From Halorubrum rubrum (GTDB taxonomy: Archaea; Halobacteriota; Halobacteria; Halobacteriales; Haloferacaceae): 64,000 nt of DNA. Made by a program: the position numbers and the translations under genes. The notes below the pieces were generated by a model. That model ran no database searches, was not told where the DNA came from, and saw nothing but the letters and a program-made list of their open reading frames with translations. Where the stretch lies: assembly GCF_024494685.1 (NCBI RefSeq), contig NZ_JANHDM010000001.1, positions 62,001 to 126,000 of the forward strand, read 5' to 3'. Shown here piece after piece: positions 1-64,000 of the stretch. The first letter of the stretch is position 1; the number at the start of each line of letters is the position of its first letter.

Positions 1-2
1 AG

Positions 3-341
3 TCACCGCTCGTGACGTTCGGCGATCTCCGACTCGGAGATCACGCGCTCACGTGTGCCGGGCTCGTAGACGGCGAGGCTCCCGGCGACGAGCGCCATCG
101 ACCCGGCGATCAGCCCGGTGTCGATCAAAAACAGCGCCCGAGGGTTCGCGAACGCGGTCCGGAACGCCGCGAGGGGCGTGGCGAGCGCAGCGACGACGAC
201 CAGGCCGAATCCCACGGCGAGGTACGCCGTGGCGGTCCGCCCCGAGGAGCGATGCGCCGTCACCGCGAACGCCGACAGCGTCGCGCCCGCCCCCGCGAGC
301 ACGACGGTCGTCACGAGATACACGCCTTCGATGGGGTCCAT
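3..341 (-). CDS. Small membrane protein (DUF7521-like)
   Basis: A 112-aa protein with three hydrophobic segments (about residues 7-27, 39-60 and 73-95) and a charged C-terminus, so probably an integral membrane protein. I chose the ATG at 341 because the first membrane segment follows at once; an in-frame upstream start at 371 would add ten mostly charged residues. Size and topology match the haloarchaeal DUF7521 family, whose genes are typically found beside a winged-helix regulator. That arrangement is present here as a divergent pair with the gene at 557. No catalytic motif is visible and the function is unknown. Confidence 0.6.
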   Translation of the reverse strand: MDPIEGVYLVTTVVLAGAGATLSAFAVTAHRSSGRTATAYLAVGFGLVVVAALATPLAAFRTAFANPRALFLIDTGLIAGSMALVAGSLAVYEPGTRERVISESEIAERHER

Positions 342-556
342 ACGCGGTCTGTCCGTCCGGTCACGATACACGTCCGGGGACGGGTATCAATACCGATAAT
401 ATTCGGAGGAATTCCGACGACCGTTCTCGAACGAGCGTCGAACGCCCGATACCGTCGAAATACGAGTGATCTACGTCGACGGCTCGGTGATCTCGCTCGT
501 TCATTCGGCGACCATCGATATCTTTTTGGGTCTGAAATTCACAATTGATAACGATA

Positions 557-898
557 ATGGTGGGGGACGACCTGATCACGGTGCTCGGGAACAAGTACAA
601 CACGGACATCCTGACGGCGACGGGTGACGCCAAGTCCGCACAGGACCTGAGCGAGGAGCTGGACGTGCCGATCGCGACGTGTTACCGCCGGATCAACGAA
701 CTGGAGGAGGCGAATCTCCTCGAACTCCACGACCGGCCCCTCTCCGAGGAACACCGTCGCGTGAAGGTGTACCGCCGGAAGGTCGACGGCGTCGACGTCG
801 ACTTCCGGGACGGTCTCACCGTCGAAGTGGAGGAGCGCTCCGCGGTCAAGAACCGCCTCGACGACGTGTGGCGTGACCTCTCGGCGAGAGGGGACTGA
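557..898 (+). CDS. Winged helix-turn-helix transcriptional regulator
   Basis: About 113 aa. The N-terminal 60 residues form an ArsR-like winged helix: the stretch with AQDLSEELDVPIATCYRRI is the recognition-helix region, followed by a wing-like segment with ELHDRPLSEEHRRVKVYRR. The ATG at 557 is preferred to the in-frame TTG at 545 because it gives a normal domain start. The divergent gene at 341 encodes a small membrane protein, and such pairs recur in haloarchaea, so the regulator may control it through the 215-nt gap between them. The ligand is unknown. Confidence 0.75.
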   Translation: MVGDDLITVLGNKYNTDILTATGDAKSAQDLSEELDVPIATCYRRINELEEANLLELHDRPLSEEHRRVKVYRRKVDGVDVDFRDGLTVEVEERSAVKNRLDDVWRDLSARGD

Positions 899-951
899 GA
901 AGCGAAGAGGATCCGACCGAGCCGACCGAATCGGCACGCCCCCGCCGCCGG

Positions 952-1680
952 TCAGAACGACGGCTCGTCCGACCGGCTCATCATCGAGAACCCGCCCGCC
1001 CGCTCGTGGACCGTGATCCCGCCCTGGCCGATATCCATCGGGAAGATGTCCGTGTCGATGTCCTGTTTGCGCATCTTCGCGACCCAGACGTAACGATTGA
1101 CGCCCGAGTCCGTCGGGGTCTGGATGAAGTAGATGTTGCCGTCGGTGAGGAAGTTCTCCAGTCCGACCTCGGTGTCGGGGAACACCGCGCCCTGCTCGTT
1201 GATGAGAAGCGAGGTCAGCCCGTTCGCCTTGAGGATGTCCGAGAACTTCAGCAGGTACGTCCGCTTCTCTTGTTCGTCCTCGAAGAACAGCTGGAACATC
1301 GACAGCGAGTCGAGCACGAGCCGGTCGAACTTCTCGCCTTCGACCGTGTCGAGCAGCTTGTCGACGGCCGTCGAGAAGTCGGTCTCCCTGAGCATCTGTC
1401 GTTTGTCGAGGACCACGATCTGGTCCTCGTCGACCAGCTCGCCGAAGTCGTCGAACCCGACCGATTCGGCGGCGGCGCGGATGTCGGCTTCGTCCTCCTC
1501 GAAGGAGACGTACACGCCGCGCTCGTCGTGGTCGGTGACGCCCGTGTAGAGGAACTGGATCCCGAATATGCTCTTTCCGGTACCGGGGTTGCCGGAGACC
1601 AGAACGGTCGACTGCTCCGTGATGCCGCCGGTGAGGATCGAGTCGAGCCCCTCGACTCCGGTAGAGACGAGTTCTGACAT
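952..1680 (-). CDS. KaiC/RAD55-like RecA-fold ATPase
   Basis: A 242-aa single-domain KaiC-like ATPase. The N-terminus has the family lead-in VSTGVEGLDSILTGGI and the Walker A GNPGTGKS at residues 30-37. A Walker B strand (FDRLVLDSLS) lies near the middle. The ATG at 1680 is chosen because the KaiC family begins directly with this lead-in, and a TATA-like TTTTATG sits about 28-35 nt upstream on the minus strand (1708-1715). Haloarchaea carry many such proteins, often beside two-component genes; the HalX response regulator gene diverges from it at 1860, which suggests a signalling role. The target is unknown. Confidence 0.8.
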   Translation of the reverse strand: MSELVSTGVEGLDSILTGGITEQSTVLVSGNPGTGKSIFGIQFLYTGVTDHDERGVYVSFEEDEADIRAAAESVGFDDFGELVDEDQIVVLDKRQMLRETDFSTAVDKLLDTVEGEKFDRLVLDSLSMFQLFFEDEQEKRTYLLKFSDILKANGLTSLLINEQGAVFPDTEVGLENFLTDGNIYFIQTPTDSGVNRYVWVAKMRKQDIDTDIFPMDIGQGGITVHERAGGFSMMSRSDEPSF

Positions 1681-1859
1681 TCGCGTTGGCCTTCGCGGCG
1701 GGAGTACATAAAAGACGATCCGTTTGAACCGTCGGAGCGGCTCGGGAGACGACCGGATTTTTACGGACGGGAAGACGGCGACAGCTTTATTCGTCGACAC
1801 GCCGCCACGTCCAGTATGTTCGGTGAAGCGTACCCCGTCGTCCCCGGCGGTGATCGACG

Positions 1860-2423
1860 GTGAGCGAAGCGACGGTCCTCGTCGTGGAGGACGAACCGGA
1901 TATCGCGGCGCTTTACGCCGGCTTCCTCGAGGAGCGCTACGACGTCACCGTCGCCGAGACGGCCGCCGAGGCGATGGACGTCGTCGACGAGAGCTTCGAC
2001 GCCGTCCTGCTCGACCGGCGGCTCCCCGACGGCAGCGGCGATGACGTGCTCGAACACATCCGCGGGAACGACCTCGATTGTCGAGTCGGGATGGTGACTG
2101 CGGTGGAACCCGACTTCGACATCATCGGCATGGGTTTCGATCTGTATCTGACCAAGCCCGTGAGCCGAACGAACCTCCTCGCCGCGCTCGAGACGCTTTT
2201 AACCCGTGACGAGTACGACGATCTCCTCCAGGAGGCCGCGGCGCTGGCAAGCAAACGCGCGGTGCTCAAAGCACAGAAACCGACCACCCAACTCGACGGC
2301 AACGAGGCGTTCGCCGAACTCGTCGAACGGCTCGAGGAGATCGACGCCGACATCGACGCCATCACCGAGTCGCTGTCGACGGACGACTACCGCGCGATGT
2401 TTCGGGACATCGGCGAGGCGTGA
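1860..2423 (+). CDS. HalX-domain response regulator
   Basis: A 187-aa protein with an N-terminal receiver domain (residues 5-120). The acidic pocket ED is at 10-11, the phospho-acceptor is Asp52 in LLDRRLPDG, and the conserved Lys is in LYLTKPVS. The C-terminal part (about 118-185) is the HalX domain, a helical domain found only in haloarchaeal regulators. There is no HTH, so output is probably by protein contact. The start is a GTG (1860), with the MSEATVLVVEDE start typical of receivers. No cognate kinase gene is adjacent. Confidence 0.88.
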   Translation: MSEATVLVVEDEPDIAALYAGFLEERYDVTVAETAAEAMDVVDESFDAVLLDRRLPDGSGDDVLEHIRGNDLDCRVGMVTAVEPDFDIIGMGFDLYLTKPVSRTNLLAALETLLTRDEYDDLLQEAAALASKRAVLKAQKPTTQLDGNEAFAELVERLEEIDADIDAITESLSTDDYRAMFRDIGEA

Positions 2424-2447
2424 CGCCGGGGACGACCGGCCTCCCGC

Positions 2448-3872
2448 TCACGAGGAGAGCTGCTCCCCGACCAGCGCGTCCGCCGCCGTGAGGAACGCGT
2501 CGCGTTCGTCGATCGGGATCGTCGCGCCGGCGGCGACGTCGTGACCGCCGCCGTCGCCGCCCACGGACCGGCTCGCTTCCCGCATCACGGCCGAGAGGTC
2601 GAGACCCTGTCGGACCAAGCGCCCGGTTCCGCGCGAGGATACCTTCAACTCCGCGTCGTTCTTCTCGGCGAAGGCGATCACGGGCTTGGATCGGTCGACC
2701 GCGGGCGATCCGGCGGCCATGCCCGCGACGATCCCGACGATCGTCTCGCGGATCCGCGAGCCGGCGTCGAACCACTGGAGGTGCTCCTCGTGAGTTACCC
2801 CCTCCGTTTTCACCCACTGGAGCCCCTCCGAGAGGTTTCGCCTGTGGTTCCGGAGCAGCCGTCGCGCCTCCGCGAGCGCCGCGTCGCGATCGCCGAGACA
2901 CACTGCGAGCCCCACGTCCGCGCGCTCGTACCGCGCAGTCGCGTTGAGCAGCGTCGAGAACTCGCTGACGTCCCGGAGCTCGGTCCCCGACTCCTCGTCG
3001 AGCAGCGTGTAGGAGGTTCCGACGAGGGTCTCGATCCGGTCGGCGGGGACGCCGGAAGCGACGGCGCGTCGTATCAGCGCGGAGACGAGCGTCCGCCGTT
3101 CCGCGTCGGCGAGGTCGACCCAGCGCCGCCACTCGCCGTCGCGTTTCACGTCGACGTCGAGGTCCCGGAGGAAGCCGATCGCGCCAGCCTCGTCGTTGGA
3201 GATCCCCGGGATCCGAACGTCCGAGGCGTACTCCAGCAGCTTCGGGAGCGGACGGGTCTGGCGGCCGTACAGATCGAGATCGGTGCGTTCCTCGAGGACC
3301 CCCGCGTCGACGCCGTCCGCGACGATGGCCGCGTTCGCACCGTCGAGCCCCCCGCCACCGTTCTGCATGTCGCCGACCGCGCCGACGACCGCCAGCGCCG
3401 CGAGGTCGCGGTTGTCGCCGTCGGGGTCCTCCAAAGCACGGGCGAGAACGTAGCTCGCACCCGCTCCCGAGAGCTCGCTCGCCCCGTCGATCCCTTCGAG
3501 CAGCGGATTGAGGTGGAACGCCGTATCGGCGTCGGCGGGGCGGTGGTGGTCGGCGACCACGGGAACGAAGTCGCCGCGCGCCTCGTGGTCGGCGATGACG
3601 TCGAGCTGACCGGAACCGAAGTCGGTGAAGAGGACGACCTCGAACTCGCGGGCGGCGATCCTCGCGATCGACTCGGCGTCGAGCTGCTTCTCGAAGACGA
3701 CCTCGTGGTCGATCCCCGCCCGCGCGAGCGCCGACGACGCGACGGCGGCGCTCGTGAGGCCGTCGGCGTCGATGTGTGAGGCGAGCAGGACGCGGTCCGC
3801 CTCGCGCAGGCGGCCGGCGCAGGCGCGGGCGCGGTCGCCGAGGTCGGGAACCGGGTTGTCGGCGGCTGCCAT
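2448..3872 (-). CDS. DHH-family phosphoesterase (archaeal RecJ-like/GAN type)
   Basis: A 474-aa nuclease of the DHH/DHHA1 superfamily. Motif I is HIDADG at residues 33-38, motif II contains FTDFGSGQ, and motif III is ADHHRP. The C-terminus has the DHHA1 glycine motif GGGHDVAAGATI. These features place it with archaeal RecJ homologues, some of which associate with the replisome (GINS-associated nuclease), acting as Mn2+-dependent exonucleases on single-stranded DNA or RNA. I chose the ATG at 3872; an upstream in-frame Met at 3908 would add a proline-rich stretch outside the domain. Haloarchaea have several paralogues and I cannot tell which this is. Confidence 0.85.
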   Translation of the reverse strand: MAAADNPVPDLGDRARACAGRLREADRVLLASHIDADGLTSAAVASSALARAGIDHEVVFEKQLDAESIARIAAREFEVVLFTDFGSGQLDVIADHEARGDFVPVVADHHRPADADTAFHLNPLLEGIDGASELSGAGASYVLARALEDPDGDNRDLAALAVVGAVGDMQNGGGGLDGANAAIVADGVDAGVLEERTDLDLYGRQTRPLPKLLEYASDVRIPGISNDEAGAIGFLRDLDVDVKRDGEWRRWVDLADAERRTLVSALIRRAVASGVPADRIETLVGTSYTLLDEESGTELRDVSEFSTLLNATARYERADVGLAVCLGDRDAALAEARRLLRNHRRNLSEGLQWVKTEGVTHEEHLQWFDAGSRIRETIVGIVAGMAAGSPAVDRSKPVIAFAEKNDAELKVSSRGTGRLVRQGLDLSAVMREASRSVGGDGGGHDVAAGATIPIDERDAFLTAADALVGEQLSS

Positions 3873-3954
3873 TACCGGTCCGTGGGGCGGCATCGGGGAT
3901 AAACGCACGTTTCGCTCGACGGGTCGGGTGGAGGATCGGAGCGTGGTTCGGAGT

Positions 3955-6201
3955 TCACCGCTCCACCGTCAGTTCGATCCGGGCGTCCCGCGCGGAGCGG
4001 CCGACCTCGACGGCGTACTCCCCGGCGTCGACGGTCCAGCCGTCCGCGGGGTCGTACCGGGAGAACGCGAGGTCGTTGAGGCCGACGGTGACCGTCTCGG
4101 TCTCGCCGGCGGCGACGACGACGCTCTCGGCCCCGGCGAACTCGCGGACCGGACGGTCGACGCCCGCGACGCGCGGCGGCCGCACGTACGTCTGGACCAC
4201 CTCGCGCCCGGCGCGGTCGGCGACGTTCTCGACCGTGACCGTGACGGCGACGTCACCGTCCGCGTCGCCTTCCTCGTCGATGTCGAGGGCGGCGTCGCGG
4301 TACGCGAACGCCGCGTACGAGCGACCGTGGCCGAACGGGTAGGTGGGCTCGGAGTCGCGGGCGTCGAACCAGCGATAGCCGACGAGGACACCCTCGTCGT
4401 GGCTGACGCGCCCGTCGACGCCGGGGAAGCGCCGGCGGTCGGCCGTGGAGTACGCGGGTTCCGGCGCGAACGTGACCGGGAGTCGGCCCCCCGGGTCGGC
4501 GTCGCCGTACAGGAGCGCCGCGAGCGCGCCGCCGTGGACCTGGCCAGGGTACCAGTTGAGGAGGACCGCGTCGACCGCGTCGCGCCACGGGAGTTCGACC
4601 GGGCCGCTCGTGGCCGCCGCGACGACCGTCCGGTCGGCGACCGCGGCGACCGCCTCGATCAGTTCGTCCTGGCGGCCGGGCAGCCCGAGCCCGTCCCGAT
4701 CGAGCGCCTCCGTGGCGGTGTCGCGGACGACGACGACGGCGACGTCCGCACCCTCGGCGGCCGCGACCGCCGCGTCGACGTCGGCGGCCGGGTCGGCGTC
4801 GGCGGCCGAGCCTTCGGCGGCGTCGTCCCCTGCCCCGCCGCCGTCTCCCTCGTCGACTCTTCCCTCCCCGACCGCTCCCCCGTCGGCGTCGTCCTCACCG
4901 CCGGCCAGGAGGTCGAGCATCGAGACGTCCTCGACCGGCGGGTGGCCGGGGACGACGCTCACGCTCCCGGCCGCGCGCGCCTCGACTCCCTCCCGCGGCG
5001 TCGTGCTCGTCTCGGGCGTCGTCTCCGAGGAGCCGCCCCCGCCGAGGACCGCCTCGTCGACCGCGGGGCCGACGAGCGCGACGTCGGCGTCGTCCGCCAA
5101 CGGGAGCGCGTCGTCGTTCTTCAGCAGCACCGACCCCCGCGTCGCCACCTCGAACGCGGTTCGTCGGTGGGCGTCGAGGTCGGCGTCGACGGTGGATCGG
5201 TCGCCGTCCAACAGCCCGATCCGGTCCATCGTCCGGAGGACGCGCGCCGCCATGTCGTCGAGCCGCTCCCGCGGGAGCGACCCGTCCCGGACCGCGGCGG
5301 GGAGCGCCTCGTCGAACGGCTCGCACGTCTCCGGATCGGGCATCCCGCGGGCGATCTCGGGAGGAATCGGGTCCGCGGGGTCGTCGTCACTCCTGTCGTC
5401 GCCGTCGTCCCCGCCGCCGTCGTCTCCGGGCTCGTCCGCCTCGTCTCCCATCGGGACGCCGGGCATCTCGACGTCCAGACCGGCGGCCGCGGCGTCGACC
5501 GCGCCCTCGGTGCCGTACCAGTCGGAGACGACGTACCCGTCGAACCCCCACTCGTCTTTCAACACGTCCGTCAGCAGCCGTCGGTGGTCGCTCATCCGGG
5601 TCCCGTTCACGCGGTTGTACGCCGACATCACCGACCCGGCGCCGGCTGCGACCGCGGCGCGGAACGACGGGAGGTACAGCTCGCGGAGTGCGCGCTCGCC
5701 GATCTCGGCGCTGACCGTCGCGCGGTCCGTCTCCTGCGCGTTCGCGACGTAGTGTTTCGGCGTCGCTACCACGTCCGTGGACTCGATCCCCTCGACGACG
5801 TTCGCGGCGGTCGCGGCCGACAACACGGGGTCCTCCGCGAAGTACTCGAAGTTCCGCCCGCCCTGCGGGACGCGGATCAGGTTCGTCCCCGGCGCGAGTA
5901 GGGCATCGGCCCCGGCGACCCTCGTCTCGCGACCGAGCGCGGCCCCGTGCTCGCGGGCCAACTCGGCGTCGAACGTCGCGGCCAGCGCTATCGGGGCGGG
6001 AAAGGCGGTCGCCGACTCGTCGGGGATCCGGACGCCGAGCGGCCCGTCGACCAGGGTCAACGGAGGGATATCGAGCCGGTCGACGCCCGCGAGGTAACCC
6101 GTGGCACGGCCGGTCGGATCGGTCGTCCCGGAGACGAGCTTTGTCGTCTCCTCGAGCGTGAGCGCCTCGACCAGCCCGCGAACCGTGCCGTCCTCGGTCA
6201 T
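3955..6201 (-). CDS. Glycoside hydrolase family 3 beta-glucosidase-like protein
   Basis: A 748-aa GH3 enzyme with the usual order: an N-terminal (beta/alpha)8 domain, an alpha/beta sandwich, and a C-terminal fibronectin-III-like domain (about 660-740). The catalytic nucleophile is Asp227 in VVSDWYG, and the substrate-binding KHY is at 149-151. No signal peptide is visible, so it is probably cytoplasmic and cleaves imported beta-linked oligosaccharides. Two Asp/Gly-rich inserts (about residues 252-285 and 432-475) are longer than usual and look like salt-adaptive loops. The gene stands alone, divergent from metY, and its exact substrate cannot be read from sequence. Confidence 0.88.
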   Translation of the reverse strand: MTEDGTVRGLVEALTLEETTKLVSGTTDPTGRATGYLAGVDRLDIPPLTLVDGPLGVRIPDESATAFPAPIALAATFDAELAREHGAALGRETRVAGADALLAPGTNLIRVPQGGRNFEYFAEDPVLSAATAANVVEGIESTDVVATPKHYVANAQETDRATVSAEIGERALRELYLPSFRAAVAAGAGSVMSAYNRVNGTRMSDHRRLLTDVLKDEWGFDGYVVSDWYGTEGAVDAAAAGLDVEMPGVPMGDEADEPGDDGGGDDGDDRSDDDPADPIPPEIARGMPDPETCEPFDEALPAAVRDGSLPRERLDDMAARVLRTMDRIGLLDGDRSTVDADLDAHRRTAFEVATRGSVLLKNDDALPLADDADVALVGPAVDEAVLGGGGSSETTPETSTTPREGVEARAAGSVSVVPGHPPVEDVSMLDLLAGGEDDADGGAVGEGRVDEGDGGGAGDDAAEGSAADADPAADVDAAVAAAEGADVAVVVVRDTATEALDRDGLGLPGRQDELIEAVAAVADRTVVAAATSGPVELPWRDAVDAVLLNWYPGQVHGGALAALLYGDADPGGRLPVTFAPEPAYSTADRRRFPGVDGRVSHDEGVLVGYRWFDARDSEPTYPFGHGRSYAAFAYRDAALDIDEEGDADGDVAVTVTVENVADRAGREVVQTYVRPPRVAGVDRPVREFAGAESVVVAAGETETVTVGLNDLAFSRYDPADGWTVDAGEYAVEVGRSARDARIELTVER

Positions 6202-6287
6202 GGCGGACCGTGGGCGGGCGGGCCCAAAGGAGTTCGGATGGCGGGCGACAGGGCGGGGCGACGAGTCGGGGCCGGCAGGCCTTGCCG

Positions 6288-6303
6288 TAACTGACAGTTA
6301 TAG
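6288..6303 (+). promoter_or_regulatory. metY promoter with palindrome over the TATA region
   Basis: TAACTG-A-CAGTTA is a perfect inverted repeat at 6288-6300. It overlaps TTATAG (6298-6303), which lies 28-33 nt before the metY ATG at 6331, the right distance for a TATA box on a leaderless transcript. A protein bound here would mask the box. The position is read from the sequence; that it is an operator is inference. Confidence 0.5.
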
Positions 6304-6330
6304 AAGTACAAAGAGATATGCGCTACATAC

Positions 6331-7620
6331 ATGACACGTGGGTTCGACACCCGGAGTCTCCATGCCGGGTCGGGCACGGACCCGGCGACGGGGGCTCGTG
6401 CGACGCCGATCCATCAGACGACGTCCTACGCGTTCGAGGACGCCGACGCGGCGGCGGACCTGTACGCGCTCCGGGCCGACGGCGACGTCTACTCCCGCGT
6501 CTCGAATCCGACCGTTCGCGCCCTCGAGAGTCGGATCGCCGACCTCGAGGGCGGGTCCGGTGCGGTCGCGACCGCCTCCGGAATGGGCGCGTTCGACGCG
6601 ATCACGACGGTGCTCGCGAGCGCCGGCGACAACGTCGTCGCCAGCGAGGAGATGTACGGCGGCACCGGGACGCACCTCACCACCGTCGCGAACCGCCGCG
6701 GGGTCGAGACCCGCCTCGTGGAGACTACCGACTACGAGGGGTACGCCGCGGCGATCGACGACGACACCGCCTTCGTCCACGTGGAGACGCTCTCGAACCC
6801 CTCCCTCGTCACGCCCGACTTCGAGCGGCTCGCGGGGATCGCCCACGAGCACGCGGTCCCGCTCGTCGTCGACAACACGTTCGCGACGCCGTACCTCTGC
6901 CGGCCGATCGAGCACGGCGCGGACGTCGTCTGGGAGTCGACGACCAAGTGGATCACCGGCAACGGCACCACCGTCGGCGGGATCGTCGTCGACGGCGGCA
7001 CCTTCCCGTGGGACCACCCGGACGCGGAGTACGAGGAACTCTCCGGGGAGTCGCCGGCGTTCCCGATCGACTTCGTCGAGCGGTTCGGCGACGCCGCCTT
7101 CGCGAACGTCGTCCGCCAGCGGGCGGTCCGGCCGACCGGAAGCCAGCAGTCCCCGTTCGACGCCTGGCAGACCCTCCAGGGCGTGGAGACGCTGCCGCTC
7201 CGAATGGACCGTCACTGCGAGAACGCCCGCCGGGTCGCCGAGTACCTCCGCGACGACGACCGGGTCGACTGGGTGACGCATCCGGGCTTCGAGGACCACC
7301 CGACCCACGACGACGCGACCGCGTATCTGCGAGGATACGGAGGGATGATCACGTTCGGTGCCGCCGGGGGTTATGAGGCCGCGAAGGCCCTGTGTGAATC
7401 CGTCGACCTCGCGAGCTTCCTCGCGAACATCGGCGACGCCAAGACGCTGGTTATCCACCCCGCCTCGACCACGCACGCACAGCTCGACGAGGAGGCGCGG
7501 CAGGCCGCGGGCGTCCGGGCGGACATGGTTCGGCTCTCGGTCGGCATCGAGGACGCCGCGGACGTGATCGCGGACCTCGACGCCGCGCTCGGGACGGCGG
7601 CGACGTCGACGGAGGCGTGA
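6331..7620 (+). CDS. metY: O-acetylhomoserine sulfhydrylase (PLP enzyme)
   Basis: A 429-aa member of the Cys/Met-metabolism PLP family. It should make homocysteine from O-acetylhomoserine and sulfide in the cytoplasm. PLP-binding Lys206 lies in [11 protein letters not shown], and Asp181 in [12 protein letters not shown] should contact the pyridine nitrogen. The N-terminus [20 protein letters not shown] is typical of MetY rather than cystathionine lyases. The stop lies 2 nt before the metX start, so the two genes form one methionine-synthesis operon in which MetX supplies the acetylated substrate. The promoter palindrome at 6288 may regulate both. Confidence 0.93.
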
Positions 7621-7622
7621 GA

Positions 7623-8912
7623 ATGGCGGCCACACCCACCGATTCAGGCGTCGCGACCCTCGGGGAGTTCACCTTCGAGTGCGGCCGGTCGATTCCGAAC
7701 CTCCGGGTCGGCTACGAGACGTACGGCGAGTTCGACGGCGACAACGTCGTGTTGGTGTGTCACGCGCTCACCGGCAGCCAGAACGTCGCCCGGACGCCGG
7801 ATCGCGACGTGGACGCCGGCCAGGCCGGGCAGGCGCGCGCGTGGTGGGACGACGTGGTCGGTCCGGGGAAAGCGATAGACACGACCGAGTACTACGTCGT
7901 CTGCGCGAACGTCCCCGGTTCCTGTTACGGCACGTCGGGACCGGCCAACGAGCGGCCCGCGGAGCTCGATCTCCCCGGCGAGGCGCCCGACCACGACCGT
8001 TGGGGGACGGCGTTCCCGCCGGTTCAAGTCGAGGACTGGGCGCGCGCGCAGCGTCGGCTGCTCGACCACCTCGGCGTCGGCCGGCTCCGGGCGGTCGTCG
8101 GCGGGAGCGTCGGCGGGATGAACGTCCTCGAGTGGGCGAAACGCTACCCCGACGACGTCGACCTCGTCGTCCCCGTCGCCGCCGCCGCTCGGCTCGACGC
8201 GCAGTGTCTCGGGCTCGACGCCATCGCGCGCCGGGCGATCCGCGCGGACCCGAACTGGCGGGGCGGCGACTACTACGGCGAGAACCGCGACTCGCCCGAC
8301 ACCGGGCTGGCGATGGCCCGCCAGATGGGCCACGTGATGTACCTCTCGAAGGCGTCGATGGAGCGGAAGTTCGGCCGGCGCTCGGCCGGCCGCGACTCGC
8401 TGAGCCGCGAACAGGGCGACCTCGGGCTCGAGGCCGACCCCGCGGCCGCCTTCTTCCCGTACCGCGAGGTGGAGTCGTACCTCGACTATCAGGCGGAGGG
8501 GTTCGCGGAGCGGTTCGACGCCAACAGCTACCTCTATCTCACGCGCGCGATGGACGAGTACGACCTCGCCGCCGGCTACGGCTCCGACGCCGACGCGCTC
8601 GCGGCCTTCGAGGGCGAGGCGCTCCTACTGAGCTTCACCGGCGACTGGCACTTCACGGTCGAGCAGGCCGAGTCGGTCGCGACCGCCTTCCGCGAACGCG
8701 ACGTCCCCGTCGCCCATCACGTGATCGACTCCGACCACGGCCACGACGCGTTCCTCGTCGAACCGGAACGCGTCGGCCCGCCGCTCCGCGACTTCCTCGC
8801 CGACGGCGTCGAGGGCCGCGCCGTCGACGACGTGAGTGGAGACGACGAGGAAGCGGAGCCCGACTGCGACCCGGACCACGCCCCGGTCCACTCCAGCCTG
8901 TTCGGGGGGTGA
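7623..8912 (+). CDS. metX: Homoserine O-acetyltransferase
   Basis: A 429-aa alpha/beta-hydrolase-fold enzyme that acetylates homoserine with acetyl-CoA. The nucleophile is Ser162 in [12 protein letters not shown]. The Asp of the triad lies in SFTGDWHF and the His in DSDHGHDAF. The MetX hallmark ALTGSQ is at about residues 48-53, and [12 protein letters not shown] follows. I chose the ATG at 7623, just after the metY stop; a GTG at 7617 is possible. The last 30 residues are an acidic tail without domain features. It is co-transcribed with metY. Confidence 0.92.
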
Positions 8913-8986
8913 GCGAAGCGCAGGGACGCGCCGGATGTGGGTGGAGGAAACGGTGGTTGAGGCTGACGCTGTCGGCGGTGGCGTGC

Positions 8987-9087
8987 CTGCGAGCGCCCGC
9001 TAGGGCGCGAGCAGACCGCGAGGGACGCCACGAGCGCTTGAAAAGCGCGAGTGGCGAGGCTGGGGAGGCGTGAGGTGCGGTGCTGTG
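8987..9087 (+). repeat. Structured intergenic element, copy 1
   Basis: This lies 75 nt behind metX and holds two stem-loops and a conserved box. Hairpin 1 (8987-9014) has outer stem CTGC/GCAG, a GA facing GA, inner stem GCGCCC/GGGCGC and loop GCTA. Hairpin 2 (9027-9055) has outer stem GCCAC/GTGGC, again GA facing GA, inner stem GCGCTT/AAGCGC and loop GAA. The box GAGGCTGGGGAGGCG follows at 9056-9070. Copies near 12548 and 18015 keep this plan with different paired bases (see findings). No ORF here looks real. Confidence 0.7.
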
Positions 9088-9103
9088 CGGTTCGGGTGGG
9101 ATT

Positions 9104-9215
9104 CAAAGGGGCAGTCGCGAGGAGCGCACAGGCGACGTAAGCACCACAGGGAGCGAACGAAGTGAGCGACCGAGGAGCACAGCGAGCGTGCGCGCTCCTC
9201 GCGACTGGGGCTTTG
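9104..9215. repeat. Long interrupted inverted repeat
   Basis: The left arm CAAAG-GGG (9104-9111) plus a 16-nt stretch beginning CAGTCGCG (9112-9127) pairs with 9192-9215. The 16 bp are perfect. Then comes a GGG opposite GGG internal loop, and CAAAG pairs with CTTTG. About 64 nt separate the arms. A cruciform or a long RNA hairpin could form. The right arm is reused as the start of the tandem repeat unit at 9201. Confidence 0.7.
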
Positions 9216-9368
9216 GAGACGTTCACCGTGTCGACGACGACCGAGTACCGAGCGACTGGGGCTTTGGAGACGTTCACCGTGTCGACGACGACCGAGTACC
9301 GAGCGACTGGGGCTTTGGAGACGTTCACCGTGTCGACGACGACCGAGTACCGAGCGACTGGGGCTTTG
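9201..9368. repeat. Tandem repeat, 51-bp unit, 3.3 copies
   Basis: Identical 51-bp units lie at 9201-9251, 9252-9302 and 9303-9353, followed by a 15-nt partial copy. Each begins GCGACTGGGGCTTTGGAG and ends GACCGAGTACCGA. As 51 is a multiple of three, reading frames run through on both strands as 17-residue repeats, but none has a credible start or domain, so I treat the stretch as non-coding. Perfect identity between units points to recent expansion. Confidence 0.9.
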
Positions 9369-9436
9369 CTGATGTCCACTACATCGGAAACGAGATCGGA
9401 CGTATCGACTCGACTTCTCTCGGAACGGACGTATTA

Positions 9437-9524
9437 GGGCGGGTTCGAACCACGGTCGCTTCCGTTCGCTCGCGAGGCTCGCTCACCTCCCGCTCACCTC
9501 CCGCTCCCTGGTTCGAACCCGCCT
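9437..9524. repeat. tRNA T-arm-like inverted copies beside tRNA-Val
   Basis: GGGCGGGTTCGAACC at 9437-9451 is identical to 15 nt of the neighbouring tRNA-Val 3' half (9571-9585, same orientation). GGTTCGAACCCGCC at 9511-9524 is the inverted copy. Between them lie GC-rich repeats including GCTCACCTCCC twice. They could be relics of integration at the tRNA gene or simply a hairpin. The rest of 9369-9563 shows nothing else. Confidence 0.4.
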
Positions 9525-9563
9525 CGCATACATTTCTGTGACTCACTTCGTTCGTCCCAGAAA

Positions 9564-9637
9564 TGGGCTCGGGCGGGTTCGAACCGCCGACCTCAGCCTT
9601 GTAAAGGCCGCGTCATAACCAGCTAGACCACGAGCCC
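9564..9637 (-). tRNA. tRNA-Val (anticodon TAC)
   Basis: Reading the minus strand, the acceptor arm GGGCTCG pairs with CGAGCCC. An anticodon stem CGGCC/GGCTG encloses the 7-nt loop TTTACAA, so the anticodon is TAC (valine). The T-arm contains GGTTCGAACC. The discriminator base is A at 9564; CCA is not encoded, as is common in archaea. No intron is visible. Confidence 0.95.
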
Positions 9638-9697
9638 TCGTCGGAGGCAGCCGCCGCGAGCGGAAAACGGTTTCTGTCTCGGTTGCGAACCTCGGCC

Positions 9698-10177
9698 GTG
9701 AACCGTCGCTTTCCCGCGCTGACCACCGCCGCCATCGTCGTCTTCGTCCTCGCCGCGCTCGTGGTCGCCACCGCCCCGACGATCCTGATCTCCGAGTACG
9801 ACACGACCACGGTGGAGGCGGTCGACGCCGAGACGGGCGAGAGGCTCGCGACCGTCGAGGCACGGGTCGCCGACGGCCCGATGAAACGCTACGTCGGCCT
9901 CTCGGCGACCGACGAGCTCGACGACGACGAGGGAATGCTGTTCGTCCACCCCGAGTCCGGCGAGCACGGCTACGTGATGCGCGACATGGCCTTCGCCATC
10001 GACATGGTGTTCGTCGCCGAGGACGGAGAGATCACCTCGATCCGCGAGGCGGAACCCGAGTCGCGCCCGCTCACGACCTACGAGGGGACCGGAACGTACG
10101 TCCTCGAGGTCCCGAGGGGATGGAGCGCCGACAACGGGGTCGAGCCGGGCGACGAGCTCCAGTTCGATCTCGCCTGA
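9698..10177 (+). CDS. DUF192 family membrane-anchored protein
   Basis: About 159 aa starting at GTG 9698. One N-terminal membrane segment (about residues 7-27) anchors a DUF192 domain. The domain has GPMKRYVGLS, GMLFVHP and the MRDMAFAIDMVFVAEDGEI core, then VLEVPRGW near the end. DUF192 proteins are small beta-rich proteins, in archaea mostly extracellular and membrane-tethered, with no established activity. The gene is just downstream of, and divergent from, tRNA-Val. Confidence 0.82.
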   Translation: MNRRFPALTTAAIVVFVLAALVVATAPTILISEYDTTTVEAVDAETGERLATVEARVADGPMKRYVGLSATDELDDDEGMLFVHPESGEHGYVMRDMAFAIDMVFVAEDGEITSIREAEPESRPLTTYEGTGTYVLEVPRGWSADNGVEPGDELQFDLA

Positions 10178-10262
10178 CGCTCGATTCACGACTCTCGACT
10201 CCTGGTGCCCCCCCGAACGCACCGACGAAACGCTTTCACGCCTCGCTCGCGTGCGACCCCGT

Positions 10263-10676
10263 ATGACCGGTCCCCTCCGACGCGCCGCCTGGAACCTCCG
10301 GTACCGCTGGCGGCGGGTGTTCGCGCTCTGCGTCGTCGGCGCGGGCGTGCTCGCGCCCTTCCTCACGAACCTCTGGTGGACGCTGCCGCTCGTCTGGTTC
10401 CTCGGCCTGTTCGTCGTCCTCCCCGTGCTCCACACCCTCGCGAAGCCGCTGCCGTCGCCGGACGACGGGGGCGGCGATCGGGGGGCCGAAACCGACCCCG
10501 CGCTCGACGCGCTACGCGAGCGCTACGCTCGCGGCGAGATCGACGAGCGCGAGTTCGAGCGGAAGCTGGACCGGCTGCTCGAAACGGAGGGCGCGGAGGT
10601 CGCGGAGCGTGACCGCGACGTGGCCGCCCGGATCCGCGGGACCGTCGAGCGCGAGCTCGAGCGCGTCCGGGAGTGA
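10263..10676 (+). CDS. SHOCT-domain membrane protein
   Basis: A 137-aa protein with two hydrophobic segments (about residues 18-36 and 39-58) followed by a polar tail. The tail holds a SHOCT motif: LDALRERYARGEIDEREFERKLDRLL. SHOCT is a short C-terminal oligomerisation motif common in haloarchaeal membrane proteins. The final 30 residues are likely helical and charged. ATG 10263 is used, the first codon before a basic stretch. The specific role is unknown. Confidence 0.8.
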   Translation: MTGPLRRAAWNLRYRWRRVFALCVVGAGVLAPFLTNLWWTLPLVWFLGLFVVLPVLHTLAKPLPSPDDGGGDRGAETDPALDALRERYARGEIDEREFERKLDRLLETEGAEVAERDRDVAARIRGTVERELERVRE

Positions 10677-10776
10677 GTCGGGTGGACGCCGAGGATCGAT
10701 CCGACCGGAGTTCCGCGTTCCATCGGGGCCGACGGGACCGACCGTTTCTTGAGCGCGCGCCCCGGAGAGTGGGGTA

Positions 10777-11838
10777 ATGGACGGACCGCTTTGGATCGAC
10801 GCGCACGCGCCGGCGCTCGACGAGATCCGGCAAGACGAGGCCCGCGAGCGGCTCGGGCGGGCGGTCGACGAGCCGATGAACCTCGTCGTTCAGGGGCCGC
10901 CGGGAGCCGGGAAGACGGCCGCGACGCGGGCACTGGCGCGGGAGTCGCACGCCGACCACGAGAGCGACCTGATCGAGATCAACGTCGCGGACTTCTTCGG
11001 CCGGACGAAAAAGGAGATCCGGACGGATCCCCGCTTCGAGGGCTTTCTCCAGGGGAGAAGCCGGATGGCGAAACGCGACATGATAAACCACGTCCTCACC
11101 GAGTCGGCCTCCTACGCGCCGATGTCGGGCGAGTACAAGACGGTGCTTCTCGACAACGCCGAGTCGATCCGTGAGGACTTCCAGCAGGCGCTCCGGCGGG
11201 TGATGGAGAAACACCACCGCACGACCCAGTTCGTGGTCGCCACCCGTCAGCCCTCGAAGCTCATCGCGCCGATCCGGTCGCGCTGTTTCCCGATCCGGCT
11301 GCGCGCGCCGACGACCGACGAGACCATCGACGTGCTCCAGACGATCTGCGACCGCGAGGGCGTCGAGTACGACGCCGACGGGCTGGAGTTCGTCGCCAGC
11401 GCGGCCGGCGGCGACCTCAGACGCGCGATCCTCGCGGCGCAGACGACCGCCGTGGAGGGCGGAGAGATCACCATGACGACCGCCTACGAGACGCTGGGAG
11501 ACGTCGGCGACGACGACGCGATCCGCGAGGCGCTCGCGGCCGCCCGCGAGGGGGAGTTGAAGGACGCCCGGAGCGCCCTCGACGACCTCCTCGACGAGGG
11601 GGGGTACGACGGCCAGGGGCTGCTCCGCGAGACGCTGCGGGTCGCGCGGGCGGGCTCGGCGTACGGCGGCGACGACCTCGCGCGGCTTCACAAGCTCGCC
11701 GGCGAGGCGGACCTGGCGCTGACCGAGGGGCTCGACGACCGGCTCCACCTCACCCACCTGCTCGCGGCGTGGGCGGCCGGACGAACGGACCTCCGCGCCG
11801 CGTTCCACGAACCCGAACCCGCGGAGGCCGAGCCGTGA
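10777..11838 (+). CDS. Replication factor C small-subunit paralogue (clamp loader ATPase)
   Basis: A 353-aa AAA+ ATPase with Walker A GPPGAGKT at residues 40-47. The Walker B strand reads TVLLDNAESI, so the usual DEAD-like acidic box is altered to LDNAE. Sensor 2 and the arginine-finger SRC motif are present (IAPIRSRCFPIRL), followed by the RFC lid and collar helices. It should help load the PCNA clamp. Haloarchaea typically encode two small RFC subunits and one large; this resembles the divergent small one. The asd start overlaps its stop (GTGA), a coupling I recall from other haloarchaea. Confidence 0.85.
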   Translation: MDGPLWIDAHAPALDEIRQDEARERLGRAVDEPMNLVVQGPPGAGKTAATRALARESHADHESDLIEINVADFFGRTKKEIRTDPRFEGFLQGRSRMAKRDMINHVLTESASYAPMSGEYKTVLLDNAESIREDFQQALRRVMEKHHRTTQFVVATRQPSKLIAPIRSRCFPIRLRAPTTDETIDVLQTICDREGVEYDADGLEFVASAAGGDLRRAILAAQTTAVEGGEITMTTAYETLGDVGDDDAIREALAAAREGELKDARSALDDLLDEGGYDGQGLLRETLRVARAGSAYGGDDLARLHKLAGEADLALTEGLDDRLHLTHLLAAWAAGRTDLRAAFHEPEPAEAEP

Positions 11839-12467
11839 GCCGGAACCCCCCGCTCGCGCGATTCCTCCCGTTCGACGTGGTCGACGACGCCTGGCGGCTG
11901 GCGCTCGTCCCCGCGCTCGCGGCGGCCGTCACCCTCCCCTTCCTCCCGCCGGTCGGATTCGGGCTGGTCGCGGTCACACTCGGCGTCCTCTGGTTCCATC
12001 GCGACCCGGAGCGGACGCCGCCGGACCCGGAGGGGGCGGTCGTCTCGCCCGCCGACGGCACCGTGAGCGTCGTGCGCGAGGAGGGGACACGGCTCCGCGT
12101 CGGGGTGTACATGAGCGCGGCCGACGTCCACGTCAACCGCGCGCCGATCGCCGGGCAGGTGCGGGAGGTGCGGCACCGCCCCGGCGCGAACCGCCCGGCG
12201 TTCGACAAGGAGTCCGAGCGCAACGAGCAGGTCGCGATCGACTTCGGCGAGTACGAGCTGCTCGTCATCGCCGGCTGGTTCGCCCGCCGGATCCACCCCT
12301 CGGTCGAACCCGGCGACCGCGTCGGGCGGGGCGACCGCGTCGGCCACGTCTCCTTCGGCTCGCGCGCCGACGTGGTGTTGCCGGCGGACGTCGACCGCGA
12401 GGACCTCCTCGTGCGCGAGGGCGACGCCGTCCGCGCGGGCGAGACGATCGTCGCCGAGCGAGAGTGA
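11835..12467 (+). CDS. asd: Archaetidylserine (phosphatidylserine) decarboxylase
   Basis: A 210-aa short-type decarboxylase. It starts at GTG 11835, overlapping the RFC gene stop. Two N-terminal hydrophobic stretches give way to the PSD domain with GVYMSAADVHVNRAPIAG. The C-terminal FGSRADVVLP carries the Gly-Ser where the proenzyme self-cleaves to form its pyruvoyl group. It should convert archaetidylserine to archaetidylethanolamine at the membrane. Length and the FGSR motif fit the archaeal PSD branch well. Confidence 0.87.
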   Translation: MSRNPPLARFLPFDVVDDAWRLALVPALAAAVTLPFLPPVGFGLVAVTLGVLWFHRDPERTPPDPEGAVVSPADGTVSVVREEGTRLRVGVYMSAADVHVNRAPIAGQVREVRHRPGANRPAFDKESERNEQVAIDFGEYELLVIAGWFARRIHPSVEPGDRVGRGDRVGHVSFGSRADVVLPADVDREDLLVREGDAVRAGETIVAERE

Positions 12468-12946
12468 GGCCGGACGGAGAGGCGTGGATCCGACCCGCGA
12501 ACCGATACCCGACTGCGGCGGTGTCGGTACTCCGCGGAGGCGTGCGCCGGTGAGCGCCCGACGGGCGCGAACCGTCCGCGCGAGGGAGACGGCGCGTCGG
12601 CGCGACCGCGTCGCGGTCTCCGTGCCGGCGCGTCCGTCGAGGCTGGGGAGGCGCGAGGTGTGGGGCGGAGGCGGAGACGGAGCGGGGCGAGCCGGAGACG
12701 GAGCGGGGCGAGCCGAAGGCGGAGCGGGGCGGAGGCGGTCTCCGCGTCGACGGCGTCGGTCGTGATCGTCCCGTGTTTCTCCCCCGTGTTTCTCGTCGGT
12801 GATCTCGATCGCTCGTGGTGGCGGCCACGGCCGCCCCGTGACCGTCCCGACCGACTCGACGGTCCCGACCGTCCCGATCGCGGGCCGCCCGCGTCGATCC
12901 CGTCCCGGCCATAGCGTTTTGTGTGCTCGCGGAGACGGGACCGTGT
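12468..12946. other. Gene-free stretch holding element copy 2
   Basis: 479 nt between asd and the amphi-Trp gene. They hold structured element copy 2 (12548-12664) and a short GC-rich tandem repeat: 21-nt units beginning GGAGACGGAGCGG at 12673-12693 and 12694-12714, then a degenerate third. The rest (about 12760-12946) has no credible coding frame. Confidence 0.6.
12548..12664 (+). repeat. Structured intergenic element, copy 2
   Basis: About 80 nt behind asd and in the same direction. Hairpin 1 (12548-12574) has outer stem CGGT/ACCG, GA facing GA, inner stem GCGCCC/GGGCGC and loop GAC. Hairpin 2 (12588-12638) is longer than in copy 1: GACGG/CCGTC, a bulged T, a 9-bp helix with one G-U pair, and a tip GACCGC/GCGGTC. 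The box GAGGCTGGGGAGGCG follows at 12639-12653, as in the other copies. Confidence 0.65.
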
Positions 12947-13606
12947 ATGTCCGAAGAGAGCGAGGAGACGGTCCACGAGTCCGAACGGTCGCGCAGCCGA
13001 CAGGCGCTCGCCACCTACTTCCGCCGGATCGCGAGGGCGCTCGGCCGCGGCGAGCCGGTTCCCGTCGACGACGCCGGCACGGTCACCGTCGACCCGCCGG
13101 CCGAGCCCGACCTGGAGGTCGAGGTCGAACGCGATGGCGACACGGTCAGTCTCGACCTCCAGATGGAGTGGGTCGAAGCGGAGGGCGACGTCGACACCGA
13201 CGCCGCCGCGAGCAAGGCGACGTTCGAGGTGTACACGGACGCCGCGGACGACTGGCGCTGGCGGCTCGTCCACGACAACGGCAACATCATCGCCGACGGC
13301 GGCGAGGGGTACTCGGACCGGCGGGACGCCGAGAACGGCATCGAGTCCGTGAAACGGAACGCGCCGGGCGCGCACGTCGTCGACCTGAAACGCGTGGAGG
13401 AACCGCCCGAGGAGAGCGGCAGCAACGCGATCTTCGAGGTGTTCGAGGACAAGGGGGGCAAGCGGCGCTGGCGGCTCGTCCACGACAACGGCAACGTGAT
13501 CGCAGACGGCGGACAGGGGTACGCCTCCAAGCGGAACGCGGTCAACGGCCTCCACAGCGTGAAGGAGAACGTACCGGGCGCGGCGGTCGAGGAGGTCGAC
13601 GGGTAG
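12947..13606 (+). CDS. Amphi-Trp domain protein with two DUF1508 (HVO_2922-type) repeats
   Basis: 219 aa from ATG 12947. The N-terminal part (about 1-85) is an amphi-Trp domain, seen as the basic ERSRSRQALATYFRRIAR helix followed by LDLQMEWVE. Two YegP/DUF1508 modules follow (about 90-145 and 155-212). Each has the pattern FEVY/F, WRWRLVHDNGN, IADGG.GY and a final helix SVK.N.PGA. Such modules are small stress-linked folds of unknown biochemical function. Both repeats are intact and similar to one another, so an internal duplication is likely. Confidence 0.87.
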   Translation: MSEESEETVHESERSRSRQALATYFRRIARALGRGEPVPVDDAGTVTVDPPAEPDLEVEVERDGDTVSLDLQMEWVEAEGDVDTDAAASKATFEVYTDAADDWRWRLVHDNGNIIADGGEGYSDRRDAENGIESVKRNAPGAHVVDLKRVEEPPEESGSNAIFEVFEDKGGKRRWRLVHDNGNVIADGGQGYASKRNAVNGLHSVKENVPGAAVEEVDG

Positions 13607-13674
13607 GGAACGCCGGCGAGTCGCCGCGGAGCCGAACGGAGTCGTTTAACCCGTCGGCCGGCCACCCTCCTCGC

Positions 13675-14721
13675 ATGACGAACGCACTGGAGGTCGAGAA
13701 CCTTCAGAAGAGCTACGGGGGCCTCGACGCCCTGAAGGGGGTGTCGCTGACCGTTCCCGAGGGGTCCTTCTTCGGGCTGCTCGGCCCCAACGGGGCGGGG
13801 AAGACGACGTTCATCAACGTCCTCGTCGGGCTCGTACGCGCCTCCGGCGGCGACGCGCGGGTCTTCGGCCACGACGTCGAGGCGGACTATCGGGAGGCGC
13901 GCGACCGAATCGGGCTCGCCCCACAGGAGTTCAACGTCGACCGCTTCTTTCCGATCCACGAGGTGTTAGAGCACAAGGCGGGGTACCACGGCGTCCCGCG
14001 GGACGTGGCGGCCGAGCGCGCCGAGCGTGCGCTCAAGCAGGTCGGGATCTACGACAAGCGCGACACCCGCTTCGACTGGCTCTCCGGCGGGATGAAACGC
14101 CGGTTCATGTTGGCGCGGGCGCTCGTCACCGACCCCGATCTCCTGATCCTCGACGAGCCCTCCGCCGGCGTCGACGTCCAGCTGCGCCGCGACCTGTGGG
14201 ACCTCGTTACGGAGCTGAACGAGGAGGGAACGACCGTGCTCCTCACCACCCACTACATCGAGGAGGCGGAGCGGCTCTGTGACGAGGTCGCCATTCTCGA
14301 CCGAGGGCGGGTCGTCACCGTCGCCTCCCCGGCGGAACTGATGGACCGCGGGACCGACCGGGTCGTCGTCACGCTCCGGGACCCGCCGGCGTCCGCGGGC
14401 GCGCTCTCGGAGACCCTCCCGGTCGACGACCGGATCGAGGACGCCGATCTCGAGGAGGACCGCCTCGTCGTCACCGCCCGGCAGGGCGGGCTGGTCGCGC
14501 CCGACCTCGTCCGCGAACTCGACCGCGCGGGTCACGAGATCCTCGACATGGAGATCAAACGGACCTCCCTCGAGGAGGTGTTCGTGGACATGACTCGCCA
14601 CGGCGAGGAGAACGAAAGCGCGGACGGGGAGGAACCCGACGGACTCGCCGACGATGCCGAGGACGCCGCCGACGCGCGCGTCGAGACCGCCGCGGCCGGC
14701 TGTGGGGAGGGCTCCCGATGA
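13675..14721 (+). CDS. ABC-2 type exporter, ATP-binding subunit
   Basis: 348 aa from ATG 13675. Walker A GPNGAGKT is at residues 37-44, the signature LSGGMKRRFMLARAL lies near the middle, and Walker B LLILDEPSAGVD follows, then the H-loop TTHYIEEAE. The C-terminal 100 residues form the extra domain seen in DrrA/CcmA-type exporters, ending in an acidic low-complexity tail. The stop overlaps the start of the permease gene by 4 nt, so the two work as one exporter. The substrate (drug, lipid or polysaccharide) is unknown. Confidence 0.92.
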   Translation: MTNALEVENLQKSYGGLDALKGVSLTVPEGSFFGLLGPNGAGKTTFINVLVGLVRASGGDARVFGHDVEADYREARDRIGLAPQEFNVDRFFPIHEVLEHKAGYHGVPRDVAAERAERALKQVGIYDKRDTRFDWLSGGMKRRFMLARALVTDPDLLILDEPSAGVDVQLRRDLWDLVTELNEEGTTVLLTTHYIEEAERLCDEVAILDRGRVVTVASPAELMDRGTDRVVVTLRDPPASAGALSETLPVDDRIEDADLEEDRLVVTARQGGLVAPDLVRELDRAGHEILDMEIKRTSLEEVFVDMTRHGEENESADGEEPDGLADDAEDAADARVETAAAGCGEGSR

Positions 14722-15515
14722 GCGGCGACGCCGGAGCCGTCGACCTCACCGGCTTCCTCACGCTCACCAAACGGGAGGTCCTGCGGTTCCTGCGGCGGCC
14801 GAGCAACACGTTCGCGCCGCCCTTTATCACCAACGTGCTGTACTTCTCCGTGTTCGGCGTCATCCTCGGCGAGCGCGTCGGGACGATCACGGGCGTGCCG
14901 TACATCCTCTTCATCCTGCCCGGACTGGTGGTGCTCGGCGCGGTGTCGAACAGCTTCGAGAACGCCTCCTTCTCCATCTTCCACGGGCGCTGGAACGAGT
15001 ACATCCACGAGGTGCTCACCTCGCCGCTGTCGTACGCGGGGATGGTGGGCGCGTACGTCCTCGCGGCCGCGACCCGCGGGGTCCTCGTCGGCGGGCTCAT
15101 CGCCGCGATCGGGTGGACGATCGTCACCGCGCTGTTCCGACCCGTTCCGATCGAGGAGCCGCTGTACCTGCTCGCGTTCCTGCTCGTCATCACGCTGCTC
15201 TTCGCCAGCCTCGGCGTGATCGGCGGGCTCGCCGCCAGCGACTTCGACGACCTCACCGTGATGAACCAGTTCATCCTCCGGCCGCTCGTCTTCTTCGGCG
15301 CGGTGTTCTACTCGCTCGAGGACCTCACGCCCCTCCTGCGTGATATCTCGCTTCTCAACCCGATGGTGTACATGGTCAACGGCGTCCGATACGGCTTCCT
15401 CGGCGTCGCGGAGGTCGACCCCCGGCTCTCGCTCGTCGTGCTCGCCGGGATGACCGCGGCGGCGGTCGGGATCGACGTGCTGCTGTTCAAACGCGGCTAC
15501 GGGCTGACCGAGTGA
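14718..15515 (+). CDS. ABC-2 type exporter, permease subunit
   Basis: A 265-aa integral membrane protein with six predicted hydrophobic segments and the ABC-2 family layout. The short cytoplasmic start TKREVLRFLRRPSNTFAPP is an amphipathic elbow helix, and the NPMVYMVNGVRYGFLG motif near residue 215 is typical of DrrB/NodJ permeases. It overlaps the ATPase gene (ATGA), so translation is coupled. It forms the membrane channel of the exporter; the cargo is not evident. Confidence 0.9.
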   Translation: MSGDAGAVDLTGFLTLTKREVLRFLRRPSNTFAPPFITNVLYFSVFGVILGERVGTITGVPYILFILPGLVVLGAVSNSFENASFSIFHGRWNEYIHEVLTSPLSYAGMVGAYVLAAATRGVLVGGLIAAIGWTIVTALFRPVPIEEPLYLLAFLLVITLLFASLGVIGGLAASDFDDLTVMNQFILRPLVFFGAVFYSLEDLTPLLRDISLLNPMVYMVNGVRYGFLGVAEVDPRLSLVVLAGMTAAAVGIDVLLFKRGYGLTE

Positions 15516-15582
15516 GTCGGCGGCACCCCCGCATCCCGGACCGCACCGCTTATTCGCCGCGGCTCTCTACCTCGGGCCGGAC

Positions 15583-16806
15583 ATGGACGCGCTCCACGCC
15601 AAGTACCCGTTCTTCGAGGGGGCCCGCGACGCCGTCGCCGGGGCGTCGGCGTCGCTGCCGGAGCTCGTCGCCGCCGACGCGCCGGCGGTCGACCGGGCCC
15701 GTGAGCGCGTCGAGCGGGCGTTACTCGAGGGCACGGTCGAGCCCGAGGCGGGCGCGTTCGGCGGGTCGGCCGTCGACCACGACGCCCGCGCGGAGCTGCT
15801 CTCGTACCCGATCGCGCGGATCCTCGTCTCGCTTCTCGACTCCGAGCCCGCCGTCGAGAAGTACGCGGCCGCGGAGGCGGCGACCGCGCTCTCCCGGCTC
15901 CGGGCGGACCTCGAGCGCGACGACGAGCTCAGATCGACGCCGACCCCGACCGTCGACCTCGACGACGTACTCGGCGAGTTCGACCTGTCGGACGCCGTCC
16001 GCGCCGAGCCGGTTCGTGGGAGCCGCGATCCGAGCCACTACCGGATCGACGTCGGCCCCTACCTCCGGTTGAGTTCGCCGTCGTGGGGCGACTCGTGGCG
16101 GCTCGTCAACCGGGCGCTCGCGAACGGGGCAGTGCGGATCACGCGCGAGGAGCTGCTTGAGGCGCTCGGGTCCGCGATCGAGGCGCGGGTCCGAGAGGGG
16201 CTTCCCTTCGATCTGGAGACCGGCGAGGGGATCGCGGCGGAGTTGGAGTCGCGCGTGTCGGAGCTGAAACGGCTGCTCTCCGAGCGCACCTACGCCGGTC
16301 CGATCGACGTCGTCGCGCCCGATCTGTTCCCGCCGTGTATGGAGAACCTGATCGAGAAGGCCGAACGCGGCGTCGAGCTGTCGGGTCCGGAGAGCTTCGC
16401 GCTGATGGCGTTTCTCGTCGGGATCGGGATGTCGCCCGACGAGGTGGTCGCCTTCTGTGCGGACACGAGCCTCGACGCCGAGGGGATCCGGTATCAGACG
16501 GAGTACCTCGCGGACGACCGCGGGACGCAGTACCCGCCGCCGACGTGCGAGACGCTCTCGAACTACGGGATCTGTCACAACGAGGCGGACCACATGCGCG
16601 TCGCCGCCGACCCCCTCTCGTACTACGAGACGCGGGTAAACGACGTCGACGGCGACGAGATCGTCGACTGGCGGGAGGGGCGCGACGAGGGAGAGCGCGG
16701 AGGCGGGGCGGGCGACGCCGACGGCAGGGCGGCTGACGCCGACGGCAGGGCGGCTGACGCCGACGGCAGGGCGAGTGTCGATGAGGGAGAACCCGTCGAG
16801 AAGTGA
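15583..16806 (+). CDS. priL: DNA primase large subunit
   Basis: A 407-aa PriL, the regulatory partner of PriS in RNA/DNA primer synthesis. The N-terminal half is the helical large-subunit domain starting MDALHAKYPFFEGARDAV. The C-terminal half has the four cysteines of the 4Fe-4S cluster: in LFPPCMENL, AFCADTS, PTCETLSN and GICHNEADHM. The last 45 residues are a low-complexity acidic tail containing DADGRAA three times (DNA 16714-16776), which lies beyond the conserved domain and may vary between strains. Confidence 0.93.
   Translation: MDALHAKYPFFEGARDAVAGASASLPELVAADAPAVDRARERVERALLEGTVEPEAGAFGGSAVDHDARAELLSYPIARILVSLLDSEPAVEKYAAAEAATALSRLRADLERDDELRSTPTPTVDLDDVLGEFDLSDAVRAEPVRGSRDPSHYRIDVGPYLRLSSPSWGDSWRLVNRALANGAVRITREELLEALGSAIEARVREGLPFDLETGEGIAAELESRVSELKRLLSERTYAGPIDVVAPDLFPPCMENLIEKAERGVELSGPESFALMAFLVGIGMSPDEVVAFCADTSLDAEGIRYQTEYLADDRGTQYPPPTCETLSNYGICHNEADHMRVAADPLSYYETRVNDVDGDEIVDWREGRDEGERGGGAGDADGRAADADGRAADADGRASVDEGEPVEK
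16714..16776. repeat. 21-bp tandem repeat inside priL
   Basis: Three copies of a 21-bp unit beginning GACGCCGACGGCAGGGC (16714, 16735 and 16756). They stay in frame and encode DADGRAA; the third differs in its last bases. It lies outside the catalytic fold, so copy number is probably neutral. Confidence 0.9.
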
Positions 16807-16819
16807 GGTCGTCGGCCGC

Positions 16820-17035
16820 TCAGGCGTCGGAACCGTTCGAGCGGATGAGGTACGCGCCGACCAGTGCCATCAGCAACACGAATCCCGTGAGAAGCCCGAC
16901 CAGCGCGATCGCGCCGGATTCGGGAAGCGAGGAGCCGTCGAACGTGACGCCGATGGCGACCAGTCCGGCGACGAACACCGCCGCAGCCGCGAGCGAGACG
17001 GTGATCTGTCGACGCAGCTCCGCATCGATTTCCAT
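16820..17035 (-). CDS. Small two-helix membrane protein
   Basis: 71 aa from ATG 17035: a short charged N-terminus (MEIDAELRRQ), two hydrophobic helices (about 12-30 and 42-62) and the end IRSNGSDA. It has the look of a genuine haloarchaeal small membrane protein. It is convergent with priL, whose stop is 14 nt away. I do not recognise the family and assign no function. Confidence 0.6.
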   Translation of the reverse strand: MEIDAELRRQITVSLAAAAVFVAGLVAIGVTFDGSSLPESGAIALVGLLTGFVLLMALVGAYLIRSNGSDA

Positions 17036-17214
17036 GCCTCCGGTTCCCGTCGGCACTAAAAAAGGACTTCGATGGACGGGTCGCGATCCCGCCCGCGGAC
17101 AGGGAGATCCCACCGATCGACGACGGTCGACGGGGTGCCGACCGGCGATGGCCGACACGTTAAGCCCGAAGCGCCCGTACGTCGGGGCGAACCGGGCGCG
17201 TCCCGGCGAACGCC

Positions 17215-17964
17215 ATGACTCACAGACGGATCCCGCCGGCGTCGTTCGCGGTCGGCGAGCACGGCGGTGGAAGCGGCGGCGGAAACGACGGGAACCGCGG
17301 GGACCGCGACCCGGATCGCGACGACGCGAACTCCGGCGATGGGGACGACCCGACCGGCGAGGACGACACGGACCGCGACGACCGGAATCGCGAGGACGGC
17401 CGGTCCGAGCGGGCGAAACGGGAGCCGATGACGGTGCGCCCGCTCCGGGACCGCCGGTACGTCGTCGAGACGGACGGGGGGACCTACGTCGTCGCGCTCG
17501 ACGCCGGGACCTGTAGCTGTCCGGACCACGAGATCCGCGGGGAGCGGTGTAAACACCTCCGGCGCGTCGCCATCGAGGTGACGGAGGGACGAATCCCCGC
17601 CCCGGACGAGCGCGTCGGCGTCTGTGCGGTCTGCGGGGTCGAGACGTTCGTCCCGTTCGCGGCGTCCGGGCCGCGGCTGTGCGAGCGACACGACTTCGAG
17701 CGCGGCGACGCCGTGTACGACCGCGAGACGGGGAAGCTGCTCGTCGTCACCCGCGTCACGGCCCGGCGCGCCGACGAGTACCGGACCGACGAGGGGCGGA
17801 CGATCGAGGCGTACCCGACCAACGCGGCCTACGGGGCGCACGAGCCCGTCGTCGAGGCGGTGTACGCGGAGTCGCTCGGGCCCGCCCACGGGATCGACGA
17901 CGCCAGACGGTACGGGTTTCCGGCCTCGCGGCTGGTGCCGGTTGACGTCGCCCGTGAGGACTGA
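17215..17964 (+). CDS. SWIM zinc-finger protein
   Basis: 249 aa. A low-complexity Gly/Asp/Arg region (about 15-70) leads to a SWIM finger CSCPDHEIRGERCKHLRR (CxC...CxH) near residues 99-116. A second possible metal site follows: CAVC at about 138 with CERH at about 158. SWIM fingers bind nucleic acid or partner proteins. The C-terminal third is a globular domain I do not recognise. The start ATG 17215 is the first in frame, but a later start after the low-complexity region cannot be excluded. Confidence 0.8.
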   Translation: MTHRRIPPASFAVGEHGGGSGGGNDGNRGDRDPDRDDANSGDGDDPTGEDDTDRDDRNREDGRSERAKREPMTVRPLRDRRYVVETDGGTYVVALDAGTCSCPDHEIRGERCKHLRRVAIEVTEGRIPAPDERVGVCAVCGVETFVPFAASGPRLCERHDFERGDAVYDRETGKLLVVTRVTARRADEYRTDEGRTIEAYPTNAAYGAHEPVVEAVYAESLGPAHGIDDARRYGFPASRLVPVDVARED

Positions 17965-18014
17965 GCCCGGCGGGAGGACGTGCGTAGGGAGAATCTCGCC
18001 GAAGCCCCCACCGA

Positions 18015-18112
18015 CAGCACCGCACCTCGCGCCTCCCCAGCCTCGCGGTTCGCGGTTTCACCGCTCACCGCGTCCCTCGCGGGCTCCTCGCGAGCCGATG
18101 GCCCGCTCGGAG
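18015..18112 (-). repeat. Structured intergenic element, copy 3
   Basis: On the minus strand, 30 nt behind hjc. Hairpin 1 (18112 down to 18084) has outer stem CTCC/GGAG, GA facing GA, and a 7-bp inner stem with one G-U pair and a 3-nt loop. Hairpin 2 (18071 down to 18045) has outer stem GCGGT/ACCGC, GA facing GA, inner stem GCGGT/ACCGC and loop GAA. The box GAGGCTGGGGAGGCG follows. The remainder of 17965-18142 has nothing else I can support. Confidence 0.7.
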
Positions 18113-18142
18113 GCGCGCCCACCGCAGTACGTCAATGGCCGG

Positions 18143-18664
18143 TCACAACACGTCGAGGGCGTCCTCGACCGGCATGTGGCCGTCCCGGACGGCCTCGAGG
18201 ACCTCCCGACGCTCCTCGTCGGGGTCGGTCGCGACCTCCGCGAGGGTCACCTTCTCGGTCTCGCCGACGAACTCGGGGAAGTCGATGCCCTCGGCGAGCG
18301 CCGTCTCCTTTTTCACGCGGTAGGATCCGGCGTCGGTCGTGTAGAGGTCGCCCGGATGGAAGAAGTACCAGTCCTCGCGGTCGAACCGGACCGCGATGCG
18401 GGCCTTCGCGCCGAAGTTGCGCGCGAAGAACAGCAGCGCCTCCACCTCCTCGCCGGAGAGGTAGATCGGGTCGCCCGCGCTGGACTTCGCCTCGATCGCG
18501 TAGAAGGTATCGCCGTCGCCCGCGAGCACGTCGGGCAGCTCCCGCTCCGTCGCCGAGCCGCTGGCCGGCGCGCGCATCACGGCGAACCCCTTCTCGTCCA
18601 GCGCGTTGACCAGTTCGCGCTCGCGGCGGTCGCCCTTACGGTTCGCCGACACGGTCGCGGTCAC
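18143..18664 (-). CDS. hjc: Holliday junction resolvase Hjc
   Basis: A 173-aa archaeal Hjc that cuts four-way DNA junctions in recombination and fork repair. Its nuclease core is clear: [19 protein letters not shown] with the first catalytic Glu, then [21 protein letters not shown] with the Asp and E-x-K of the PD-(D/E)XK fold. GTG at 18664 is used; a second GTG four codons on is equally good. The C-terminal 60 residues ([20 protein letters not shown] onward) are an acidic extension beyond the minimal Hjc. Confidence 0.93.
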
Positions 18665-18752
18665 CCCGGTGAGTCACGTCCGCGAGTAGTCCCGAGGGGA
18701 GTAAAAGGGCGACGGGTCGGGATTTATCCGGTCGCGTCACGTACCCTGCGTC

Positions 18753-19172
18753 ATGATAGCACGCGTGCTCGTGGCGATGGACGGGTCCGAGGTGGCCGAG
18801 CGGGCGCTCCGATACGCGCTCGACGTCCACGGGGACGCGGAGATCGTGGTCCTCCACGTCACCGGCGAACCCTCCTCGATGATGGGCGAGGCCGCGGGGA
18901 TGGCGCTCTCCGAGGACCTCGAGGGCGAGATCCGCGATCAGGCCGAGGACGTGATCGACCGGGCGCGGGAGATCGCGGCCGAGTACGACGAGGAGGTCGA
19001 CGTCGAGGTGGCGGTAGGGCGACCAGGAAAGCGGATCGTCGAGCGCGCCGAGGAGTTCGATACGGTGGTGGTGGGGACCCACGACGGGTCGCTCGTCGAC
19101 CGGCTGCTCGTCGGGAACGTCGCTCAGACCGTCTTCCGAGGGTCACCCGTGTCGGTGACGGTGGTTCGCTAG
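18753..19172 (+). CDS. UspA-family universal stress protein
   Basis: A 139-aa single UspA domain: strand 1 RVLVAMDGSEVAERAL, the mid-chain EVDVEVAVGRPGKRIVERAEE, and the C-terminal segment VVVGTHDGSLVDRLLVGNVAQTVFRGSPVSVTVVR. The GxxG-(9x)-GS pattern resembles ATP-binding Usp proteins, although the second glycine motif is slightly altered. It likely acts in the cytoplasm in stress physiology. It stands alone, divergent from hjc. Confidence 0.9.
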   Translation: MIARVLVAMDGSEVAERALRYALDVHGDAEIVVLHVTGEPSSMMGEAAGMALSEDLEGEIRDQAEDVIDRAREIAAEYDEEVDVEVAVGRPGKRIVERAEEFDTVVVGTHDGSLVDRLLVGNVAQTVFRGSPVSVTVVR

Positions 19173-19221
19173 GGCGGCGGTCGGTCGCGATCCGGCGCCG
19201 GTCCCGAACACGTTCGCCCGG

Positions 19222-22032
19222 TCAGTCCGCGAACTCGACGCCGGTGACCTCGAACCGCGCGCCGCCGTCGGATCCCTCGACGACCCGGATGTCCCATCCG
19301 TGGGCCTCGACGACCTGCCTGACGATGCTGAGCCCGAAGCCGGTGCCGTTCCCGTCGGTCGAGTACCCCGGATCGAACACGTCATCGCGAGCGTCAGGGG
19401 GAATGCCGGCGCCGTCGTCCTCGACGTAGAACCCGTTTCCGTCCGGCGTCTCGCCGACCGTGATCGTCACGGCGTCGTCGGACTGCGTCCGGCTGCCGGT
19501 CGAACCGTGCTCGACACTGTTTCGGAGGAGGTTCTCGAAGAGCTGTTGGAGACGGGTCCGGTCCGCCCGAACCGTTCGATCGGCGTCGACGCGGATCCGC
19601 GCGTCGGCCGGTCGGTCGACGTGGGCCCAACAGTCCTCGAGCAGGTCCGCGAGGGCGACGGGCTCGAGTTCGCCGAGCGCGTCGCCCTCGCGGGCCAGCG
19701 TGAGGAGGTCCTGTATCAGCTCGTTCATGCGGTCGTGCGCGCGAGCCACGCCCTCGAGGTGCTCGCTGTCACACGCCTCCTCGACGAGTCGCAGCCGACC
19801 CTCGGCGACGGTGAGCGGGTTGCGGAGGTCGTGGCTCACCACGTCGGCGAACTCCGCGAGGCGCTCGTTCTGACGTTTCAGTTCGTCCCGGCTGCGCCGG
19901 AGTTCGCGCTCGCGCTCGCGCTCGTCCAGCGCGGTCTCGGCGGCCGTCGAGAGGATCCGTGCGAGGAACTCGTCGGTCGGATCGAAGGCGTCGGGCGTCG
20001 ATTCGCCGATCGAGAGGGTTCCGTGCTCGCCCATCGGCAGGATCATCAGGCTCCGCAGGCCGGTTCCCTGGTCGAGCGCGTCCGGCTCGACCTCGATGTC
20101 GTCGTACACGCGGACCTCTCCAGCCTCGTAGGCCCCCCAGTTGAGGCTCTCCGAGTCGGGAGTGAACACCTCGCGGTCCGGGACGACCTCGTGTACGGCC
20201 TCCGAGGTCGCGACGGGAACGAGCCCGTTCCGATCGGGGTCGTAGAGTCGTGTCACGGCGACCGTGAACCCGAGGATCCCCTCGGCGGCCTCGATCACTC
20301 GATCGGCGATCTCCTCTCTGGACCCGGCGCGGATCAGATCTCGAGTGGCGTCGTGGAGTCGCTCGAGCCGGTTCTCTCGCGTTCGGAGCGTCTCCTCGCG
20401 GGCGACGCGGTCGAGTGCCGCCTCGAGGTAGTTCGCGAGGATCTCGACGAGGAGCACGTCCGTCTCGGTAAAGGCGTTCGGCTCGGCCGAGGAGATGACG
20501 AAGACGCCACGGTCGCCGATCGGATACAACACGACGCTCTCGGCCGGCGTCTCCTCCGTCAGTCGGGACGACGAGGAGGCCTCGCGAAGATGTATCGGTT
20601 CCGACTCGCGGAACACCTCCCAGACGAGGTGCGAACGGGACCCGTTCGGCGCGTCCGATTCGTAGCCGGGGAGATCGTCGAACAGCTCCGGAACCCCCTC
20701 CGCGAACGCCGACAGCTCGAGCCGCGTACCGTCCTCGTTCAGGAGGTGAACGCCCGTCAAGGGAGCCCCGATGATCTCGTCGGCCGCCTCCGTCGCCAGC
20801 CGTGTCGTCTCCTCGACGGTCCGCGTGTAGTTGAGCTGTTGTGTCCGCTCGCGTAGCTCCTGGAGCTTCCGCTCCCGACGTCTGCGGTCGGTGACGTTCC
20901 GGCTGCTCGCCAAGAAGCGTTCGTTGCCGTCGACCTCGAGCCGCCGGAGGTGGACCCTGACGGGGAACGTCGACCCGTCACGGCGTTCGAACTCGCTTTC
21001 CAGCTCGAGCCGGTCGTCGACGTCCATTCCCGCCCAGATCTCTCGGGCCTCGTCGGGGTCGAGACGGCCGTCGATTTCCCAGACTTTCATCCCTACGAGT
21101 TCCGACTCGTCGTAGCCCGTCTCGGCACACAGTCGGGGATTCGCGTCGAGGATCGTTCCCTCGGCGTCGTGGACGTCGATCATGTCCGGGGAGTTCTCGA
21201 AGAGCGCCTCGAGCCGGGTCGTGGTCCGCTCGAGCCGCCGTTCGCGCTCCTTTCGGTCCGTGATGTCCGTGATGAACCCCTCGAGCACTTCGATCTCGCC
21301 GTCGTCGGAGACGGCGCGCCCGCGCTCCCAGAGCCACTTCGTCTCCCCTCCCTTCGTGCGGATCCGATAGGTGACCTCGAAGGTGCCGTCCGTCTCGAGG
21401 GCCCCCTGGACCGCGGCCCAGGCGTCCTCCCGATCGTCCGGATGGATGATCTCCTCGCCCCACGCCACCTGGTTTCGCTCCAACGTTCCCGCGTCGTATC
21501 CGGTGAGCGGCTCGACTTCCCCCTTGACGGTCTCCATCGGCCACGTCGGCTCGTTGCGGCACCGGTAGATCATCCCCGGAAGGTTCTCGATGAGCGTCTC
21601 CAGGCGACGGGTCCGCTCGGCCAACAGCTCGCGCGCGCGGTCGGCGTCGACCGCGTTCCGGATCCGGTTCGCGAGAAGCGTGTACTGTTCGCTCCCGCCT
21701 CGCTTCTGGAGGTAATCGGTGACGCCCGCGGAGATCGCCTCGCTCGCGACCTCCTCGCTGCCCTTCCCCGTGAAGAGGACGAACGGGAGCTCGGGACGCT
21801 TCTCGCGGACGGCCCGCAAGAACGCGATCCCGTCGCGGCCGGGCATGTCGTAGTCGGAGACGACGCAGTCGATCTCGGCGTCAGCGAGCGCGCGCAGCCC
21901 GGCCTCGGCGTCGTGTTCGGTTCGGACCTCGATCCGATCGTCCTCGCGTTCGAGGAACTCCGCGATCAGCTCTGCGAGACCCGGATCGTCGTCGACGTGG
22001 AGGACGCGGATCGCCTCGTGGGTCTCGCTCAT
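19222..22032 (-). CDS. Hybrid sensor histidine kinase: REC-PAS-PAS-GAF-GAF-HisKA-HATPase
   Basis: 936 aa, soluble. A receiver domain (about 8-125) carries Asp60 in VVSDYDMPGRDG. Two PAS domains follow (about 145-270 and 275-395; the first has the PAC-like WLWERGRAV), then two GAF-like domains (about 400-545 and 560-700). HisKA has the phospho-His in VVSHDLRNPL. The ATPase domain shows the N-box ENLLRNSVEHG, G1 DDGAGIP and G2 GTGFGLSIV. It has no membrane span, so it should sense cytoplasmic redox, gas or light cues. No regulator gene is adjacent. The kinase core resembles the one encoded at 23729. Confidence 0.92.
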   Translation of the reverse strand: MSETHEAIRVLHVDDDPGLAELIAEFLEREDDRIEVRTEHDAEAGLRALADAEIDCVVSDYDMPGRDGIAFLRAVREKRPELPFVLFTGKGSEEVASEAISAGVTDYLQKRGGSEQYTLLANRIRNAVDADRARELLAERTRRLETLIENLPGMIYRCRNEPTWPMETVKGEVEPLTGYDAGTLERNQVAWGEEIIHPDDREDAWAAVQGALETDGTFEVTYRIRTKGGETKWLWERGRAVSDDGEIEVLEGFITDITDRKERERRLERTTTRLEALFENSPDMIDVHDAEGTILDANPRLCAETGYDESELVGMKVWEIDGRLDPDEAREIWAGMDVDDRLELESEFERRDGSTFPVRVHLRRLEVDGNERFLASSRNVTDRRRRERKLQELRERTQQLNYTRTVEETTRLATEAADEIIGAPLTGVHLLNEDGTRLELSAFAEGVPELFDDLPGYESDAPNGSRSHLVWEVFRESEPIHLREASSSSRLTEETPAESVVLYPIGDRGVFVISSAEPNAFTETDVLLVEILANYLEAALDRVAREETLRTRENRLERLHDATRDLIRAGSREEIADRVIEAAEGILGFTVAVTRLYDPDRNGLVPVATSEAVHEVVPDREVFTPDSESLNWGAYEAGEVRVYDDIEVEPDALDQGTGLRSLMILPMGEHGTLSIGESTPDAFDPTDEFLARILSTAAETALDERERERELRRSRDELKRQNERLAEFADVVSHDLRNPLTVAEGRLRLVEEACDSEHLEGVARAHDRMNELIQDLLTLAREGDALGELEPVALADLLEDCWAHVDRPADARIRVDADRTVRADRTRLQQLFENLLRNSVEHGSTGSRTQSDDAVTITVGETPDGNGFYVEDDGAGIPPDARDDVFDPGYSTDGNGTGFGLSIVRQVVEAHGWDIRVVEGSDGGARFEVTGVEFAD

Positions 22033-22120
22033 ATACGTGAAAGCCTACCAATACGCGGTGAAAAGTGTTTGTGACCACCGTCGCGGGGCGAGTCGGGGGT
22101 CGGACCGCGAGCCGACGAAG

Positions 22121-22723
22121 CTACCGTCGGTATCGGTCCGGGACGTAGCGAGCCACCCCCTCGGGGGCGTACCCGAAGACGACCGGCGCGAGCGAGGCGA
22201 GCCGCCGCCGGAGCGCGACGTAGGCGACGCCGACGACGAGCGCGGCGACTGCGACGAGCCGGAAGGGCCCCTCGAGGACGACGAGAAGCGGGAGCGACAG
22301 CCCGGCGAGAAGCGTCAGATCTCCCGGCGAGCCGTCGTACCGGATCCAGCGTTTCGGCTGCCGCCAGTGGCCGCGGACGTGGTCGTACACCGCGCGCTCG
22401 GAGGTTCCCTCCCAGGGACGGAGCTCAAGCCCGCCGCCGTAGCGGTCCATCCGACAGTGGACCGTCGCGCCGAGGAGGAACGCGGCGAGGAGGACCGTCG
22501 CCGGGAGGGTAACGACCGCCGCGGCGACGACCGCCGGGATCGCGAGGAGGGCGTACACGGTCGGGTAGTGAAGCGTACGGCGATGGCCCGAATACAGGTC
22601 GAGGTCGGGAGCGACGCTCCCGGCGAGCGCGCCGGCGAGCGCGGCGGGAGCGATCTCGGGGGCGATCGAGACGAGCGGGGCTGCGATCGCCAAGCCCACC
22701 ATCGCGTGTGTCGGGAGCATCAT
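22121..22723 (-). CDS. Membrane-bound metal-dependent hydrolase-like protein (YdjM/DUF457 type)
   Basis: 200 aa with four to five hydrophobic segments. The start MLPTHAMVGLAIAAP carries the conserved His, and VAPDLDLYSGHRRTLHY carries the Asp and His residues of the YdjM/LexA-regulated membrane hydrolase family. HCRMDRYGGGLELRPWE is also typical of haloarchaeal members. Enzyme activity has not been shown for most of the family. It is separated from the kinase gene (start 22032) by 88 nt in the same direction. Confidence 0.8.
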   Translation of the reverse strand: MMLPTHAMVGLAIAAPLVSIAPEIAPAALAGALAGSVAPDLDLYSGHRRTLHYPTVYALLAIPAVVAAAVVTLPATVLLAAFLLGATVHCRMDRYGGGLELRPWEGTSERAVYDHVRGHWRQPKRWIRYDGSPGDLTLLAGLSLPLLVVLEGPFRLVAVAALVVGVAYVALRRRLASLAPVVFGYAPEGVARYVPDRYRR

Positions 22724-22816
22724 GGGTTCGTCGGGACGGAGCGTACGCGGCGTCGACGTTTATATTCGCCGGAGGGACGTGAACGATGCTCATGGGGTGC
22801 TGTCGCGAAGACGGCG

Positions 22817-23623
22817 TCAGCGCGTTCGCTCGCGCAGTTCGGCGGCGGCCCGCTCGAAGTGGTCGCGGAGAAACGGCGTCCCGGAGACGGCACGCTCCGC
22901 GAGGAACCCGACGCGTCGGTCGACCTCGTTGGAGTCGAGTTTGGCGGCCGACGCGCAGTCGACGTAGCCGTCGAGCGCGTCGGCGAAGGCTCCCGAGAAG
23001 TGATCGTACGCGCCGTCGACCAGCTCCATGTCGTCGTCGAGCGCCTCGACGAGCCCGCGATAGATCGTCGCCGCCGACTCGTACTGCCCCCGATCGCGGT
23101 ACGTCGCCGCGAGATCGAAGTACTCGCGGAAGTCGATCGGTTCGAAGACGACCGCGTACTCGGGGTTCGTCTCCCCGAACAGGCCGTCGATCTCCGCGCG
23201 GATCCCCTCGACCGACCGCGTCGTCGACGCCCCGAACCGGGCGAGAAGGCGGTCTCGGAGGTCGGTGTCTGACGAACACTCCTCGCGTAGGAACGCCCGG
23301 AGTTCGTCGGCCGTGGCGTCCTCGAGGAGGTCGTCGATCCGGTCGCTCTCGTCGGGCGGCGGGTCCTCGATCGAACACAAGAGGACGGCGACGACGTGTT
23401 TACACGCGCCCGGACCGTCGTACGGACAGTCACATCGCGTCTCGAGATCCGGCGCCGAGCGGTCGACGTGGACCTCGTAGAGCCGGCTGCCGCGCACCGC
23501 CGCCCGGATCTCGTCGTCGAAACGCGACTGGCGAGCGATCCGGCCGCCGTCGAGGTACTCCCGGCCGCGCTCGAAGACGGCGTCGGTACACCGCTCCCGG
23601 ACGTCCTCCGTGGTGAGGTCCAT
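22817..23623 (-). CDS. SWIM zinc-finger protein
   Basis: 268 aa from ATG 23623, chosen because MDLTTEDVRERCTDAVFERGREYLDGGRI is the usual start of this family; a Met at 23659 lies in a less likely stretch. The SWIM finger is CDCPYDGPGACKHVVAVLL at about residues 63-81. The rest is helical (RDRGQYESAATIYRGLVEAL has a TPR-like look), as in bacterial and haloarchaeal SWIM proteins. It is probably a nucleic-acid- or protein-binding factor. Confidence 0.85.
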   Translation of the reverse strand: MDLTTEDVRERCTDAVFERGREYLDGGRIARQSRFDDEIRAAVRGSRLYEVHVDRSAPDLETRCDCPYDGPGACKHVVAVLLCSIEDPPPDESDRIDDLLEDATADELRAFLREECSSDTDLRDRLLARFGASTTRSVEGIRAEIDGLFGETNPEYAVVFEPIDFREYFDLAATYRDRGQYESAATIYRGLVEALDDDMELVDGAYDHFSGAFADALDGYVDCASAAKLDSNEVDRRVGFLAERAVSGTPFLRDHFERAAAELRERTR

Positions 23624-23728
23624 CGGTTCCGATAGTCTCGAAGACGCGGTCGGAGCCAAAAAGCGTTGTTCGAGCGCGTCCGATGACGAGGTGACGAGAC
23701 CACGGTGGAGCCGGTCATCACGTACTCC

Positions 23729-24763
23729 TCACAGGATTTCGACGTCGGAAAGCTCGAATCGCACCCCACCGGACTCGCTTTGGGTTAGCGTGATGTCCCA
23801 TCCGTGTGCTTCAGCGATCCGCTGAACGATAGCCAATCCGAATCCGGTTCCGTCGGACGCGGACGAGTACCCAGGATCAAAAACCAAGTCGCGTTCGTCT
23901 TCGGGAATGCCCGGTCCATCATCCTCAAAGTAGATCGTCGCTTCGTCTGCCTGACCGATCCGAACGATGACGTCGTCCCCGCCGTGTTCGACGGAATTGC
24001 GAAGCAGGTTCTCACAGATGTGTCGGACGCGGTCCGGATCCGCCCGGATCGTGATGTCGTCTTCGATCTCCAACGTGGCCGCAGACGTAGCAACCAGCTC
24101 CCAACACTTGCCGATCGCGCTCACGAGGCTGACCGGTTCCGTCTTGCCGACTCGTTGGCCGTTGCGAGCGAGCGTCAGCGTGTCTTCAACGATCTCCTCC
24201 ATTCGGCTCAATGCGCTCTGTAGCGGGTCGATGTGTTCGCTCTCGCACTCCTGTTCGAGGAGCGCTCCGCGACCTTGCGCGACGTTCAGTGGGTTCCGCA
24301 GATCGTGTGAGATGACGCTCGCGAACTCATCGAGTTGCTCGTTCTGGCGCTGGAGTTTCCGTTGCCGCCGGAGTCGTTCCGAGACGTCCCGGAACACGCC
24401 GTGGAAGAGCGGCTGATCCTGCTCCGCGTTTCCGATGGCCCACGCATTAATCTCGACGGGGATCTGGTCGTCGGTGGCCGTGACTGCGAACACCGGAGAT
24501 CCATCGTCGAACTGTGAGATGACTGCCGGTTGCTCCCGAAAATGCGTTTCGAAGAGGCGTTCGTACCGCTCTCGTTCGTCGGCAGGATGGAGACCAAGCA
24601 CGTCCATTGAGCGTAACTCCGCTTGCGTGTAGCCGAAGAACTCTTCAGCCGATCGGTTCACCTCGACGATCGCTTTCGTCTCGGGGTTGGCGATCACGAT
24701 CGCATCCGGCGAACTTTTGATCAGTCCCCCGATGTTCGAGTTCGCTCCTGGATCAGGCGACAT
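23729..24763 (-). CDS. PAS-domain sensor histidine kinase
   Basis: 344 aa, soluble. One PAS domain (about 10-130, with EVNRSAEEFFGYTQAEL) leads to HisKA with the phospho-His in VISHDLRNPLNVAQGR. The HATPase domain has ENLLRNSVEHGG, DDGPGIP and GTGFGLAIVQRIAEAHGWD. Its last 230 residues resemble those of the larger kinase at 19222, which suggests a shared origin. GC is lower here than in the preceding genes. No cognate regulator gene is next to it; a UspA-like gene diverges at 24881. Confidence 0.92.
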   Translation of the reverse strand: MSPDPGANSNIGGLIKSSPDAIVIANPETKAIVEVNRSAEEFFGYTQAELRSMDVLGLHPADERERYERLFETHFREQPAVISQFDDGSPVFAVTATDDQIPVEINAWAIGNAEQDQPLFHGVFRDVSERLRRQRKLQRQNEQLDEFASVISHDLRNPLNVAQGRGALLEQECESEHIDPLQSALSRMEEIVEDTLTLARNGQRVGKTEPVSLVSAIGKCWELVATSAATLEIEDDITIRADPDRVRHICENLLRNSVEHGGDDVIVRIGQADEATIYFEDDGPGIPEDERDLVFDPGYSSASDGTGFGLAIVQRIAEAHGWDITLTQSESGGVRFELSDVEIL

Positions 24764-24880
24764 TGACTACGGTGCCAATGATCGCGGTAACGGATAAAAC
24801 GTCGAATCGAACCGGCCGGAATCCGGACTCCCACGGAGACGACCCTAGGCAACTTTGTGTATCGTACGAAAAGTTAGGGT

Positions 24881-25390
24881 ATGACGCTGGTCGTTCCGTT
24901 CGATGGGTCCGTCCTCGCTGAAGCGGCACTGGTCCGCGCAACTGAGTTCGGGAACGTATTCGACGAAGTCGTACTGGCCGTAAGCGTGATTCCAAAGGGA
25001 AACGCGGACTATGCGAGAGAGAACGGCTGGATCGGGCCGGATGAAGAGTTTGATATGAGATCCGTCGTGGCAACGTTACACGAGCAGGTGACCGACCTAT
25101 GTCCGAGTGCCGATTTCCGACATACAGTCGTAGATCGCTATGCTCGGTCTGGCTCGATAGCGAAACGTCTGCGAAAGGTGGCACGGGAAGAGGACGCCTC
25201 GATGGTCTTTCTCGGCAGTGAGAATGCCGGTGCTATCGTTTCAGCGGTGGGTAGCGTAGGGTCAACCGTTGCTACAGATGACGCCTACGATGTCGTCATC
25301 GTTCGCGATCGGAGCCCTGCGAAAATTGTCAAACTCAAAAGTGCCTCACCGATCAAAAACCCGAAGTCGGATTTTTATTTTCCCGAGTGA
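24881..25390 (+). CDS. UspA-like protein
   Basis: 169 aa. The N-terminus LVVPFDGSVLAEAALVRATEFG and the end AIVSAVGSVGSTVATDDAYDVVIVRDRSP fit the UspA fold. The GxxG-(9x)-GS nucleotide motif is weak (LGSENAGAIVSAVGSVGS), so ATP binding is uncertain. A 20-residue polar tail rich in Lys follows, unusual for a haloarchaeal protein. It is divergent from the PAS kinase with a 117-nt shared promoter region. Confidence 0.75.
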   Translation: MTLVVPFDGSVLAEAALVRATEFGNVFDEVVLAVSVIPKGNADYARENGWIGPDEEFDMRSVVATLHEQVTDLCPSADFRHTVVDRYARSGSIAKRLRKVAREEDASMVFLGSENAGAIVSAVGSVGSTVATDDAYDVVIVRDRSPAKIVKLKSASPIKNPKSDFYFPE

Positions 25391-25480
25391 ACGCCGAATC
25401 CATCAGTAGCGGGAGCTTTCACCAAGGCTAGAATACCGTGTAGCGGGGTGAAAACGACGGGTAGTTACACGTTCGTCCGG

Positions 25481-26566
25481 TCACGGGGCAGAGAATTCGA
25501 TGACCGTTTTGATGGCAGTATCGTCGTCTTCGAACGCATCTCTCGCTTCCTCTGGCGAGTACACGCCGGTGACCAATGCGTCAAGGAACCAGTCGGGGAA
25601 CGTCGCTAACGATTCCTTCGCCCGTTCGAAGTGTGGGACATGCGAGTTGACACTCCCGACGAGCGCCTTGTTTTGGAGGACGAGTTCCCGATGAATCCGA
25701 CCACCGTCGATATCGAACGAACGGTCGTCCGGGATTCCGAGTAGCACTCCCACGCCGTTAGGCGCGAGCGCAGCGACCGTCTCGAAGAGGTGCTTTCCGT
25801 AGCCCGTCGCCTCGTACACCATGTCGACCTTCTCGTGTACGTCTCCGATTTCGTCTACGGGCGTCTCCCTGGAATCGACGTACGTTCCATCCAGTCGTTC
25901 GATGATGTCGATCGTGGGGTCCGGGCGATCGCGTCGACCGAGGCAGTACGTGCGCTCGAAGGTCGCGTACGGTTCACGTCGTTGCGTGAACATTGCGAGC
26001 GTGAGGAGACCTAGCGGTCCATTTCCGAGAACGAATGCTGATTCAGGCTGCCAGTCGAACGCCGAGCGCGCCGCGAAAGCAAGCTCTATCGCCTTCTCCG
26101 AGTTGCTGATCGGCTCTATCAGAAAACCGTATTCCCAGAACGAATCGGGAACGGGAATGAGATACTCGGTGGGACTGGTGAAGTACTCGCTCATGAACCC
26201 ATGGGCGCCAGCGATTCCCCGTTCGACGTAGGTACCGTCCGGCGCCATATCCGGTTCACCCCGTTCGAAGTATTCGTTGGTGTCGGCACCAGGTGGGAGA
26301 CGGCGGACCGTCGGGACGACGATCCGTCCCTCGGATAGCTCCGTCCCGTTGGCGTCCTCGACGATGCCGACGGCTTCGTGACCGAGGATCTGATGATCGG
26401 TCGCTGCGGGATAGTGTCCGTGGGAACCGCCGATGACCTCGTGGTCGGTCCCGTCAATACCGACTCGCAGCGTCCGAACGAGAGCCTCTCCCGTGTCGGG
26501 CGTCGGTTTTGGGACATCAAGTACGTGTAGTTGCCGTTCCCCGCGTTGGATGGCGATCGCTTTCAT
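25481..26566 (-). CDS. gdh: Glucose 1-dehydrogenase (zinc-dependent, haloarchaeal type)
   Basis: A 361-aa medium-chain dehydrogenase strongly resembling haloarchaeal glucose dehydrogenase, which oxidises glucose to gluconolactone with NADP(+) in the semi-phosphorylative Entner-Doudoroff route. GIDGTDHEVI supplies the zinc Asp, GHEAVG the His and Glu, and FLIEPIS the later Glu. The cofactor site has FVLGNGPLGLLTLAMF. RRDRPDPTIDIIERLDGTYVDSR and NKALVGSVNSHVPHFE are near-signature stretches. It overlaps the RidA gene start by 4 nt and ends the sugar operon. Other aldoses are possible substrates. Confidence 0.9.
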   Translation of the reverse strand: MKAIAIQRGERQLHVLDVPKPTPDTGEALVRTLRVGIDGTDHEVIGGSHGHYPAATDHQILGHEAVGIVEDANGTELSEGRIVVPTVRRLPPGADTNEYFERGEPDMAPDGTYVERGIAGAHGFMSEYFTSPTEYLIPVPDSFWEYGFLIEPISNSEKAIELAFAARSAFDWQPESAFVLGNGPLGLLTLAMFTQRREPYATFERTYCLGRRDRPDPTIDIIERLDGTYVDSRETPVDEIGDVHEKVDMVYEATGYGKHLFETVAALAPNGVGVLLGIPDDRSFDIDGGRIHRELVLQNKALVGSVNSHVPHFERAKESLATFPDWFLDALVTGVYSPEEARDAFEDDDTAIKTVIEFSAP

Positions 26567-26946
26567 CGGTGACCCCTCTCTGCGACGACTTCGATCTCGA
26601 CGTCGACGTCGACGGAGAGTGTTACCACTTCACCGGTACTCCGTGCGGGATAGAGATCAGACACGTGCTCCCCGTCCACGTCGTTGACGACGTCATCGTC
26701 GGTCACGCTGCGGAGAACGACGGTCGTTTTCACGATGTCGGGAAGCGAACACGTTGCGGTCTTGAGCACGGCCGAAGCGTTCTCCGACGTCCGTTCGGTC
26801 CGTACCCGCAGGTCTCCGCTGACGACTTTCCCCGTCGCCGGATCGGTCGGTCCTTGGCCGGATGTGAACACCCAGTCACCACTGCCGAGTCCCTGAGAGA
26901 ACGGTCCGATACTCGCGGGTGCGTCGTTGGTATCGATCTTTGTCAT
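26563..26946 (-). CDS. RidA/YjgF family enamine/imine deaminase
   Basis: 127 aa from ATG 26946. The fold marks are APASIGPFSQGL, VFTSGQGPTDPATGK, then YPARSTGEVVTLSVDVDVEIEVVA with the conserved Arg. RidA proteins hydrolyse reactive enamine/imine intermediates made by PLP enzymes, which fits the PLP gene at 39566. The segment between strands 4 and 5 (VTDDDVVNDVDGEH) is shorter than usual. It overlaps both neighbours by 4 nt (ATGA), so it is firmly part of the operon. Confidence 0.85.
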   Translation of the reverse strand: MTKIDTNDAPASIGPFSQGLGSGDWVFTSGQGPTDPATGKVVSGDLRVRTERTSENASAVLKTATCSLPDIVKTTVVLRSVTDDDVVNDVDGEHVSDLYPARSTGEVVTLSVDVDVEIEVVAERGHR

Positions 26947-28595
26947 TTTTCCGTGGTCGTTCGCGTTCGATCGGCGGTCGTGATGCTTTCGGAGCGCCTC
27001 GGCGAGCCGGGCCCGTCCGTTACCCAGATCGGGGACGCCCAAGCGAACTGACCGTCCTGCTGAGCGGCGCGAACGTAATAGTAGTCGTCGCCGTCCGTCG
27101 CGGGTAAATCGTCGAAAGTGACGGTGGCGGTACACGCCGATCGCGGCACTGCCCGACTACACCGGACCTTCCGGGCGTTGTGATAGACCACATCCGGGTT
27201 GTGGACGTCCTCTGCCGAGAGTTCGAACGTCGATTCGAGGCGACGCTGGGATTCTTCAGTGAACGAGAACAGCGTGTCGTCCTCGAATACATCGCCGAGC
27301 GAGACGACGAGCGCATCCCGATCGTCCAGTGCTATCTCGATGTCAGTATTGACGTCACCGTCGATTTCGACGATGAATCCTTGTATCGACCGATCGGCGT
27401 CGAGTTCCGGCAGCATGCCATCCACGTCCTCGCGAGAGGTCACGAGATCGAACCGGCACTCGCCGTCGGTGAAGACGTACTCCTGGCCGAAGCCCTTGAA
27501 GCGCGGTTGGACGGCCGTGAGGCGACCGCCAGTGGCGCGAACTGACCCACTCCAGGAAGCCTCAAGCGACTCGAAATCGCCGTACTCCGGCGAAGGACCC
27601 CACCCGAACTCGATCAGCATTCGGTAGCGCTCCGGGGACTGGTCGGCCGGATCGTCGTGAAGGTAGGTCTCGACGACGTCGCCATCGTGGACGATTTCGA
27701 CACGGTCGAGCGCCCGTGGACAGTCGACATCGACCGTCGCATTCCGGGAGACCGGTTCCCTGACCTCGGACCCGAGCGGGTGGCCGTCAAGGGACCACCA
27801 CAGTGAGATTCGGTCCCCCGTCGTGCCGATCGTCCGCCGAGCCTCGAGCGCTTCCCAAATGCCATCTCTCGTCAGCTCCGTCGCCCACAGTCCAGCGACG
27901 CCGTTTCCCCACGTTCCCGGTAGCCCCGGTCCGTCGTTCGAGGCCACCGCACCGATTCTGTGGCCCCTGTCGAGTGCGTCTTGGAACGTCCCACCGTGAG
28001 TACGAGGCCCCATGTCACGATTCATTTCCATCGAAACGGGAGAGTCGATCGACTCGCTCGACCCGTGACTGGAGTACACTTCGGTGACCGGCGACAGGTC
28101 AGGATCGTGAACATCCCACACTTTTCCGCGGTTGCCGACTTCGTAGGCAGTGTGGTGCGGTAGGACGAAGGCGTCTCGATCGCCCATGTTCTCGAGGAGC
28201 GTCGGAAGCTCCCACGCACAGTCGAGCGGGTAACCTTCCTCGCGATAGTAGACGTTGTGATCGCCCCAGCGTGTCCGGTTACCATTCCACTCGTAGGCCG
28301 GGAACGTCACAAACGATCCGGGATCATGGTGGCGTTCGGAGACGGCCTGGATGGTCTCCCACCAATCTTCGAACTCCGCGTCGTATCCCGTAGATTCCTC
28401 TCGAATACCGCCTTCGCGTCCTCTCCGATACCACTTGAACGGATAGCACTGTACGACGCTGACATCCAAGTGCTGGCGTGCGTATCCGACGACTTCGTCG
28501 AGTTTCGAGAGGTCGGCCCCCGGGCCAGTCATGTGCTTATGAAGTTCGCCCCAGTGGAGGTCGTATTCTCCCGCCCCACCGTCAGCTCTCACCAC
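26943..28595 (-). CDS. DUF3604 family protein (PHP-like metal-dependent)
   Basis: 550 aa. The N-terminus has the PHP-like metal signature DLHWGELHKHMTG, followed by FPAYEWNGNRTRWGDHNVYY, FVLPHHTAYEVGNRG and EVYSSHGSSE, which supply further His/Glu ligands. IGAVASNDGPGLPG is also characteristic of DUF3604. The C-terminal 300 residues are beta-rich. Function is not established; members often sit in glycan or sulfated-compound loci, as here. The start overlaps nothing; the MalK-type gene ends 84 nt upstream, so the operon may continue through it. Confidence 0.85.
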   Translation of the reverse strand: MVRADGGAGEYDLHWGELHKHMTGPGADLSKLDEVVGYARQHLDVSVVQCYPFKWYRRGREGGIREESTGYDAEFEDWWETIQAVSERHHDPGSFVTFPAYEWNGNRTRWGDHNVYYREEGYPLDCAWELPTLLENMGDRDAFVLPHHTAYEVGNRGKVWDVHDPDLSPVTEVYSSHGSSESIDSPVSMEMNRDMGPRTHGGTFQDALDRGHRIGAVASNDGPGLPGTWGNGVAGLWATELTRDGIWEALEARRTIGTTGDRISLWWSLDGHPLGSEVREPVSRNATVDVDCPRALDRVEIVHDGDVVETYLHDDPADQSPERYRMLIEFGWGPSPEYGDFESLEASWSGSVRATGGRLTAVQPRFKGFGQEYVFTDGECRFDLVTSREDVDGMLPELDADRSIQGFIVEIDGDVNTDIEIALDDRDALVVSLGDVFEDDTLFSFTEESQRRLESTFELSAEDVHNPDVVYHNARKVRCSRAVPRSACTATVTFDDLPATDGDDYYYVRAAQQDGQFAWASPIWVTDGPGSPRRSESITTADRTRTTTEK

Positions 28596-28679
28596 AGCCT
28601 ACCTCCGCGATAACACGCAGTTTCGCTCGGCTGTCCGCCGCCGTGAACCCATGAAAGGAGACGCGTTGGTTCCATAGAA

Positions 28680-29837
28680 TCACGACTCTCGACCTGACGT
28701 CTCCGTGAGATCGTGAGAAAGAGCATCTCCGCTCTCACCATCGAAGAGGTGTGTATTGGCCCGATCGAAGACGATCTCGATCAGATCGCCCTCCTCGATG
28801 TCCGAGTCAGGATCGACACTTATCAACAACTGATCGACGTCCTGGACCGAATCTTGGCCCTCCATCACCGCCTCGGCGCTCTCCTCGAAATTGAGGTAGA
28901 CGAAGATCTCGTCACCCATCGGCTCTATGACCTCCGCGACGACCTCGACCGGATCGGACGGAGCACCGACGGATGCGGTATTACGCGATAGATACACGTC
29001 CTCCGGGCGGATGCCGAGGACGATGTCGCTTCCGTCACTGAGTCCGTCGACGGGCCGGGCGTCGACGGAGAAGTACTCCGTCACGACGGCACGGCCATCG
29101 ACGGCTCCGTCGATGAGGTTCATTGAAGGTGAGCCAATGAATCCGGCGACGAAGACGTTTGCAGGTTCGTTGTAGCAGGTGAGCGGTGGTGCGAACTGTT
29201 GGAGTTCACCCTCGTTGAGGACGGCCATCCGATCGGACATCGTCATCGCTTCGGCTTGATCGTGGGTGACGTAGATGATGGTCGTATCGAGCTGATTATG
29301 TAGGCGCTGGAGTTCGGTTCGCATGTGTACGCGCAGTTTCGCGTCGAGGTTTGCCAGCGGTTCGTCCATCAGGAACACGTCCGGCTCTCGCACGATAGAG
29401 CGTGCGATAGCGACGCGCTGGCGCTGTCCACCCGATAGCTCTTCCGGCATCCTGTCACCCATCTCCGGAAGCTGGACGATGTCGAGTGCCCGTTCCACCC
29501 GCTTCTCGGTCTCGGCGCCGTCGTAGTCGCGAATGTTGAGCCCGAAGCTCACGTTGTCATAGACGTTGAGGTGGGGAAAGAGCGCGATGTTCTGGAACAC
29601 CATCGCGATGTTTCGATGTTTCGGCGGCAGTCCACTCACTTCGCGGTCGCCGATGGTGATCGACCCGCTTGTGCGTTCGGTGAGCCCCGCGATCATTTCG
29701 AGGGTTGTCGACTTTCCACAGCCCGAGGGTCCGACGAGCGTGACGAACTCGCCGTCCTCGATGTCGAGGTTTATTTTGTTGACTGCGATCACGTCCCGAT
29801 ACGACTTTGACAAATCTTCTAGTATTACGTCTGACAT
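28680..29837 (-). CDS. Sugar ABC transporter ATP-binding protein (MalK/UgpC type)
   Basis: 385 aa. Walker A GPSGCGKST is near residues 36-44, the Q-loop lies in VFQNIALFPH, the signature is LSGGQRQRVAIARSIV, Walker B is VFLMDEPLANLD, and the H-loop is in YVTHDQAEAMTMSD. The C-terminal 130 residues form the MalK-type TOBE domain (GIRPEDVYL). It energises uptake by the two permeases encoded upstream. An AAGGAG Shine-Dalgarno lies just before the ATG, inside the end of the preceding gene. The MalK-like regulatory tail suggests a carbohydrate substrate. Confidence 0.93.
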   Translation of the reverse strand: MSDVILEDLSKSYRDVIAVNKINLDIEDGEFVTLVGPSGCGKSTTLEMIAGLTERTSGSITIGDREVSGLPPKHRNIAMVFQNIALFPHLNVYDNVSFGLNIRDYDGAETEKRVERALDIVQLPEMGDRMPEELSGGQRQRVAIARSIVREPDVFLMDEPLANLDAKLRVHMRTELQRLHNQLDTTIIYVTHDQAEAMTMSDRMAVLNEGELQQFAPPLTCYNEPANVFVAGFIGSPSMNLIDGAVDGRAVVTEYFSVDARPVDGLSDGSDIVLGIRPEDVYLSRNTASVGAPSDPVEVVAEVIEPMGDEIFVYLNFEESAEAVMEGQDSVQDVDQLLISVDPDSDIEEGDLIEIVFDRANTHLFDGESGDALSHDLTETSGRES

Positions 29838-29841
29838 TTTA

Positions 29842-30765
29842 TCACTCCTTGAGTGCTCCTTGGGTGAGTCCGCTGATGATGTGACGTTGGGCGAACAGAA
29901 CGAGCATCGCTACCGGGATCATTCCGACGAGCGCCGACGCAGCCATGTAGTTGTACAGTTCACCGTACTGTGTTTGGTACTGTAGGATTCCCCAAACGAG
30001 CGGTGCCCAGCTATCCGCCGATCCATCGGTCATGAGGAAGGAGAAGAAGAACTCGTTGTAGGTGAAGATGAACGTCAACACGCCGGCGGTCGCCAGACCG
30101 GGTGCCGAGAGTGGCATTATCACGCGGTAGAGTGCGCCGAGCCTGGTCGATCCTTCGACACGTGCTGCGTCCTCCAGCCCGTCGGGAATTTGGCTGAAGA
30201 ACGTCGTCAGAATGAATATCGACAGCGGCAAGAAGAGCGCACTGAAAGGCATCACCATCGCTCCCGGCGTGTTGAACAGATCGGGCGAACTGAGTCCAAA
30301 GACGGTCAGGTTCCCGGTCAACATCTCGAACAACGGGATGAGGAAGGCCGCCGGCGGGAAGTACGAGATCGCCAGAACGATCAACATCAGCGGGATGCGA
30401 CCGCGAAACTCGAAACGGCCGAAGACGTACCCGGTGATGCTGGCGATCACGAGGACGATGGCCGTCGTCAACAGGGCTAAGACCACACCGTTGAAGATGA
30501 AATGGTGAAGCGGTGCGATCTGGAAGATTTCGATGAACGCTCCGGGGTTGAAGCCGTTTGGCGTTACGCCGACGTCGTAGAGATTCCCGCGGGGAGTGAG
30601 TGCGATCACCGCGAGATAATAAAAGGGAAACAGGGTCGCGATGAGGAACCCGCCCGTCGCAAAGTAAAAGAGAATTCGGTAGGTGGACTCGGGATTCCGG
30701 ATCATTTGCTGTACGAGACGTTGAACGTAGCCGGCATCCGCTTCGGAATCTGGTTCTGAACTCAT
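29842..30765 (-). CDS. Sugar ABC transporter permease (MalG type)
   Basis: 307 aa, six membrane segments. After a cytoplasmic acidic lead, the first membrane segment is at about 33-53. The EAA loop that docks on the ATPase is EDAARVEGSTRLGALYRVIMPLSAPG near residues 205-230. It pairs with the permease encoded just upstream, which it overlaps by 4 nt, and ends 4 nt before the ATPase gene. Confidence 0.93.
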   Translation of the reverse strand: MSSEPDSEADAGYVQRLVQQMIRNPESTYRILFYFATGGFLIATLFPFYYLAVIALTPRGNLYDVGVTPNGFNPGAFIEIFQIAPLHHFIFNGVVLALLTTAIVLVIASITGYVFGRFEFRGRIPLMLIVLAISYFPPAAFLIPLFEMLTGNLTVFGLSSPDLFNTPGAMVMPFSALFLPLSIFILTTFFSQIPDGLEDAARVEGSTRLGALYRVIMPLSAPGLATAGVLTFIFTYNEFFFSFLMTDGSADSWAPLVWGILQYQTQYGELYNYMAASALVGMIPVAMLVLFAQRHIISGLTQGALKE

Positions 30766-31730
30766 GCGACAGCACTCTCCCTGTACTTCAGAATGTACCC
30801 ACCGACGACGACGGCGATGATGGCCGCCGTGATGAACGCGATGGTCGCGGAGGTACCGTATAATCCATTGCTGAATGTCGATACGACCATACAGGACAGT
30901 GATGGGACCGTATTACAGGACGAGACCGTTTCGATGAGGCCGAAGACCCGCATTGCGAGCACAGTCCTGAACAGCATCGCGATGAGGACGACCGGCAAGA
31001 CGAGCGGAAGCGTCACTCGCTTGAACTGCTGCCACCGGGTCGCGCCGGCCACTTTCGCGACGTCGTAGAGGCGCCTATCGATGCTCTGAAGCCCTGCCAG
31101 AATTAGTAGCGCCATGAACGCGGAGGTCTTCCATACGTCGGAGACGATGACGATGACGGTGGCGTCGAAGTTGTTGGCCAGCGGGGTACTCGATATGAGA
31201 CCCATGTTGCTCAACGGATCGACAATGAAGCCGATGTCCGGCTGGAACATCAGGTAGAAAATCATTCCCTGGATGACGATGGGTACCGCGAGCGGAAGGA
31301 TGATCGCGGTGCGAGCCCAGCGCTGACCCCGAAAGTCCTTGTTCAGGACGAGCGCTTGACCGAAGCCGATCAGCGTCTCAAACGTGACGCTGACCAGAGT
31401 GAAAATGAACGTCACGATGAGCGCACTTTTAAATGGCTGACTCATGTCGAAAAACGGAGATCCCATCTGGGCGCTCCGCTCGTTCGTGACGATTTCGACG
31501 TAATTCTCGATACCGACGAACGCTCCCGTCAGGTCGGAACTCAACAACGCATCTGCGTGGAGAGACATTTCAAACGTCCGAATCAACGGCCAGATGGCGA
31601 TGACGGCAATCACTAGCGCCGACGGAATCAGGAGCAAATACGCAAACTGGGTGTCATTCAACAGCTCGATGCGATACAGCAATCGCTTGTGGATCGCGTA
31701 TTTTGACGGAGTGGTGGATTCTTGTGACAT
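30762..31730 (-). CDS. Sugar ABC transporter permease (MalF type)
   Basis: 322 aa from ATG 31730 (a start at 31769 would add a stretch overlapping the upstream gene region). Six membrane segments; the EAA loop reads YDVAKVAGATRWQQFKRVTLPLVLP. There is a periplasm-facing loop with SSCNTVPSLSCMV containing two Cys, which is unusual for haloarchaea and could form a disulfide. It forms the import channel with the MalG-type partner. Confidence 0.92.
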   Translation of the reverse strand: MSQESTTPSKYAIHKRLLYRIELLNDTQFAYLLLIPSALVIAVIAIWPLIRTFEMSLHADALLSSDLTGAFVGIENYVEIVTNERSAQMGSPFFDMSQPFKSALIVTFIFTLVSVTFETLIGFGQALVLNKDFRGQRWARTAIILPLAVPIVIQGMIFYLMFQPDIGFIVDPLSNMGLISSTPLANNFDATVIVIVSDVWKTSAFMALLILAGLQSIDRRLYDVAKVAGATRWQQFKRVTLPLVLPVVLIAMLFRTVLAMRVFGLIETVSSCNTVPSLSCMVVSTFSNGLYGTSATIAFITAAIIAVVVGGYILKYRESAVA

Positions 31731-31761
31731 ACAGTTACGTAAAACCGGGATGGGCCGGTGA

Positions 31762-33240
31762 TCAGACACTCTGTTCGATACTATCGAGCGATTCTTCGAG
31801 GTCCGACATCGCCTCTTCGGGGGATTTCTGCTGGTTGTACGTCGAGTTCACTTCGCCGGATATCTCGGAGGACTGCTGGGGCCAGACTGCGGTCGCGGGA
31901 CGGGGTATCGCGTTCTCACCGACGACGCGAAGCGTGTCGACGTATCGACCGATGACCGGGATGTCCTGTGCCCCGTCAGATGCGAGGACTTGTGCCTTCG
32001 GGGGTATCTGGCCGACCGCGTCGAAGATCCCGTTGAGGAGAACGTTGTCGGCCGTCATCGCGGCCATGACCTCCGCCGCGGCTTCCTTCTTTTCGGAGTA
32101 CGGGTTCATTGCGAGGTGCCAACCACCGAGTGCGCCGACGGGACCGCCACGACCCTCGTAGGTGGCTTCCTCGGACGTGACGGCGTAGGGAATGGGCATG
32201 ACGCCGAGATCCTCCCCGAAGTTCTCGTCCGAGGCTGCCTCCTGAATGAACGACGGCCAGTTTCGGTTGGCGACAGCGTTGCCGGACAGGAACGGGTCGA
32301 GTGAGGTCTGTTCGGTCATTTGAACCACGGATTCGGGTGAAATCGGGCCCTCGTATCCGTCGAGGGAGTGTTCGTCGTCCTGGCCGTGGATGAACGTCCG
32401 AATCATCCGAATCGAATCGAGAACTGGCTGTTCGTTGACCGTAATGTCGCGTTCCCCGATGGGACCCAGCAGATCGCCACCGAAGTACGCACCACCCCAC
32501 GAGGAGATGAACTCATTGAAATTACAACAGGACAGGCCCTCGTAGTCGTTTGCTTGGAAGGTATAGCCCATGTCCAGGTCGTCGTTTTCGTCCAGAACGT
32601 CCGAGATCACCTGGGAGAATTCCTGCCAGGTTATCGACTCCGTCGCCCAGTTCTCACCCTCCGGATCGTAGCCTGCGTCCTCGACGAGGTCTTTTCGATA
32701 CATCATCGCCGGGAGGCCGACCCACATCGGGAGGGCGTTCAACACGCCGTCGTCGTCGACGGCCGTCAGCAGTGCGTTGTCGAAGTACTCGTCGTGGATG
32801 GAGTCGACGAGATCACTCGAAAGGTGATCCTCGAGATTCTCGGTTTGGCCCCGAACGATAAACGGCACCGTCCATCCCGAGTCCAAGTTGAGCAGGTCGG
32901 GCTCGCTCCGCTCGGAGTTCAGCCACTGTGTGTACTGGTCCTGGCGGTCGTCCGTGACGTTCGAGCCTGCGATGATGTCGAGTTCGATGTGGTCGGGAAG
33001 ACCCGCCTCTCGCATCTCCTCCGTGAACACGTCGATCTGTTCGGCGAGACGGGGGTCGGCAGCCCACTGGACGGTTACCGTGTCCTGGCTGCCGCCGTTG
33101 TCCGTCGTCCCACCCGTGTCGCCGTCTCCAGAGTCTCCGTCTCCACTACAACCAGCGAGCGCAACGACCCCCGTCGCGCCTGCCGTCTCGATGAATCGAC
33201 GCCGATCGACGGACTGGCCTGATTTATCATGGTCTTTCAT
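31762..33240 (-). CDS. Sugar ABC transporter substrate-binding lipoprotein
   Basis: A 492-aa family 1 extracellular solute-binding protein. The start has a twin-arginine signal with lipobox: DRRRFIETAGATGVVALAGC (about residues 12-31), so it should be exported folded and lipid-anchored at Cys31. An acidic Gly/Asp linker follows. The mature domain has the usual hinge pattern and many aromatic residues for sugar stacking (NWPSFIQEA, GGWHLAMNPYSEKKEA). It is the first gene of the transport operon, behind the palindrome at 33286. Confidence 0.92.
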   Translation of the reverse strand: MKDHDKSGQSVDRRRFIETAGATGVVALAGCSGDGDSGDGDTGGTTDNGGSQDTVTVQWAADPRLAEQIDVFTEEMREAGLPDHIELDIIAGSNVTDDRQDQYTQWLNSERSEPDLLNLDSGWTVPFIVRGQTENLEDHLSSDLVDSIHDEYFDNALLTAVDDDGVLNALPMWVGLPAMMYRKDLVEDAGYDPEGENWATESITWQEFSQVISDVLDENDDLDMGYTFQANDYEGLSCCNFNEFISSWGGAYFGGDLLGPIGERDITVNEQPVLDSIRMIRTFIHGQDDEHSLDGYEGPISPESVVQMTEQTSLDPFLSGNAVANRNWPSFIQEAASDENFGEDLGVMPIPYAVTSEEATYEGRGGPVGALGGWHLAMNPYSEKKEAAAEVMAAMTADNVLLNGIFDAVGQIPPKAQVLASDGAQDIPVIGRYVDTLRVVGENAIPRPATAVWPQQSSEISGEVNSTYNQQKSPEEAMSDLEESLDSIEQSV

Positions 33241-33274
33241 GGCGTAACACGAAGAGGGAGTTTTTCGCCACTGC

Positions 33275-33305
33275 GTATAAATGATGTTACAATATCCGTT
33301 GTAAC
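33275..33305 (-). promoter_or_regulatory. Transport-operon promoter with palindromic operator candidate
   Basis: On the minus strand, GTTACAA (33299-33305), a 6-nt spacer and TTGTAAC (33286-33292) form a perfect inverted repeat. It sits 5 nt upstream of TTTATA (33275-33280), which is about 35 nt before the solute-binding protein ATG. This is the place for a regulator that aids or blocks TBP/TFB. The TrmB-type gene next door is the obvious candidate. Confidence 0.55.
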
Positions 33306-33327
33306 TCCAGAATGCTTTATATGAGGA

Positions 33328-34386
33328 TTATGCTGAATCTTCGATCGTGATCAACGTTGCTCGGATGTCCTCGACGACCGCTCCGAATCCACCAACGTCG
33401 TACGTTCCGTCCTCAGTCTCGACGACGATCGTCACCTCTCTCGATTCGTATATCGAGGAATCGGAGTCGGGATCGGGAACGACATCGATTATCTGTCCCT
33501 CGATCGTCGTTTCCGATCCGGTCCCCGTTTCGTAGCCGTTGATCGTCGCGATCAATCGTTCCCCGGATTCAAGATGGGGAATGAGTTCCGTGAGACAGCT
33601 TCTGATGTCGGTGAACTTCTTGGGAAAGGTCTCGCTTCGGTCCGAGTACACGACGTCCCACCGTCCCCACAGCGAGTCCTGAAAGTACCTGAACAGCATC
33701 GAAGACAGCGCCTGATCCTGGACGAACATGCCGTAGCCGCGCCCCCGTCTGGGCACGCCGAAGTAGGATCTGTTCGCGTCAACCAGGGTGAGAAACGGTG
33801 ATGAGCTGTGTCTGTATCGGACTTCGGAGGCGGCGTCCTTCAGATAGGGCTCCAGATCGTCGATATCCGTATTCGAGCTCTGCTCCAGGTGGATGGAAAG
33901 CTGAACGACGATGCCGTTTTGTTTCGCCGCCATCAGTGCGGACTTCAACTGGAGGAACTCGGACCCGTTCGCGGCAATAGTGACGCTGTCGTTGGCTCGT
34001 TGGATGCCGTCGATCGCGTTCCTCACCACCTGCTTGAAATCGTTGAAGATCTCGATGTGGTGTTCCCCGATCGGCGGCTGTTCCCAGACGCTGTCGATCT
34101 TCTCCGCGGCGGCAGCGTACCGCTCCGATTTCGTTTCGAGTTCATCGACGAGCGTGTCCGGATCGACGACCCGTGCTCTGAGGCTGTCCTCCTCGTAAGT
34201 CTCGATAAACCCTTTTTCGTCGAGGCTCCGGAGGACATCGTAGATCCGCGGCTGGGGGACAACACAGTTTTCGACGATCTCGGACACCGAAGCGTCGCCT
34301 AACTTGAGGAGTGCGAGGAAGGTCTTCGCCTGATAGGGGGAGAGCTCGGCGTCTTCAAGGACCCCGCGGACTTCCTCTAATCTCAT
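33328..34386 (-). CDS. TrmB-family sugar-sensing transcriptional regulator
   Basis: 352 aa. An N-terminal winged helix (about 5-75; LSPYQAKTFLALLKLGDASVSEIVENC then PQPRIYDVLRSLDEKGFIE) is the TrmB DNA-binding domain, joined by a coiled-coil segment to a large effector domain. TrmB proteins bind sugars and control sugar transport and glycolysis or gluconeogenesis genes. Its position directly upstream of the transport operon and near a palindromic site supports local control. Its own start lies 132 nt from the divergent oxidoreductase gene at 34519. Confidence 0.9.
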   Translation of the reverse strand: MRLEEVRGVLEDAELSPYQAKTFLALLKLGDASVSEIVENCVVPQPRIYDVLRSLDEKGFIETYEEDSLRARVVDPDTLVDELETKSERYAAAAEKIDSVWEQPPIGEHHIEIFNDFKQVVRNAIDGIQRANDSVTIAANGSEFLQLKSALMAAKQNGIVVQLSIHLEQSSNTDIDDLEPYLKDAASEVRYRHSSSPFLTLVDANRSYFGVPRRGRGYGMFVQDQALSSMLFRYFQDSLWGRWDVVYSDRSETFPKKFTDIRSCLTELIPHLESGERLIATINGYETGTGSETTIEGQIIDVVPDPDSDSSIYESREVTIVVETEDGTYDVGGFGAVVEDIRATLITIEDSA

Positions 34387-34474
34387 AGTACTGACTCTCT
34401 AGGTTCCCCTCCATGTTAAGGATCGCCATGATGTCCCTCGGTACTCTCGACGCACTGCCGTGACGTCCGGGCAG

Positions 34475-34508
34475 GTGATCCCGCCATAATATTAGTGAGC
34501 GGGATCAC
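34475..34508 (+). promoter_or_regulatory. 10-bp inverted repeat flanking the promoter of the 34519 gene
   Basis: GTGATCCCGC (34475-34484) and GCGGGATCAC (34499-34508) are perfect inverted copies with a 14-nt spacer. The spacer contains ATAATATT (34487-34494), 25-32 nt before the ATG at 34519. The repeat therefore brackets the TATA box and ends 10 nt before the start codon, which suits an operator for this leaderless gene. Confidence 0.6.
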
Positions 34509-34518
34509 ACTGGCGGTC

Positions 34519-35733
34519 ATGAACAAGGACCAATTCGGGCTCGGAATAGTCGGAGCGGGATTCATCACCCAGGAATCGCACGCTCCGAGCGTGGAGTACC
34601 TCCCCGGCGTCCACGTCGCCGGCATTCAGAACAGGACCCTGGAGACGGCCGCGGAACTCGCCGACACGTGCCGAGACGAAGGATGGGGTGACCCGAGCGT
34701 CTACGGTGAGGGAGAAATAGACGCGCTGGTCGCGGATCCCGATGTCGACGGCCTGTGGATCACCACACCGAACTTCGTGCGCCAAGATTCCGTCGAGGCG
34801 GCGGTCAGGGCAGTCGACGACGGGGGCGATCTGGCCGGCATCGCCATTGAGAAACCGCTCGCGCGCACGCTCTCTGAGGCCGACGCAATTGTACAGCGAA
34901 TCGAGGACGCCGGACTCGCCCATGCGTACCTCGAGAACTGGGTCCACGAGCCACGGCTCCGGGAACTCAGATCACTCCTCTGGGAGCGGGGTCGCGGGGC
35001 TGGTCGGCCGTATATCGCACGCGCACGGGCGGAACACGGCGGTCCACACTCAGCGTGGTTCTGGAACGGCGAGAAGCAGGGTGGAGGCGTCCTCACGGAC
35101 ATGCTCAGTCACGCCCTGTCCACGAACGAGCGGTTGCTCACCGATCCCGAGGGGGGGGACTTGGAGGCGGTGTCGGTCTCTGCGGACGCCGAGACCCTGA
35201 AGTGGAATCACGGTGACTTTGCCGATGAACTGGAGGCGGAGTTCGGCGTCGACTTGAGGGAGAATCCCGTCGACGACTACGCTCGCGCGACGGTCCAGTA
35301 CGAGGATTCCTCGGGTCGAACGATCGTCTCCGAAGCGACTGGTTCGTGGTGTTACGTCGGTGCGGGTGTCAACCGCTCGATCGAACTCCTCGGCCCGGAG
35401 TACTCGGGCCAGGTTGTTTCGAATGGCTCCGAATCGAGCGTATTCTTTTCGGATGCCCTCTCCGGAGGCGAAGGGTGGGCCGAGAAACAGAACGCGACGA
35501 GCGGACGGATGCCCCTAGCTGCAGCGGACGTCGTCCTGGGCGGCTACGTCGCGGAGAACCGCGATGCCGTCGACGCGTTCCGTCGGGGCGAGAACGCGAC
35601 GCTCGATTTACGGCACGGTCGTGACATCCTCCGGCTGTGTCTGGCAGCATACAAGTCTGCCGAGACGGAGGCCACGGTAGACCCTCGGAACGCCGATCTC
35701 GAAGGATACACACCCCCACCCGCACGGCGCTGA
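34519..35733 (+). CDS. Gfo/Idh/MocA family oxidoreductase
   Basis: 404 aa. The NAD(P)-binding Rossmann motif is GIVGAGFITQESHAPS near the N-terminus; IEKPLARTLSEAD is the family EKP motif that positions substrate and cofactor. The GTG at 34495 would fall inside the inverted repeat, so ATG 34519 is used. These enzymes oxidise or epimerise sugars, sugar acids or inositols. With the neighbouring sulfatase and ABC importer it probably acts on the imported sugar, but the exact reaction is not visible. Confidence 0.88.
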   Translation: MNKDQFGLGIVGAGFITQESHAPSVEYLPGVHVAGIQNRTLETAAELADTCRDEGWGDPSVYGEGEIDALVADPDVDGLWITTPNFVRQDSVEAAVRAVDDGGDLAGIAIEKPLARTLSEADAIVQRIEDAGLAHAYLENWVHEPRLRELRSLLWERGRGAGRPYIARARAEHGGPHSAWFWNGEKQGGGVLTDMLSHALSTNERLLTDPEGGDLEAVSVSADAETLKWNHGDFADELEAEFGVDLRENPVDDYARATVQYEDSSGRTIVSEATGSWCYVGAGVNRSIELLGPEYSGQVVSNGSESSVFFSDALSGGEGWAEKQNATSGRMPLAAADVVLGGYVAENRDAVDAFRRGENATLDLRHGRDILRLCLAAYKSAETEATVDPRNADLEGYTPPPARR

Positions 35734-35782
35734 AGACGGTCGAAACCGAACCCTCGTTTCACAACCAAGTTCGGTCGGTCTG

Positions 35783-36817
35783 CTAGTCTTTCAACTCGAG
35801 GCGCCGACCCTCTGCCGCACTCGCCCTGGCTGTGTCGACGATACGGTGTGCCTCACGACAGAAGACCGGGTCCAGTGGTCCCTCCGGTCCACTGCCGTTC
35901 TCGAAGCAGTGCGCGAGGTAGTGGGCGAGGTCCCGGTAGTGCGGTTCCAGGTCGTCGGGTGCGATCGCGTATCCCTCGGGTTCGTCCGCGGTGGTGACTC
36001 GTATTCTGTGCTCCCTGTCACGGTTACTGATCGATCCCTCGGTACCGACGATGTCGTATCCCTTAGCTGGCATCGGCTGAACCTCCCAAGGATTCGTTAG
36101 CATCCGCCACGTCGTCTGAAGGGTTGAGAGACCCTCGTCGTAACGACAAATCGTCGCGCTCTGGACGTTGACATCCTCGTTCGGTGGCGTGTACGACTCC
36201 GCGGTGACGCTCTCGGGGAGTTCACCGCCCCGGAACCACGTCGAAAACGTCGACCCGTAGCCGAGATAATCGAGCATCGCACCGCCGCCTTCCTCGGGAT
36301 CGTAGAACCAGCTGTCGCCCGGCGGTGCGCCGGCGTTTCCACCGTAGTACTGGATCTCGACGACGTCACCGATAGTGCCGTCATCCACGAGACGTTTGAG
36401 CGTGTGTCGTTCTGGATCCCAGGCGGCCGGCCAGTTGATGAACAAGCGCCCGTCGCGGCCGGCCATCGCATCGATCATCCGGTCAGCCTGGTCGAGCGTG
36501 ACAGCGAGTGGCTTCTCGATCACGACATGGGTATCGTACGGTGCCACGCGCTCAACGAAGTCGGCGTGCTCTGCGTTCCGTGGGCACCCCATCACAACGT
36601 CGGGATCGGTTTCCTCAAGTGCCCGATCAAGGTCGTCGTAGACGACGTCCGCGGACAACGACAGCGATGATGCGGCCTCGTCGATGGACCCTGTTGACGT
36701 CGACGGGTCCTCATCGCACACGCCGACGACCGCGAAGTCGGGGTGGTTCCGGAACCATCCGAGGTTTGTGTTCATGTGCATCTGGTCGAAGTTCGCGCCG
36801 AGGCAGTGCCAGACCAT
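35783..36817 (-). CDS. Gfo/Idh/MocA family oxidoreductase
   Basis: 344 aa. The N-terminus MVWHCLGANFDQMHMN has a degenerate dinucleotide loop (GANFDQ instead of GxGxxG). The rest is standard: VVMGCPRNAEHADFV, VIEKPLAVTLDQAD, and the sheet domain with GGGAMLDYLGYGSTFSTWFRG. It is the second oxidoreductase of the cluster, in the opposite direction to the one at 34519, and may catalyse a paired oxidation and reduction with it. A strong Shine-Dalgarno precedes it. Confidence 0.87.
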   Translation of the reverse strand: MVWHCLGANFDQMHMNTNLGWFRNHPDFAVVGVCDEDPSTSTGSIDEAASSLSLSADVVYDDLDRALEETDPDVVMGCPRNAEHADFVERVAPYDTHVVIEKPLAVTLDQADRMIDAMAGRDGRLFINWPAAWDPERHTLKRLVDDGTIGDVVEIQYYGGNAGAPPGDSWFYDPEEGGGAMLDYLGYGSTFSTWFRGGELPESVTAESYTPPNEDVNVQSATICRYDEGLSTLQTTWRMLTNPWEVQPMPAKGYDIVGTEGSISNRDREHRIRVTTADEPEGYAIAPDDLEPHYRDLAHYLAHCFENGSGPEGPLDPVFCREAHRIVDTARASAAEGRRLELKD

Positions 36818-36825
36818 ACGTTAGA

Positions 36826-36833
36826 ACCTCCTT
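36826..36833 (-). promoter_or_regulatory. Strong Shine-Dalgarno before the 36817 gene
   Basis: The minus strand reads AAGGAGGT ending 8 nt before the ATG at 36817. A full consensus site is uncommon in haloarchaea, where most first genes are leaderless. It supports this start and implies a transcript with a 5' leader. Confidence 0.7.
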
Positions 36834-36981
36834 GGCGGATTGGAGACGCCGTCCGATACCGATGACTGTTCAACGATTCGTTGGCCGTATCTACTGTTAG
36901 GTACCATCATTGTCGGGTTTTTCGTCGTATTCGTTTTTCTTCGCCGAAGGATTCAACACGCCTACCTCTGATGTGACCGGT

Positions 36982-37785
36982 ATGTACTCCCCCCTCGGCC
37001 GCCTCCGTCGACCCGAATTCACGGGTGACCGACGGTGCTGGCCGTGTACCGTGGTCAATGGTATACTGATCGGACTCCTCGTCGGCGGCGTCGCACTCGT
37101 GACCCCCCTGGGGGCGACACTCCTCGCTGTCGTCGGCTGTCTCGGTATCTGGCTTCGGGGTTACTTGGTGCCCTACACGCCCCGGTTTGCCCCGTATCTC
37201 GTGAAGCCACTGCCTTGGGATCCCTTCCACGCAACTCCGGGGAGTGATTCCCTCGCCGCGGCGGAGGACGCAGACGGAGCAGCGGTCATGGAAGCACTCG
37301 CCGAGGCGGACGTCGTTCGGTTGACGCCGGAGTCGCTTGAGCTCGACAACTCCTTCTACGAGGCGTGGCAAGCCGAAATGGAGCGCCTTGCCGCCGTCGG
37401 TAACGAGAAACTCGCCGACACGACCGTCAGCGTGAGTCCGGCAACGGCTGCCGTCGACGTTCATCGTTCGGGGGAGCAAACGTACATCGTCTTGTCGGAC
37501 GGGTCCACGTCGATAGCGGGTGAGACATGGCTGCGACGGCCGGTGGCTGTCGTCGAAACCGCAGCGGCGCACACGCTCGCCGAGTGGGGTGTCGACTCGG
37601 CGGTGCGTCCGTTCGCTGCCCACGCCCTCGGATTGTTTCTGGATACCTGCCCCGAGTGCGGGGGTGACGTGACAGAGCGGCCGGCCTCTGGCTGCTGTGG
37701 TCCGCCCGAACGGGGTCCCAGTGGTGAACTCCTGCAGGCCCGGATGTGTGAATCCTGCCACGTCCGGTACCACGTCTTCGAGTGA
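36982..37785 (+). CDS. Haloarchaeal membrane-associated protein with C-terminal zinc-finger-like cysteines
   Basis: 267 aa from ATG 36982 (MYSPLGRLRRPEFTGDRRCWPC). One long hydrophobic stretch or hairpin (about 24-58) is followed by a globular domain and ends with CPECGG...CCGPPE...CESCHVRYHV, probably one zinc site of two CxxC pairs. I do not recognise a named family. It is not clearly part of the sugar pathway; it lies between the second oxidoreductase and the sulfatase. Confidence 0.65.
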   Translation: MYSPLGRLRRPEFTGDRRCWPCTVVNGILIGLLVGGVALVTPLGATLLAVVGCLGIWLRGYLVPYTPRFAPYLVKPLPWDPFHATPGSDSLAAAEDADGAAVMEALAEADVVRLTPESLELDNSFYEAWQAEMERLAAVGNEKLADTTVSVSPATAAVDVHRSGEQTYIVLSDGSTSIAGETWLRRPVAVVETAAAHTLAEWGVDSAVRPFAAHALGLFLDTCPECGGDVTERPASGCCGPPERGPSGELLQARMCESCHVRYHVFE

Positions 37786-37798
37786 TCGCATCTATCGA

Positions 37799-39220
37799 TT
37801 ACTCCCGGAGGACTTTCTGTGACCACATCGAGATCATGTCGTCGGTCTCCTCCATCCACTGTGCTAGCTCATTCTGGAGGCGTTCTCTCGTCTTCTGGTA
37901 CTGGGGATTGTCGATGACGTTCAACAGTTCGTCCGGGTCGCGTTCTAGGTCGTACAATTCGTCTTTATCGGGCGGGTTGTAGACGTACTTGTAGCGGTCC
38001 GTTCTGATCATTCGTTGTGAGTACAGGCCGAACTCGTCGCCGTGGTACTCCGCGAACAGTGAGGTCGGCCAGTCCGCCGGTTTTTCACCACGGAGGAGCG
38101 GGAGGAGGCTTCGCCCGTCGATACCTTCGGGCGGTTCGAGTCCAGCTATCTCCAAAAACGTCGGCATCAAGTCGAGGAGGCGGACGAACTCCTCACACGT
38201 CGATTCGGGTTCGACGACGTCGGGCCACCGCACGATCAGCGGGACGTGGTAGGTGTCTTCGTACATCATCGGACCCTTGTTGAATTGCCGGTGGCTCCCG
38301 GTCATGTCTCCGTGGTCGGCCCCGTGGATGACGACGGAATCGAGGCCGAGTCGGTCGATCGTATCGAGGATCCGACCGATCTGGTCGTCGATGAACGTAA
38401 CGAAGCCGAAGTACTTCGCGATCGCCTCGCGCCATTCCGCCTCACTGAGGTCTTCGACGCCGCGATACCCGAGGTAGGCCTCGTGAACCGCTGGCTTGTT
38501 TCCATAGGGGTCCTGGAACGAGTCCCAGAGGTCTATTTCGTCGGGATCGTACAGTGACGCATACGGTTCCGGGACCGTGTAGGGGTGGTGTGGTCCGGGA
38601 AAATCAGTCCGGTGGAAACACGATCCGTCCCCTTCGGCCCACTCCTCAAGGCGTTCGATGGTCTTCTCGGCGAGGTAATACGTGCGGGTGGCCTCCGGAG
38701 GAATCGGTGTCTTGGCCGCGATGAGGGTTGGATCCCGGTTCGACGTGAATATCGTCTCTTCCAGACTGATATCGTCGGGGTCAATACTCTGTTTTTTCTG
38801 ATACTCTCTGAAATCCGTGTTCGCGGCGTCGTGGTGGCCGTCCCCCCCGCCCAGATACTGGAAGCCGAACTCCTCGGGACGTTGATTCCGACCGACGTGC
38901 CACTTACCGAGATAAGAGTTGTCGTAGCCCGCGTCTGCGAGCATCTCGCCGAACGTCGGGATCTCCTCCGGGAAGTCGGTCCGAATCGCGTCCGGCTCGT
39001 GACAGTTATTCATCATGCCGTGATTGTGGGGATACAAGCCTGAGAGCAGCGACCCACGCGCAGCCGTACAGATACTGATCGGTGTGTACGCTCGCTCGAA
39101 GTACATCCCCCCGTTGGCAAGGCGATCGATGTTTGGAGTGTCGACATCCGGACCGTCAGGATGCGTGACGTCGAAACGTTCCTGGTCAGTGAGCAAAAGC
39201 AGGATGTTCGGATCGCTCAT
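37799..39220 (-). CDS. Sulfatase (alkaline-phosphatase superfamily)
   Basis: A 473-aa type I sulfatase. The formylglycine site is CTAAR with Cys51, i.e. C-x-A-x-R rather than the commoner C-x-P-x-R. Metal ligands come from LLLTDQERFD at the start and HGADHGDMTGSH later; LGKWHVGRNQRPEEFGF carries the Lys/His pair. No signal peptide is seen, so it should act inside the cell on an imported sulfated substrate, consistent with the adjacent sugar importer. A maturation enzyme or anaerobic equivalent is not in the window. A palindromic TATA lies upstream. Confidence 0.9.
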   Translation of the reverse strand: MSDPNILLLLTDQERFDVTHPDGPDVDTPNIDRLANGGMYFERAYTPISICTAARGSLLSGLYPHNHGMMNNCHEPDAIRTDFPEEIPTFGEMLADAGYDNSYLGKWHVGRNQRPEEFGFQYLGGGDGHHDAANTDFREYQKKQSIDPDDISLEETIFTSNRDPTLIAAKTPIPPEATRTYYLAEKTIERLEEWAEGDGSCFHRTDFPGPHHPYTVPEPYASLYDPDEIDLWDSFQDPYGNKPAVHEAYLGYRGVEDLSEAEWREAIAKYFGFVTFIDDQIGRILDTIDRLGLDSVVIHGADHGDMTGSHRQFNKGPMMYEDTYHVPLIVRWPDVVEPESTCEEFVRLLDLMPTFLEIAGLEPPEGIDGRSLLPLLRGEKPADWPTSLFAEYHGDEFGLYSQRMIRTDRYKYVYNPPDKDELYDLERDPDELLNVIDNPQYQKTRERLQNELAQWMEETDDMISMWSQKVLRE

Positions 39221-39565
39221 AAATTGATATGTAATTATTTTTTGGCGTATAATTATACCTTATTACCACGAACATTGTATACTGGAGGGGCTTTTTGAAT
39301 CGTCGGTCGACCGATCCGTCCGCCGACACGTGAAACCGTCCTGACGGACCACGTTCGGTGGCGTCGGTCGTGGGCGTGACAGCCGATTCGGCACGATCCA
39401 ACTCGTAGATGGCGACCGGCTCGTGGCTGAGATCTGGCAGCCCACGTCTTCAGGCGCGAGGCGAGGTCCGAGCGAAGCGTCCTGCCGAATGCCTCGTTTC
39501 GCCTCCGAACGGAAGGCGATCCGTTTCCCTGTGACCTGCTGCCTTCGGCGGCTATCGGACGGCTC
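39221..39565. other. Non-coding stretch between sulfatase and PLP genes
   Basis: 345 nt. It holds the sulfatase promoter (GTATAATTATAC, a perfect palindrome at 39247-39258, 27-38 nt before the ATG). A later part near 39445-39480 begins CAGCCCACGTCTTCAGGCG, which recalls the right end of haloarchaeal IS605-type elements; no transposase frame remains. Otherwise I see nothing coding. Confidence 0.4.
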
Positions 39566-40825
39566 TCAACCGTTCTGTTCGTCGACGTCGGGACCGCCGT
39601 CAGTCACTGCCGCGCTGTCGCCACGGACGTTCGCACGGATTCGGTCGACCACATAGTCGACCTCCTTCGCCGAAAGGCACATCGGGTTGACGGTAAACCG
39701 TTGGTCCGCGAGGTCGTCGGCCCCAACGAACACGCGCGGTTTCTCCTGTTTGAGCGCCAGCAGGAGTTCGGCGGTCGTCACGGGGGCAAGGGACTCGTCA
39801 ACGTCGACGATGACGGTCGGCGTGACTGACTTCTTACTATCGTCGATCGATGTCGAGAGCACGTCAACCTCACCCAGCGCCGCGGCGATGCTGTCGGCCC
39901 GTCGACGCCACTTGGTTCGAGTCGCTTCGTGATCCTCCTCAATGAACAGGTCTAACGCGGTCAGTAGACCGACGAGCTCCTCCTTACCGACCTTGAGCGG
40001 CCGCCCGATACCCTGCTCGGGGACACCATCGATCTTGTTGGTATCGACGAGTCGCTCGGGGGGATCCCAGATCTCGGGGGCGGCGTGCATGTCGAGGTGT
40101 TGGAAGGCAACCGATTCGATGAGATCACGGCGCCCGGCAAGAAAACCGGTCGACTGGGGACCACGGACCGCCTTACCGCCACTAAACGCCACTAGATCGG
40201 CACCTTGCTCCGTGAACCACGAGAGATTCTCGATCGGCGGGAGTTCCGCCGCAGCGTCGACGATGACCGGGACGTCGTGATCGTGTGCGATCTCACAGAC
40301 CTTGGCCAGGTTTGGCGTGGCGTAGTCCTTGTAAATATGGGCGACGGCGACGGTTTCTTCGCCTATCGCGTTGGCGTACTCCCAGGGCTCGACGTCGCTG
40401 GATCCCGTGCCGATACGTCGATCATTACTCCCGATATCACTGATCGTGGCACCGGAACCTCGGATCGCGTGGTCGTAACCGGTGCGGTGGGTCCGGGGCA
40501 TCACGACCTCGCTTGGGATATCCTTCGTGTCCGGTAGCTGTGACATGACCCCTGGATCCGAACCGGCGATACAAGCGGCAGTCCCGAGGAGAAGCGCGCT
40601 CGCCGCACCGTTGGTCACGTAGCCAGCCTCGGCGCCGGTGGCATCAGCGATCCGATCGCTTGCGGCTGCTTGTAGATCAGAGAGTCGGACGAAAGACTCG
40701 GCTGCCTGATTCATCGCCTGAAGCGCCTCCTTACGGATCAGACTCCCACCGATTCTAGTCTTGGTCCCGGACGCGTTCACAACCGTCGGGACACCGAGTT
40801 CGTCATAGACATCGTTGTTACTCAT
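39566..40825 (-). CDS. SelA/DgaE-like PLP-dependent enzyme
   Basis: A 419-aa fold-type I PLP protein of the SelA-like branch. The PLP Lys is Lys218 in LVAFSGGKAVRGPQSTG, preceded by VIVDAAAELPP with the cofactor Asp. The start GVPTVVNASGTKTRIGGSL matches the D-glucosaminate-6-phosphate ammonia-lyase and related sugar-acid lyase or racemase family. True selenocysteine synthase is unlikely: there are no other selenocysteine genes here. In a sugar operon next to RidA it probably eliminates ammonia or water from an amino-sugar acid. Its own promoter is the AT-rich stretch upstream. Confidence 0.8.
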   Translation of the reverse strand: MSNNDVYDELGVPTVVNASGTKTRIGGSLIRKEALQAMNQAAESFVRLSDLQAAASDRIADATGAEAGYVTNGAASALLLGTAACIAGSDPGVMSQLPDTKDIPSEVVMPRTHRTGYDHAIRGSGATISDIGSNDRRIGTGSSDVEPWEYANAIGEETVAVAHIYKDYATPNLAKVCEIAHDHDVPVIVDAAAELPPIENLSWFTEQGADLVAFSGGKAVRGPQSTGFLAGRRDLIESVAFQHLDMHAAPEIWDPPERLVDTNKIDGVPEQGIGRPLKVGKEELVGLLTALDLFIEEDHEATRTKWRRRADSIAAALGEVDVLSTSIDDSKKSVTPTVIVDVDESLAPVTTAELLLALKQEKPRVFVGADDLADQRFTVNPMCLSAKEVDYVVDRIRANVRGDSAAVTDGGPDVDEQNG

Positions 40826-41046
40826 GGACGAGACAACGATGAGTACTGATAAAAAATATGGGACGGGGGAAAGTCGGGATGGGCCGAACGGTCACTCTAC
40901 CGTTCACTCTGCGATCGTTCGTACCACACCCCTACCGTGTTCTGCCGCTCCCGATCTGGAAACGATCGTCTAACTTGCCTGAGAGAGTATAGCAATTTAC
41001 AAGTTCTAGTCGCTTCAATGGCTGACCTGAAAAATCGAGGCTAACG

Positions 41047-41766
41047 ATGGACGTTTTACTCGCCGGGGAGTCCTGGCACGAAGTCACCATGGAGGTCAAA
41101 GCAAGGGACGTGACGACGTCGAGCACGTACACGGAAGCAGGTGAGTATCTTATCGCCGCACTCGAGGCTACCGGCGCAGACGTAACCTACCAACCCAGCC
41201 ACGTTGCTGCTCAGGAGTTTCCCTCGACGCAGTCGGAGCTCGACAAGTTCGACGTGGTGATTCTGAGCGATATCGGCTCCAGATCGCTTCTTCTTACGCC
41301 TGCCGTGGCCGCCGGCAAACCGGAACCCAATCGACTGCAAGTACTTGCCGAGTACGTCGCCGACGGCGGTGCCGTCGGCATGATCGGTGGCTACATGAGC
41401 TACGCCGGCGAGCAGGGACAGGCCGGCTACGACAAGACACCGCTTGCGGATGTGCTCCCAGTAGAGATCGCTCATCACGACGATCGGATCGAACGCCCGG
41501 CTGGCGTCCACCCCCAAAATTGCGGAATCGAAGGGTTGCCCGAAGAGTGGCCGGCCGTACTGGGGTATAACAGGTTTACCGCAGACGACGAGGCGGACGT
41601 CCTCGCGACGGTCGACAACGACCCGCTCCTCGTAGTCGGCAATTACGGGGAAGGTAGTGCCTTTGCATTTGCGACCGACTGTGCGGAACACTGGGCCCCG
41701 AAGCCATTTCTCGAGTGGTCGTACCTTCCGGACATGTGGAGCGCCGTGTTGACACGTATAGAATGA
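41047..41766 (+). CDS. Class I glutamine amidotransferase-like protein
   Basis: 239 aa. The layout (VLLAGESWHEVTMEVK, FDVVILSDIGSRSLLL, LAEYVADGGAVGMIGGYMSYAG, and the end GEGSAFAFATDCAEHWAP) fits GATase1-like proteins of the COG5426/trehalose-utilisation-like group. The classical nucleophile Cys is absent at the GYMSYAG elbow, so normal amidotransferase activity is unlikely. Related genes occur in sugar-catabolic clusters. It is at the right edge of the island, divergent from the PLP gene. Confidence 0.72.
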   Translation: MDVLLAGESWHEVTMEVKARDVTTSSTYTEAGEYLIAALEATGADVTYQPSHVAAQEFPSTQSELDKFDVVILSDIGSRSLLLTPAVAAGKPEPNRLQVLAEYVADGGAVGMIGGYMSYAGEQGQAGYDKTPLADVLPVEIAHHDDRIERPAGVHPQNCGIEGLPEEWPAVLGYNRFTADDEADVLATVDNDPLLVVGNYGEGSAFAFATDCAEHWAPKPFLEWSYLPDMWSAVLTRIE

Positions 41767-42350
41767 ACCGACGATTGGCACGCGACAGCCAGAAAGAGAG
41801 TGGGTTCTCACGCCGTTGATCGGGTAACGGTGCCCCGTACTCGGAAATGTCGACGGTCCCGGCATGTTCAACGGCGTGATCACGCTCTTCACCGTAGCGC
41901 CCAACGAGTTCGCCGTGGAAGCGATCGGCGAGGATCATTTCGGTGGGTTCCCAGGGCTGGCTGATTCCCTCACCAGTAAGTCGCTCGCGCCGTTCGCCCT
42001 CTTGAACGGAATCGAATTCGTCAATTCAATAGCTTCACCTCGGACGTACGCGGATCGCAGGAGGGCTTCGATCCGCGTTCCGTAAAATAAGGAAATCAGG
42101 AGTGGTTGGACCTGATCGTTTCGGGCCACCTATACGTTGGGAGTCGTGGTTCGATAGCGGACTACGAGACATCCTTCGTCCTCACAGGCCCGACTGTGGA
42201 GATCAGCACATCGACACGCAGATTGACATCCTCCACATGGGTAGTGAACGGTTTCAGAGGGAGAAATTCGATTGCGCGGCAGAGCTTGGTTACTCCGAAT
42301 AGAACCGAGGGAGGGGGGTGCGTCCGACAAGACGGTGAGAATGGGAGGTG
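41767..42350. other. Gene-poor stretch with possible coding debris
   Basis: 584 nt without a supported gene. On the minus strand two short frames abut at an ATGA (near 41935): one with IEALLRSAYVRGEAIELTN (down from about 42129), the next starting MILADRFHGELVGRYGEERD. They read like pieces of real proteins but I cannot name them; they may be remnants of one decayed gene. Confidence 0.3.
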
Positions 42351-43366
42351 CCTACACAGCGAGGTCGTTACACCAGTAGAAGCGGCGATCAGTTGGATCC
42401 GAGAGCGGAGGGACGCCGTTCGGACTCCTCTTGGAATCCGTCCATCGCATCCACCCCCCAACTCGATCAGGTAGTTTCGCTGGTCCGCAGTCGATTCGGT
42501 AATCGTTCCCCTCTAAATTCGTCTCAATAGTAGAGATGTAGAACTCGACAGAGAACTCCGGTCCCTGATGGAATACCCATCCAAATCTGTCTCCTCGAAT
42601 GCCGGCACTGAACGTCAGATGGTTCCGAGTCCGGGCTTGAGTGTGTATCAGTTCGGGCGTCTCTGCGAGTACGCCTCGACCATCTCGGCGAAGAACTGAC
42701 GGTAGCTATGTTTGGAGTCGGAAAGAGACTCGTTACTCGCCTCTCGTTCCCATTCGTTGGGCTCAACGCCAATCTCGAACCCACGCTTCTCGGAGCCCTC
42801 GATACTCACGACGCGGGGTCTGATCGCGAAGAACTTCGCCCCTTTCAGTCCAGTCTCACTCAACCATTCGAGGACGCTCCGGTGTTCCGGCCGGAACTCC
42901 TCGGCGAGCCACATCGTGAATCCGGCGTTCTTTCCCGAGGAGTACGTCAGGAGCTTACCCGAGTGATCGTGGTCCGTTCGATTGTATTGGTTCTCGATAA
43001 CGACGGTCTCCCCAGTGTTCATCTCGCGTGCGACGATGTATCGGCGAGAAGTCGCCGACGGCTTCCTCCGCCCGTGCGTCCTCGATCTCTATCCCCAACT
43101 CGGACGCGAGCAGGTCGATGTTCTCTGTCAACCATCTCGTGAAATCCCGCTCTTCGTTTTCCCACACCGAGCGGAGGTCGTGCTCTTGGAGCGTAATCCG
43201 TTGAGGTTCGTTGCCGGACGCACCCCCTGCCCCAGGAGAGATTGGTGCGGAGCCGAAGAACATGACCACTGGTCCAGATGTAGAGGCTGTTCTGGGATCG
43301 TGTCTCGTTGATGGAGAACTGGATTCGCAGTCGGATGTCTCGACGATTTGCTGGACGCACCCCCCT
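42311..43366. repeat. 14-bp inverted repeats around the pseudogene
   Basis: AGGGGGGTGCGTCC at 42311-42324 is the exact reverse complement of 43353-43366, 1,056 bp end to end. A third, one-base-shorter copy in the right-hand orientation lies at 43216-43228. No target-site duplication is visible. They could be termini of a non-autonomous element. Confidence 0.5.
42351..43263 (-). pseudogene. Frameshifted DUF4268-type protein
   Basis: Three frames carry one protein. The first (from ATG 43263) has RITLQEHDLRSVWENEERDF and SELGIEIEDARAEEAVGDFS. A net +1 shift near 43044 leads to VAREMNTGETVVIENQYNRT, the D-x-E-x-Q-like nuclease core, and EEFRPEHRSVLEWLSETG. A second shift near 42650 leads to HLTFSAGIRGDRFGWVFHQG, ending at 42351. 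DUF4268 proteins are nuclease-like (PD-(D/E)XK) and often sit in defence loci. It lies inside 14-bp inverted repeats and close to the orc gene. Sequencing error is possible for either indel. Confidence 0.8.
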
Positions 43367-43473
43367 CTGCCCCCGTCTTCCAGCCAAAGTGTAGTAGAAC
43401 ACAAGAGAACCACGGACGGTTTTTAGGACGCTATCCCGTATAGAAGACAGGAAGACATGTAGGACACAGGGGA

Positions 43474-43481
43474 TTTATATA
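43474..43481 (+). promoter_or_regulatory. TATA box of the orc/cdc6 gene
   Basis: TTTATATA 23-30 nt before the ATG at 43504, in an AT-richer stretch (43380-43503) than its surroundings. The spacing suits a leaderless transcript. Confidence 0.6.
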
Positions 43482-43503
43482 CAATACCAGAAAACGGGAG
43501 CGT

Positions 43504-44772
43504 ATGAAGGCGTTCGGCGACGAGGACACGATCTTCGAGGACATGGACGTCCTCAACCCCAACGAGCAGACGTATCAGCCCGAGTCGCTGCCGGAGCGCG
43601 AGGTCGAACTCGATCAGATCCACTCTGCCCTCCGTCCGGCGACGATGGGCTCGACGCCACTCAACCTGATCGTATACGGTCAATCCGGGCAGGGGAAGAC
43701 CGTCGGAATCCGTCTCAAGACCGACCAGCTCCAGGAATATGCTGACGACTCCGAGATGGACCTCACCGTGGTTCACATTCGTTGTAAGGGCATGGACGGC
43801 TCCTACCACGTCCTGACGCATCTCGTCAAGCGGCTCCGTGAGAAGCGATTCGGCCCCGGTGAGGAGCTCCCGAGCGGTCACCAGCGGAAGACCCTCCTCA
43901 ACATGGTGATCGGGAACCTGGAGCAGGTCGGCGGAACGGTCATCGTCGTCCTCGACGAGATCGACGCCATCGGCGACGACGACTACATCCTCTACGAGCT
44001 CCCGCGGTCGAATCCGGACGGCGTCCGCCTCTCACTCATCGGGATCACGAACGATCTCCAGTTCCGCGAGAACCTCGACGCCGACGTCCGGTCGAGTCTC
44101 GGCGAGGATGAGGTTCGTTTCGAACCGTACGACGCTGATCAGCTCCGCAATATCCTCGCACGGCGTGCCGTCGGTGCCCTCCGGGACACGTATTTCCAGG
44201 ACGACATCGAGGACTACCAGCATCTCCGAAGTGAGATCCTGAGCGACGATACGATCCCGCTTGCTGCGGCGTTAGGCGCACAGGATACGGGAGACGCTCG
44301 CGAGGCGATCCGTCTGCTGTTCCGTGCAACCCGGTTTGCCGACGATAGGGGTGAGACGACCGTCACAGAGGAGCACGTGCGTGAAGCACGTGACTTCCTC
44401 GAGACGAAGGCCATCGAGTCAGGGATTCAGACACTCCCGAATCAACGAATGCTCGCGCTCATGGCGGTTACGTATCACGGAATACACGACGACACACCCG
44501 TGACGACGACGCCGATCTACACCCAGTACAAGACCTTCTGTGAGCACGTGGAGGTGAACGTCCTCTCGAACCGCCGGTTCCGTGACCGGCTCAACGATCT
44601 CGCCGATACGAACGTGCTCAATAAGCGGCAGGGTCGGGGTCGTGGCGACGAGAATCAGTACTCGCTTGCGGTCGATCTTGATACGGCGCTCGAGAACCTC
44701 CCGAAGGAATCGGAGCGGCTCGGGGTCGTTGCAAAGGTTCTTCGAGAACAGGGCGGTGTTACAGATAACTGA
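43504..44772 (+). CDS. Orc1/Cdc6-type replication initiator ATPase
   Basis: 422 aa. The AAA+ core has Walker A GQSGQGKT (residues 59-66) and Walker B VIVVLDEIDAIG, sensor 1 in LIGITNDLQF, and EAIRLLFRATRFA as the sensor-2 helix. The C-terminus is a winged helix (about 315-400) for origin binding. Haloarchaea have many orc genes, several carried by plasmids or integrated elements. It lies between a decayed gene and a CRISPR array; an origin might be in the AT-rich upstream gap, but I saw no convincing repeated ORB motifs. Confidence 0.9.
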   Translation: MKAFGDEDTIFEDMDVLNPNEQTYQPESLPEREVELDQIHSALRPATMGSTPLNLIVYGQSGQGKTVGIRLKTDQLQEYADDSEMDLTVVHIRCKGMDGSYHVLTHLVKRLREKRFGPGEELPSGHQRKTLLNMVIGNLEQVGGTVIVVLDEIDAIGDDDYILYELPRSNPDGVRLSLIGITNDLQFRENLDADVRSSLGEDEVRFEPYDADQLRNILARRAVGALRDTYFQDDIEDYQHLRSEILSDDTIPLAAALGAQDTGDAREAIRLLFRATRFADDRGETTVTEEHVREARDFLETKAIESGIQTLPNQRMLALMAVTYHGIHDDTPVTTTPIYTQYKTFCEHVEVNVLSNRRFRDRLNDLADTNVLNKRQGRGRGDENQYSLAVDLDTALENLPKESERLGVVAKVLREQGGVTDN

Positions 44773-44824
44773 TCCCCAGACGCCACCCCAACAAGTGAGC
44801 AACAGCAGGCGACCATTGAGCAGA

Positions 44825-47207
44825 GTTTCAATCCCATGCTGGGGTTTTCAGGCTGTCTCGACGCTAACTGAAGGAACGCCGGAAGTGATCTGATAAGGTT
44901 TCAATCCCGTGCTGGGTTTTCAGGCTGTCTCGACATGACGCTCGGCGACGTCGCCCGGAGCGCCGTCGAGTTTCAATCCCGTGCTGGGTTTTCAGGCTGT
45001 CTCGACACCGGAGTTGACACATCATGAACGACGAGCAACAGCAGGTTTCAATCCCGTGCTGGGTTTTCAGGCTGTCTCGACTTGACCCGAGATGGATATC
45101 TGTAACTGAATCTTTTAGTTTCAATCCCGTGCTGGGTTTTCAGGCTGTCTCGACAGCGGTCCGCCACCAGTCGACGTGACAGAGCCCACAGTTTCAATCC
45201 CGTGCTGGGTTTTCAGGCTGTCTCGACTGATGTTCATCCGCCGCCAAACGTGATGAAGGAGGTTTCAATCCCGTGCTGGGTTTTCAGGCTGTCTCGACGC
45301 GATCGACGACGAACTCGACACGTCGTTCGCGAAAGTTTCAATCCCGTGCTGGGTTTTCAGGCTGTCTCGACCTCCGGTCGAAACAGCCACGCCGCCGTCA
45401 ACAAGTTTCAATCCCGTGCTGGGTTTTCAGGCTGTCTCGACTGCTTTGGAACGTTGGGTTGTCGATGGCCTTATCGTTTCAATCCCGTGCTGGGTTTTCA
45501 GGCTGTCTCGACAGCCGCCGATCGTCGCGTACGTCTCTCCCTGCGGTGAGTTTCAATCCCGTGCTGGGTTTTCAGGCTGTCTCGACCCGAACCCGAGTTC
45601 GGGCTGGAGGACCCCGACGTGTCGTTTCAATCCCGTGCTGGGTTTTCAGGCTGTCTCGACGCATCGCCGACCGAGGCAGCCGGGGCATCGTGCTGGTTTC
45701 AATCCCGTGCTGGGTTTTCAGGCTGTCTCGACGGACGCGGTCGTCGCCCGCCGTCTGCCACACTTCGTTTCAATCCCGTGCTGGGTTTTCAGGCTGTCTC
45801 GACCGACCCGCGAGAGAACGCGATCGACGTGTACGCCGCGTTTCAATCCCGTGCTGGGTTTTCAGGCTGTCTCGACCTTCGAGACGCGACTCGGGCGGTG
45901 CCGCCGCGTCCCGGTTTCAATCCCGTGCTGGGTTTTCAGGCTGTCTCGACCCGCGGTCATGGCGCGACCCTGACGCCGACGACGAGTTTCAATCCCGTGC
46001 TGGGTTTTCAGGCTGTCTCGACCGGCGGTGGATCGAACGGCAGGGCGTTCGTGAAACCGTTTCAATCCCGTGCTGGGTTTTCAGGCTGTCTCGACTCCCA
46101 CGCCGTCCCACCGTATCCCACGGAAGGCTTTGTTTCAATCCCGTGCTGGGTTTTCAGGCTGTCTCGACGTCGTCTCGTCGCCGCCCCAGTTGATCGCAGG
46201 CAGTTTCAATCCCGTGCTGGGTTTTCAGGCTGTCTCGACCGCGTCACGACCGCCCCCAATACATGACTGAAAAGTTTCAATCCCGTGCTGGGTTTTCAGG
46301 CTGTCTCGACCTCGCTGGCGAAATCGTCGACTGGATGAGCCAAGAGTTTCAATCCCGTGCTGGGTTTTCAGGCTGTCTCGACGTGCCCGCGGTGTGGCAA
46401 CGATACGGCCACGAACTCGTTTCAATCCCGTGCTGGGTTTTCAGGCTGTCTCGACATAGACGAATGACCCATATGTGTTTTCACTACCGAGTCGTTTCAA
46501 TCCCGTGCTGGGTTTTCAGGCTGTCTCGACGATATCCCAGCGTGTCGAATATCAACCCGATAGTATTGTTTCAATCCCGTGCTGGGTTTTCAGGCTGTCT
46601 CGACCACCACGGAACCCATAGCCACGATTAGGATGAAGAAGTTTCAATCCCGTGCTGGGTTTTCAGGCTGTCTCGACCGGAAACGACGCTACCGCCGTCC
46701 CATTCGTTAATCGTGTTTCAATCCCGTGCTGGGTTTTCAGGCTGTCTCGACCGAACCCGAGTTCGGGCTGGAGGGCCCCGACGTGTCGTTTCAATCCCGT
46801 GCTGGGTTTTCAGGCTGTCTCGACCGCCCGCCGCGATCTGATATACGTCCCCGTTATAGTTTCAATCCCGTGCTGGGTTTTCAGGCTGTCTCGACACCCG
46901 GAACCCCGTCCATAAAGTCAGCTTTCACCGACGTTTCAATCCCGTGCTGGGTTTTCAGGCTGTCTCGACCGGCACGGACGACCCGAACGAGTCCCGGCTC
47001 GTCGTGTTTCAATCCCGTGCTGGGTTTTCAGGCTGTCTCGACGTTAGAAGGTTCTAAACTGGTAGTCGTGGCGAACCCGTTTCAATCCCGTGCTGGGTTT
47101 TCAGGCTGTCTCGACTCCGAAGCCTCATCAAAGAGGATAAACGCATTTTTCCCTTCTTCGCTAGCGTCAGGTTTCAATCCCGTGCTGGGTTTTCAGGCTG
47201 TCTCGAC
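44825..47207 (-). CRISPR. Type I-D CRISPR array: 33 repeats, 32 spacers
   Basis: The 37-nt repeat on the plus strand begins GTTTCAATCCCGTGCTGG and ends GGCTGTCTCGAC. Its reverse complement ends ATTGAAAC, the usual 5' handle source, so crRNA is read leftwards and the leader is at the right. The leader-distal repeat (44825-44862) is degenerate: 38 nt with a G-to-A change and an extra G. All other repeats are identical as far as I can read. Spacers are 33-38 nt except the leader-proximal one (47116-47170, 55 nt). Spacers at 45587-45623 and 46752-46787 are near-duplicates. Confidence 0.98.
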
Positions 47208-47322
47208 AGGGGGTGAAATTACGGCTATAGAGGTCAAAAAGGTTTCTCAACCCTCGAATTTCGACCCCGGTTACGTCGATGGGGGCTGTACAGGAACTTA
47301 ATAAGGGTCCACGTAGCTCAAC
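47208..47322 (-). promoter_or_regulatory. CRISPR leader
   Basis: 115 nt between cas2 and the first repeat. The minus strand has a TATA-like CTTATTAAG near 47297-47305, about 90-98 nt before the first repeat, which could drive the pre-crRNA. New spacers should be inserted at its border with 47207. Confidence 0.7.
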
Positions 47323-47601
47323 TCAGAGAACGTTGGACTGTTCGTCGGGCGGATCCGATCCGAGATCGGTCGTGTTGTCTTGACAGGACTCACATAGACG
47401 ATAGATCCGGATGCGATCACCGTCGGACGGTTCGATATGCGATTCGAGATCGTCCTCAAGCTCGACACGTTCCGCCTTCGTCACGTCGACTTCGAAAACA
47501 CTGTATTGCCGCCACGCGCCATACCGCTGGAGTGTTCGATACACTCGTCGGCGGTTCGCATCCTCACTCACGTCGTAGGCGATCGCCAAGCGCATAGTCA
47601 T
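47323..47601 (-). CDS. cas2: CRISPR-associated endonuclease Cas2
   Basis: 92 aa. The ferredoxin-fold start MRLAIAYDVSEDANRRRVYRTL holds the catalytic-type Asp, followed by YGAWRQYSVFEVDV and DRIRIYRLCESC. It forms the adaptation complex with Cas1. The ATG at 47601 overlaps the cas1 stop (ATGA); a second Met two codons on (47595) is also possible. It is the last cas gene before the leader. Confidence 0.93.
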   Translation of the reverse strand: MTMRLAIAYDVSEDANRRRVYRTLQRYGAWRQYSVFEVDVTKAERVELEDDLESHIEPSDGDRIRIYRLCESCQDNTTDLGSDPPDEQSNVL

Positions 47602-48593
47602 TTCGAGAACGTCAACGCGTGATACTCGTCCAGTTCACCAGTGATCGCTTTCCGCAACAGGATCGCTTGCTGCCGGACTGCCTTCCGTCGCGAAACAGTA
47701 TACTCGAAGTACGGATGAGTGAACTCCTCCTGCATGAACTCGTCGAACTTCGAACAGTAGGTCTTGAACGCATCATCGGACAGATGGTTGTCCTGCGTGA
47801 ACTGATCATGATCGATAACCCCCCGGTTCACCAACCGGGTAACGAACGCATCACAGAAGATCGGTCTGAACTCCTCCTGTAAGTCAAGCGCCAGTGAAGG
47901 ACGACCGTGCCGGTCAGCGTGTAGGACGCCCAAGAACGGATCGAGGTTGTACTGTCTGAGCGCACTCATGACCTCGTTTTTCATGAACACGTAGGTCAAC
48001 GAGAGCAGCGAATTGATGTGATCCTCCGGTGGTCGTTTCGTCCGCTTCTCGAAGGTCCAACCATCAGTCAGCGTCTCATCCAATCGACTAAAGTATCGCT
48101 CACCAGCCTCCCCCTCAACGCCCCGGAGATCGTCTTTCGTCTCGACGTTCGTCGCCCGAACACCGAGATCCTTGAGCACATCCGTTCCATACACACCCTT
48201 CCGCGAGAGCAACGTCCGAGCGTTCCGGATCTTGCCAGCGATCATCGACGCCGCGATATCCAACTCAGCCACCTCACCGAGTGCGTACTGGGCACGTCGA
48301 ACCTCCGCAATCGTGTTCTTTTCGGGAACGAAACTTCCACGATACTTACCGTTCTGAGTGAAGTAATTCAGAATAATTCCGTGTTCGTTGGCCTCGGCTA
48401 CGAACGGTGTCGAGAAGTTCACGCCACCGAAGACGTTGATCGTGTCGAGCTTTTCCGTCGGGAACGTAGCAAGTTCGCCTTCATCACCATCGACATCCCA
48501 GACCACGATGCGGCCGCCGTCGGTTCTGACCTGAGTGCCCTGTTTGGTGACGTAGACGACCGACTCATCAAACATCCCCTCCGTGGCCTTCAT
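47598..48593 (-). CDS. cas1: CRISPR-associated integrase Cas1
   Basis: 331 aa. The N-terminal beta domain (VYVTKQGTQVRTDGG) leads to the helical catalytic domain with the conserved Glu in SLLSLTYVFMKNEVMSAL, His in FLGVLHADRHGRPSLALDL, and the Asp/Glu in LDLQEEFRPIFCDA. It integrates spacers at the leader end with Cas2, assisted by Cas4. It is flanked by 4-nt overlaps on both sides. Confidence 0.96.
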   Translation of the reverse strand: MKATEGMFDESVVYVTKQGTQVRTDGGRIVVWDVDGDEGELATFPTEKLDTINVFGGVNFSTPFVAEANEHGIILNYFTQNGKYRGSFVPEKNTIAEVRRAQYALGEVAELDIAASMIAGKIRNARTLLSRKGVYGTDVLKDLGVRATNVETKDDLRGVEGEAGERYFSRLDETLTDGWTFEKRTKRPPEDHINSLLSLTYVFMKNEVMSALRQYNLDPFLGVLHADRHGRPSLALDLQEEFRPIFCDAFVTRLVNRGVIDHDQFTQDNHLSDDAFKTYCSKFDEFMQEEFTHPYFEYTVSRRKAVRQQAILLRKAITGELDEYHALTFSK

Positions 48594-49183
48594 ACCTCAC
48601 CCTCCCAACCCGTACCACGGGCTTTCTTAGGCTCCAAAATAGCCGTCTCCTCGGGCATACAGTACTCCCGTGCCGAACACGCCTCGCACTTCGAGGGGTT
48701 ATCCGTGAGTGGCGGGATACCATCGACGGTCATCGATCGCATCGTCTCTATCTGATCTCGAACTGTTTCTCGATGAGATTCAGTTATCGGAATGTGCATT
48801 CGCTGATCCGTTTCGTAGAGATATATCGCACCTTGCCGCACAGGCTCATCGAGATGTTCTTCGAGTAGCATACAGTAGCCAGCCAACTGTACTTCATCAC
48901 TTTTGTAGTAATCACCACTCTCCGCACGTTTTCGCTCAATCGGAATGATCTGCCCGTCCGTAGAATCGAGAATATCGATCTTTCCCTTCAATCCGATCTC
49001 TTCGGATTCGAGATAGAGTTCGTTAACCCAATCACCTCGTGTTGATTGGTTTTCGTGCTTCGTCTTGCCTTCAACTCGTTCGTAGTTCCGGCCTTGTGTG
49101 TCGTAGAAATGTAAGTACCAATACCGACGTTGACAGTATGAAAATTGATTGAGATCCGCGACATTGATCAGGTCATCAGTCAT
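48590..49183 (-). CDS. cas4: CRISPR-associated exonuclease Cas4
   Basis: 197 aa. The RecB-like nuclease motifs are GLKGKIDILD, IPIERKR and QLAGYCMLLEE. Four Cys for the 4Fe-4S cluster come from FSYCQRRYW near the start and CEACSAREYC near the end. Cas4 trims prespacers and helps select PAM and orientation. It overlaps cas3 and cas1 by 4 nt, as expected of an adaptation module. Confidence 0.95.
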   Translation of the reverse strand: MTDDLINVADLNQFSYCQRRYWYLHFYDTQGRNYERVEGKTKHENQSTRGDWVNELYLESEEIGLKGKIDILDSTDGQIIPIERKRAESGDYYKSDEVQLAGYCMLLEEHLDEPVRQGAIYLYETDQRMHIPITESHRETVRDQIETMRSMTVDGIPPLTDNPSKCEACSAREYCMPEETAILEPKKARGTGWEGEV

Positions 49184-51078
49184 ATTTGACGCGCTTGGAC
49201 ATCGATTTCCGGAGGACCATTTGTGTCGCTGTCAATCTCGATATCGTACTCGGAAGTCGTTATCCGAGATGGAATAATCGCATCGACGATGCGGATGATC
49301 TCGAAAAAGCGGTGTAACAACTCTGTCGATACCGAGAACTCCTCGTTCAAATCAGCTTGATCGATGTGCCGATGGATCTTCGTTTGGAGTAATCGCTCTA
49401 TCTCAGTCGTCGACTGATCGTACTTAGTCGGCTCTGTCTCATATGCTGGGAGACGTGCCGTTACGGTAGAGAGAATATCGTCGTCTGACAATCCTAAAAC
49501 CAGAGTATCATCGTCATCAACGTCCACAATGTCGTAATTCCGAAGTGTCGTTGAGAGGTCATAGGTTGTGACACCACGTTGATCTCCACGAGGATATTTT
49601 ATCGATGACGACAACGACCGTCCTCGGAGACCTCGGAAGGTTTTGAAACACTCTTTGGTAAACTCAAGTAGTTTCGCTTCGGGACTGTTCTGCTGGTATT
49701 TTCCAGGACCGAATCCATCTTTTATTTCCTCATACTCGGCGTTGACTGCTTGAATAAATCCGTACCACTGATCGTATTTGTCGATATTTGTCTCGAAATC
49801 TTCGCGCAATTCCTGATTGAACCAGCTTGAACTCTCCTCACGTTCGGCAATCGCATAGGCAGCTCGAAAGCCGACAAGATCAGCTAATCGATTCTGATTC
49901 ATCTGCGTTGATTCTAATCCCTCATAGACCTGTTCAGCAAAGGTGGGAAAGTCGACGTCCTCACCCCACGGGCCTTGTCCAAGGCCGTAGATATCGACGG
50001 TTGCTTCCGACTGACGGCCGGCACGACCGAACCGCTGGAGAAACGCGCTCGCGGTGAATGGTTTCTCCATATACAGTGTCGTTATGTCATAATCAAGTCC
50101 GACTTCACCCTTACTGGTTGTATTGAGAATATAGAAATCCGTTTCATCGAGATCAACCGCTTCGTCATTCGTGTCAAACCCGTTGTCCTTAGCGGTGTGC
50201 TCGAAGACGGTTGGGTACTCACGGTAGAGGAAATCGTGAAAGTCGTTGCTGTCTTTTGCGCTATTGAACACCAAGACTATTTGTGGCTCATCGTAGTCCT
50301 CGACTGCGTCGATTTTGTCCTGTAGTTCTGAGGCGATCTCGTCTCGGCAATCGATGATCTTCCTGTCCTCGTGCCTCCGTACGAACATACGATGCCGGAA
50401 TTGATCGCCGTCTGAATCGTACTCGCTATCGATATCTCGAACTGTCATCCCGATACGTTCACGCAGAAAGCGTACAAACTCTTCGTTTGGGGTCGCAGAT
50501 GCGAGGAGTATCTTTGGGTCCGGCTGACGTTCCTCTATGATTTTGATCTGTAACAAGAGGCCACTTGCTGAAAGAGCGCCATAGAAATGGAATTCGTCGT
50601 AGACTATTGCATCGAATTTATTGAAAAATCGCATCGGATCACTCCCGAGATACATGTCCTGAATAGCTGCCTGAAGGATATCGGGATTAGTCAGCACCGC
50701 ATCGTAATCGGTTGCGTACTTATTGACGAAACTAAGCAACTGCTCTGTCCGTTCGTGTCCATGTCCGTCCAACGTATTCGCGTTGAGAACAGCGACATCA
50801 ACATCGTCGTCTTCAAATCGCTCTCGTTGTTGTCGGAGGAGGGCGTTTGTCGGGTAGACGAGAAGAGTCATATCACGCGACTCAATGAGTTCATAGAAAG
50901 TTGCTGTCTTACCCGCTCCTGTGGGAGCACGGACGACCGAAACTGGATCTTTCCCGTGCTGAATCCATTCGATGACCCTGTTTTGGAACGCACGAGCGTA
51001 TTCGAAGCCACGCTCTTCAAGCGGTGGCTGAGGTGGCTCTGTCGCCAAACTCGCACCGTCAACCTCGAATCCAGTCAT
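49180..51078 (-). CDS. cas3: Type I-D Cas3 helicase (Cas3', no HD domain)
   Basis: 632 aa, superfamily 2 helicase. Walker A is APTGAGKT at 51-58, motif II is YDEFHFY (DEFH rather than DEAH), motif III is SATP, and motif VI is in FGRAGRQSE. No N-terminal HD nuclease domain is present; in type I-D systems that activity is fused to Cas10d, whose gene is in this operon with an HD signature. It should unwind target DNA ahead of Cas10d cutting. Confidence 0.92.
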   Translation of the reverse strand: MTGFEVDGASLATEPPQPPLEERGFEYARAFQNRVIEWIQHGKDPVSVVRAPTGAGKTATFYELIESRDMTLLVYPTNALLRQQRERFEDDDVDVAVLNANTLDGHGHERTEQLLSFVNKYATDYDAVLTNPDILQAAIQDMYLGSDPMRFFNKFDAIVYDEFHFYGALSASGLLLQIKIIEERQPDPKILLASATPNEEFVRFLRERIGMTVRDIDSEYDSDGDQFRHRMFVRRHEDRKIIDCRDEIASELQDKIDAVEDYDEPQIVLVFNSAKDSNDFHDFLYREYPTVFEHTAKDNGFDTNDEAVDLDETDFYILNTTSKGEVGLDYDITTLYMEKPFTASAFLQRFGRAGRQSEATVDIYGLGQGPWGEDVDFPTFAEQVYEGLESTQMNQNRLADLVGFRAAYAIAEREESSSWFNQELREDFETNIDKYDQWYGFIQAVNAEYEEIKDGFGPGKYQQNSPEAKLLEFTKECFKTFRGLRGRSLSSSIKYPRGDQRGVTTYDLSTTLRNYDIVDVDDDDTLVLGLSDDDILSTVTARLPAYETEPTKYDQSTTEIERLLQTKIHRHIDQADLNEEFSVSTELLHRFFEIIRIVDAIIPSRITTSEYDIEIDSDTNGPPEIDVQARQI

Positions 51079-51779
51079 TCGAGAACCTCCGGAAGCACTT
51101 GTTTACGAGTAAATTCAGGATCGACACCAACGAAATGTTGTAACCGCGGATCGTTACCACGATTAAATGCTTGACTGCGTTCAACCATTTCGGTAAGCAA
51201 CTCATCAGAAAGCTCGTACACTTCCGAAAGCAGGTATTTGTTGAGGACAAGCGTATCCAGTTCGGTGGGTTCAGCACGAAACTCTCCTGTTTGCTTGATC
51301 CCCATGCGGAAGAACGGATGCTCTGGAAGTTCCATCTCGCCCCAGATGGTGAATTCGAATTTCGATCCGGGAGAGATCCCAATGTAGTTTCGAATCGTCT
51401 GGTACGCAGCACCTGATCTTTCGAGGATTTCTGGAACAGACTTGCTTCCGGAGATCTGACCAGCGACATCGGGGTCGTTCGTTGTAAAATGCCGTTCAGA
51501 TCGGTAATCGGTACTGCGGAACGTTCGTTCGTCGGTGTCCACAGCTATTGGACGCATATCCGTGACGAAGAACGGTAGTTCCCTGAGATGTGAGTAATCA
51601 GCCGTCGTCGCTTCGTCACCGAACTCCGCATACCGTTTTTCCAGTTCGAAGTAGCGGTAGCCGAGTGCGTACATGAGTGCTGTCGACGAGAGAGTCGGCT
51701 GTGTCCGTATTGCGCGCCCCTCCGAACTGGAGTAAAAAAGCGGCGCGTACAACGTTGCCTCGAAGGTCTGTTCAATCAT
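51075..51779 (-). CDS. csc1: Type I-D Cas5 (Csc1)
   Basis: 234 aa. The RAMP-type start EQTFEATLYAPLFYSSSEGRAI is followed by QPTLSSTALMYALGYRYF. Position between csc2 and cas3 and overlap with both (8 and 4 nt) identify it as Csc1, which caps the crRNA 5' end in the I-D effector. Confidence 0.88.
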   Translation of the reverse strand: MIEQTFEATLYAPLFYSSSEGRAIRTQPTLSSTALMYALGYRYFELEKRYAEFGDEATTADYSHLRELPFFVTDMRPIAVDTDERTFRSTDYRSERHFTTNDPDVAGQISGSKSVPEILERSGAAYQTIRNYIGISPGSKFEFTIWGEMELPEHPFFRMGIKQTGEFRAEPTELDTLVLNKYLLSEVYELSDELLTEMVERSQAFNRGNDPRLQHFVGVDPEFTRKQVLPEVLE

Positions 51780-52713
51780 CGTCGATGAAGATGTCTGTAG
51801 CTGCCTCCATTAGATCTGTAAACTCCTCTCGGAGTATTTCGTCAGCATCGGTTACTTCCCGACTGGCAACTGCTTCCAATCGTTCAAACCAGTCCGGGAA
51901 CGGATCAGCACCATCGAATTCACCATAGACCTCCCAATCCGTACGCTGGACCGTCGAAATATAATCCCCAATACTCGCTTCGAGATTGTCTCCTTCGTCA
52001 TGGAACTCAAGTAGAAGTTCACCAGTCGACAGAGACGTATCATGGTTCCCGAGAATGACACCGAGAATCTCGTTTCGAATATTCCGTCCTGTCCGTGTTT
52101 CACGAGCTCCGTACTTCCCGGTATTGAGGATGTTATGAAGCGTGTAGAGTAGCATCGGACCGGTCGCCGCTTCGAGAGTGATGAAATGAACGAGATCGTT
52201 TCCGGGCTGTACCTTCACGAAGTCGAACAAAGCCTCGGATTGGTTGCCTTCATCATCTCTCATCGTTCCCGATTCGTAGACAGCATTCCGGGTTTCCTTA
52301 TTCATTAGGTCGTACTCCTCGGTCGTGTACGTGTAGCCTTCCACAACTCGTGATTTGATGGCGAAGTCCTGGTCCCCAGTTCCTGCCAGCCCGTAGGTTA
52401 GGGTTCCAACGTTCAGCGAACTTTCGAGATCCGTGGGTTCGTTGTACGCGTAGTCATCATCAACGAAGTCGTCATCAAGCTCTCTGAGTAGCGAAAGACC
52501 AGTCAACCGTTCCTTGCTGGTGAATTTCTCGCCGTTGACCTGTGCGTGTAGCTTGTCGCCGAATTCCTGTGTTTCAGCACGGTCGTGACTGGAGTTGCGG
52601 AACAGAGTCGGCTCTGTTACGTTTCGTTTGACGACGAGTGTGACCGAGGGCTTTCGCTTACGGTAGATGTCGAACGATTCTTCGAGGCCTGTTGGTGGGT
52701 ATTGGAGTGTCAT
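51772..52713 (-). CDS. csc2: Type I-D Cas7 (Csc2) backbone subunit
   Basis: 313 aa from ATG 52713, 7 nt after the cas10d stop. The start LQYPPTGLEESFDIYRKRKP is a Csc2 beginning; a longer frame to 52971 runs inside cas10d and is not used. The Cas7-like central part includes TYTTEEYDLMNKETRNAVYE. Csc2 coats the crRNA and contacts target DNA, as several copies in the effector. It overlaps csc1 by 8 nt. Confidence 0.9.
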   Translation of the reverse strand: MTLQYPPTGLEESFDIYRKRKPSVTLVVKRNVTEPTLFRNSSHDRAETQEFGDKLHAQVNGEKFTSKERLTGLSLLRELDDDFVDDDYAYNEPTDLESSLNVGTLTYGLAGTGDQDFAIKSRVVEGYTYTTEEYDLMNKETRNAVYESGTMRDDEGNQSEALFDFVKVQPGNDLVHFITLEAATGPMLLYTLHNILNTGKYGARETRTGRNIRNEILGVILGNHDTSLSTGELLLEFHDEGDNLEASIGDYISTVQRTDWEVYGEFDGADPFPDWFERLEAVASREVTDADEILREEFTDLMEAATDIFIDDD

Positions 52714-52720
52714 TGTCGGA

Positions 52721-55153
52721 TTATAGTGATTGCTCGTATGCGTAGTAGTACGAGTTGACCAGTGCGTTCTCCCAGTCGGAGAGCTTCTTGAGGTCGTACA
52801 GATCGTTTTCGACGAGGTATTCGCGGATCGCCTCAACGAAGGCTTTGGCCTGTTCAGGCGTTGCGTGTCCCGCGTAATCTTCTCGATCAGCAGCGGCGTA
52901 CACCTGGCTCTCGACGTACTCAATAAGCCGGTCATCATCCATCTGCTGGTTCTTTCCGCTGAGGAAGGCATCGAGTGCCTCGCGGAATATTTTTGTTTTC
53001 TTATACTTGCTGTCGAACTGTTTACCGAAGAGGTCGATACCTCGTTCGGCGACGGTTTTCATTTCCATGAATTCGGTTTCATGATAGTTTTCGAAGTACT
53101 CTTTGAGGTCTGTCAGCCTGACTGCGTGGTCGTGGTTGACAACCGCGAAGTTCGCAATGCTGTGGAACGTGTCACGGTCGAGTTGGAGGTACGGATTGCT
53201 CATACCAGCATCCTGTCCGACCATGCTCATGAGTTTGAACAGCTGGAGTGCGCGCCGAAGGTGGGAATCGGTTCGGTCGTTCTCAATGAACGACGGTAGT
53301 GGCCCAAACCGTTCGGCTTCATCCAGCCCGAGGAGTTCTTGTGGTCGGGTGGTCTCCTCGTCAGCGAAGACCGCATCCGCGCTTTCAAAGCGCGTGAACG
53401 GCCGTCCGATGACCACCTTCATCCCTGATTCCTGGGCGGCTCGCATCACCTGCCGAACCACCGCCATACGGTGGTTTTCGTCCAGCACGTAAACCGGCTG
53501 GAGGAAGTACTGCGGTTGGATGAGACTGTTTGCTATCTCCGGATCGTCCAGTTCATCTCCATCTCCCTGAACGATATTCCCAACGCGGTTACTCCGTAGT
53601 CGAACATCGCCGAGGAAATCATCGAAATAGAAGTAGGCGATCTCAAGACTGTTGTTGGTACTTACATCGTACTGCTCACAGATAGAGGAGAGAAGTGCAT
53701 ATTCGAGGTTACAGACTTCACAAATGGATTTGTATTTCGCGTGAGGTGGAACACGGCGTGAGTATTCCTGTGTCCGGTAGACAGCACTCAATCCTTTCTG
53801 GTATTTAGTGTCCGCCTGTGCCCCACAGAGGAAACACATCTCATCCTTCGAACCGAGAGCCGGAGCGATCCGTCCCTCGAAGAGGCGGTCTACGACAGCC
53901 CCGATCGCGTCGATCTCAGGTTCAAGATCATCATGGAGAGAGTGCTGTACTTCATCACGCAAAATTTCCAAATCAGATCTGTAGTCTTCATAATTCTCAC
54001 AAAGATGTGCGAGAAATTGTACCTTCACTTTCTGTCCTTTGGTGCTTTTTCCCCCTTCGATGGAATCATACACCTCATTGAATGTGGTAGTTAGCCTCTC
54101 TGTGGGGTATTCCTTCCACCCATTCTCATATATCGCTTTGATTAGTACTGGAAGGTATTCCTCAAATCCATCTGGAACGCGCTCAAAAGAATCATCTCGG
54201 CCAGAGCCGGATTTGAGTAGATTCTTCGCTTTTTGTCGGATATTCTCCTCTTTTCTCTCTACAGGTATTGCAATTTCTTCAAGGATATCATAATCAAATG
54301 AATTCCAAGTGAGCTTACACTCGAACTGAAACGTACTGATCTGATCTGGAACACGTTCGGCAACGGCTTCTTTCAATGTTGATCGGTCAATAGGTTCGCC
54401 GAGATAGACGATTGAATCTGGAGAGCTACCGACGATGACACCGTAAGTATGATCCCCGATTTCACCTGCAATGACTTCTTTTGCCGTCCCCAGTAGTGTA
54501 TCGTTCAAAATCGGTTGTTCAAGTCGAGTGAACTCGATACGCTGAACATCTTCAGTACTCATTAAGGTGCTGAGCTGATCATGGACACCTTCAACACCCT
54601 GTTTGAGCGCGACAGAGGCAGTACTATCCCCGATTCGGCAGTAGCGTTCTAATCCGTTGAATGAAGTGGCAACTCCTCGTGTCTCGGTACTGTTTTCTCT
54701 CGTTTCAGTCCGTTGTACGAGATACTGTAGATCGTCTCGGTAACCTTCACCGAGGAAGTCTTCTATGCCGAACGGGTCACCGTCTCGGTCTTCTCCATCT
54801 TTGTCCGGTCCCGGATCAAAATACCAGTTGAACGCTTCGCTGGTGTTGCCCTCGACATCGATGCCGTAAGCTTCGCGTACAAATTTATCCGTATCATGGA
54901 GAGCAAGTGCGGCAGCGAGAACCTGTACATCCTCGCCGTAATCTTCATACAAGTCTTCGTCCTCTCCCACAGCTTCGTAGACAAATGCGTTCACACCAAC
55001 CGTGACCGCGTTCAGTATATGCGCCGCCAGAGAACAGTTCGCGGAGGAATCGACTTTCGCATCATACTGTCCAGCCGCATCAATGACGTTCGCATAGAGA
55101 TCTGTACTCCCAACGATCGTTTCATGCGCGTCACGAGCAGCATCCGGATTCAT
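52721..55153 (-). CDS. cas10d: Type I-D large subunit Cas10d (Csc3)
   Basis: 810 aa. The N-terminal HD-type nuclease has His45 in SLAAHILNAV and the His86-Asp87 pair in LALHDTDKF. A zinc finger CFLCG...CEVC lies near the middle (about residues 435-475), in the Cas10 arrangement, without the GGDD cyclase motif of type III Cas10. This HD-plus-zinc large subunit is the hallmark of type I-D. GC is low here compared with the core. It overlaps cas6 by 4 nt. Confidence 0.92.
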   Translation of the reverse strand: MNPDAARDAHETIVGSTDLYANVIDAAGQYDAKVDSSANCSLAAHILNAVTVGVNAFVYEAVGEDEDLYEDYGEDVQVLAAALALHDTDKFVREAYGIDVEGNTSEAFNWYFDPGPDKDGEDRDGDPFGIEDFLGEGYRDDLQYLVQRTETRENSTETRGVATSFNGLERYCRIGDSTASVALKQGVEGVHDQLSTLMSTEDVQRIEFTRLEQPILNDTLLGTAKEVIAGEIGDHTYGVIVGSSPDSIVYLGEPIDRSTLKEAVAERVPDQISTFQFECKLTWNSFDYDILEEIAIPVERKEENIRQKAKNLLKSGSGRDDSFERVPDGFEEYLPVLIKAIYENGWKEYPTERLTTTFNEVYDSIEGGKSTKGQKVKVQFLAHLCENYEDYRSDLEILRDEVQHSLHDDLEPEIDAIGAVVDRLFEGRIAPALGSKDEMCFLCGAQADTKYQKGLSAVYRTQEYSRRVPPHAKYKSICEVCNLEYALLSSICEQYDVSTNNSLEIAYFYFDDFLGDVRLRSNRVGNIVQGDGDELDDPEIANSLIQPQYFLQPVYVLDENHRMAVVRQVMRAAQESGMKVVIGRPFTRFESADAVFADEETTRPQELLGLDEAERFGPLPSFIENDRTDSHLRRALQLFKLMSMVGQDAGMSNPYLQLDRDTFHSIANFAVVNHDHAVRLTDLKEYFENYHETEFMEMKTVAERGIDLFGKQFDSKYKKTKIFREALDAFLSGKNQQMDDDRLIEYVESQVYAAADREDYAGHATPEQAKAFVEAIREYLVENDLYDLKKLSDWENALVNSYYYAYEQSL

Positions 55154-56016
55154 TGATCAGTCACCTCTGTAGTAATATCACCACATCCGCGAGCAACGGC
55201 ACTTCCGACACCTGAGTACTCACCGAATAACGCGAGTGCGGTCACCGCGTTCTGTACGGAGTCACTTGCGTCTTTGAACGCGTACTCACAGGTACCTGAA
55301 AATCCCTGTCGAAATATCGGACGGGCGTTCCCGTCGCTGTCGTCGACACGGTTCACGAGCACGCTGTGAGTCCGATAGCTTCGGGCATCGGGTTTCTCGA
55401 TCACCGACGCGGCCAATGTCTCGCGATCGATGTCGAGTTCCAGCTCATCCGGAGCCGTCTTGTTCCACTTGCCGAGCAAGCTCGAAAACACAGCCGTCCG
55501 AGTCGGGAACATCGTTGTCACCGAGCCAGCCTCCTCGATACACGTCGCCGTCCGAAACTCGATCTCGACGCTCGGGTCATCGTGAGCCGCCGCCTCCGAG
55601 AGCAACGTCTCATGGGACGTGTTTTCACTCTCGAACGAATCGATGTGGAGCCGGCCGTGCGTCAGTTCAAGTGGTTCGTCGGCGAGAACCAACGCCGAGA
55701 CGAGTCCCTCGAAGATCGCCTCATCCTCGGGATCGGTGATGCCGAGCGCAAGCCTGTACTCGCTATCGGGGAGTACGCGTTTGTGGTGAGAACGGTTGCC
55801 CTCGCCGAACGGTCCCTGAAGCCCGCTGTTGTGAAGGCTTCCGATCTCCGAGTCGTGGACACGGGCACTGACGTCTTCGTCCGCCGACTCCAACAGGGCC
55901 AACAGCGCGCTGTAAACCGAATAGCCGTCGGACTGTGGTACGTCGAATCGCTCGTCGGAATGGAGCGATAATTCGACCTGTCGAAGACGGCTCGCCGATT
56001 CCGAATGGGTTTCCAT
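55150..56016 (-). CDS. cas6: CRISPR RNA endoribonuclease Cas6
   Basis: 288 aa. Two ferredoxin-like halves; the C-terminal Cas6 signature with glycine-rich loops is FRQGFSGTCEYAFKD followed by ALFGEYSGVGSAVARGCGDI. It cuts within the repeat so each crRNA keeps the 8-nt ATTGAAAC handle. It is the first gene of the cas operon, with a TATA-like TTTTATG 33-39 nt upstream of its ATG. Confidence 0.92.
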   Translation of the reverse strand: METHSESASRLRQVELSLHSDERFDVPQSDGYSVYSALLALLESADEDVSARVHDSEIGSLHNSGLQGPFGEGNRSHHKRVLPDSEYRLALGITDPEDEAIFEGLVSALVLADEPLELTHGRLHIDSFESENTSHETLLSEAAAHDDPSVEIEFRTATCIEEAGSVTTMFPTRTAVFSSLLGKWNKTAPDELELDIDRETLAASVIEKPDARSYRTHSVLVNRVDDSDGNARPIFRQGFSGTCEYAFKDASDSVQNAVTALALFGEYSGVGSAVARGCGDITTEVTDQ

Positions 56017-56048
56017 GTGATCGACACCGAGAAATTGCGATCAACTAT

Positions 56049-56132
56049 CATAAAACCAGCGACCTATCGGATCTGGAACTGTTAGGACACGATTACAGGA
56101 TACTGCAACGTTATACGTCTACGATCAGACGT
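56049..56132. promoter_or_regulatory. Divergent cas6/csa3 promoter region
   Basis: On the minus strand TTTTATG (56049-56055) serves cas6. On the plus strand GTTATAC (56110-56116) serves csa3, 26-32 nt before its ATG. The inverted repeat ACGTCT (56115-56120) and AGACGT (56127-56132) with a 6-nt centre overlaps the csa3 box and is a candidate Csa3 site. Confidence 0.55.
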
Positions 56133-56141
56133 GATCGACGA

Positions 56142-56798
56142 ATGACTACGTACGTCTCGCCGATAGGGTTCAACACGACCAGTGTGACGCGGACGTTACT
56201 TGACTACGGTATCGACGGCGAGGATACGGTTATACTGGTCCGACCTGCCACTGAGACAGACGACAACCGGGCTGCCGAGGCTGTTTCAGATGTCGAGCGA
56301 CTATTGCAAGAGATCGAACCGCAGATCTCGGTTACTGTCCGTCGGATCCCCCACGATGATTTTGAGACTGCGGTCATGAACTGTAGTGAATTGATTCGGA
56401 CAGCCACGGGAAGGGTCGTTGTAAGTCTCAGTGGCGGCGCTCGTGACGTGTTGCTTCCGTTGACGGTTGCGACGATGGCTCATCATGGTGAGATCGAATC
56501 AACGTTGGGATACAGCGATATCGACGGTCAGGTCCGTGAGTGGATGCTCCCAAATATTACGGTTACGCCATCAGATGGAGCCCATCAGACCCTTGCGGTG
56601 ATCGGAAATCATGATTCCGAGATATCGATACCAAATCTCACGAAGCGATCGGGATCCGCGAAAAGTACGATCACGAGACATGTGAACGTACTTGAGGAGG
56701 ATAGATTGGTTACAGCACGAATCAAAGACCGAGTTAAGTACGTCTCGATTACATTTACTGGTCAACTCTTCCTTGTAACAAATGAAAAACCAGATTAG
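56142..56798 (+). CDS. csa3: Csa3-type CARF-HTH transcriptional regulator
   Basis: 218 aa from ATG 56142. The CARF domain (about 1-135) starts MTTYVSPIGFNTTSVTRTLLD and has the ligand loop VVSLSGGARDVLLPLTVA. A linker leads to a winged helix (about 150-205; LTKRSGSAKSTITRHVNVLEEDRLV). Csa3 proteins sense cyclic oligonucleotides or related signals and control cas genes or adaptation. Its divergent placement opposite cas6 fits this. Confidence 0.9.
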   Translation: MTTYVSPIGFNTTSVTRTLLDYGIDGEDTVILVRPATETDDNRAAEAVSDVERLLQEIEPQISVTVRRIPHDDFETAVMNCSELIRTATGRVVVSLSGGARDVLLPLTVATMAHHGEIESTLGYSDIDGQVREWMLPNITVTPSDGAHQTLAVIGNHDSEISIPNLTKRSGSAKSTITRHVNVLEEDRLVTARIKDRVKYVSITFTGQLFLVTNEKPD

Positions 56799-57031
56799 TC
56801 TGAGATATTTGAATACGTATGTTTAAAACAATCATTCGTCCGTCTCCTCAATTTTGACCTGGATCGAACGATCTGGAACCTGGGGATAGTATTGGGACGC
56901 TCACGGACACCGAGAACATACATGACTGAATCCGGTCACGACAGCTAACCCTACAAGTCGGTGATTCTCATATAAAATCTGATATTTTCTGACTACACTG
57001 CCGAGAGTATCAGCGCACTACGGCGATTGGA

Positions 57032-58072
57032 TCAGTATTTGCTCGAGAAATCTAGCTCCGAATATTCGTACGTGTAACACTTGATCCCGTTCTCCTCACA
57101 GTGCTTCGCAAGCTCTCCCGGCGAGACGTTCTCCTCCTCGAAATCAGCCAAGAACGCGACTACCACGTTGTCATCGCCACGCTCCTCGGAGCCTTCCACC
57201 ACGACGGCCGTGTTCGGATCGTTGTGGCTGGTCTTGAGTACCCGGTCCCCCGGCACATACGGGTTCTCCGCGAACGCGAGATTCTCGTGTTTGTACGTCC
57301 AGAGCTTGATGTCCTGGTCGTCACAGTACGACGCGAGGATCGCTGGGTGGTAGTCCCGCCACGCACCCGGCCCTTCATCGAGCGAACTCGGGAACGCGAC
57401 CCGCACCGCTTCCCCGTCCATTTCGTGTCCGAACGCCCCGGTGTTCTGCTCCGGCGGTAACACCTCGACGACGATCCCCACCGACGGCTCCGCGTCGCCG
57501 GCCTTCACCACTCGATCCCCCGGTGAGAACGGATTCTCCGGCTTCTGATTCATGTGGGCGGTATTAGGCCCGAGGTCGAGCAACTCGTTCATCGGTCGTG
57601 CCGCGAGGTGGTCGAGTTTCTCCGGAGAGTCCCCGGAGAAGGCCGCCTCCGTTTCGACCTTCGACTTCAGGGTCTCGAGGCGCTCCCACCCGAGTAGCAT
57701 CAGACTGTCCTCGTTGTCCCGGTGCCAGACCATCACCACGATGTCGTCGTCGGGGTCCCGCTCAACCAAGGACTCGGGAAGAAAGGCAGAGACGTCCCGT
57801 GAGGACTTCACATCGACCGTGTAGTCGAACACCTCGAAGTCATATCCGGAGAAACTCTCGGAGTTACACCGCCGGATCGCCTCCTCGTTTTCCCACTCCC
57901 ACATCTCGACGGGGAGGTACTCGCGACAGAACTGCTCGAACGCGAGCTCGCCGAGGTTGCCGATCCGCTTGACGTCCAGATCGTCGGCTCCCTGAATGAC
58001 CGCTTGGTGGTGGGCTCGCTCGTGATCGATCTCGTCCGGAATGAACCGGTACATTACTTGAGTATTAGACAC
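57032..58072 (-). CDS. Nuclease-like protein with duplicated C-terminal module
   Basis: 346 aa. The N-terminal half (about 35-150) looks like a PD-(D/E)XK fold: GELAFEQFCREYL, then GYDFEVFDYTVDVKSSRD with the D and D-x-K pair, then VVMVWHRDNEDSLMLLGWE. Two modules follow, at about 180-268 and 272-343. Each starts P(F/Y)xPGDRVxK, has VVE, VxVAF and CxxxxIKxxTY, and ends LxF. I do not recognise the protein. It lies next to csa3 in the defence region and is a candidate nucleic-acid-degrading factor. Confidence 0.65.
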   Translation of the reverse strand: MSNTQVMYRFIPDEIDHERAHHQAVIQGADDLDVKRIGNLGELAFEQFCREYLPVEMWEWENEEAIRRCNSESFSGYDFEVFDYTVDVKSSRDVSAFLPESLVERDPDDDIVVMVWHRDNEDSLMLLGWERLETLKSKVETEAAFSGDSPEKLDHLAARPMNELLDLGPNTAHMNQKPENPFSPGDRVVKAGDAEPSVGIVVEVLPPEQNTGAFGHEMDGEAVRVAFPSSLDEGPGAWRDYHPAILASYCDDQDIKLWTYKHENLAFAENPYVPGDRVLKTSHNDPNTAVVVEGSEERGDDNVVVAFLADFEEENVSPGELAKHCEENGIKCYTYEYSELDFSSKY

Positions 58073-58452
58073 CGGATAAATATACGTTCAGTACGAGATA
58101 TCAAATTAAAGAACGAGAGGAGAAGAAGCGTTGCGATCTCGTCCCCCAACGATAGCGATCGGTCGTTCGTGGGACGCCGAAGCCAGACTGCCCTGGCACG
58201 AGGAAACGGCCGACCACCCAAAGGACGTTACCACAACTCCGTCACGTGTATTTCACGAACCGCACGACGGCGACGATCACCCGCCACGCTGCGTGACGAA
58301 CGCAAATTCGTCACTGCGGTTCGTCTTATATACACCCGGCCGCCGTCCTGTCAATTCATCCCCTCAGAAAACGTGACAGGCGCGACGAGCGCTGATTCGA
58401 CTGTCGAACGACGAGACCGTTCAGGCGTGAGGCGGTCGAATTCGGGCTGTGG
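58073..58452. other. Gene-free gap with dispersed-repeat copy A
   Basis: 380 nt between the nuclease-like gene and the methyltransferase gene. It contains a 67-nt repeat at 58379-58445 that recurs at 62646-62712 (61 of 67 identical). The rest has no coding frame I trust. Confidence 0.55.
58379..58445 (+). repeat. 67-nt dispersed repeat, copy A
   Basis: Begins GGCGCGACGAGCGCTG and ends GAGGCGGTCGAATTCGG; 61 of 67 bases match copy B at 62646-62712. Both are intergenic and both carry GTTCAGGCGTGAGGCGGTCGA. No coding or mobile-element function is evident. Confidence 0.8.
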
Positions 58453-59058
58453 TCAGCCGGGTGGGGTCCCAACTATCGCTGAGATGGCGGCAGTCGTCGG
58501 ATCGGAACTCTCGAAGACTTCCCTGTCGGAGATACCCAAAAAGAACTCTTGCTCGCCATCGACGTGTTCCAATATCGTTTCGGTCAGCGTCTCGGAATCT
58601 CGGTGGATCATCCGCTGGAAATAGGACCCCTCTCGCTGTAGGTTCGATTGTACGTACTCGGAGCGTGTGTTCAACACGAGTGTCACGAGGGTTCCCTCGG
58701 AAGCGAGGACGCGGGTCGCCTCGGAAAGTGCTGAATCGACATCGGGAATGAATTCGAGTGTTGAAACGAAGACGACAGTATCGACCGACGCCGTTGCAAT
58801 GGGAAGTGCGGTCGCATCACCGAGAACGATCGGTACAGCAACTCGGTCTCGGGCTGCTTGAACCATCTCCTCCGAGCGATCTAACCCGAGTATGTCGTAC
58901 TCTGGAAAGCGCTCTTCGAGTGAACCGATTCCGCATCCTACGTTCAGAATCCGGTCATCTCCGGTGACGTGCTGTTTGACGTAGGCGGCCTCTCGATCCA
59001 TGATCGTAGTCCCAAACTCGGTCTCACAGAATCGAATGAAACTCTGGACGTCGGTCAT
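58453..59058 (-). CDS. Class I SAM-dependent methyltransferase
   Basis: A 201-aa Methyltransf_11-type protein. Motif I is ILNVGCGIGSLEERFPEY, the acidic loop is LGLDRSEEM, motif III is VLGDATALPIATASVDTVVF, and the EFIPDVDSALSEATRVL segment follows. The substrate could be a small molecule or a lipid quinone; the sequence does not decide. Not obviously part of the CRISPR system. Confidence 0.85.
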   Translation of the reverse strand: MTDVQSFIRFCETEFGTTIMDREAAYVKQHVTGDDRILNVGCGIGSLEERFPEYDILGLDRSEEMVQAARDRVAVPIVLGDATALPIATASVDTVVFVSTLEFIPDVDSALSEATRVLASEGTLVTLVLNTRSEYVQSNLQREGSYFQRMIHRDSETLTETILEHVDGEQEFFLGISDREVFESSDPTTAAISAIVGTPPG

Positions 59059-59116
59059 CTTAGTGGGAGAGTTGTGTTGAATAACGTAAATCGTTGTCTG
59101 GAGGACCGATGACGGA

Positions 59117-59851
59117 CTAGTCGGCGGCTCGTTCGGTCCGTCGAGTCTTCTCTACTTGTAGCGGATCGCCTGTCGATGTCGCGGTAACCAGTCGCAGGAA
59201 CTGTCCCGCGTTCGTGAGGAGTTTATTCTCTGCTTTCCGGAGGTGTTCTTCGTACGTCGAACGAGCGACTGCCGTCTGATCCGCCAGATCCCGGAGCGAG
59301 GTGTTCCGCGGTTGCTCGTAGTACCCACGTTCCAGTGCTAGCTGGAGTGCTGCTAACTGCCGGTCAGTGACGTTCTCGAACAGTTGATTTGCCGGGGCCA
59401 ACATACTGTGCGGAATCTGCTTCTCCGAAATCGACGTTTTCGAGAGCAGTTCGATCTCCCGATCGGAGCGAAGATCGCCGAGCAGCTCTCGGATGTCTTC
59501 GCCGTCGAACGCGACTACCGTGTAGTGCTCCCAGCCTTGGCGGTAGATCGTCGGCGACTGATACAGGCAGTTGTGTTTCTCGAAGCGGTCGATAATCGAC
59601 TGTTCGAGTGAACAGAGACACGACTGTGTGACGACGTGATACCCGTCGTCATTCCTCGACTCGTGTAGAACGGTTCCGAGGTGGTCGATATCGTCACGCA
59701 GCTCGTCGGTCGGAGTCGTCTCTGAGGTGATTTCCAGCACCTGGCAGTCGCTCAGCGGCCACTCACGGACGGTCAAGTCCGGATGTCGTTCCGAAATCTC
59801 TCGGTACGGACACTCGTGTTTAACCCGAATCGAGGCCTCGTACAAGCTCAT
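59117..59851 (-). CDS. HTH_10 (bacterio-opsin activator-like) regulator
   Basis: 244 aa. The C-terminus has the HTH_10 signature: LTDRQLAALQLALERGYYEQPRNTSLRDLAD with QTAVARSTYEEHLRKAENKLL. The first 160 residues are a sensor domain (starting ASIRVKHECPYREIS) with Cys residues at CPY, DCQ, SCLC and NCL that could sense redox or sulfur. It faces the rhodanese-MBL gene, so it may control it through the shared 89-nt gap. Confidence 0.88.
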   Translation of the reverse strand: MSLYEASIRVKHECPYREISERHPDLTVREWPLSDCQVLEITSETTPTDELRDDIDHLGTVLHESRNDDGYHVVTQSCLCSLEQSIIDRFEKHNCLYQSPTIYRQGWEHYTVVAFDGEDIRELLGDLRSDREIELLSKTSISEKQIPHSMLAPANQLFENVTDRQLAALQLALERGYYEQPRNTSLRDLADQTAVARSTYEEHLRKAENKLLTNAGQFLRLVTATSTGDPLQVEKTRRTERAAD

Positions 59852-59940
59852 ACCGATCGTTTTGAGCTAGTCAAAATTAACAGTGCCGGTCATGTCCGGC
59901 AGTATTCATATACAAGTATACCTCCGATCCACAAACACCG

Positions 59941-61053
59941 ATGCAAGAGATCTCGCCGGAAAAACTCAGTGAGCAGTTACGAACTGGCGACGGCAAGCCA
60001 CTCGTCCTCGATATTCGCCACCGAGAAGACTTCGAGGAGTGGCATATTCCGGGTAGTATCAACGTCGACGTCTACGACGAATTAACTGACAACCCTGAAC
60101 AAGCCAAGGGACCGCTTTCGGACCTCCCCCGTGAAGAGGCGATCGTTACTGTCTGTGCCGCGGGTGTCGTCTCGGAGACCGCGACGGAAGCGCTCCGAGA
60201 GCTGGACTACGACGCGGTGACGCTCACGGACGGAATGAACGGCTGGAGCCGCGTACACCGACACGCGGAAGTATCGGCGGATCTCGATGGCACGCTCATT
60301 CAGGTCGCCCGTCCGGGGAAGGGATGCCTCTCACACGTCCTCGTCTCAGACGGCGAAGCCGCAGTCTTCGACCCCTCACACTATCTCGATGAGTACGATG
60401 CGATTCTGGATGAGCACGACGCCGACCTCGTCGGTGTCTTCGACACCCACGCCCACGCGGACCACGTCTCGGGTGCTGCGGAACTCGCAGGTCGTCACGG
60501 CGTCCCGTACTATCTCCATCCGAAGGATGCGCTTGCCATCGACGCGACGCCGGTTGAGGATGGACAGACTCTCACGGTCGGCAGTCTCGATATTGCGGTC
60601 ATTCACACACCGGGACACAGCGAAGGGAGCGTCTCGTTCGACATCGACGGAACAGCGTTGATCACGGGTGATACGCTCTTCCACGAGAGCGTCGGGCGTG
60701 TCGAGCTCGGCGTCGAAGCCGGTATCGAAGACTCCGACGTCGAACAGAATGCTGCGACGCTTTACGAGAGTCTTCAGCGGCTGCTGAACGGGCCAGACGA
60801 TGCGGTTGTGCTGCCTGCACACGATCCCGGCTCGCCTGAACCGCCGGTGACTGCGACCCTCGCTGAGGTAAAAGAACGGAATACGGATCTCGGCCGCGAC
60901 CGCGACGAGTTCGTCGAAGAACTCGCGTCGGACATCCCGGATCATCCCCCGAATTTCGAGCGGGTCAAGCGAACGAACGTCGGTCGAGAGTCGGTTCCTA
61001 CCGACGAGTTGGCTGAACTGGAGCTGGGTCCCAACAACTGCGCTGCCGAATGA
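59941..61053 (+). CDS. Rhodanese-metallo-beta-lactamase fusion protein
   Basis: 370 aa. An N-terminal rhodanese domain has the active Cys72 in VTVCAAGVVSE. The metallo-beta-lactamase domain has the zinc motif THAHADHVSG, then HTPGHSEGSVSF and LITGDTLFHESVGRVELG. Domain order is rhodanese then MBL, so it resembles persulfide-dioxygenase/sulfurtransferase hybrids used in sulfide or persulfide handling. It overlaps the MFS gene by 4 nt and diverges from a Cys-rich regulator. Confidence 0.87.
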   Translation: MQEISPEKLSEQLRTGDGKPLVLDIRHREDFEEWHIPGSINVDVYDELTDNPEQAKGPLSDLPREEAIVTVCAAGVVSETATEALRELDYDAVTLTDGMNGWSRVHRHAEVSADLDGTLIQVARPGKGCLSHVLVSDGEAAVFDPSHYLDEYDAILDEHDADLVGVFDTHAHADHVSGAAELAGRHGVPYYLHPKDALAIDATPVEDGQTLTVGSLDIAVIHTPGHSEGSVSFDIDGTALITGDTLFHESVGRVELGVEAGIEDSDVEQNAATLYESLQRLLNGPDDAVVLPAHDPGSPEPPVTATLAEVKERNTDLGRDRDEFVEELASDIPDHPPNFERVKRTNVGRESVPTDELAELELGPNNCAAE

Positions 61054-62345
61054 ACATGAGTACGGGAACTGAAATCAGACAGGGAATCCGCGAGCACCTC
61101 GGGCAGTTCTCGCTACACGTCCTGCTGGTGTTCGCCACCGGATTGACCATTGGGTCCGAACGGACCGTCGTCCCCGTTCTGGGAGAGGAGGTCCTCGGCG
61201 TCACGTCGTTCCTCGTTATCGGTTCGTTCGTCGTCTCGTTCGGGATCGTGAAGTCGATCCTCAATCTCTTTGCCGGCAAATGGGGCGAGGAGTACGGCCG
61301 GAAGCCAGTTCTCGTCGCCGGATGGGCGACGGCACTCCCCCTACCGATCATCCTCATCTTCGCTCCGAGTTGGGGGTGGATCACGGTCGGAAACGTCCTG
61401 CTGGGTATCAATCAAGCGTTGACGTGGAGTATGGCGATCAACGCGAAGATCGACCTCGCAGGACCCGACCAGCGCGGCCTCGCGGTCGGCATCGACGAGT
61501 CGTTCGGCTACACTGGTGTCGCCGTCGGTGCGTGGCTCACTGGCGTCATCGCCGGGCAGTGGAGTCTCCGGCCCGAACCGTTCTACTTCCTCGCAATAGT
61601 CGTCGTGCTGGCGTTCCTCATCTCGATCTTCCTGATCAAGGAAACCGTCCAGTACGCCCAAGCCGAAGGTGACGACGACCACCGCGACGCGAACTTGCCG
61701 TTCAACGAGGTGGTGAAGCGAGCGACCTACGGCGACAGAACGCTGTTCGCTGCGGCGCAGGCCGGCCACATCGAGAACTTCGTGGACACGTTGTTCTGGA
61801 TCGCCGTCCCGCTGTATCTGGTAAGCCAGGGCCTCGATATCGCGGCCGTCGGTGTCGTCGTCGGCGTCCACAGCGCGATGTACTTCCTCCAGATTGCGAC
61901 CGGTGGGCTCGCTGACCGTATTGGCCGCCGACCACCCGTCATCTGGGGGATGTTCCTCGCGGGAGCCGGCGTCCTCGGGATGGTACTCGTTGAGGGGTAT
62001 CTCGCGTGGGCCGTCTTGGCCGCTGTCTCCGGTCTGGGTATGGCGTTACTGTATCCGAACCTGATGACTGTGCCGAGCGACGCCGCTCACCCGACGTGGC
62101 GGTCAGCGGGTATGGGTGTCTATCGAATGTGGCGTGACTCCGGCTACGCCGTCGGTGCGATCCTGATCGGGCTTTCGATGGAGTTCGTCAGCGCCGAGGC
62201 CGCATTCTACATGACTGCAGTTCTCATGTTCATCTCCGGCGCGATCGTGTACGTCTGGATGGAAGAGACTCACCCGGACTTCGGGACACACGAGCCGCCC
62301 GCCCCTGCGACGGAGCAACCAACCAAAACGGTTCCTCAAGACTAG
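61050..62345 (+). CDS. MFS transporter
   Basis: 431 aa, 12 membrane segments in two sixes. The A-motif-like stretches are AGKWGEEYGRKPVLVAG (between helices 2 and 3) and GGLADRIGRRPPVIWG (helices 8-9). The middle loop is charged (KETVQYAQAEGDDDHRD). Translationally coupled to the rhodanese-MBL gene, so it may export a sulfur compound or other toxic product. The C-terminal tail is polar. Confidence 0.88.
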   Translation: MNMSTGTEIRQGIREHLGQFSLHVLLVFATGLTIGSERTVVPVLGEEVLGVTSFLVIGSFVVSFGIVKSILNLFAGKWGEEYGRKPVLVAGWATALPLPIILIFAPSWGWITVGNVLLGINQALTWSMAINAKIDLAGPDQRGLAVGIDESFGYTGVAVGAWLTGVIAGQWSLRPEPFYFLAIVVVLAFLISIFLIKETVQYAQAEGDDDHRDANLPFNEVVKRATYGDRTLFAAAQAGHIENFVDTLFWIAVPLYLVSQGLDIAAVGVVVGVHSAMYFLQIATGGLADRIGRRPPVIWGMFLAGAGVLGMVLVEGYLAWAVLAAVSGLGMALLYPNLMTVPSDAAHPTWRSAGMGVYRMWRDSGYAVGAILIGLSMEFVSAEAAFYMTAVLMFISGAIVYVWMEETHPDFGTHEPPAPATEQPTKTVPQD

Positions 62346-62798
62346 TGTAGTATATACGCAGGCGCGTTCGCTCGGCTAATTCAAGGATTAGATGAAGAAC
62401 ACGTCTCGGTTCCCGTGCTGGCTATACTCTGGATACGGTAGTTGGATCTTGGTCGGATATGAAGCGATCCCTCCGACCACCTGCGGAGGATACGTCAATC
62501 GAAATTGGTTCTCTCTACTGGATCCAGTTCGGCTGTACACGAATCCCGCCGAGACACCCGTGGACGATCGCCCGTCGAACGAAAGCACGCATCTCGGAGT
62601 ATCACCGTATCTACCCCGTCGCAGTCTTGCGATGAGAACGATAGGGGCGCGACGGGCGCTGGTCCAACTGTCGAACGACGAGACGGTTCAGGCGTGAGGC
62701 GGTCGAAATCGGCGTCCCGAAAACGGGGAGTTCTGACACCCTCACCCGACCTCATCCATAGCAACACCTACACTGGCGGAGCATCGAGGTCGGAACGA
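62346..62798. other. Gene-free gap with dispersed-repeat copy B
   Basis: 453 nt between the MFS gene and the doc-type gene. It contains the 67-nt repeat copy B (62646-62712). The remainder has no supportable gene. Confidence 0.5.
62646..62712 (+). repeat. 67-nt dispersed repeat, copy B
   Basis: Begins GGCGCGACGGGCGCTG and ends GAGGCGGTCGAAATCGG. Six differences from copy A at 58379-58445, spread along it, so the copies are not recent duplicates. Confidence 0.8.
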
Positions 62799-63287
62799 AT
62801 GGCCGACTCGCTGTGGTACCCGTCCGTCGAAGACGTCATCGCCATCCACGGCGACGTCGTCGCGGAGTACCTCGATACTCCCGCCGGTGTTCGGAACCGT
62901 GGCGACATCGAATTCGCGGTCAACTACATCGAAGAGGGCAGTTTCGGTTCCGCACCGGACACCATCCACGAGAAGGCGTATCACCTCCTCCGGCTCCTCG
63001 TCGCCACCCACCCGTTCGTCGATGCGAACAAACGGACTGCACTCAACGTGACGGTCGTCTTCTACTTCCTTAACCGGTATCGGTTCAAATACGACAACGA
63101 AATCAGAACGATTCTGAAACGGTTCGGGACTGACGAGGTGGCCGTCGATGAGGAGGACACCACTGAGTATCTGCGATCCCACACCGAGGAACTGGATCTG
63201 GCCGGTGAGATCGAGGAACGGCGAGAGGAGCTCGTCCGGTACGGGCTCGACCGGCTGACCGGCGATTCCGTGGACCCGAACGATTAA
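62799..63287 (+). CDS. doc: Doc-type (death-on-curing/Fic) toxin
   Basis: 162 aa from ATG 62799. The Fic/Doc active site is HPFVDANKRTALNV (His71 onward), and the N-terminal YPSVEDVIAIHGDVV is typical of Doc. Doc toxins phosphorylate or otherwise modify EF-Tu to stop translation. No antitoxin gene precedes it; the 46-aa frame 25 nt downstream is the candidate partner. Confidence 0.87.
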   Translation: MADSLWYPSVEDVIAIHGDVVAEYLDTPAGVRNRGDIEFAVNYIEEGSFGSAPDTIHEKAYHLLRLLVATHPFVDANKRTALNVTVVFYFLNRYRFKYDNEIRTILKRFGTDEVAVDEEDTTEYLRSHTEELDLAGEIEERREELVRYGLDRLTGDSVDPND

Positions 63288-63312
63288 CGGCCCTCGAAGC
63301 GTCCGTTCAGAC

Positions 63313-63453
63313 ATGGACACCGAAGAAGGCGCAGAAACGACCTCTCCGCTTGACGACGTGATGGAGGACATCCGGCGGGAACTGGTTCGGCGGGTCGCGG
63401 CGGACGACCGAGATGCGAACCGAGAGGTCTACGACGCCCTCGAAGACGAATAA
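63313..63453 (+). CDS. Small acidic protein, candidate Doc antitoxin
   Basis: 46 aa, ATG 63313 to TAA 63453. Sequence features: an acidic start (MDTEEGAETT), a predicted helix VMEDIRRELVRRVAADDRD and a closing VYDALEDE. It lies 25 nt behind the doc-type stop. Short size, strong acidity and position suit an antitoxin, but Doc partners usually lie upstream. I do not recognise the family. Confidence 0.55.
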   Translation: MDTEEGAETTSPLDDVMEDIRRELVRRVAADDRDANREVYDALEDE

Positions 63454-63546
63454 TCGGAACTGCTGCAATTCGCCGAGTTGACTGCCCTCTACAGATCTAA
63501 TCGCTCGGTGCAGGCCGTGTAGTTAGCACAACGGCACTCCGTCTTA

Positions 63547-63575
63547 CCGAGAACTGTCACAAACAGCGTTCTCGG
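63547..63575. repeat. 8-bp inverted repeat
   Basis: CCGAGAAC (63547-63554), a 13-nt spacer, and GTTCTCGG (63568-63575). It lies in the gap between the small ORF and the last gene; possible hairpin, terminator or operator. Confidence 0.45.
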
Positions 63576-63700
63576 TCCAGACGGAATATCCGCTGCCCGG
63601 TACCCCCAACTGCGCTGGTCGAGTTGCTCAGCCGCACGAACGAGCCGTGAGACGGTACGTGAACAAAATGACTATGAGCGCTCGATGAACAGTGGTCATC

Positions 63701-64000
63701 ATGCGCCGTCGTGCCCTCCTCTCGGCCGCTGTTGGCGTGACCGTAGGTAGCGTGGGGTGCCTCGCATCGATACGCGATTCCAACCGCCAGATGGCCCAGC
63801 TCGGCTGGTTCGGCGTCCATAACGTCGATCCAGAGTCCAGCCATACCTTCACGCTCATTGTTGAGAGAGATGGCAATGTCGTTCACGAATCATCGCATGA
63901 AGTCGATACAGCAGAAGACCATGACCCCGGCGTAGCAAGTGATGGTGCCGTCGCTGAGTGCACGTGGGGGGGCACTGCCGGTGATTACTCAGTTCGTGTT
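63701..64000 (+). CDS. Lipoprotein with twin-arginine-like signal, partial
   Basis: Runs off the window after 100 codons. The signal starts MRRRALLSAAVGVTVGSVGC, with a lipobox Cys20, so it is probably exported and lipid-anchored. The visible part has a beta-sandwich look (FGVHNVDPESSHTFTLIVERDGNVVHE, later AVAECTWGGTAGDYSVRV). No family is recognised. Confidence 0.75.
   Translation, partial: MRRRALLSAAVGVTVGSVGCLASIRDSNRQMAQLGWFGVHNVDPESSHTFTLIVERDGNVVHESSHEVDTAEDHDPGVASDGAVAECTWGGTAGDYSVRV

Follow-up and report, generated by a model that had tools for sequence, protein, structure and literature searches.

The window, a 64,000-nucleotide stretch of the Halorubrum rubrum genome, contains three copies of a double-hairpin repeat, as the first-pass annotation had noted, each in the sense direction about 20-80 nt after a stop codon. 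The gene before copy 1 (7617-8912) encodes an alpha/beta hydrolase compatible with metX, the gene before copy 2 (11769-12467) a member of the phosphatidylserine decarboxylase family, which would suit archaetidylserine decarboxylase (asd), and the gene beside copy 3 (18143-18664) Hjc; these protein classes fit the three names initially proposed. The plan described for the copies was borne out when the sequence was checked, and the box is exact in all three (starts 9056, 12639 and 18030). The coordinates first given likewise mark real copies, but they span just one module (A) of a larger element that also includes a palindrome with facing GGG tracts (B) and a tandem tail (C). Module A was placed with model R1.

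8975-9080 (+): copy 1, module A, with hairpin 1, AGGGA linker, hairpin 2 and box at 9056-9070 (R1, 117.6 bits, E 3.3e-22)
9081-9097 (+): copy 1, G-rich linker with the first G tract, GGG at 9094-9096 (sequence, GGG counts before the core)
9098-9215 (+): copy 1, module B, GGGATTCAAAGGGGCAG ... CTGGGGCTTTG, a long hairpin in which GGG tracts face each other (predicted fold; the core matches at 9098-9114 and 9205-9215)
9201-9368 (+): copy 1, module C, a tandem array of 3.3 units of 51 bp each, repeating the 3' arm of B, the first unit overlapping module B (Tandem Repeats Finder)
12534-12663 (+): copy 2, module A with a long hairpin 2 and box at 12639-12653 (R1, 42.5 bits, E 2.8e-6); module B was not found at this copy
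18020-18124 (-): copy 3, module A with box at 18030-18044 (R1, 96.8 bits, E 8.6e-18)
17999-18009 (-): copy 3, remnant of the B/C 3' arm, GGGGGCTTCGG (motif match)

Fold and modular structure

Both hairpins of module A covary across 109 copies, with 98.7% of cells paired, double changes in 20 of 24 pairs and 432 double-change cells, a level reached by none of 500 shuffles. The alignment (A4) was drawn from 96 sources, dropping matches above E 0.0001 and omitting from the in-genus loci L058 and L092 (duplicates of L008 and L059), L087, L095, L101, L102 and L105-L107; its 109 rows are mutually related and fitted to the model, so the shuffles overstate significance. G·T pairs outnumber A·C pairs by 38 to 9, which indicates that the fold of one strand matters, and single-stranded motifs stay constant beside variable stems. 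These counts show that the G-rich strand keeps its fold, which supports the earlier claim of a selected structure. Folding of single copies is unremarkable (z of -2.2, -0.1 and -2.6 for module A of copies 1 to 3 in sense, and -3.4, -0.3 and -3.2 in antisense), hence the structural case rests on covariation.

The stems of hairpin 1 are present as first described, but their extent had been drawn too short, since the CGCG of the linker pairs with a 5' CGCG. Compensating 5'/linker pairs occur in L005 (CGUGCG/CGCACG) and L030 (CGCGUG/CACGCG); because the two segments change together, a three-way junction proposed by RNAalifold, in which the box pairs with the 5' end, was dropped. In every window copy hairpin 1 has GA opposite GA, and hairpin 2 of copy 2 is indeed long. 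Among the 109 aligned copies GA faces GA in hairpin 1 of 102 and in hairpin 2 of 81; several copies lacking GA carry Watson-Crick pairs at these positions. In a kink-turn, tandem sheared G-A pairs adjoin a bulge of 3 nt. The kink-turn likeness suggested earlier is not supported, as GA/GA forms a symmetric 2x2 loop in both hairpins, with no 3-nt bulge, and is replaced by Watson-Crick pairs in some copies.

The element measures about 100-480 bp, and modules B and C are missing from many copies. Of 58 module B cores, 56 come after a module A match. The inner stem of B has 28 G·T against 9 A·C; a row entered this count if 6 of its 7 pairs were standard, G·T included, a mild bias towards G·T. The five outer pairs of B show no G·T excess (1 against 2). 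The GGG/GGG loop counts of B are circular because the search pattern itself required GGG; non-circular counts from other genera gave G tract 1 in 18 of 20 and tract 4 in 19 of 20. The long form has conserved outer ends, with a right-end motif found 21 times, 20 of them 3' of a same-strand module A match, and reading by eye suggests that a hairpin may lie at the left end and a GAAAC...GTTTC hairpin at the right; many copies are without these ends. Modules and hairpins have been exchanged between copies, hairpin 2 is freely replaced, and double-hairpin cassettes of about 45-54 nt (by eye) are nested within elements. Of the T1 cassettes, which measure about 45-50 nt and have the ends CAGCG and GGCGA, 26 distinct ones were counted, and the metX element of genome G108 carries two nested cassettes that are absent from the window copy.

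It is conceivable, if distinctly unlikely, that the B core, GGG-N-GGG-ACTGAAA-GGGG-(covarying hairpin)-GGGG-CUUUC, is a class-wide device that would form a three-tetrad G-quadruplex with the hairpin as its last loop, that A and C would dock with it, and that the G-rich strand in its folded state, whether RNA or single-stranded DNA, would drive mobility and recombination. The molar potassium inside haloarchaeal cells would keep such a quadruplex stable, and the conserved four-tract G motif makes a quadruplex function in high-potassium cells directly testable.

Distribution, site occupancy and gene context

The family is far larger than the three copies first reported. The exact box occurs 61 times in the 3.2-Mb home genome and its reversed control pattern not at all, which excludes chance, and a covariance model gives 96 copies, with 55 and 41 on the two strands. 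Model matches were found in all 35 sampled Halorubrum genomes, where 13 candidates were scored per genome, making per-genome copy numbers lower bounds. An exact 16-mer of the B core is present in 109 of 292 haloarchaeal genomes and 41 of 77 sampled genera, and relatives reside on plasmids (37 records of the Halobaculum form and 3 of the window form). The earlier statement that no named family resembles these repeats agrees with Rfam, which gave no relevant family match at gathering score in the window and 6 further loci; the family is likewise absent from the literature searched on such repeats. The three copies are members of a large family, so far without a name, of non-coding DNA repeats that fold and that have relatives in many haloarchaea.

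A 15-nt search pattern also matched bacterial stretches, 31 of 117, probably by chance. Two viral contigs with a 17-nt box string scored 14.3 and 13.9 bits with R1 (E 0.26 and 0.31) and were taken as chance. The examined part of viral contig L242 is a GGC-rich low-complexity stretch.

Comparison of sites among genomes shows both turnover and persistence. Site C2:91052 is filled in the home genome and G009 and empty in G015, G008, G294 and G108 (34-84 bp empty versus about 432 filled), and the asd and hjc sites are empty in G015. The metX site is occupied in the same orientation in 14 of 20 congeners, and C2:82342 in all 5 genomes compared. The one empty site that was read showed neither a clean target duplication nor a sharp boundary, its flanks being too diverged to place one. 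An inversion in L264 lies between opposed copies, with copies at the inversion breakpoints, and the family is a likely cause of inversions in Halorubrum.

Consistent sense placement 3' of genes had been set beforehand as a test alongside covariation, and only covariation passes. For the home genome and the congeners alike, genes were called with a simple script based on codon usage, and the counts are raw. Of 60 copies in the home genome, 32 have a sense gene upstream and 28 an antisense one. In congeners the upstream gene is sense for 61 of 88, a modest bias in a count that includes metX orthologues but neither the copies lying less than 900 bp from the end of their locus nor one copy for which no neighbour was called. 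Divergent regions hold 22 of 147 copies. Among 235 proteins compared, no recurrent neighbour was seen, a homologue being shared by at most 2 other copies, and no common upstream promoter was seen in the AT profile.

Candidate explanations

These elements look like small mobile elements with a selected folded strand, not signals tied to adjoining genes. We lean towards regarding the copies as a modular palindromic element that is non-autonomous, present in many copies and folded in a strand-specific way, similar to the palindrome-associated transposable elements (PATEs) of Haloquadratum walsbyi (PMC3119063). An element without a gene would spread among intergenic regions of haloarchaea, its folded strand, as a single-stranded DNA or RNA intermediate, being acted on by an enzyme provided in trans, as happens with PATEs related to IS200/IS605, and resident copies may exchange modules and cause inversions via homologous recombination. 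Consistent with mobility are the copies on both strands, the slight tie to the upstream gene, the lack of a recurrent neighbour protein, the filled and empty sites, the conserved outer ends, A and B travelling together, the plasmid relatives, the nested cassettes, the strand-specific fold and the L264 inversion. On the other side, no mobilising enzyme for the element was found, occupancy at metX and C2:82342 is more stable than expected of an active transposon, and stems still paired in old sites could reflect a function in place. The missing G·T excess in the B outer pairs, the lack of a clean target duplication or sharp boundary and the fact that none of the 17 TnpB matches has the modules at its ends also count against the mobile reading, as does the absence of a match in phage records, a collection that may not include HRTV-DL1.

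A function in place, close to the view of the first-pass annotation, would be that of a 3'-UTR or stand-alone RNA whose fold governs how the 3' end forms, how stable the transcript is or which proteins bind. The strong covariation, a G·T skew as in RNA, the copy that 14 of 20 congeners have behind metX in the same orientation, the 61/88 sense bias and the fewer copies in divergent regions (22/147) would all suit such an RNA, which we nevertheless consider rather unlikely given the 28 antisense upstream genes among 60 in the home genome, the turnover of sites between close species, and the frequent loss of B and C and free replacement of hairpin 2. That the copies are part of an IS200/IS605 (TnpB) transposon, either its ends or its omega-RNA, and so of a known autonomous family, appears improbable: palindromic ends and variable stems recall PATEs and two TnpB genes lie near a copy, but 15 of the 17 TnpB loci in the home genome lack both module A (R1 at E <= 0.01) and the tested B/C motifs, and modules sit at the ends of none. 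With 96 copies against 17 TnpB matches, and both in 2 loci, the element is not positioned at the tnpB 3' end. According to PMC12558985, Rfam holds the omega-RNA families RF02656 and RF02657, and no omega-RNA (sotRNA) match at gathering score was obtained in the window or the 6 further loci. Very improbable, finally, is an origin with no selection on the fold, in which gene conversion and template switching copy both arms of GC-rich palindromes. Modules and hairpins are clearly exchanged and the relatedness of rows inflates the shuffle result, yet the excess of G·T over A·C, the constant single-stranded motifs beside variable stems and the 432 double-change cells, 98.7% paired, are left unexplained.

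With about 100 copies in a genome, and with one exact 16-mer alone revealing relatives in 41 of the 77 haloarchaeal genera sampled, this folded repeat lends itself to the study of strand-specific selection acting on an apparent mobile palindrome, and of hairpin cassettes nested in hairpins, with filled and empty sites to compare.

Related repeats

In the parts of PMC3119063 drawn on here, PATEs are short, heterogeneous, high-copy haloarchaeal elements without a transposase gene, with palindromes near both ends, no terminal inverted repeats and no target duplication, and their palindromes host insertions of other small repeats. The Halorubrum elements, at about 100-480 bp, are also too short for a transposase. 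They differ in having a single-stranded box that is conserved, GGG tracts that face each other and a multi-module fold that covaries, and no link to the ends or near-terminal palindromes of IS605-type transposons was found in the home genome, where the modules occur in 2 of the 17 TnpB loci, to the side and not at the ends. The same excerpts describe SMR-A of Haloquadratum as small repeats nested in palindromes of larger elements, with no target duplication seen (PMC3119063). SMR-A is about 110 bp with prominent terminal inverted repeats, whereas the Halorubrum cassettes are shorter, have two hairpins and show no terminal inverted repeat, and thus fall outside SMR-A.

BOX elements of Streptococcus pneumoniae, as far as the consulted sections of PMC3049150 describe them, are composite intergenic repeats of the plan boxA-boxB(n)-boxC, with a repeated module, a predicted RNA fold and all gene orientations; their sequences and host are different, and boxB is tandem in the middle whereas the 3' unit is tandem here. 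Variable stems with constant loops characterise the Halorubrum family, and the two are compared by modular plan alone. Double hairpin elements (DHE) occur in Allomyces. Mitochondrial repetitive and double hairpin elements are GC-rich and dispersed, form single or double hairpins and are in part nested or tandem; in the portion of PMC2800124 used here, sponge stems are conserved and loops vary, whereas in the Halorubrum family stems vary with compensation and linkers are constant. Likened by description and not by sequence, an expressed PATE of 489 bp from Halorubrum lacusprofundi and its virus HRTV-DL1, as presented in the relevant part of PMC10544981, comes close to the long form in genus and length.

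Anatomy and copy number of the element

The three double-hairpin copies and their boxes were located in the window as the first-pass annotation had described them, beside metX, asd and hjc. The exact box occurs 61 times in the home genome (33 forward, 28 reverse; reversed pattern 0), and all 61 were taken with their flanks for comparison. A covariance model built on 14 copies gave 96 matches at E <= 0.001 from the 150 of 10,502 first-look candidates that were scored.

Features of the element in the window
8975-9080 (+), copy 1, module A, beside metX
9098-9215, copy 1, module B
9201-9368, copy 1, module C: 3.3 tandem 51-bp units, repeating the 3' arm of B
12534-12663 (+), copy 2, module A, beside asd; neither B nor C
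18020-18124 (-), copy 3, module A, beside hjc; remnant only of B/C

Module A reads, 5' to 3', GGUGG, hairpin 1, AGGGA, hairpin 2 and the box GAGGCUGGGGAGGCGUGAGG. Hairpin 1 starts from the basal CGCG/CGCG, above which come a short stem, in most copies GA opposite GA, and an inner stem. The linker, previously described as single-stranded, instead pairs in this basal CGCG/CGCG, and the basal pairing is longer and co-changing in, for example, L005, L018, L027 and L030. Hairpin 2 is freely swapped and may be a short GA type, a perfect stem, a GGA/GGA type or a nested form.

On the 3' side of the box, a G-rich linker leads into module B (GGGACTCAAAGGGGCAG ... CTGGGGCTTTG), a long hairpin with facing GGG tracts. 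Its core occurs 58 times in the home genome (reversed control 0), 56 of them within 117 bp after a same-strand module A match. The stem was detected behind 105 of 176 boxes; some copies without B run directly on to the 3' arm. The fourth inner pair of the 105 stems is C-G in 47, T-A in 37, T-G in 18, C-A in 2 and G-C in 1, and one outer A-T pair is G-C in 19. Locus L262 (~396-425) carries a minimal module B, GACTGAAAGGGGCCGGGGGCTTTC, in which the hairpin between the G tracts is almost absent. Tandem ~51-bp units echoing the B 3' arm are similarly present in L027, L046 and L096-L098, and those of some congeners contain TTTATAA, which resembles a haloarchaeal TATA box.

The long form begins with TCARTACAG and ends with GAAACAYCCGT...AGCA, often followed by GTTTC; 20 of the 21 occurrences of the right-end pattern lie 3' of a same-strand module A match. 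Double-hairpin cassettes are nested in hairpin 1, hairpin 2 and module B in both orientations. For instance, the metX element of relative G108 has two cassettes in B, and the window copy is without them at that place. One cassette type, T1 (CAGCG-stem-CTGGCAG-stem-CGA), is represented by 26 distinct sequences over all loci compared, with stems that differ yet remain complementary. L088 (6200-6362) and L090 (5865-5916) supply four of the 26, from arrays that lie outside the element and in which T1 cassettes with different but complementary stems stand head-to-tail.

Covariation and strand of the fold

Covariation was counted in 109 module A copies fitted to the model. Pairing holds in 98.7% of 2,476 cells and both sides change in 20 of 24 pairs, with 432 double-change cells against a shuffled mean of 109.7; none of 500 shuffles matched any of five measures, and shifting the partner by 1-3 columns lowers pairing to 21-58%. 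The family is genuine and large, and its fold is under selection; on this point the covariation upholds the earlier proposal.

Read on the G-rich strand, module A has 38 G·T cells against 9 A·C (20 of the 38 in the basal helix), and module B has 28 against 9 in its first nine inner pairs and 1 against 2 in its five outer pairs. Since a palindrome that read alike on either strand should show the two kinds in equal number, it is apparently the fold of the G-rich strand, whether RNA or single-stranded DNA, that is maintained. All the counts of this section are of cells in related copies and do not stand for independent events. The four-tract motif is a putative quadruplex, a reading made testable by the G-quadruplexes shown in Haloferax volcanii in the available text of PMC12873603.

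Sites, rearrangement and spread

The other part of the earlier proposal, a gene-linked 3' element, stands only partly. The upstream gene is sense in 32 of 60 home-genome copies (antisense in 28) and in 61 of 88 congener copies; the downstream gene is directed at the element in 42 of the 60 and convergent in 45 of the 88. Of 147 copies taken together, 53 lie in convergent, 72 in tandem and 22 in divergent regions. Behind metX, 14 of 20 congeners carry an element in the same orientation (one only at E 0.024), and L101 holds a remnant there. In L093, L097 and L098 the interval from the metX stop codon to the start of the element is taken up by TTTTAAATA, a possible terminator or promoter. Turnover is seen at sites other than metX: G015 lacks the asd and hjc copies, G008 has both (that at hjc in decayed form, E 0.012), and C2:91052 is occupied in G009 as in the home genome but empty in G015, G008, G294 and G108 (34-84 bp versus ~432). 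Site C2:82342 is occupied in 5/5 relatives.

Copies also mark rearrangements. In the home genome, segment 1395-7400 of L264 is in inverted orientation compared with G009, G015 and G008, and G294 has one junction of their arrangement. The copies at the home breakpoints face opposite ways, and a third copy is near the second. Of six junctions read in the relatives, five (L277, L278, L279, L280, L282) gave copies or a fragment with the module A model, and the sixth, L281 of G008, gave none. The flank past C2:93847 is located elsewhere in 5/5 relatives. L266 likewise breaks at copies, and one matching junction, in G008 (L283), is without a copy. In the three regions examined, this pattern is consistent with homologous recombination between copies.

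Named stretches with a 15-nt piece of the box number at least 117 among the matches listed: 63 from Halorubrum, 23 from other haloarchaea and 31 from bacteria, where the match is probably due to chance. The variant B core GGGACTGAAAGGGGCC is present in 109 of 292 sampled class genomes and 41 of 77 genera, at up to 65 copies (reversed pattern 0 among matches listed). Of 20 such loci outside the genus, 18 have an extra GGG ahead of the core and 19 have GGGGCYTTC behind it, both absent from the search pattern. Within the genus, taken to be Halorubrum, an RYTCRA core lies no more than 190 nt from 141 of 177 boxes, with GGG just before in 120 of the 141, a second GGG before that in 111 and GGGG after in 118. 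Module A matches occur in all 35 genus genomes and, mostly weakly, in 47 of 257 outside it (82 of 292); the clearest non-genus locus is L258 (E 4.5e-5), with weaker ones at L252, L055 and L057 (E 0.012-0.045). Other non-genus loci have tandem CGGTGACAC units upstream in place of module A. As L246 and L249-L251 show, B in other genera can have quite different inner structure, and tandem CGGTGACAC...CCACCG units can precede it. The Halobaculum form has matches in 37 plasmid records and the window form in 3; the phage records searched gave no match.

Relation to known elements

That the copies belong to no named family was borne out by Rfam, with no match at gathering score; a permissive scan of 8500-18500 found nothing over any copy, and neither the box nor the B core string had a match in the literature searched. 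Among the papers found by topic, the nearest elements are the PATE/SMR of Haloquadratum (PMC3119063). The present element works like PATE, but the tested tie to IS605-type ends fails in its own genome, and it is therefore not classed as PATE. The best reading, to which we give somewhat better than even chances, is a mobile element that is non-autonomous, resembles PATE and has a fold specific to one strand. TnpB genes lie near a copy in L111 and L122 (the starts of contigs C19 and C20), with a GCGCTTTAGCGC-like palindrome between. Separately, the window contains a CRISPR array at 44825-47207 (-), with 33 matches to Rfam CRISPR-DR56.

Follow-up and report, generated by a model that had tools for sequence, protein, structure and literature searches.

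In type I-D CRISPR systems, the PAM end of a new spacer is trimmed by Cas4 and the opposite end by a different nuclease (PMC10212523). The type I-D Cascade flips out every sixth base, counted from position one, and mismatches are allowed at these positions; the same review describes priming in type I-D as an open question for which there are no data (PMC10212523). In laboratory acquisition by type I-F, spacers of variant length stem mainly from inaccurate cutting at the PAM-distal end (PMC5059440). In the type I-B system of Haloarcula hispanica, which uses a TTC PAM, an existing spacer with a partial match to a virus drives additional spacer uptake (PMC3936756).

The window, a 64,000-nucleotide stretch of Halorubrum rubrum DNA, carries a type I-D CRISPR locus with two near-duplicate spacers in one array. 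A complete type I-D cas operon on the minus strand lies to the right of the array and comprises Cas10d, Csc1/Cas5d together with Csc2/Cas7d, as well as Cas3', Cas1d, Cas2, Cas4d and Cas6d. Type I-B, the more usual CRISPR type of haloarchaea, had been assumed from the tail of the repeat and was ruled out by gene models, which gave type I-D. Starting from the array, the operon consists of:

47323..47601, minus strand, cas2 (PF09827, E=7e-21)
47598..48593, minus strand, cas1d (PADLOC Cas1d, E=2e-146)
48590..49183, minus strand, cas4d (PADLOC Cas4d, E=3e-111)
49180..51078, minus strand, cas3', the type I-D helicase (Cas3d, E=0; TIGR03158 over the cut-off)
51075..51779, minus strand, cas5d/csc1 (Cas5d, E=3e-137; NCBIfam match below the cut-off)
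51772..52971, minus strand, cas7d/csc2 (Cas7d, E=2e-186; NCBIfam TIGR03157 over the cut-off); its start codon is uncertain and, as listed, it overlaps cas10d
52721..55153, minus strand, cas10d, the large subunit (Cas10d PDLC01191 and PDLC02022, E=0)
55150..56016, minus strand, cas6d (Cas6d, E=3e-135)

The array is read on the minus strand, as indicated by the GGGATTGAAAC ending of its repeat in that orientation, by the location of cas2 and the presumed leader (from 47208) at one end and by a decayed repeat at the other. The repeat is 37 nt long (GTCGAGACAGCCTGAAAACCCAGCACGGGATTGAAAC in crRNA orientation) and occurs in 32 perfect copies. The array and its relevant parts are:

44826..47207, minus strand, CRISPR array with 33 repeats and 32 spacers, 32 of the repeats being identical
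47208..47322, minus strand, presumed leader between cas2 and the first repeat, assigned from position only
46752..46787, minus strand, spacer 6 from the leader (newer copy), 36 nt, GACACGTCGGGGCCCTCCAGCCCGAACTCGGGTTCG in crRNA orientation
45587..45623, minus strand, spacer 22 from the leader (older copy), 37 nt, GACACGTCGGGGTCCTCCAGCCCGAACTCGGGTTCGG in crRNA orientation
44826..44863, minus strand, degenerate leader-distal repeat with one substitution and one inserted G, marking the old end of the array

All spacers other than the leader-adjacent one are 33-38 nt long (mostly 34-37 nt). The newest, leader-adjacent spacer (47116-47170) is 55 nt long, far beyond this range, and is possibly an aberrant capture. 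Seven genomes of the genus carry an apparently single conserved chromosomal site that agrees with spacer 31 (44935-44969) at 25-28 of its 35 bases, and this spacer may derive from a host-like gene. Spacer 27 (45228-45261) matches a site in G137 (L032) reading LLHHAWRRMNI at 29 of its 34 bases; this site may be related to the true target. Directly past the old end of the array lies an orc1/cdc6 replication initiator gene (43504-44772).

Spacers 6 and 22 share one end and differ at a single internal base and in length. Both begin with GACACGTCGGGG... in the transcribed orientation and they match at 35 of 36 positions, with position 13 being C in spacer 6 and T in spacer 22 (A/G on the other strand). 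Spacer 6 is one base shorter at the 3', PAM-distal end, and the extra base of spacer 22 falls within a short C run (CCC versus CC on the plus strand). From the polarity of the array, we infer that the shared first base represents the PAM side. Both spacers are flanked by perfect 37-nt repeats, and their respective neighbors (spacers 5/7 and 21/23) are unrelated to each other. A sequence-only reading of the window had given the coordinates and lengths of the pair exactly, and the extra C and the A/G difference it described are both present, at the PAM-distal end and at position 13, respectively; the spacing of 16 it reported is borne out as a difference in position, with 15 spacers in between. 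Its description of the two captures as offset by one base does not hold: the PAM-side ends are identical and only the length differs, at the far end, so that the captured site is not shifted. It also took a coding target to be likely; as all six frames are open across the pair and no protospacer was found in the collections searched, this is not established. The frame reading EPEFGLE(D/G)PDV is one of these six in a GC-rich stretch, and HVG(V/A)LQPELGF, read from the opposite strand, is about as plausible, with comparably good GC at third positions.

Both protospacers were sought in viral, phage, plasmid and genome collections and none was found. Searches with codon-degenerate patterns of three frames and with the nucleotide core returned no protospacer in viral_contigs, none among phages and plasmids, and only a single match in genome_contigs, to an unrelated Dehalococcoidales MAG. 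Neither the same genome, with three mismatches allowed, nor 170 family and 392 order genomes contain a protospacer of the pair, and genus genomes searched with the spacers of the array yielded no convincing protospacer for any spacer of the window. The sequence-only reading had expected both variants in related elements; neither source variant was seen in the collections searched. Several candidate targets were rejected. A plasmid gene of Halorubrum sp. BOL3-1 matches at only 28 of 37 positions in an acidic low-complexity stretch, L180 shows 10 or more mismatches and has a different real reading frame, viral contigs L012-L022 were discarded on inspection, and the sites in G116, G135 and G137 (25-27 matches over 36-37 positions) are at chance level over 52 genomes.

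Near-duplicate spacers in related arrays fall into two classes, and the window pair belongs squarely to the isolated one. As a baseline, we used cas1 neighborhoods of family and order relatives, detected arrays by script and compared spacers within arrays. This yielded 6,045 spacers (773 type I-D and 5,272 type I-B, with type set by repeat length) in 143 arrays and 123 loci, counts slightly inflated by a locus that a single genome carries twice (L123 and L124). Pairs were classed as tandem or collinear (duplicates) or as isolated (at least 85% identity). The 92 tandem or collinear pairs were plainly made by recombination within the array, and 87 of them are identical with equal length. Among 51 isolated pairs, 39 differ in sequence or length and 12 are identical, a difference in identity between the classes with a Fisher p=5e-19, pairs of one array not being mutually independent. 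Where the ends of isolated pairs are unequal (n=30), the PAM end is common in 29 and the far end in one (p=6e-8); leaving out locus L084 does not change the result (27/28 share the PAM end). The sole exception, L107 17/19, is a hairpin-rich sequence that also occurs on a plasmid, close to a TnpB gene. Base and length changes are combined in 11 isolated pairs and in one duplicate-class pair. The window pair shows isolated copies, unrelated neighbors, the same PAM-side first base and a variable far end, all features of re-acquisition.

Individual baseline loci show further variation. Spacers 82/84 of L057 closely resemble the window pair, with lengths of 37 and 36 nt, one C/T difference and the extra base at the far end; no variants of this pair were found in viral_contigs. 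Spacer 23 of L099 and spacer 44 of L100, from two genomes of genus g57, hold one protospacer with the same PAM-side start at 38 and 37 nt, which suggests a favored capture site. In L084 (G085, type I-B, three arrays), the differences within isolated pairs are concentrated on the first one or two bases (A/C/T before TCCAGCTGATCC being one example), which looks as though the target did not fix the opening base of the spacer; some repeats there end in N in the assembly. L047 (G121, matching Halorubrum lacusprofundi plasmid NC_012030.1) is a type I-D array of 75 spacers with clear array duplications, block 1-9 recurring at ca. 26-35 and block 67-70 at 71-74. In G325, contig C4 carries a whole type I-B locus twice (L123 and L124), with near-identical spacers ca. 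364 kb apart. Across sibling I-B pairs, 16 of 33 mismatches fall in positions 1-10 (p=0.009, post hoc and not independent), while neither mismatches at multiples of six (p=0.09) nor codon-phase agreement (p=0.13) are significant in these pairs.

A sibling pair with a known viral target displays the same arrangement. Spacers 14 and 18 of L145, an isolated type I-B pair, match the tail tube gene of Halorubrum tailed virus 29. TTC, a known haloarchaeal I-B PAM (PMC3936756), directly abuts their shared first base in the virus and the shared end is therefore the PAM end. The extra base of the longer member is the next viral base. The two spacers disagree at positions 15 and 18, where the virus carries the bases of spacer 18, and the virus differs from both at positions 5 and 25; both spacers encode the same peptide at the target. 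This case shows, in a relative rather than in the window itself, the behavior proposed for the window pair.

Two separate uptake events from variants of one target, rather than array duplication, very probably gave rise to the window pair. The sequence-only reading had favored this explanation based on the differing neighbors; it is now the best supported one, through the baseline of related arrays and the L145 pair as well. A precise cut at the PAM side would account for the common first base, less exact trimming at the far end could yield 37 nt in one event and 36 nt in the other, and the single C/T difference would represent a polymorphism of the target. The copy at position 22 from the leader would be the older record and that at position 6 the newer. 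The 32 perfect repeats (1,184 nt) are free of mutations, and at a uniform rate both changes would arise in the 73-nt pair by random mutation with p ~0.003, an argument weakened by the fact that repeats may be under selection or homogenized. As counterpoints, neither spacer matched a protospacer in the collections searched, isolated copies can perhaps also arise by rearrangement, given that 12 of the 51 isolated pairs are identical, and a slippage deletion in the C run is a possible source of the length difference.

Alternatively, sister lineages could each have captured one spacer, with recombination at identical repeats later joining both in one array. Haloarchaea recombine readily, all full repeats of the array are identical, and L099 and L100 indicate that separate lineages do capture the same site. 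This history is nevertheless unlikely, as it needs an extra step and no donor array was seen, with no spacer of the array common to 51 other species of the genus. It is very unlikely that unequal recombination copied the spacer within the array and that one substitution and the loss of one C by slippage followed. Array duplications are common in the relatives and the length change does lie in a C run, but such duplicates are nearly always identical and adjacent or in blocks, whereas the two window spacers are neither adjacent nor part of a collinear block of identical, equal-length spacers; their neighbors differ and 0/32 full repeats are mutated. An assembly or sequencing artefact, with the spacers really identical or misplaced, is extremely unlikely: the draft genome consists of 25 contigs and two repeat-spacer-repeat units of ca. 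110 nt that are two changes apart are hard for short reads, but two kinds of difference occur at two sites and the same PAM-anchored pattern recurs many times in assemblies of relatives. Even for GC-rich haloarchaeal DNA with biased codon usage, chance resemblance of unrelated protospacers or a motif repeated within one target has a negligible probability, given the in-register agreement, a local alignment score of 34 compared to no more than 12 for any other spacer pair of the array, and a near-zero cross-array background (5,946 spacers) in which very few same-start pairs reach at least 80% identity and the best ones resemble real shared targets.

Under separate uptake, the position of the base difference bears on how the second spacer could have been gained. 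Position 13 falls on the flipped-out series, a one-in-six coincidence, and also lies outside the seed; the two guides are thus predicted to recognize each other's targets. If the I-D numbering applies here, spacer 22 is expected to remain active against the variant behind spacer 6, and the second uptake would seem to have added to existing immunity rather than to have restored it after an escape. Interference-driven uptake, a new naive acquisition and the joining of arrays from two lineages are all routes that could lead to such a second record. That the older spacer recognized the returning element and that its own interference drove the second uptake, leaving a footprint of primed adaptation in type I-D, is a tentative and on balance doubtful proposal. 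If true, near-duplicates anchored at the PAM side could serve across whole genomes as a log of invaders that came back.

The pair is genuine but unremarkable, as repeat captures are common in haloarchaeal arrays and not a rarity; its type I-D context is mildly interesting. At least one isolated pair is present in 28 of the 123 haloarchaeal loci, so that repeated encounters with variants of one element remain legible in the arrays. Near-duplicate spacers are easily mistaken for array duplications or noise. Duplications can be told by identical, equal-length copies that are adjacent or in blocks, and re-captures by isolated copies with the PAM end in common and length or base changes, the former at the far end.

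Compared to known systems, the locus agrees with type I-D as reviewed (PMC10212523) in its full gene set including Cas4, its 37-nt repeat with the same ending and its spacer lengths, and no difference was found among the features tested. The PAM criterion for type I-D systems is 5'-GTN or GTH. The priming system of Haloarcula hispanica type I-B (PMC3936756) is similar in its TTC PAM, the motif also found beside the L145 sibling pair. The fixed PAM-side end and variable far end are shared with type I-F acquisition (PMC5059440), the difference being that the type I-F spacers were acquired in the laboratory whereas the pairs described here occur naturally, in type I-D and type I-B arrays.
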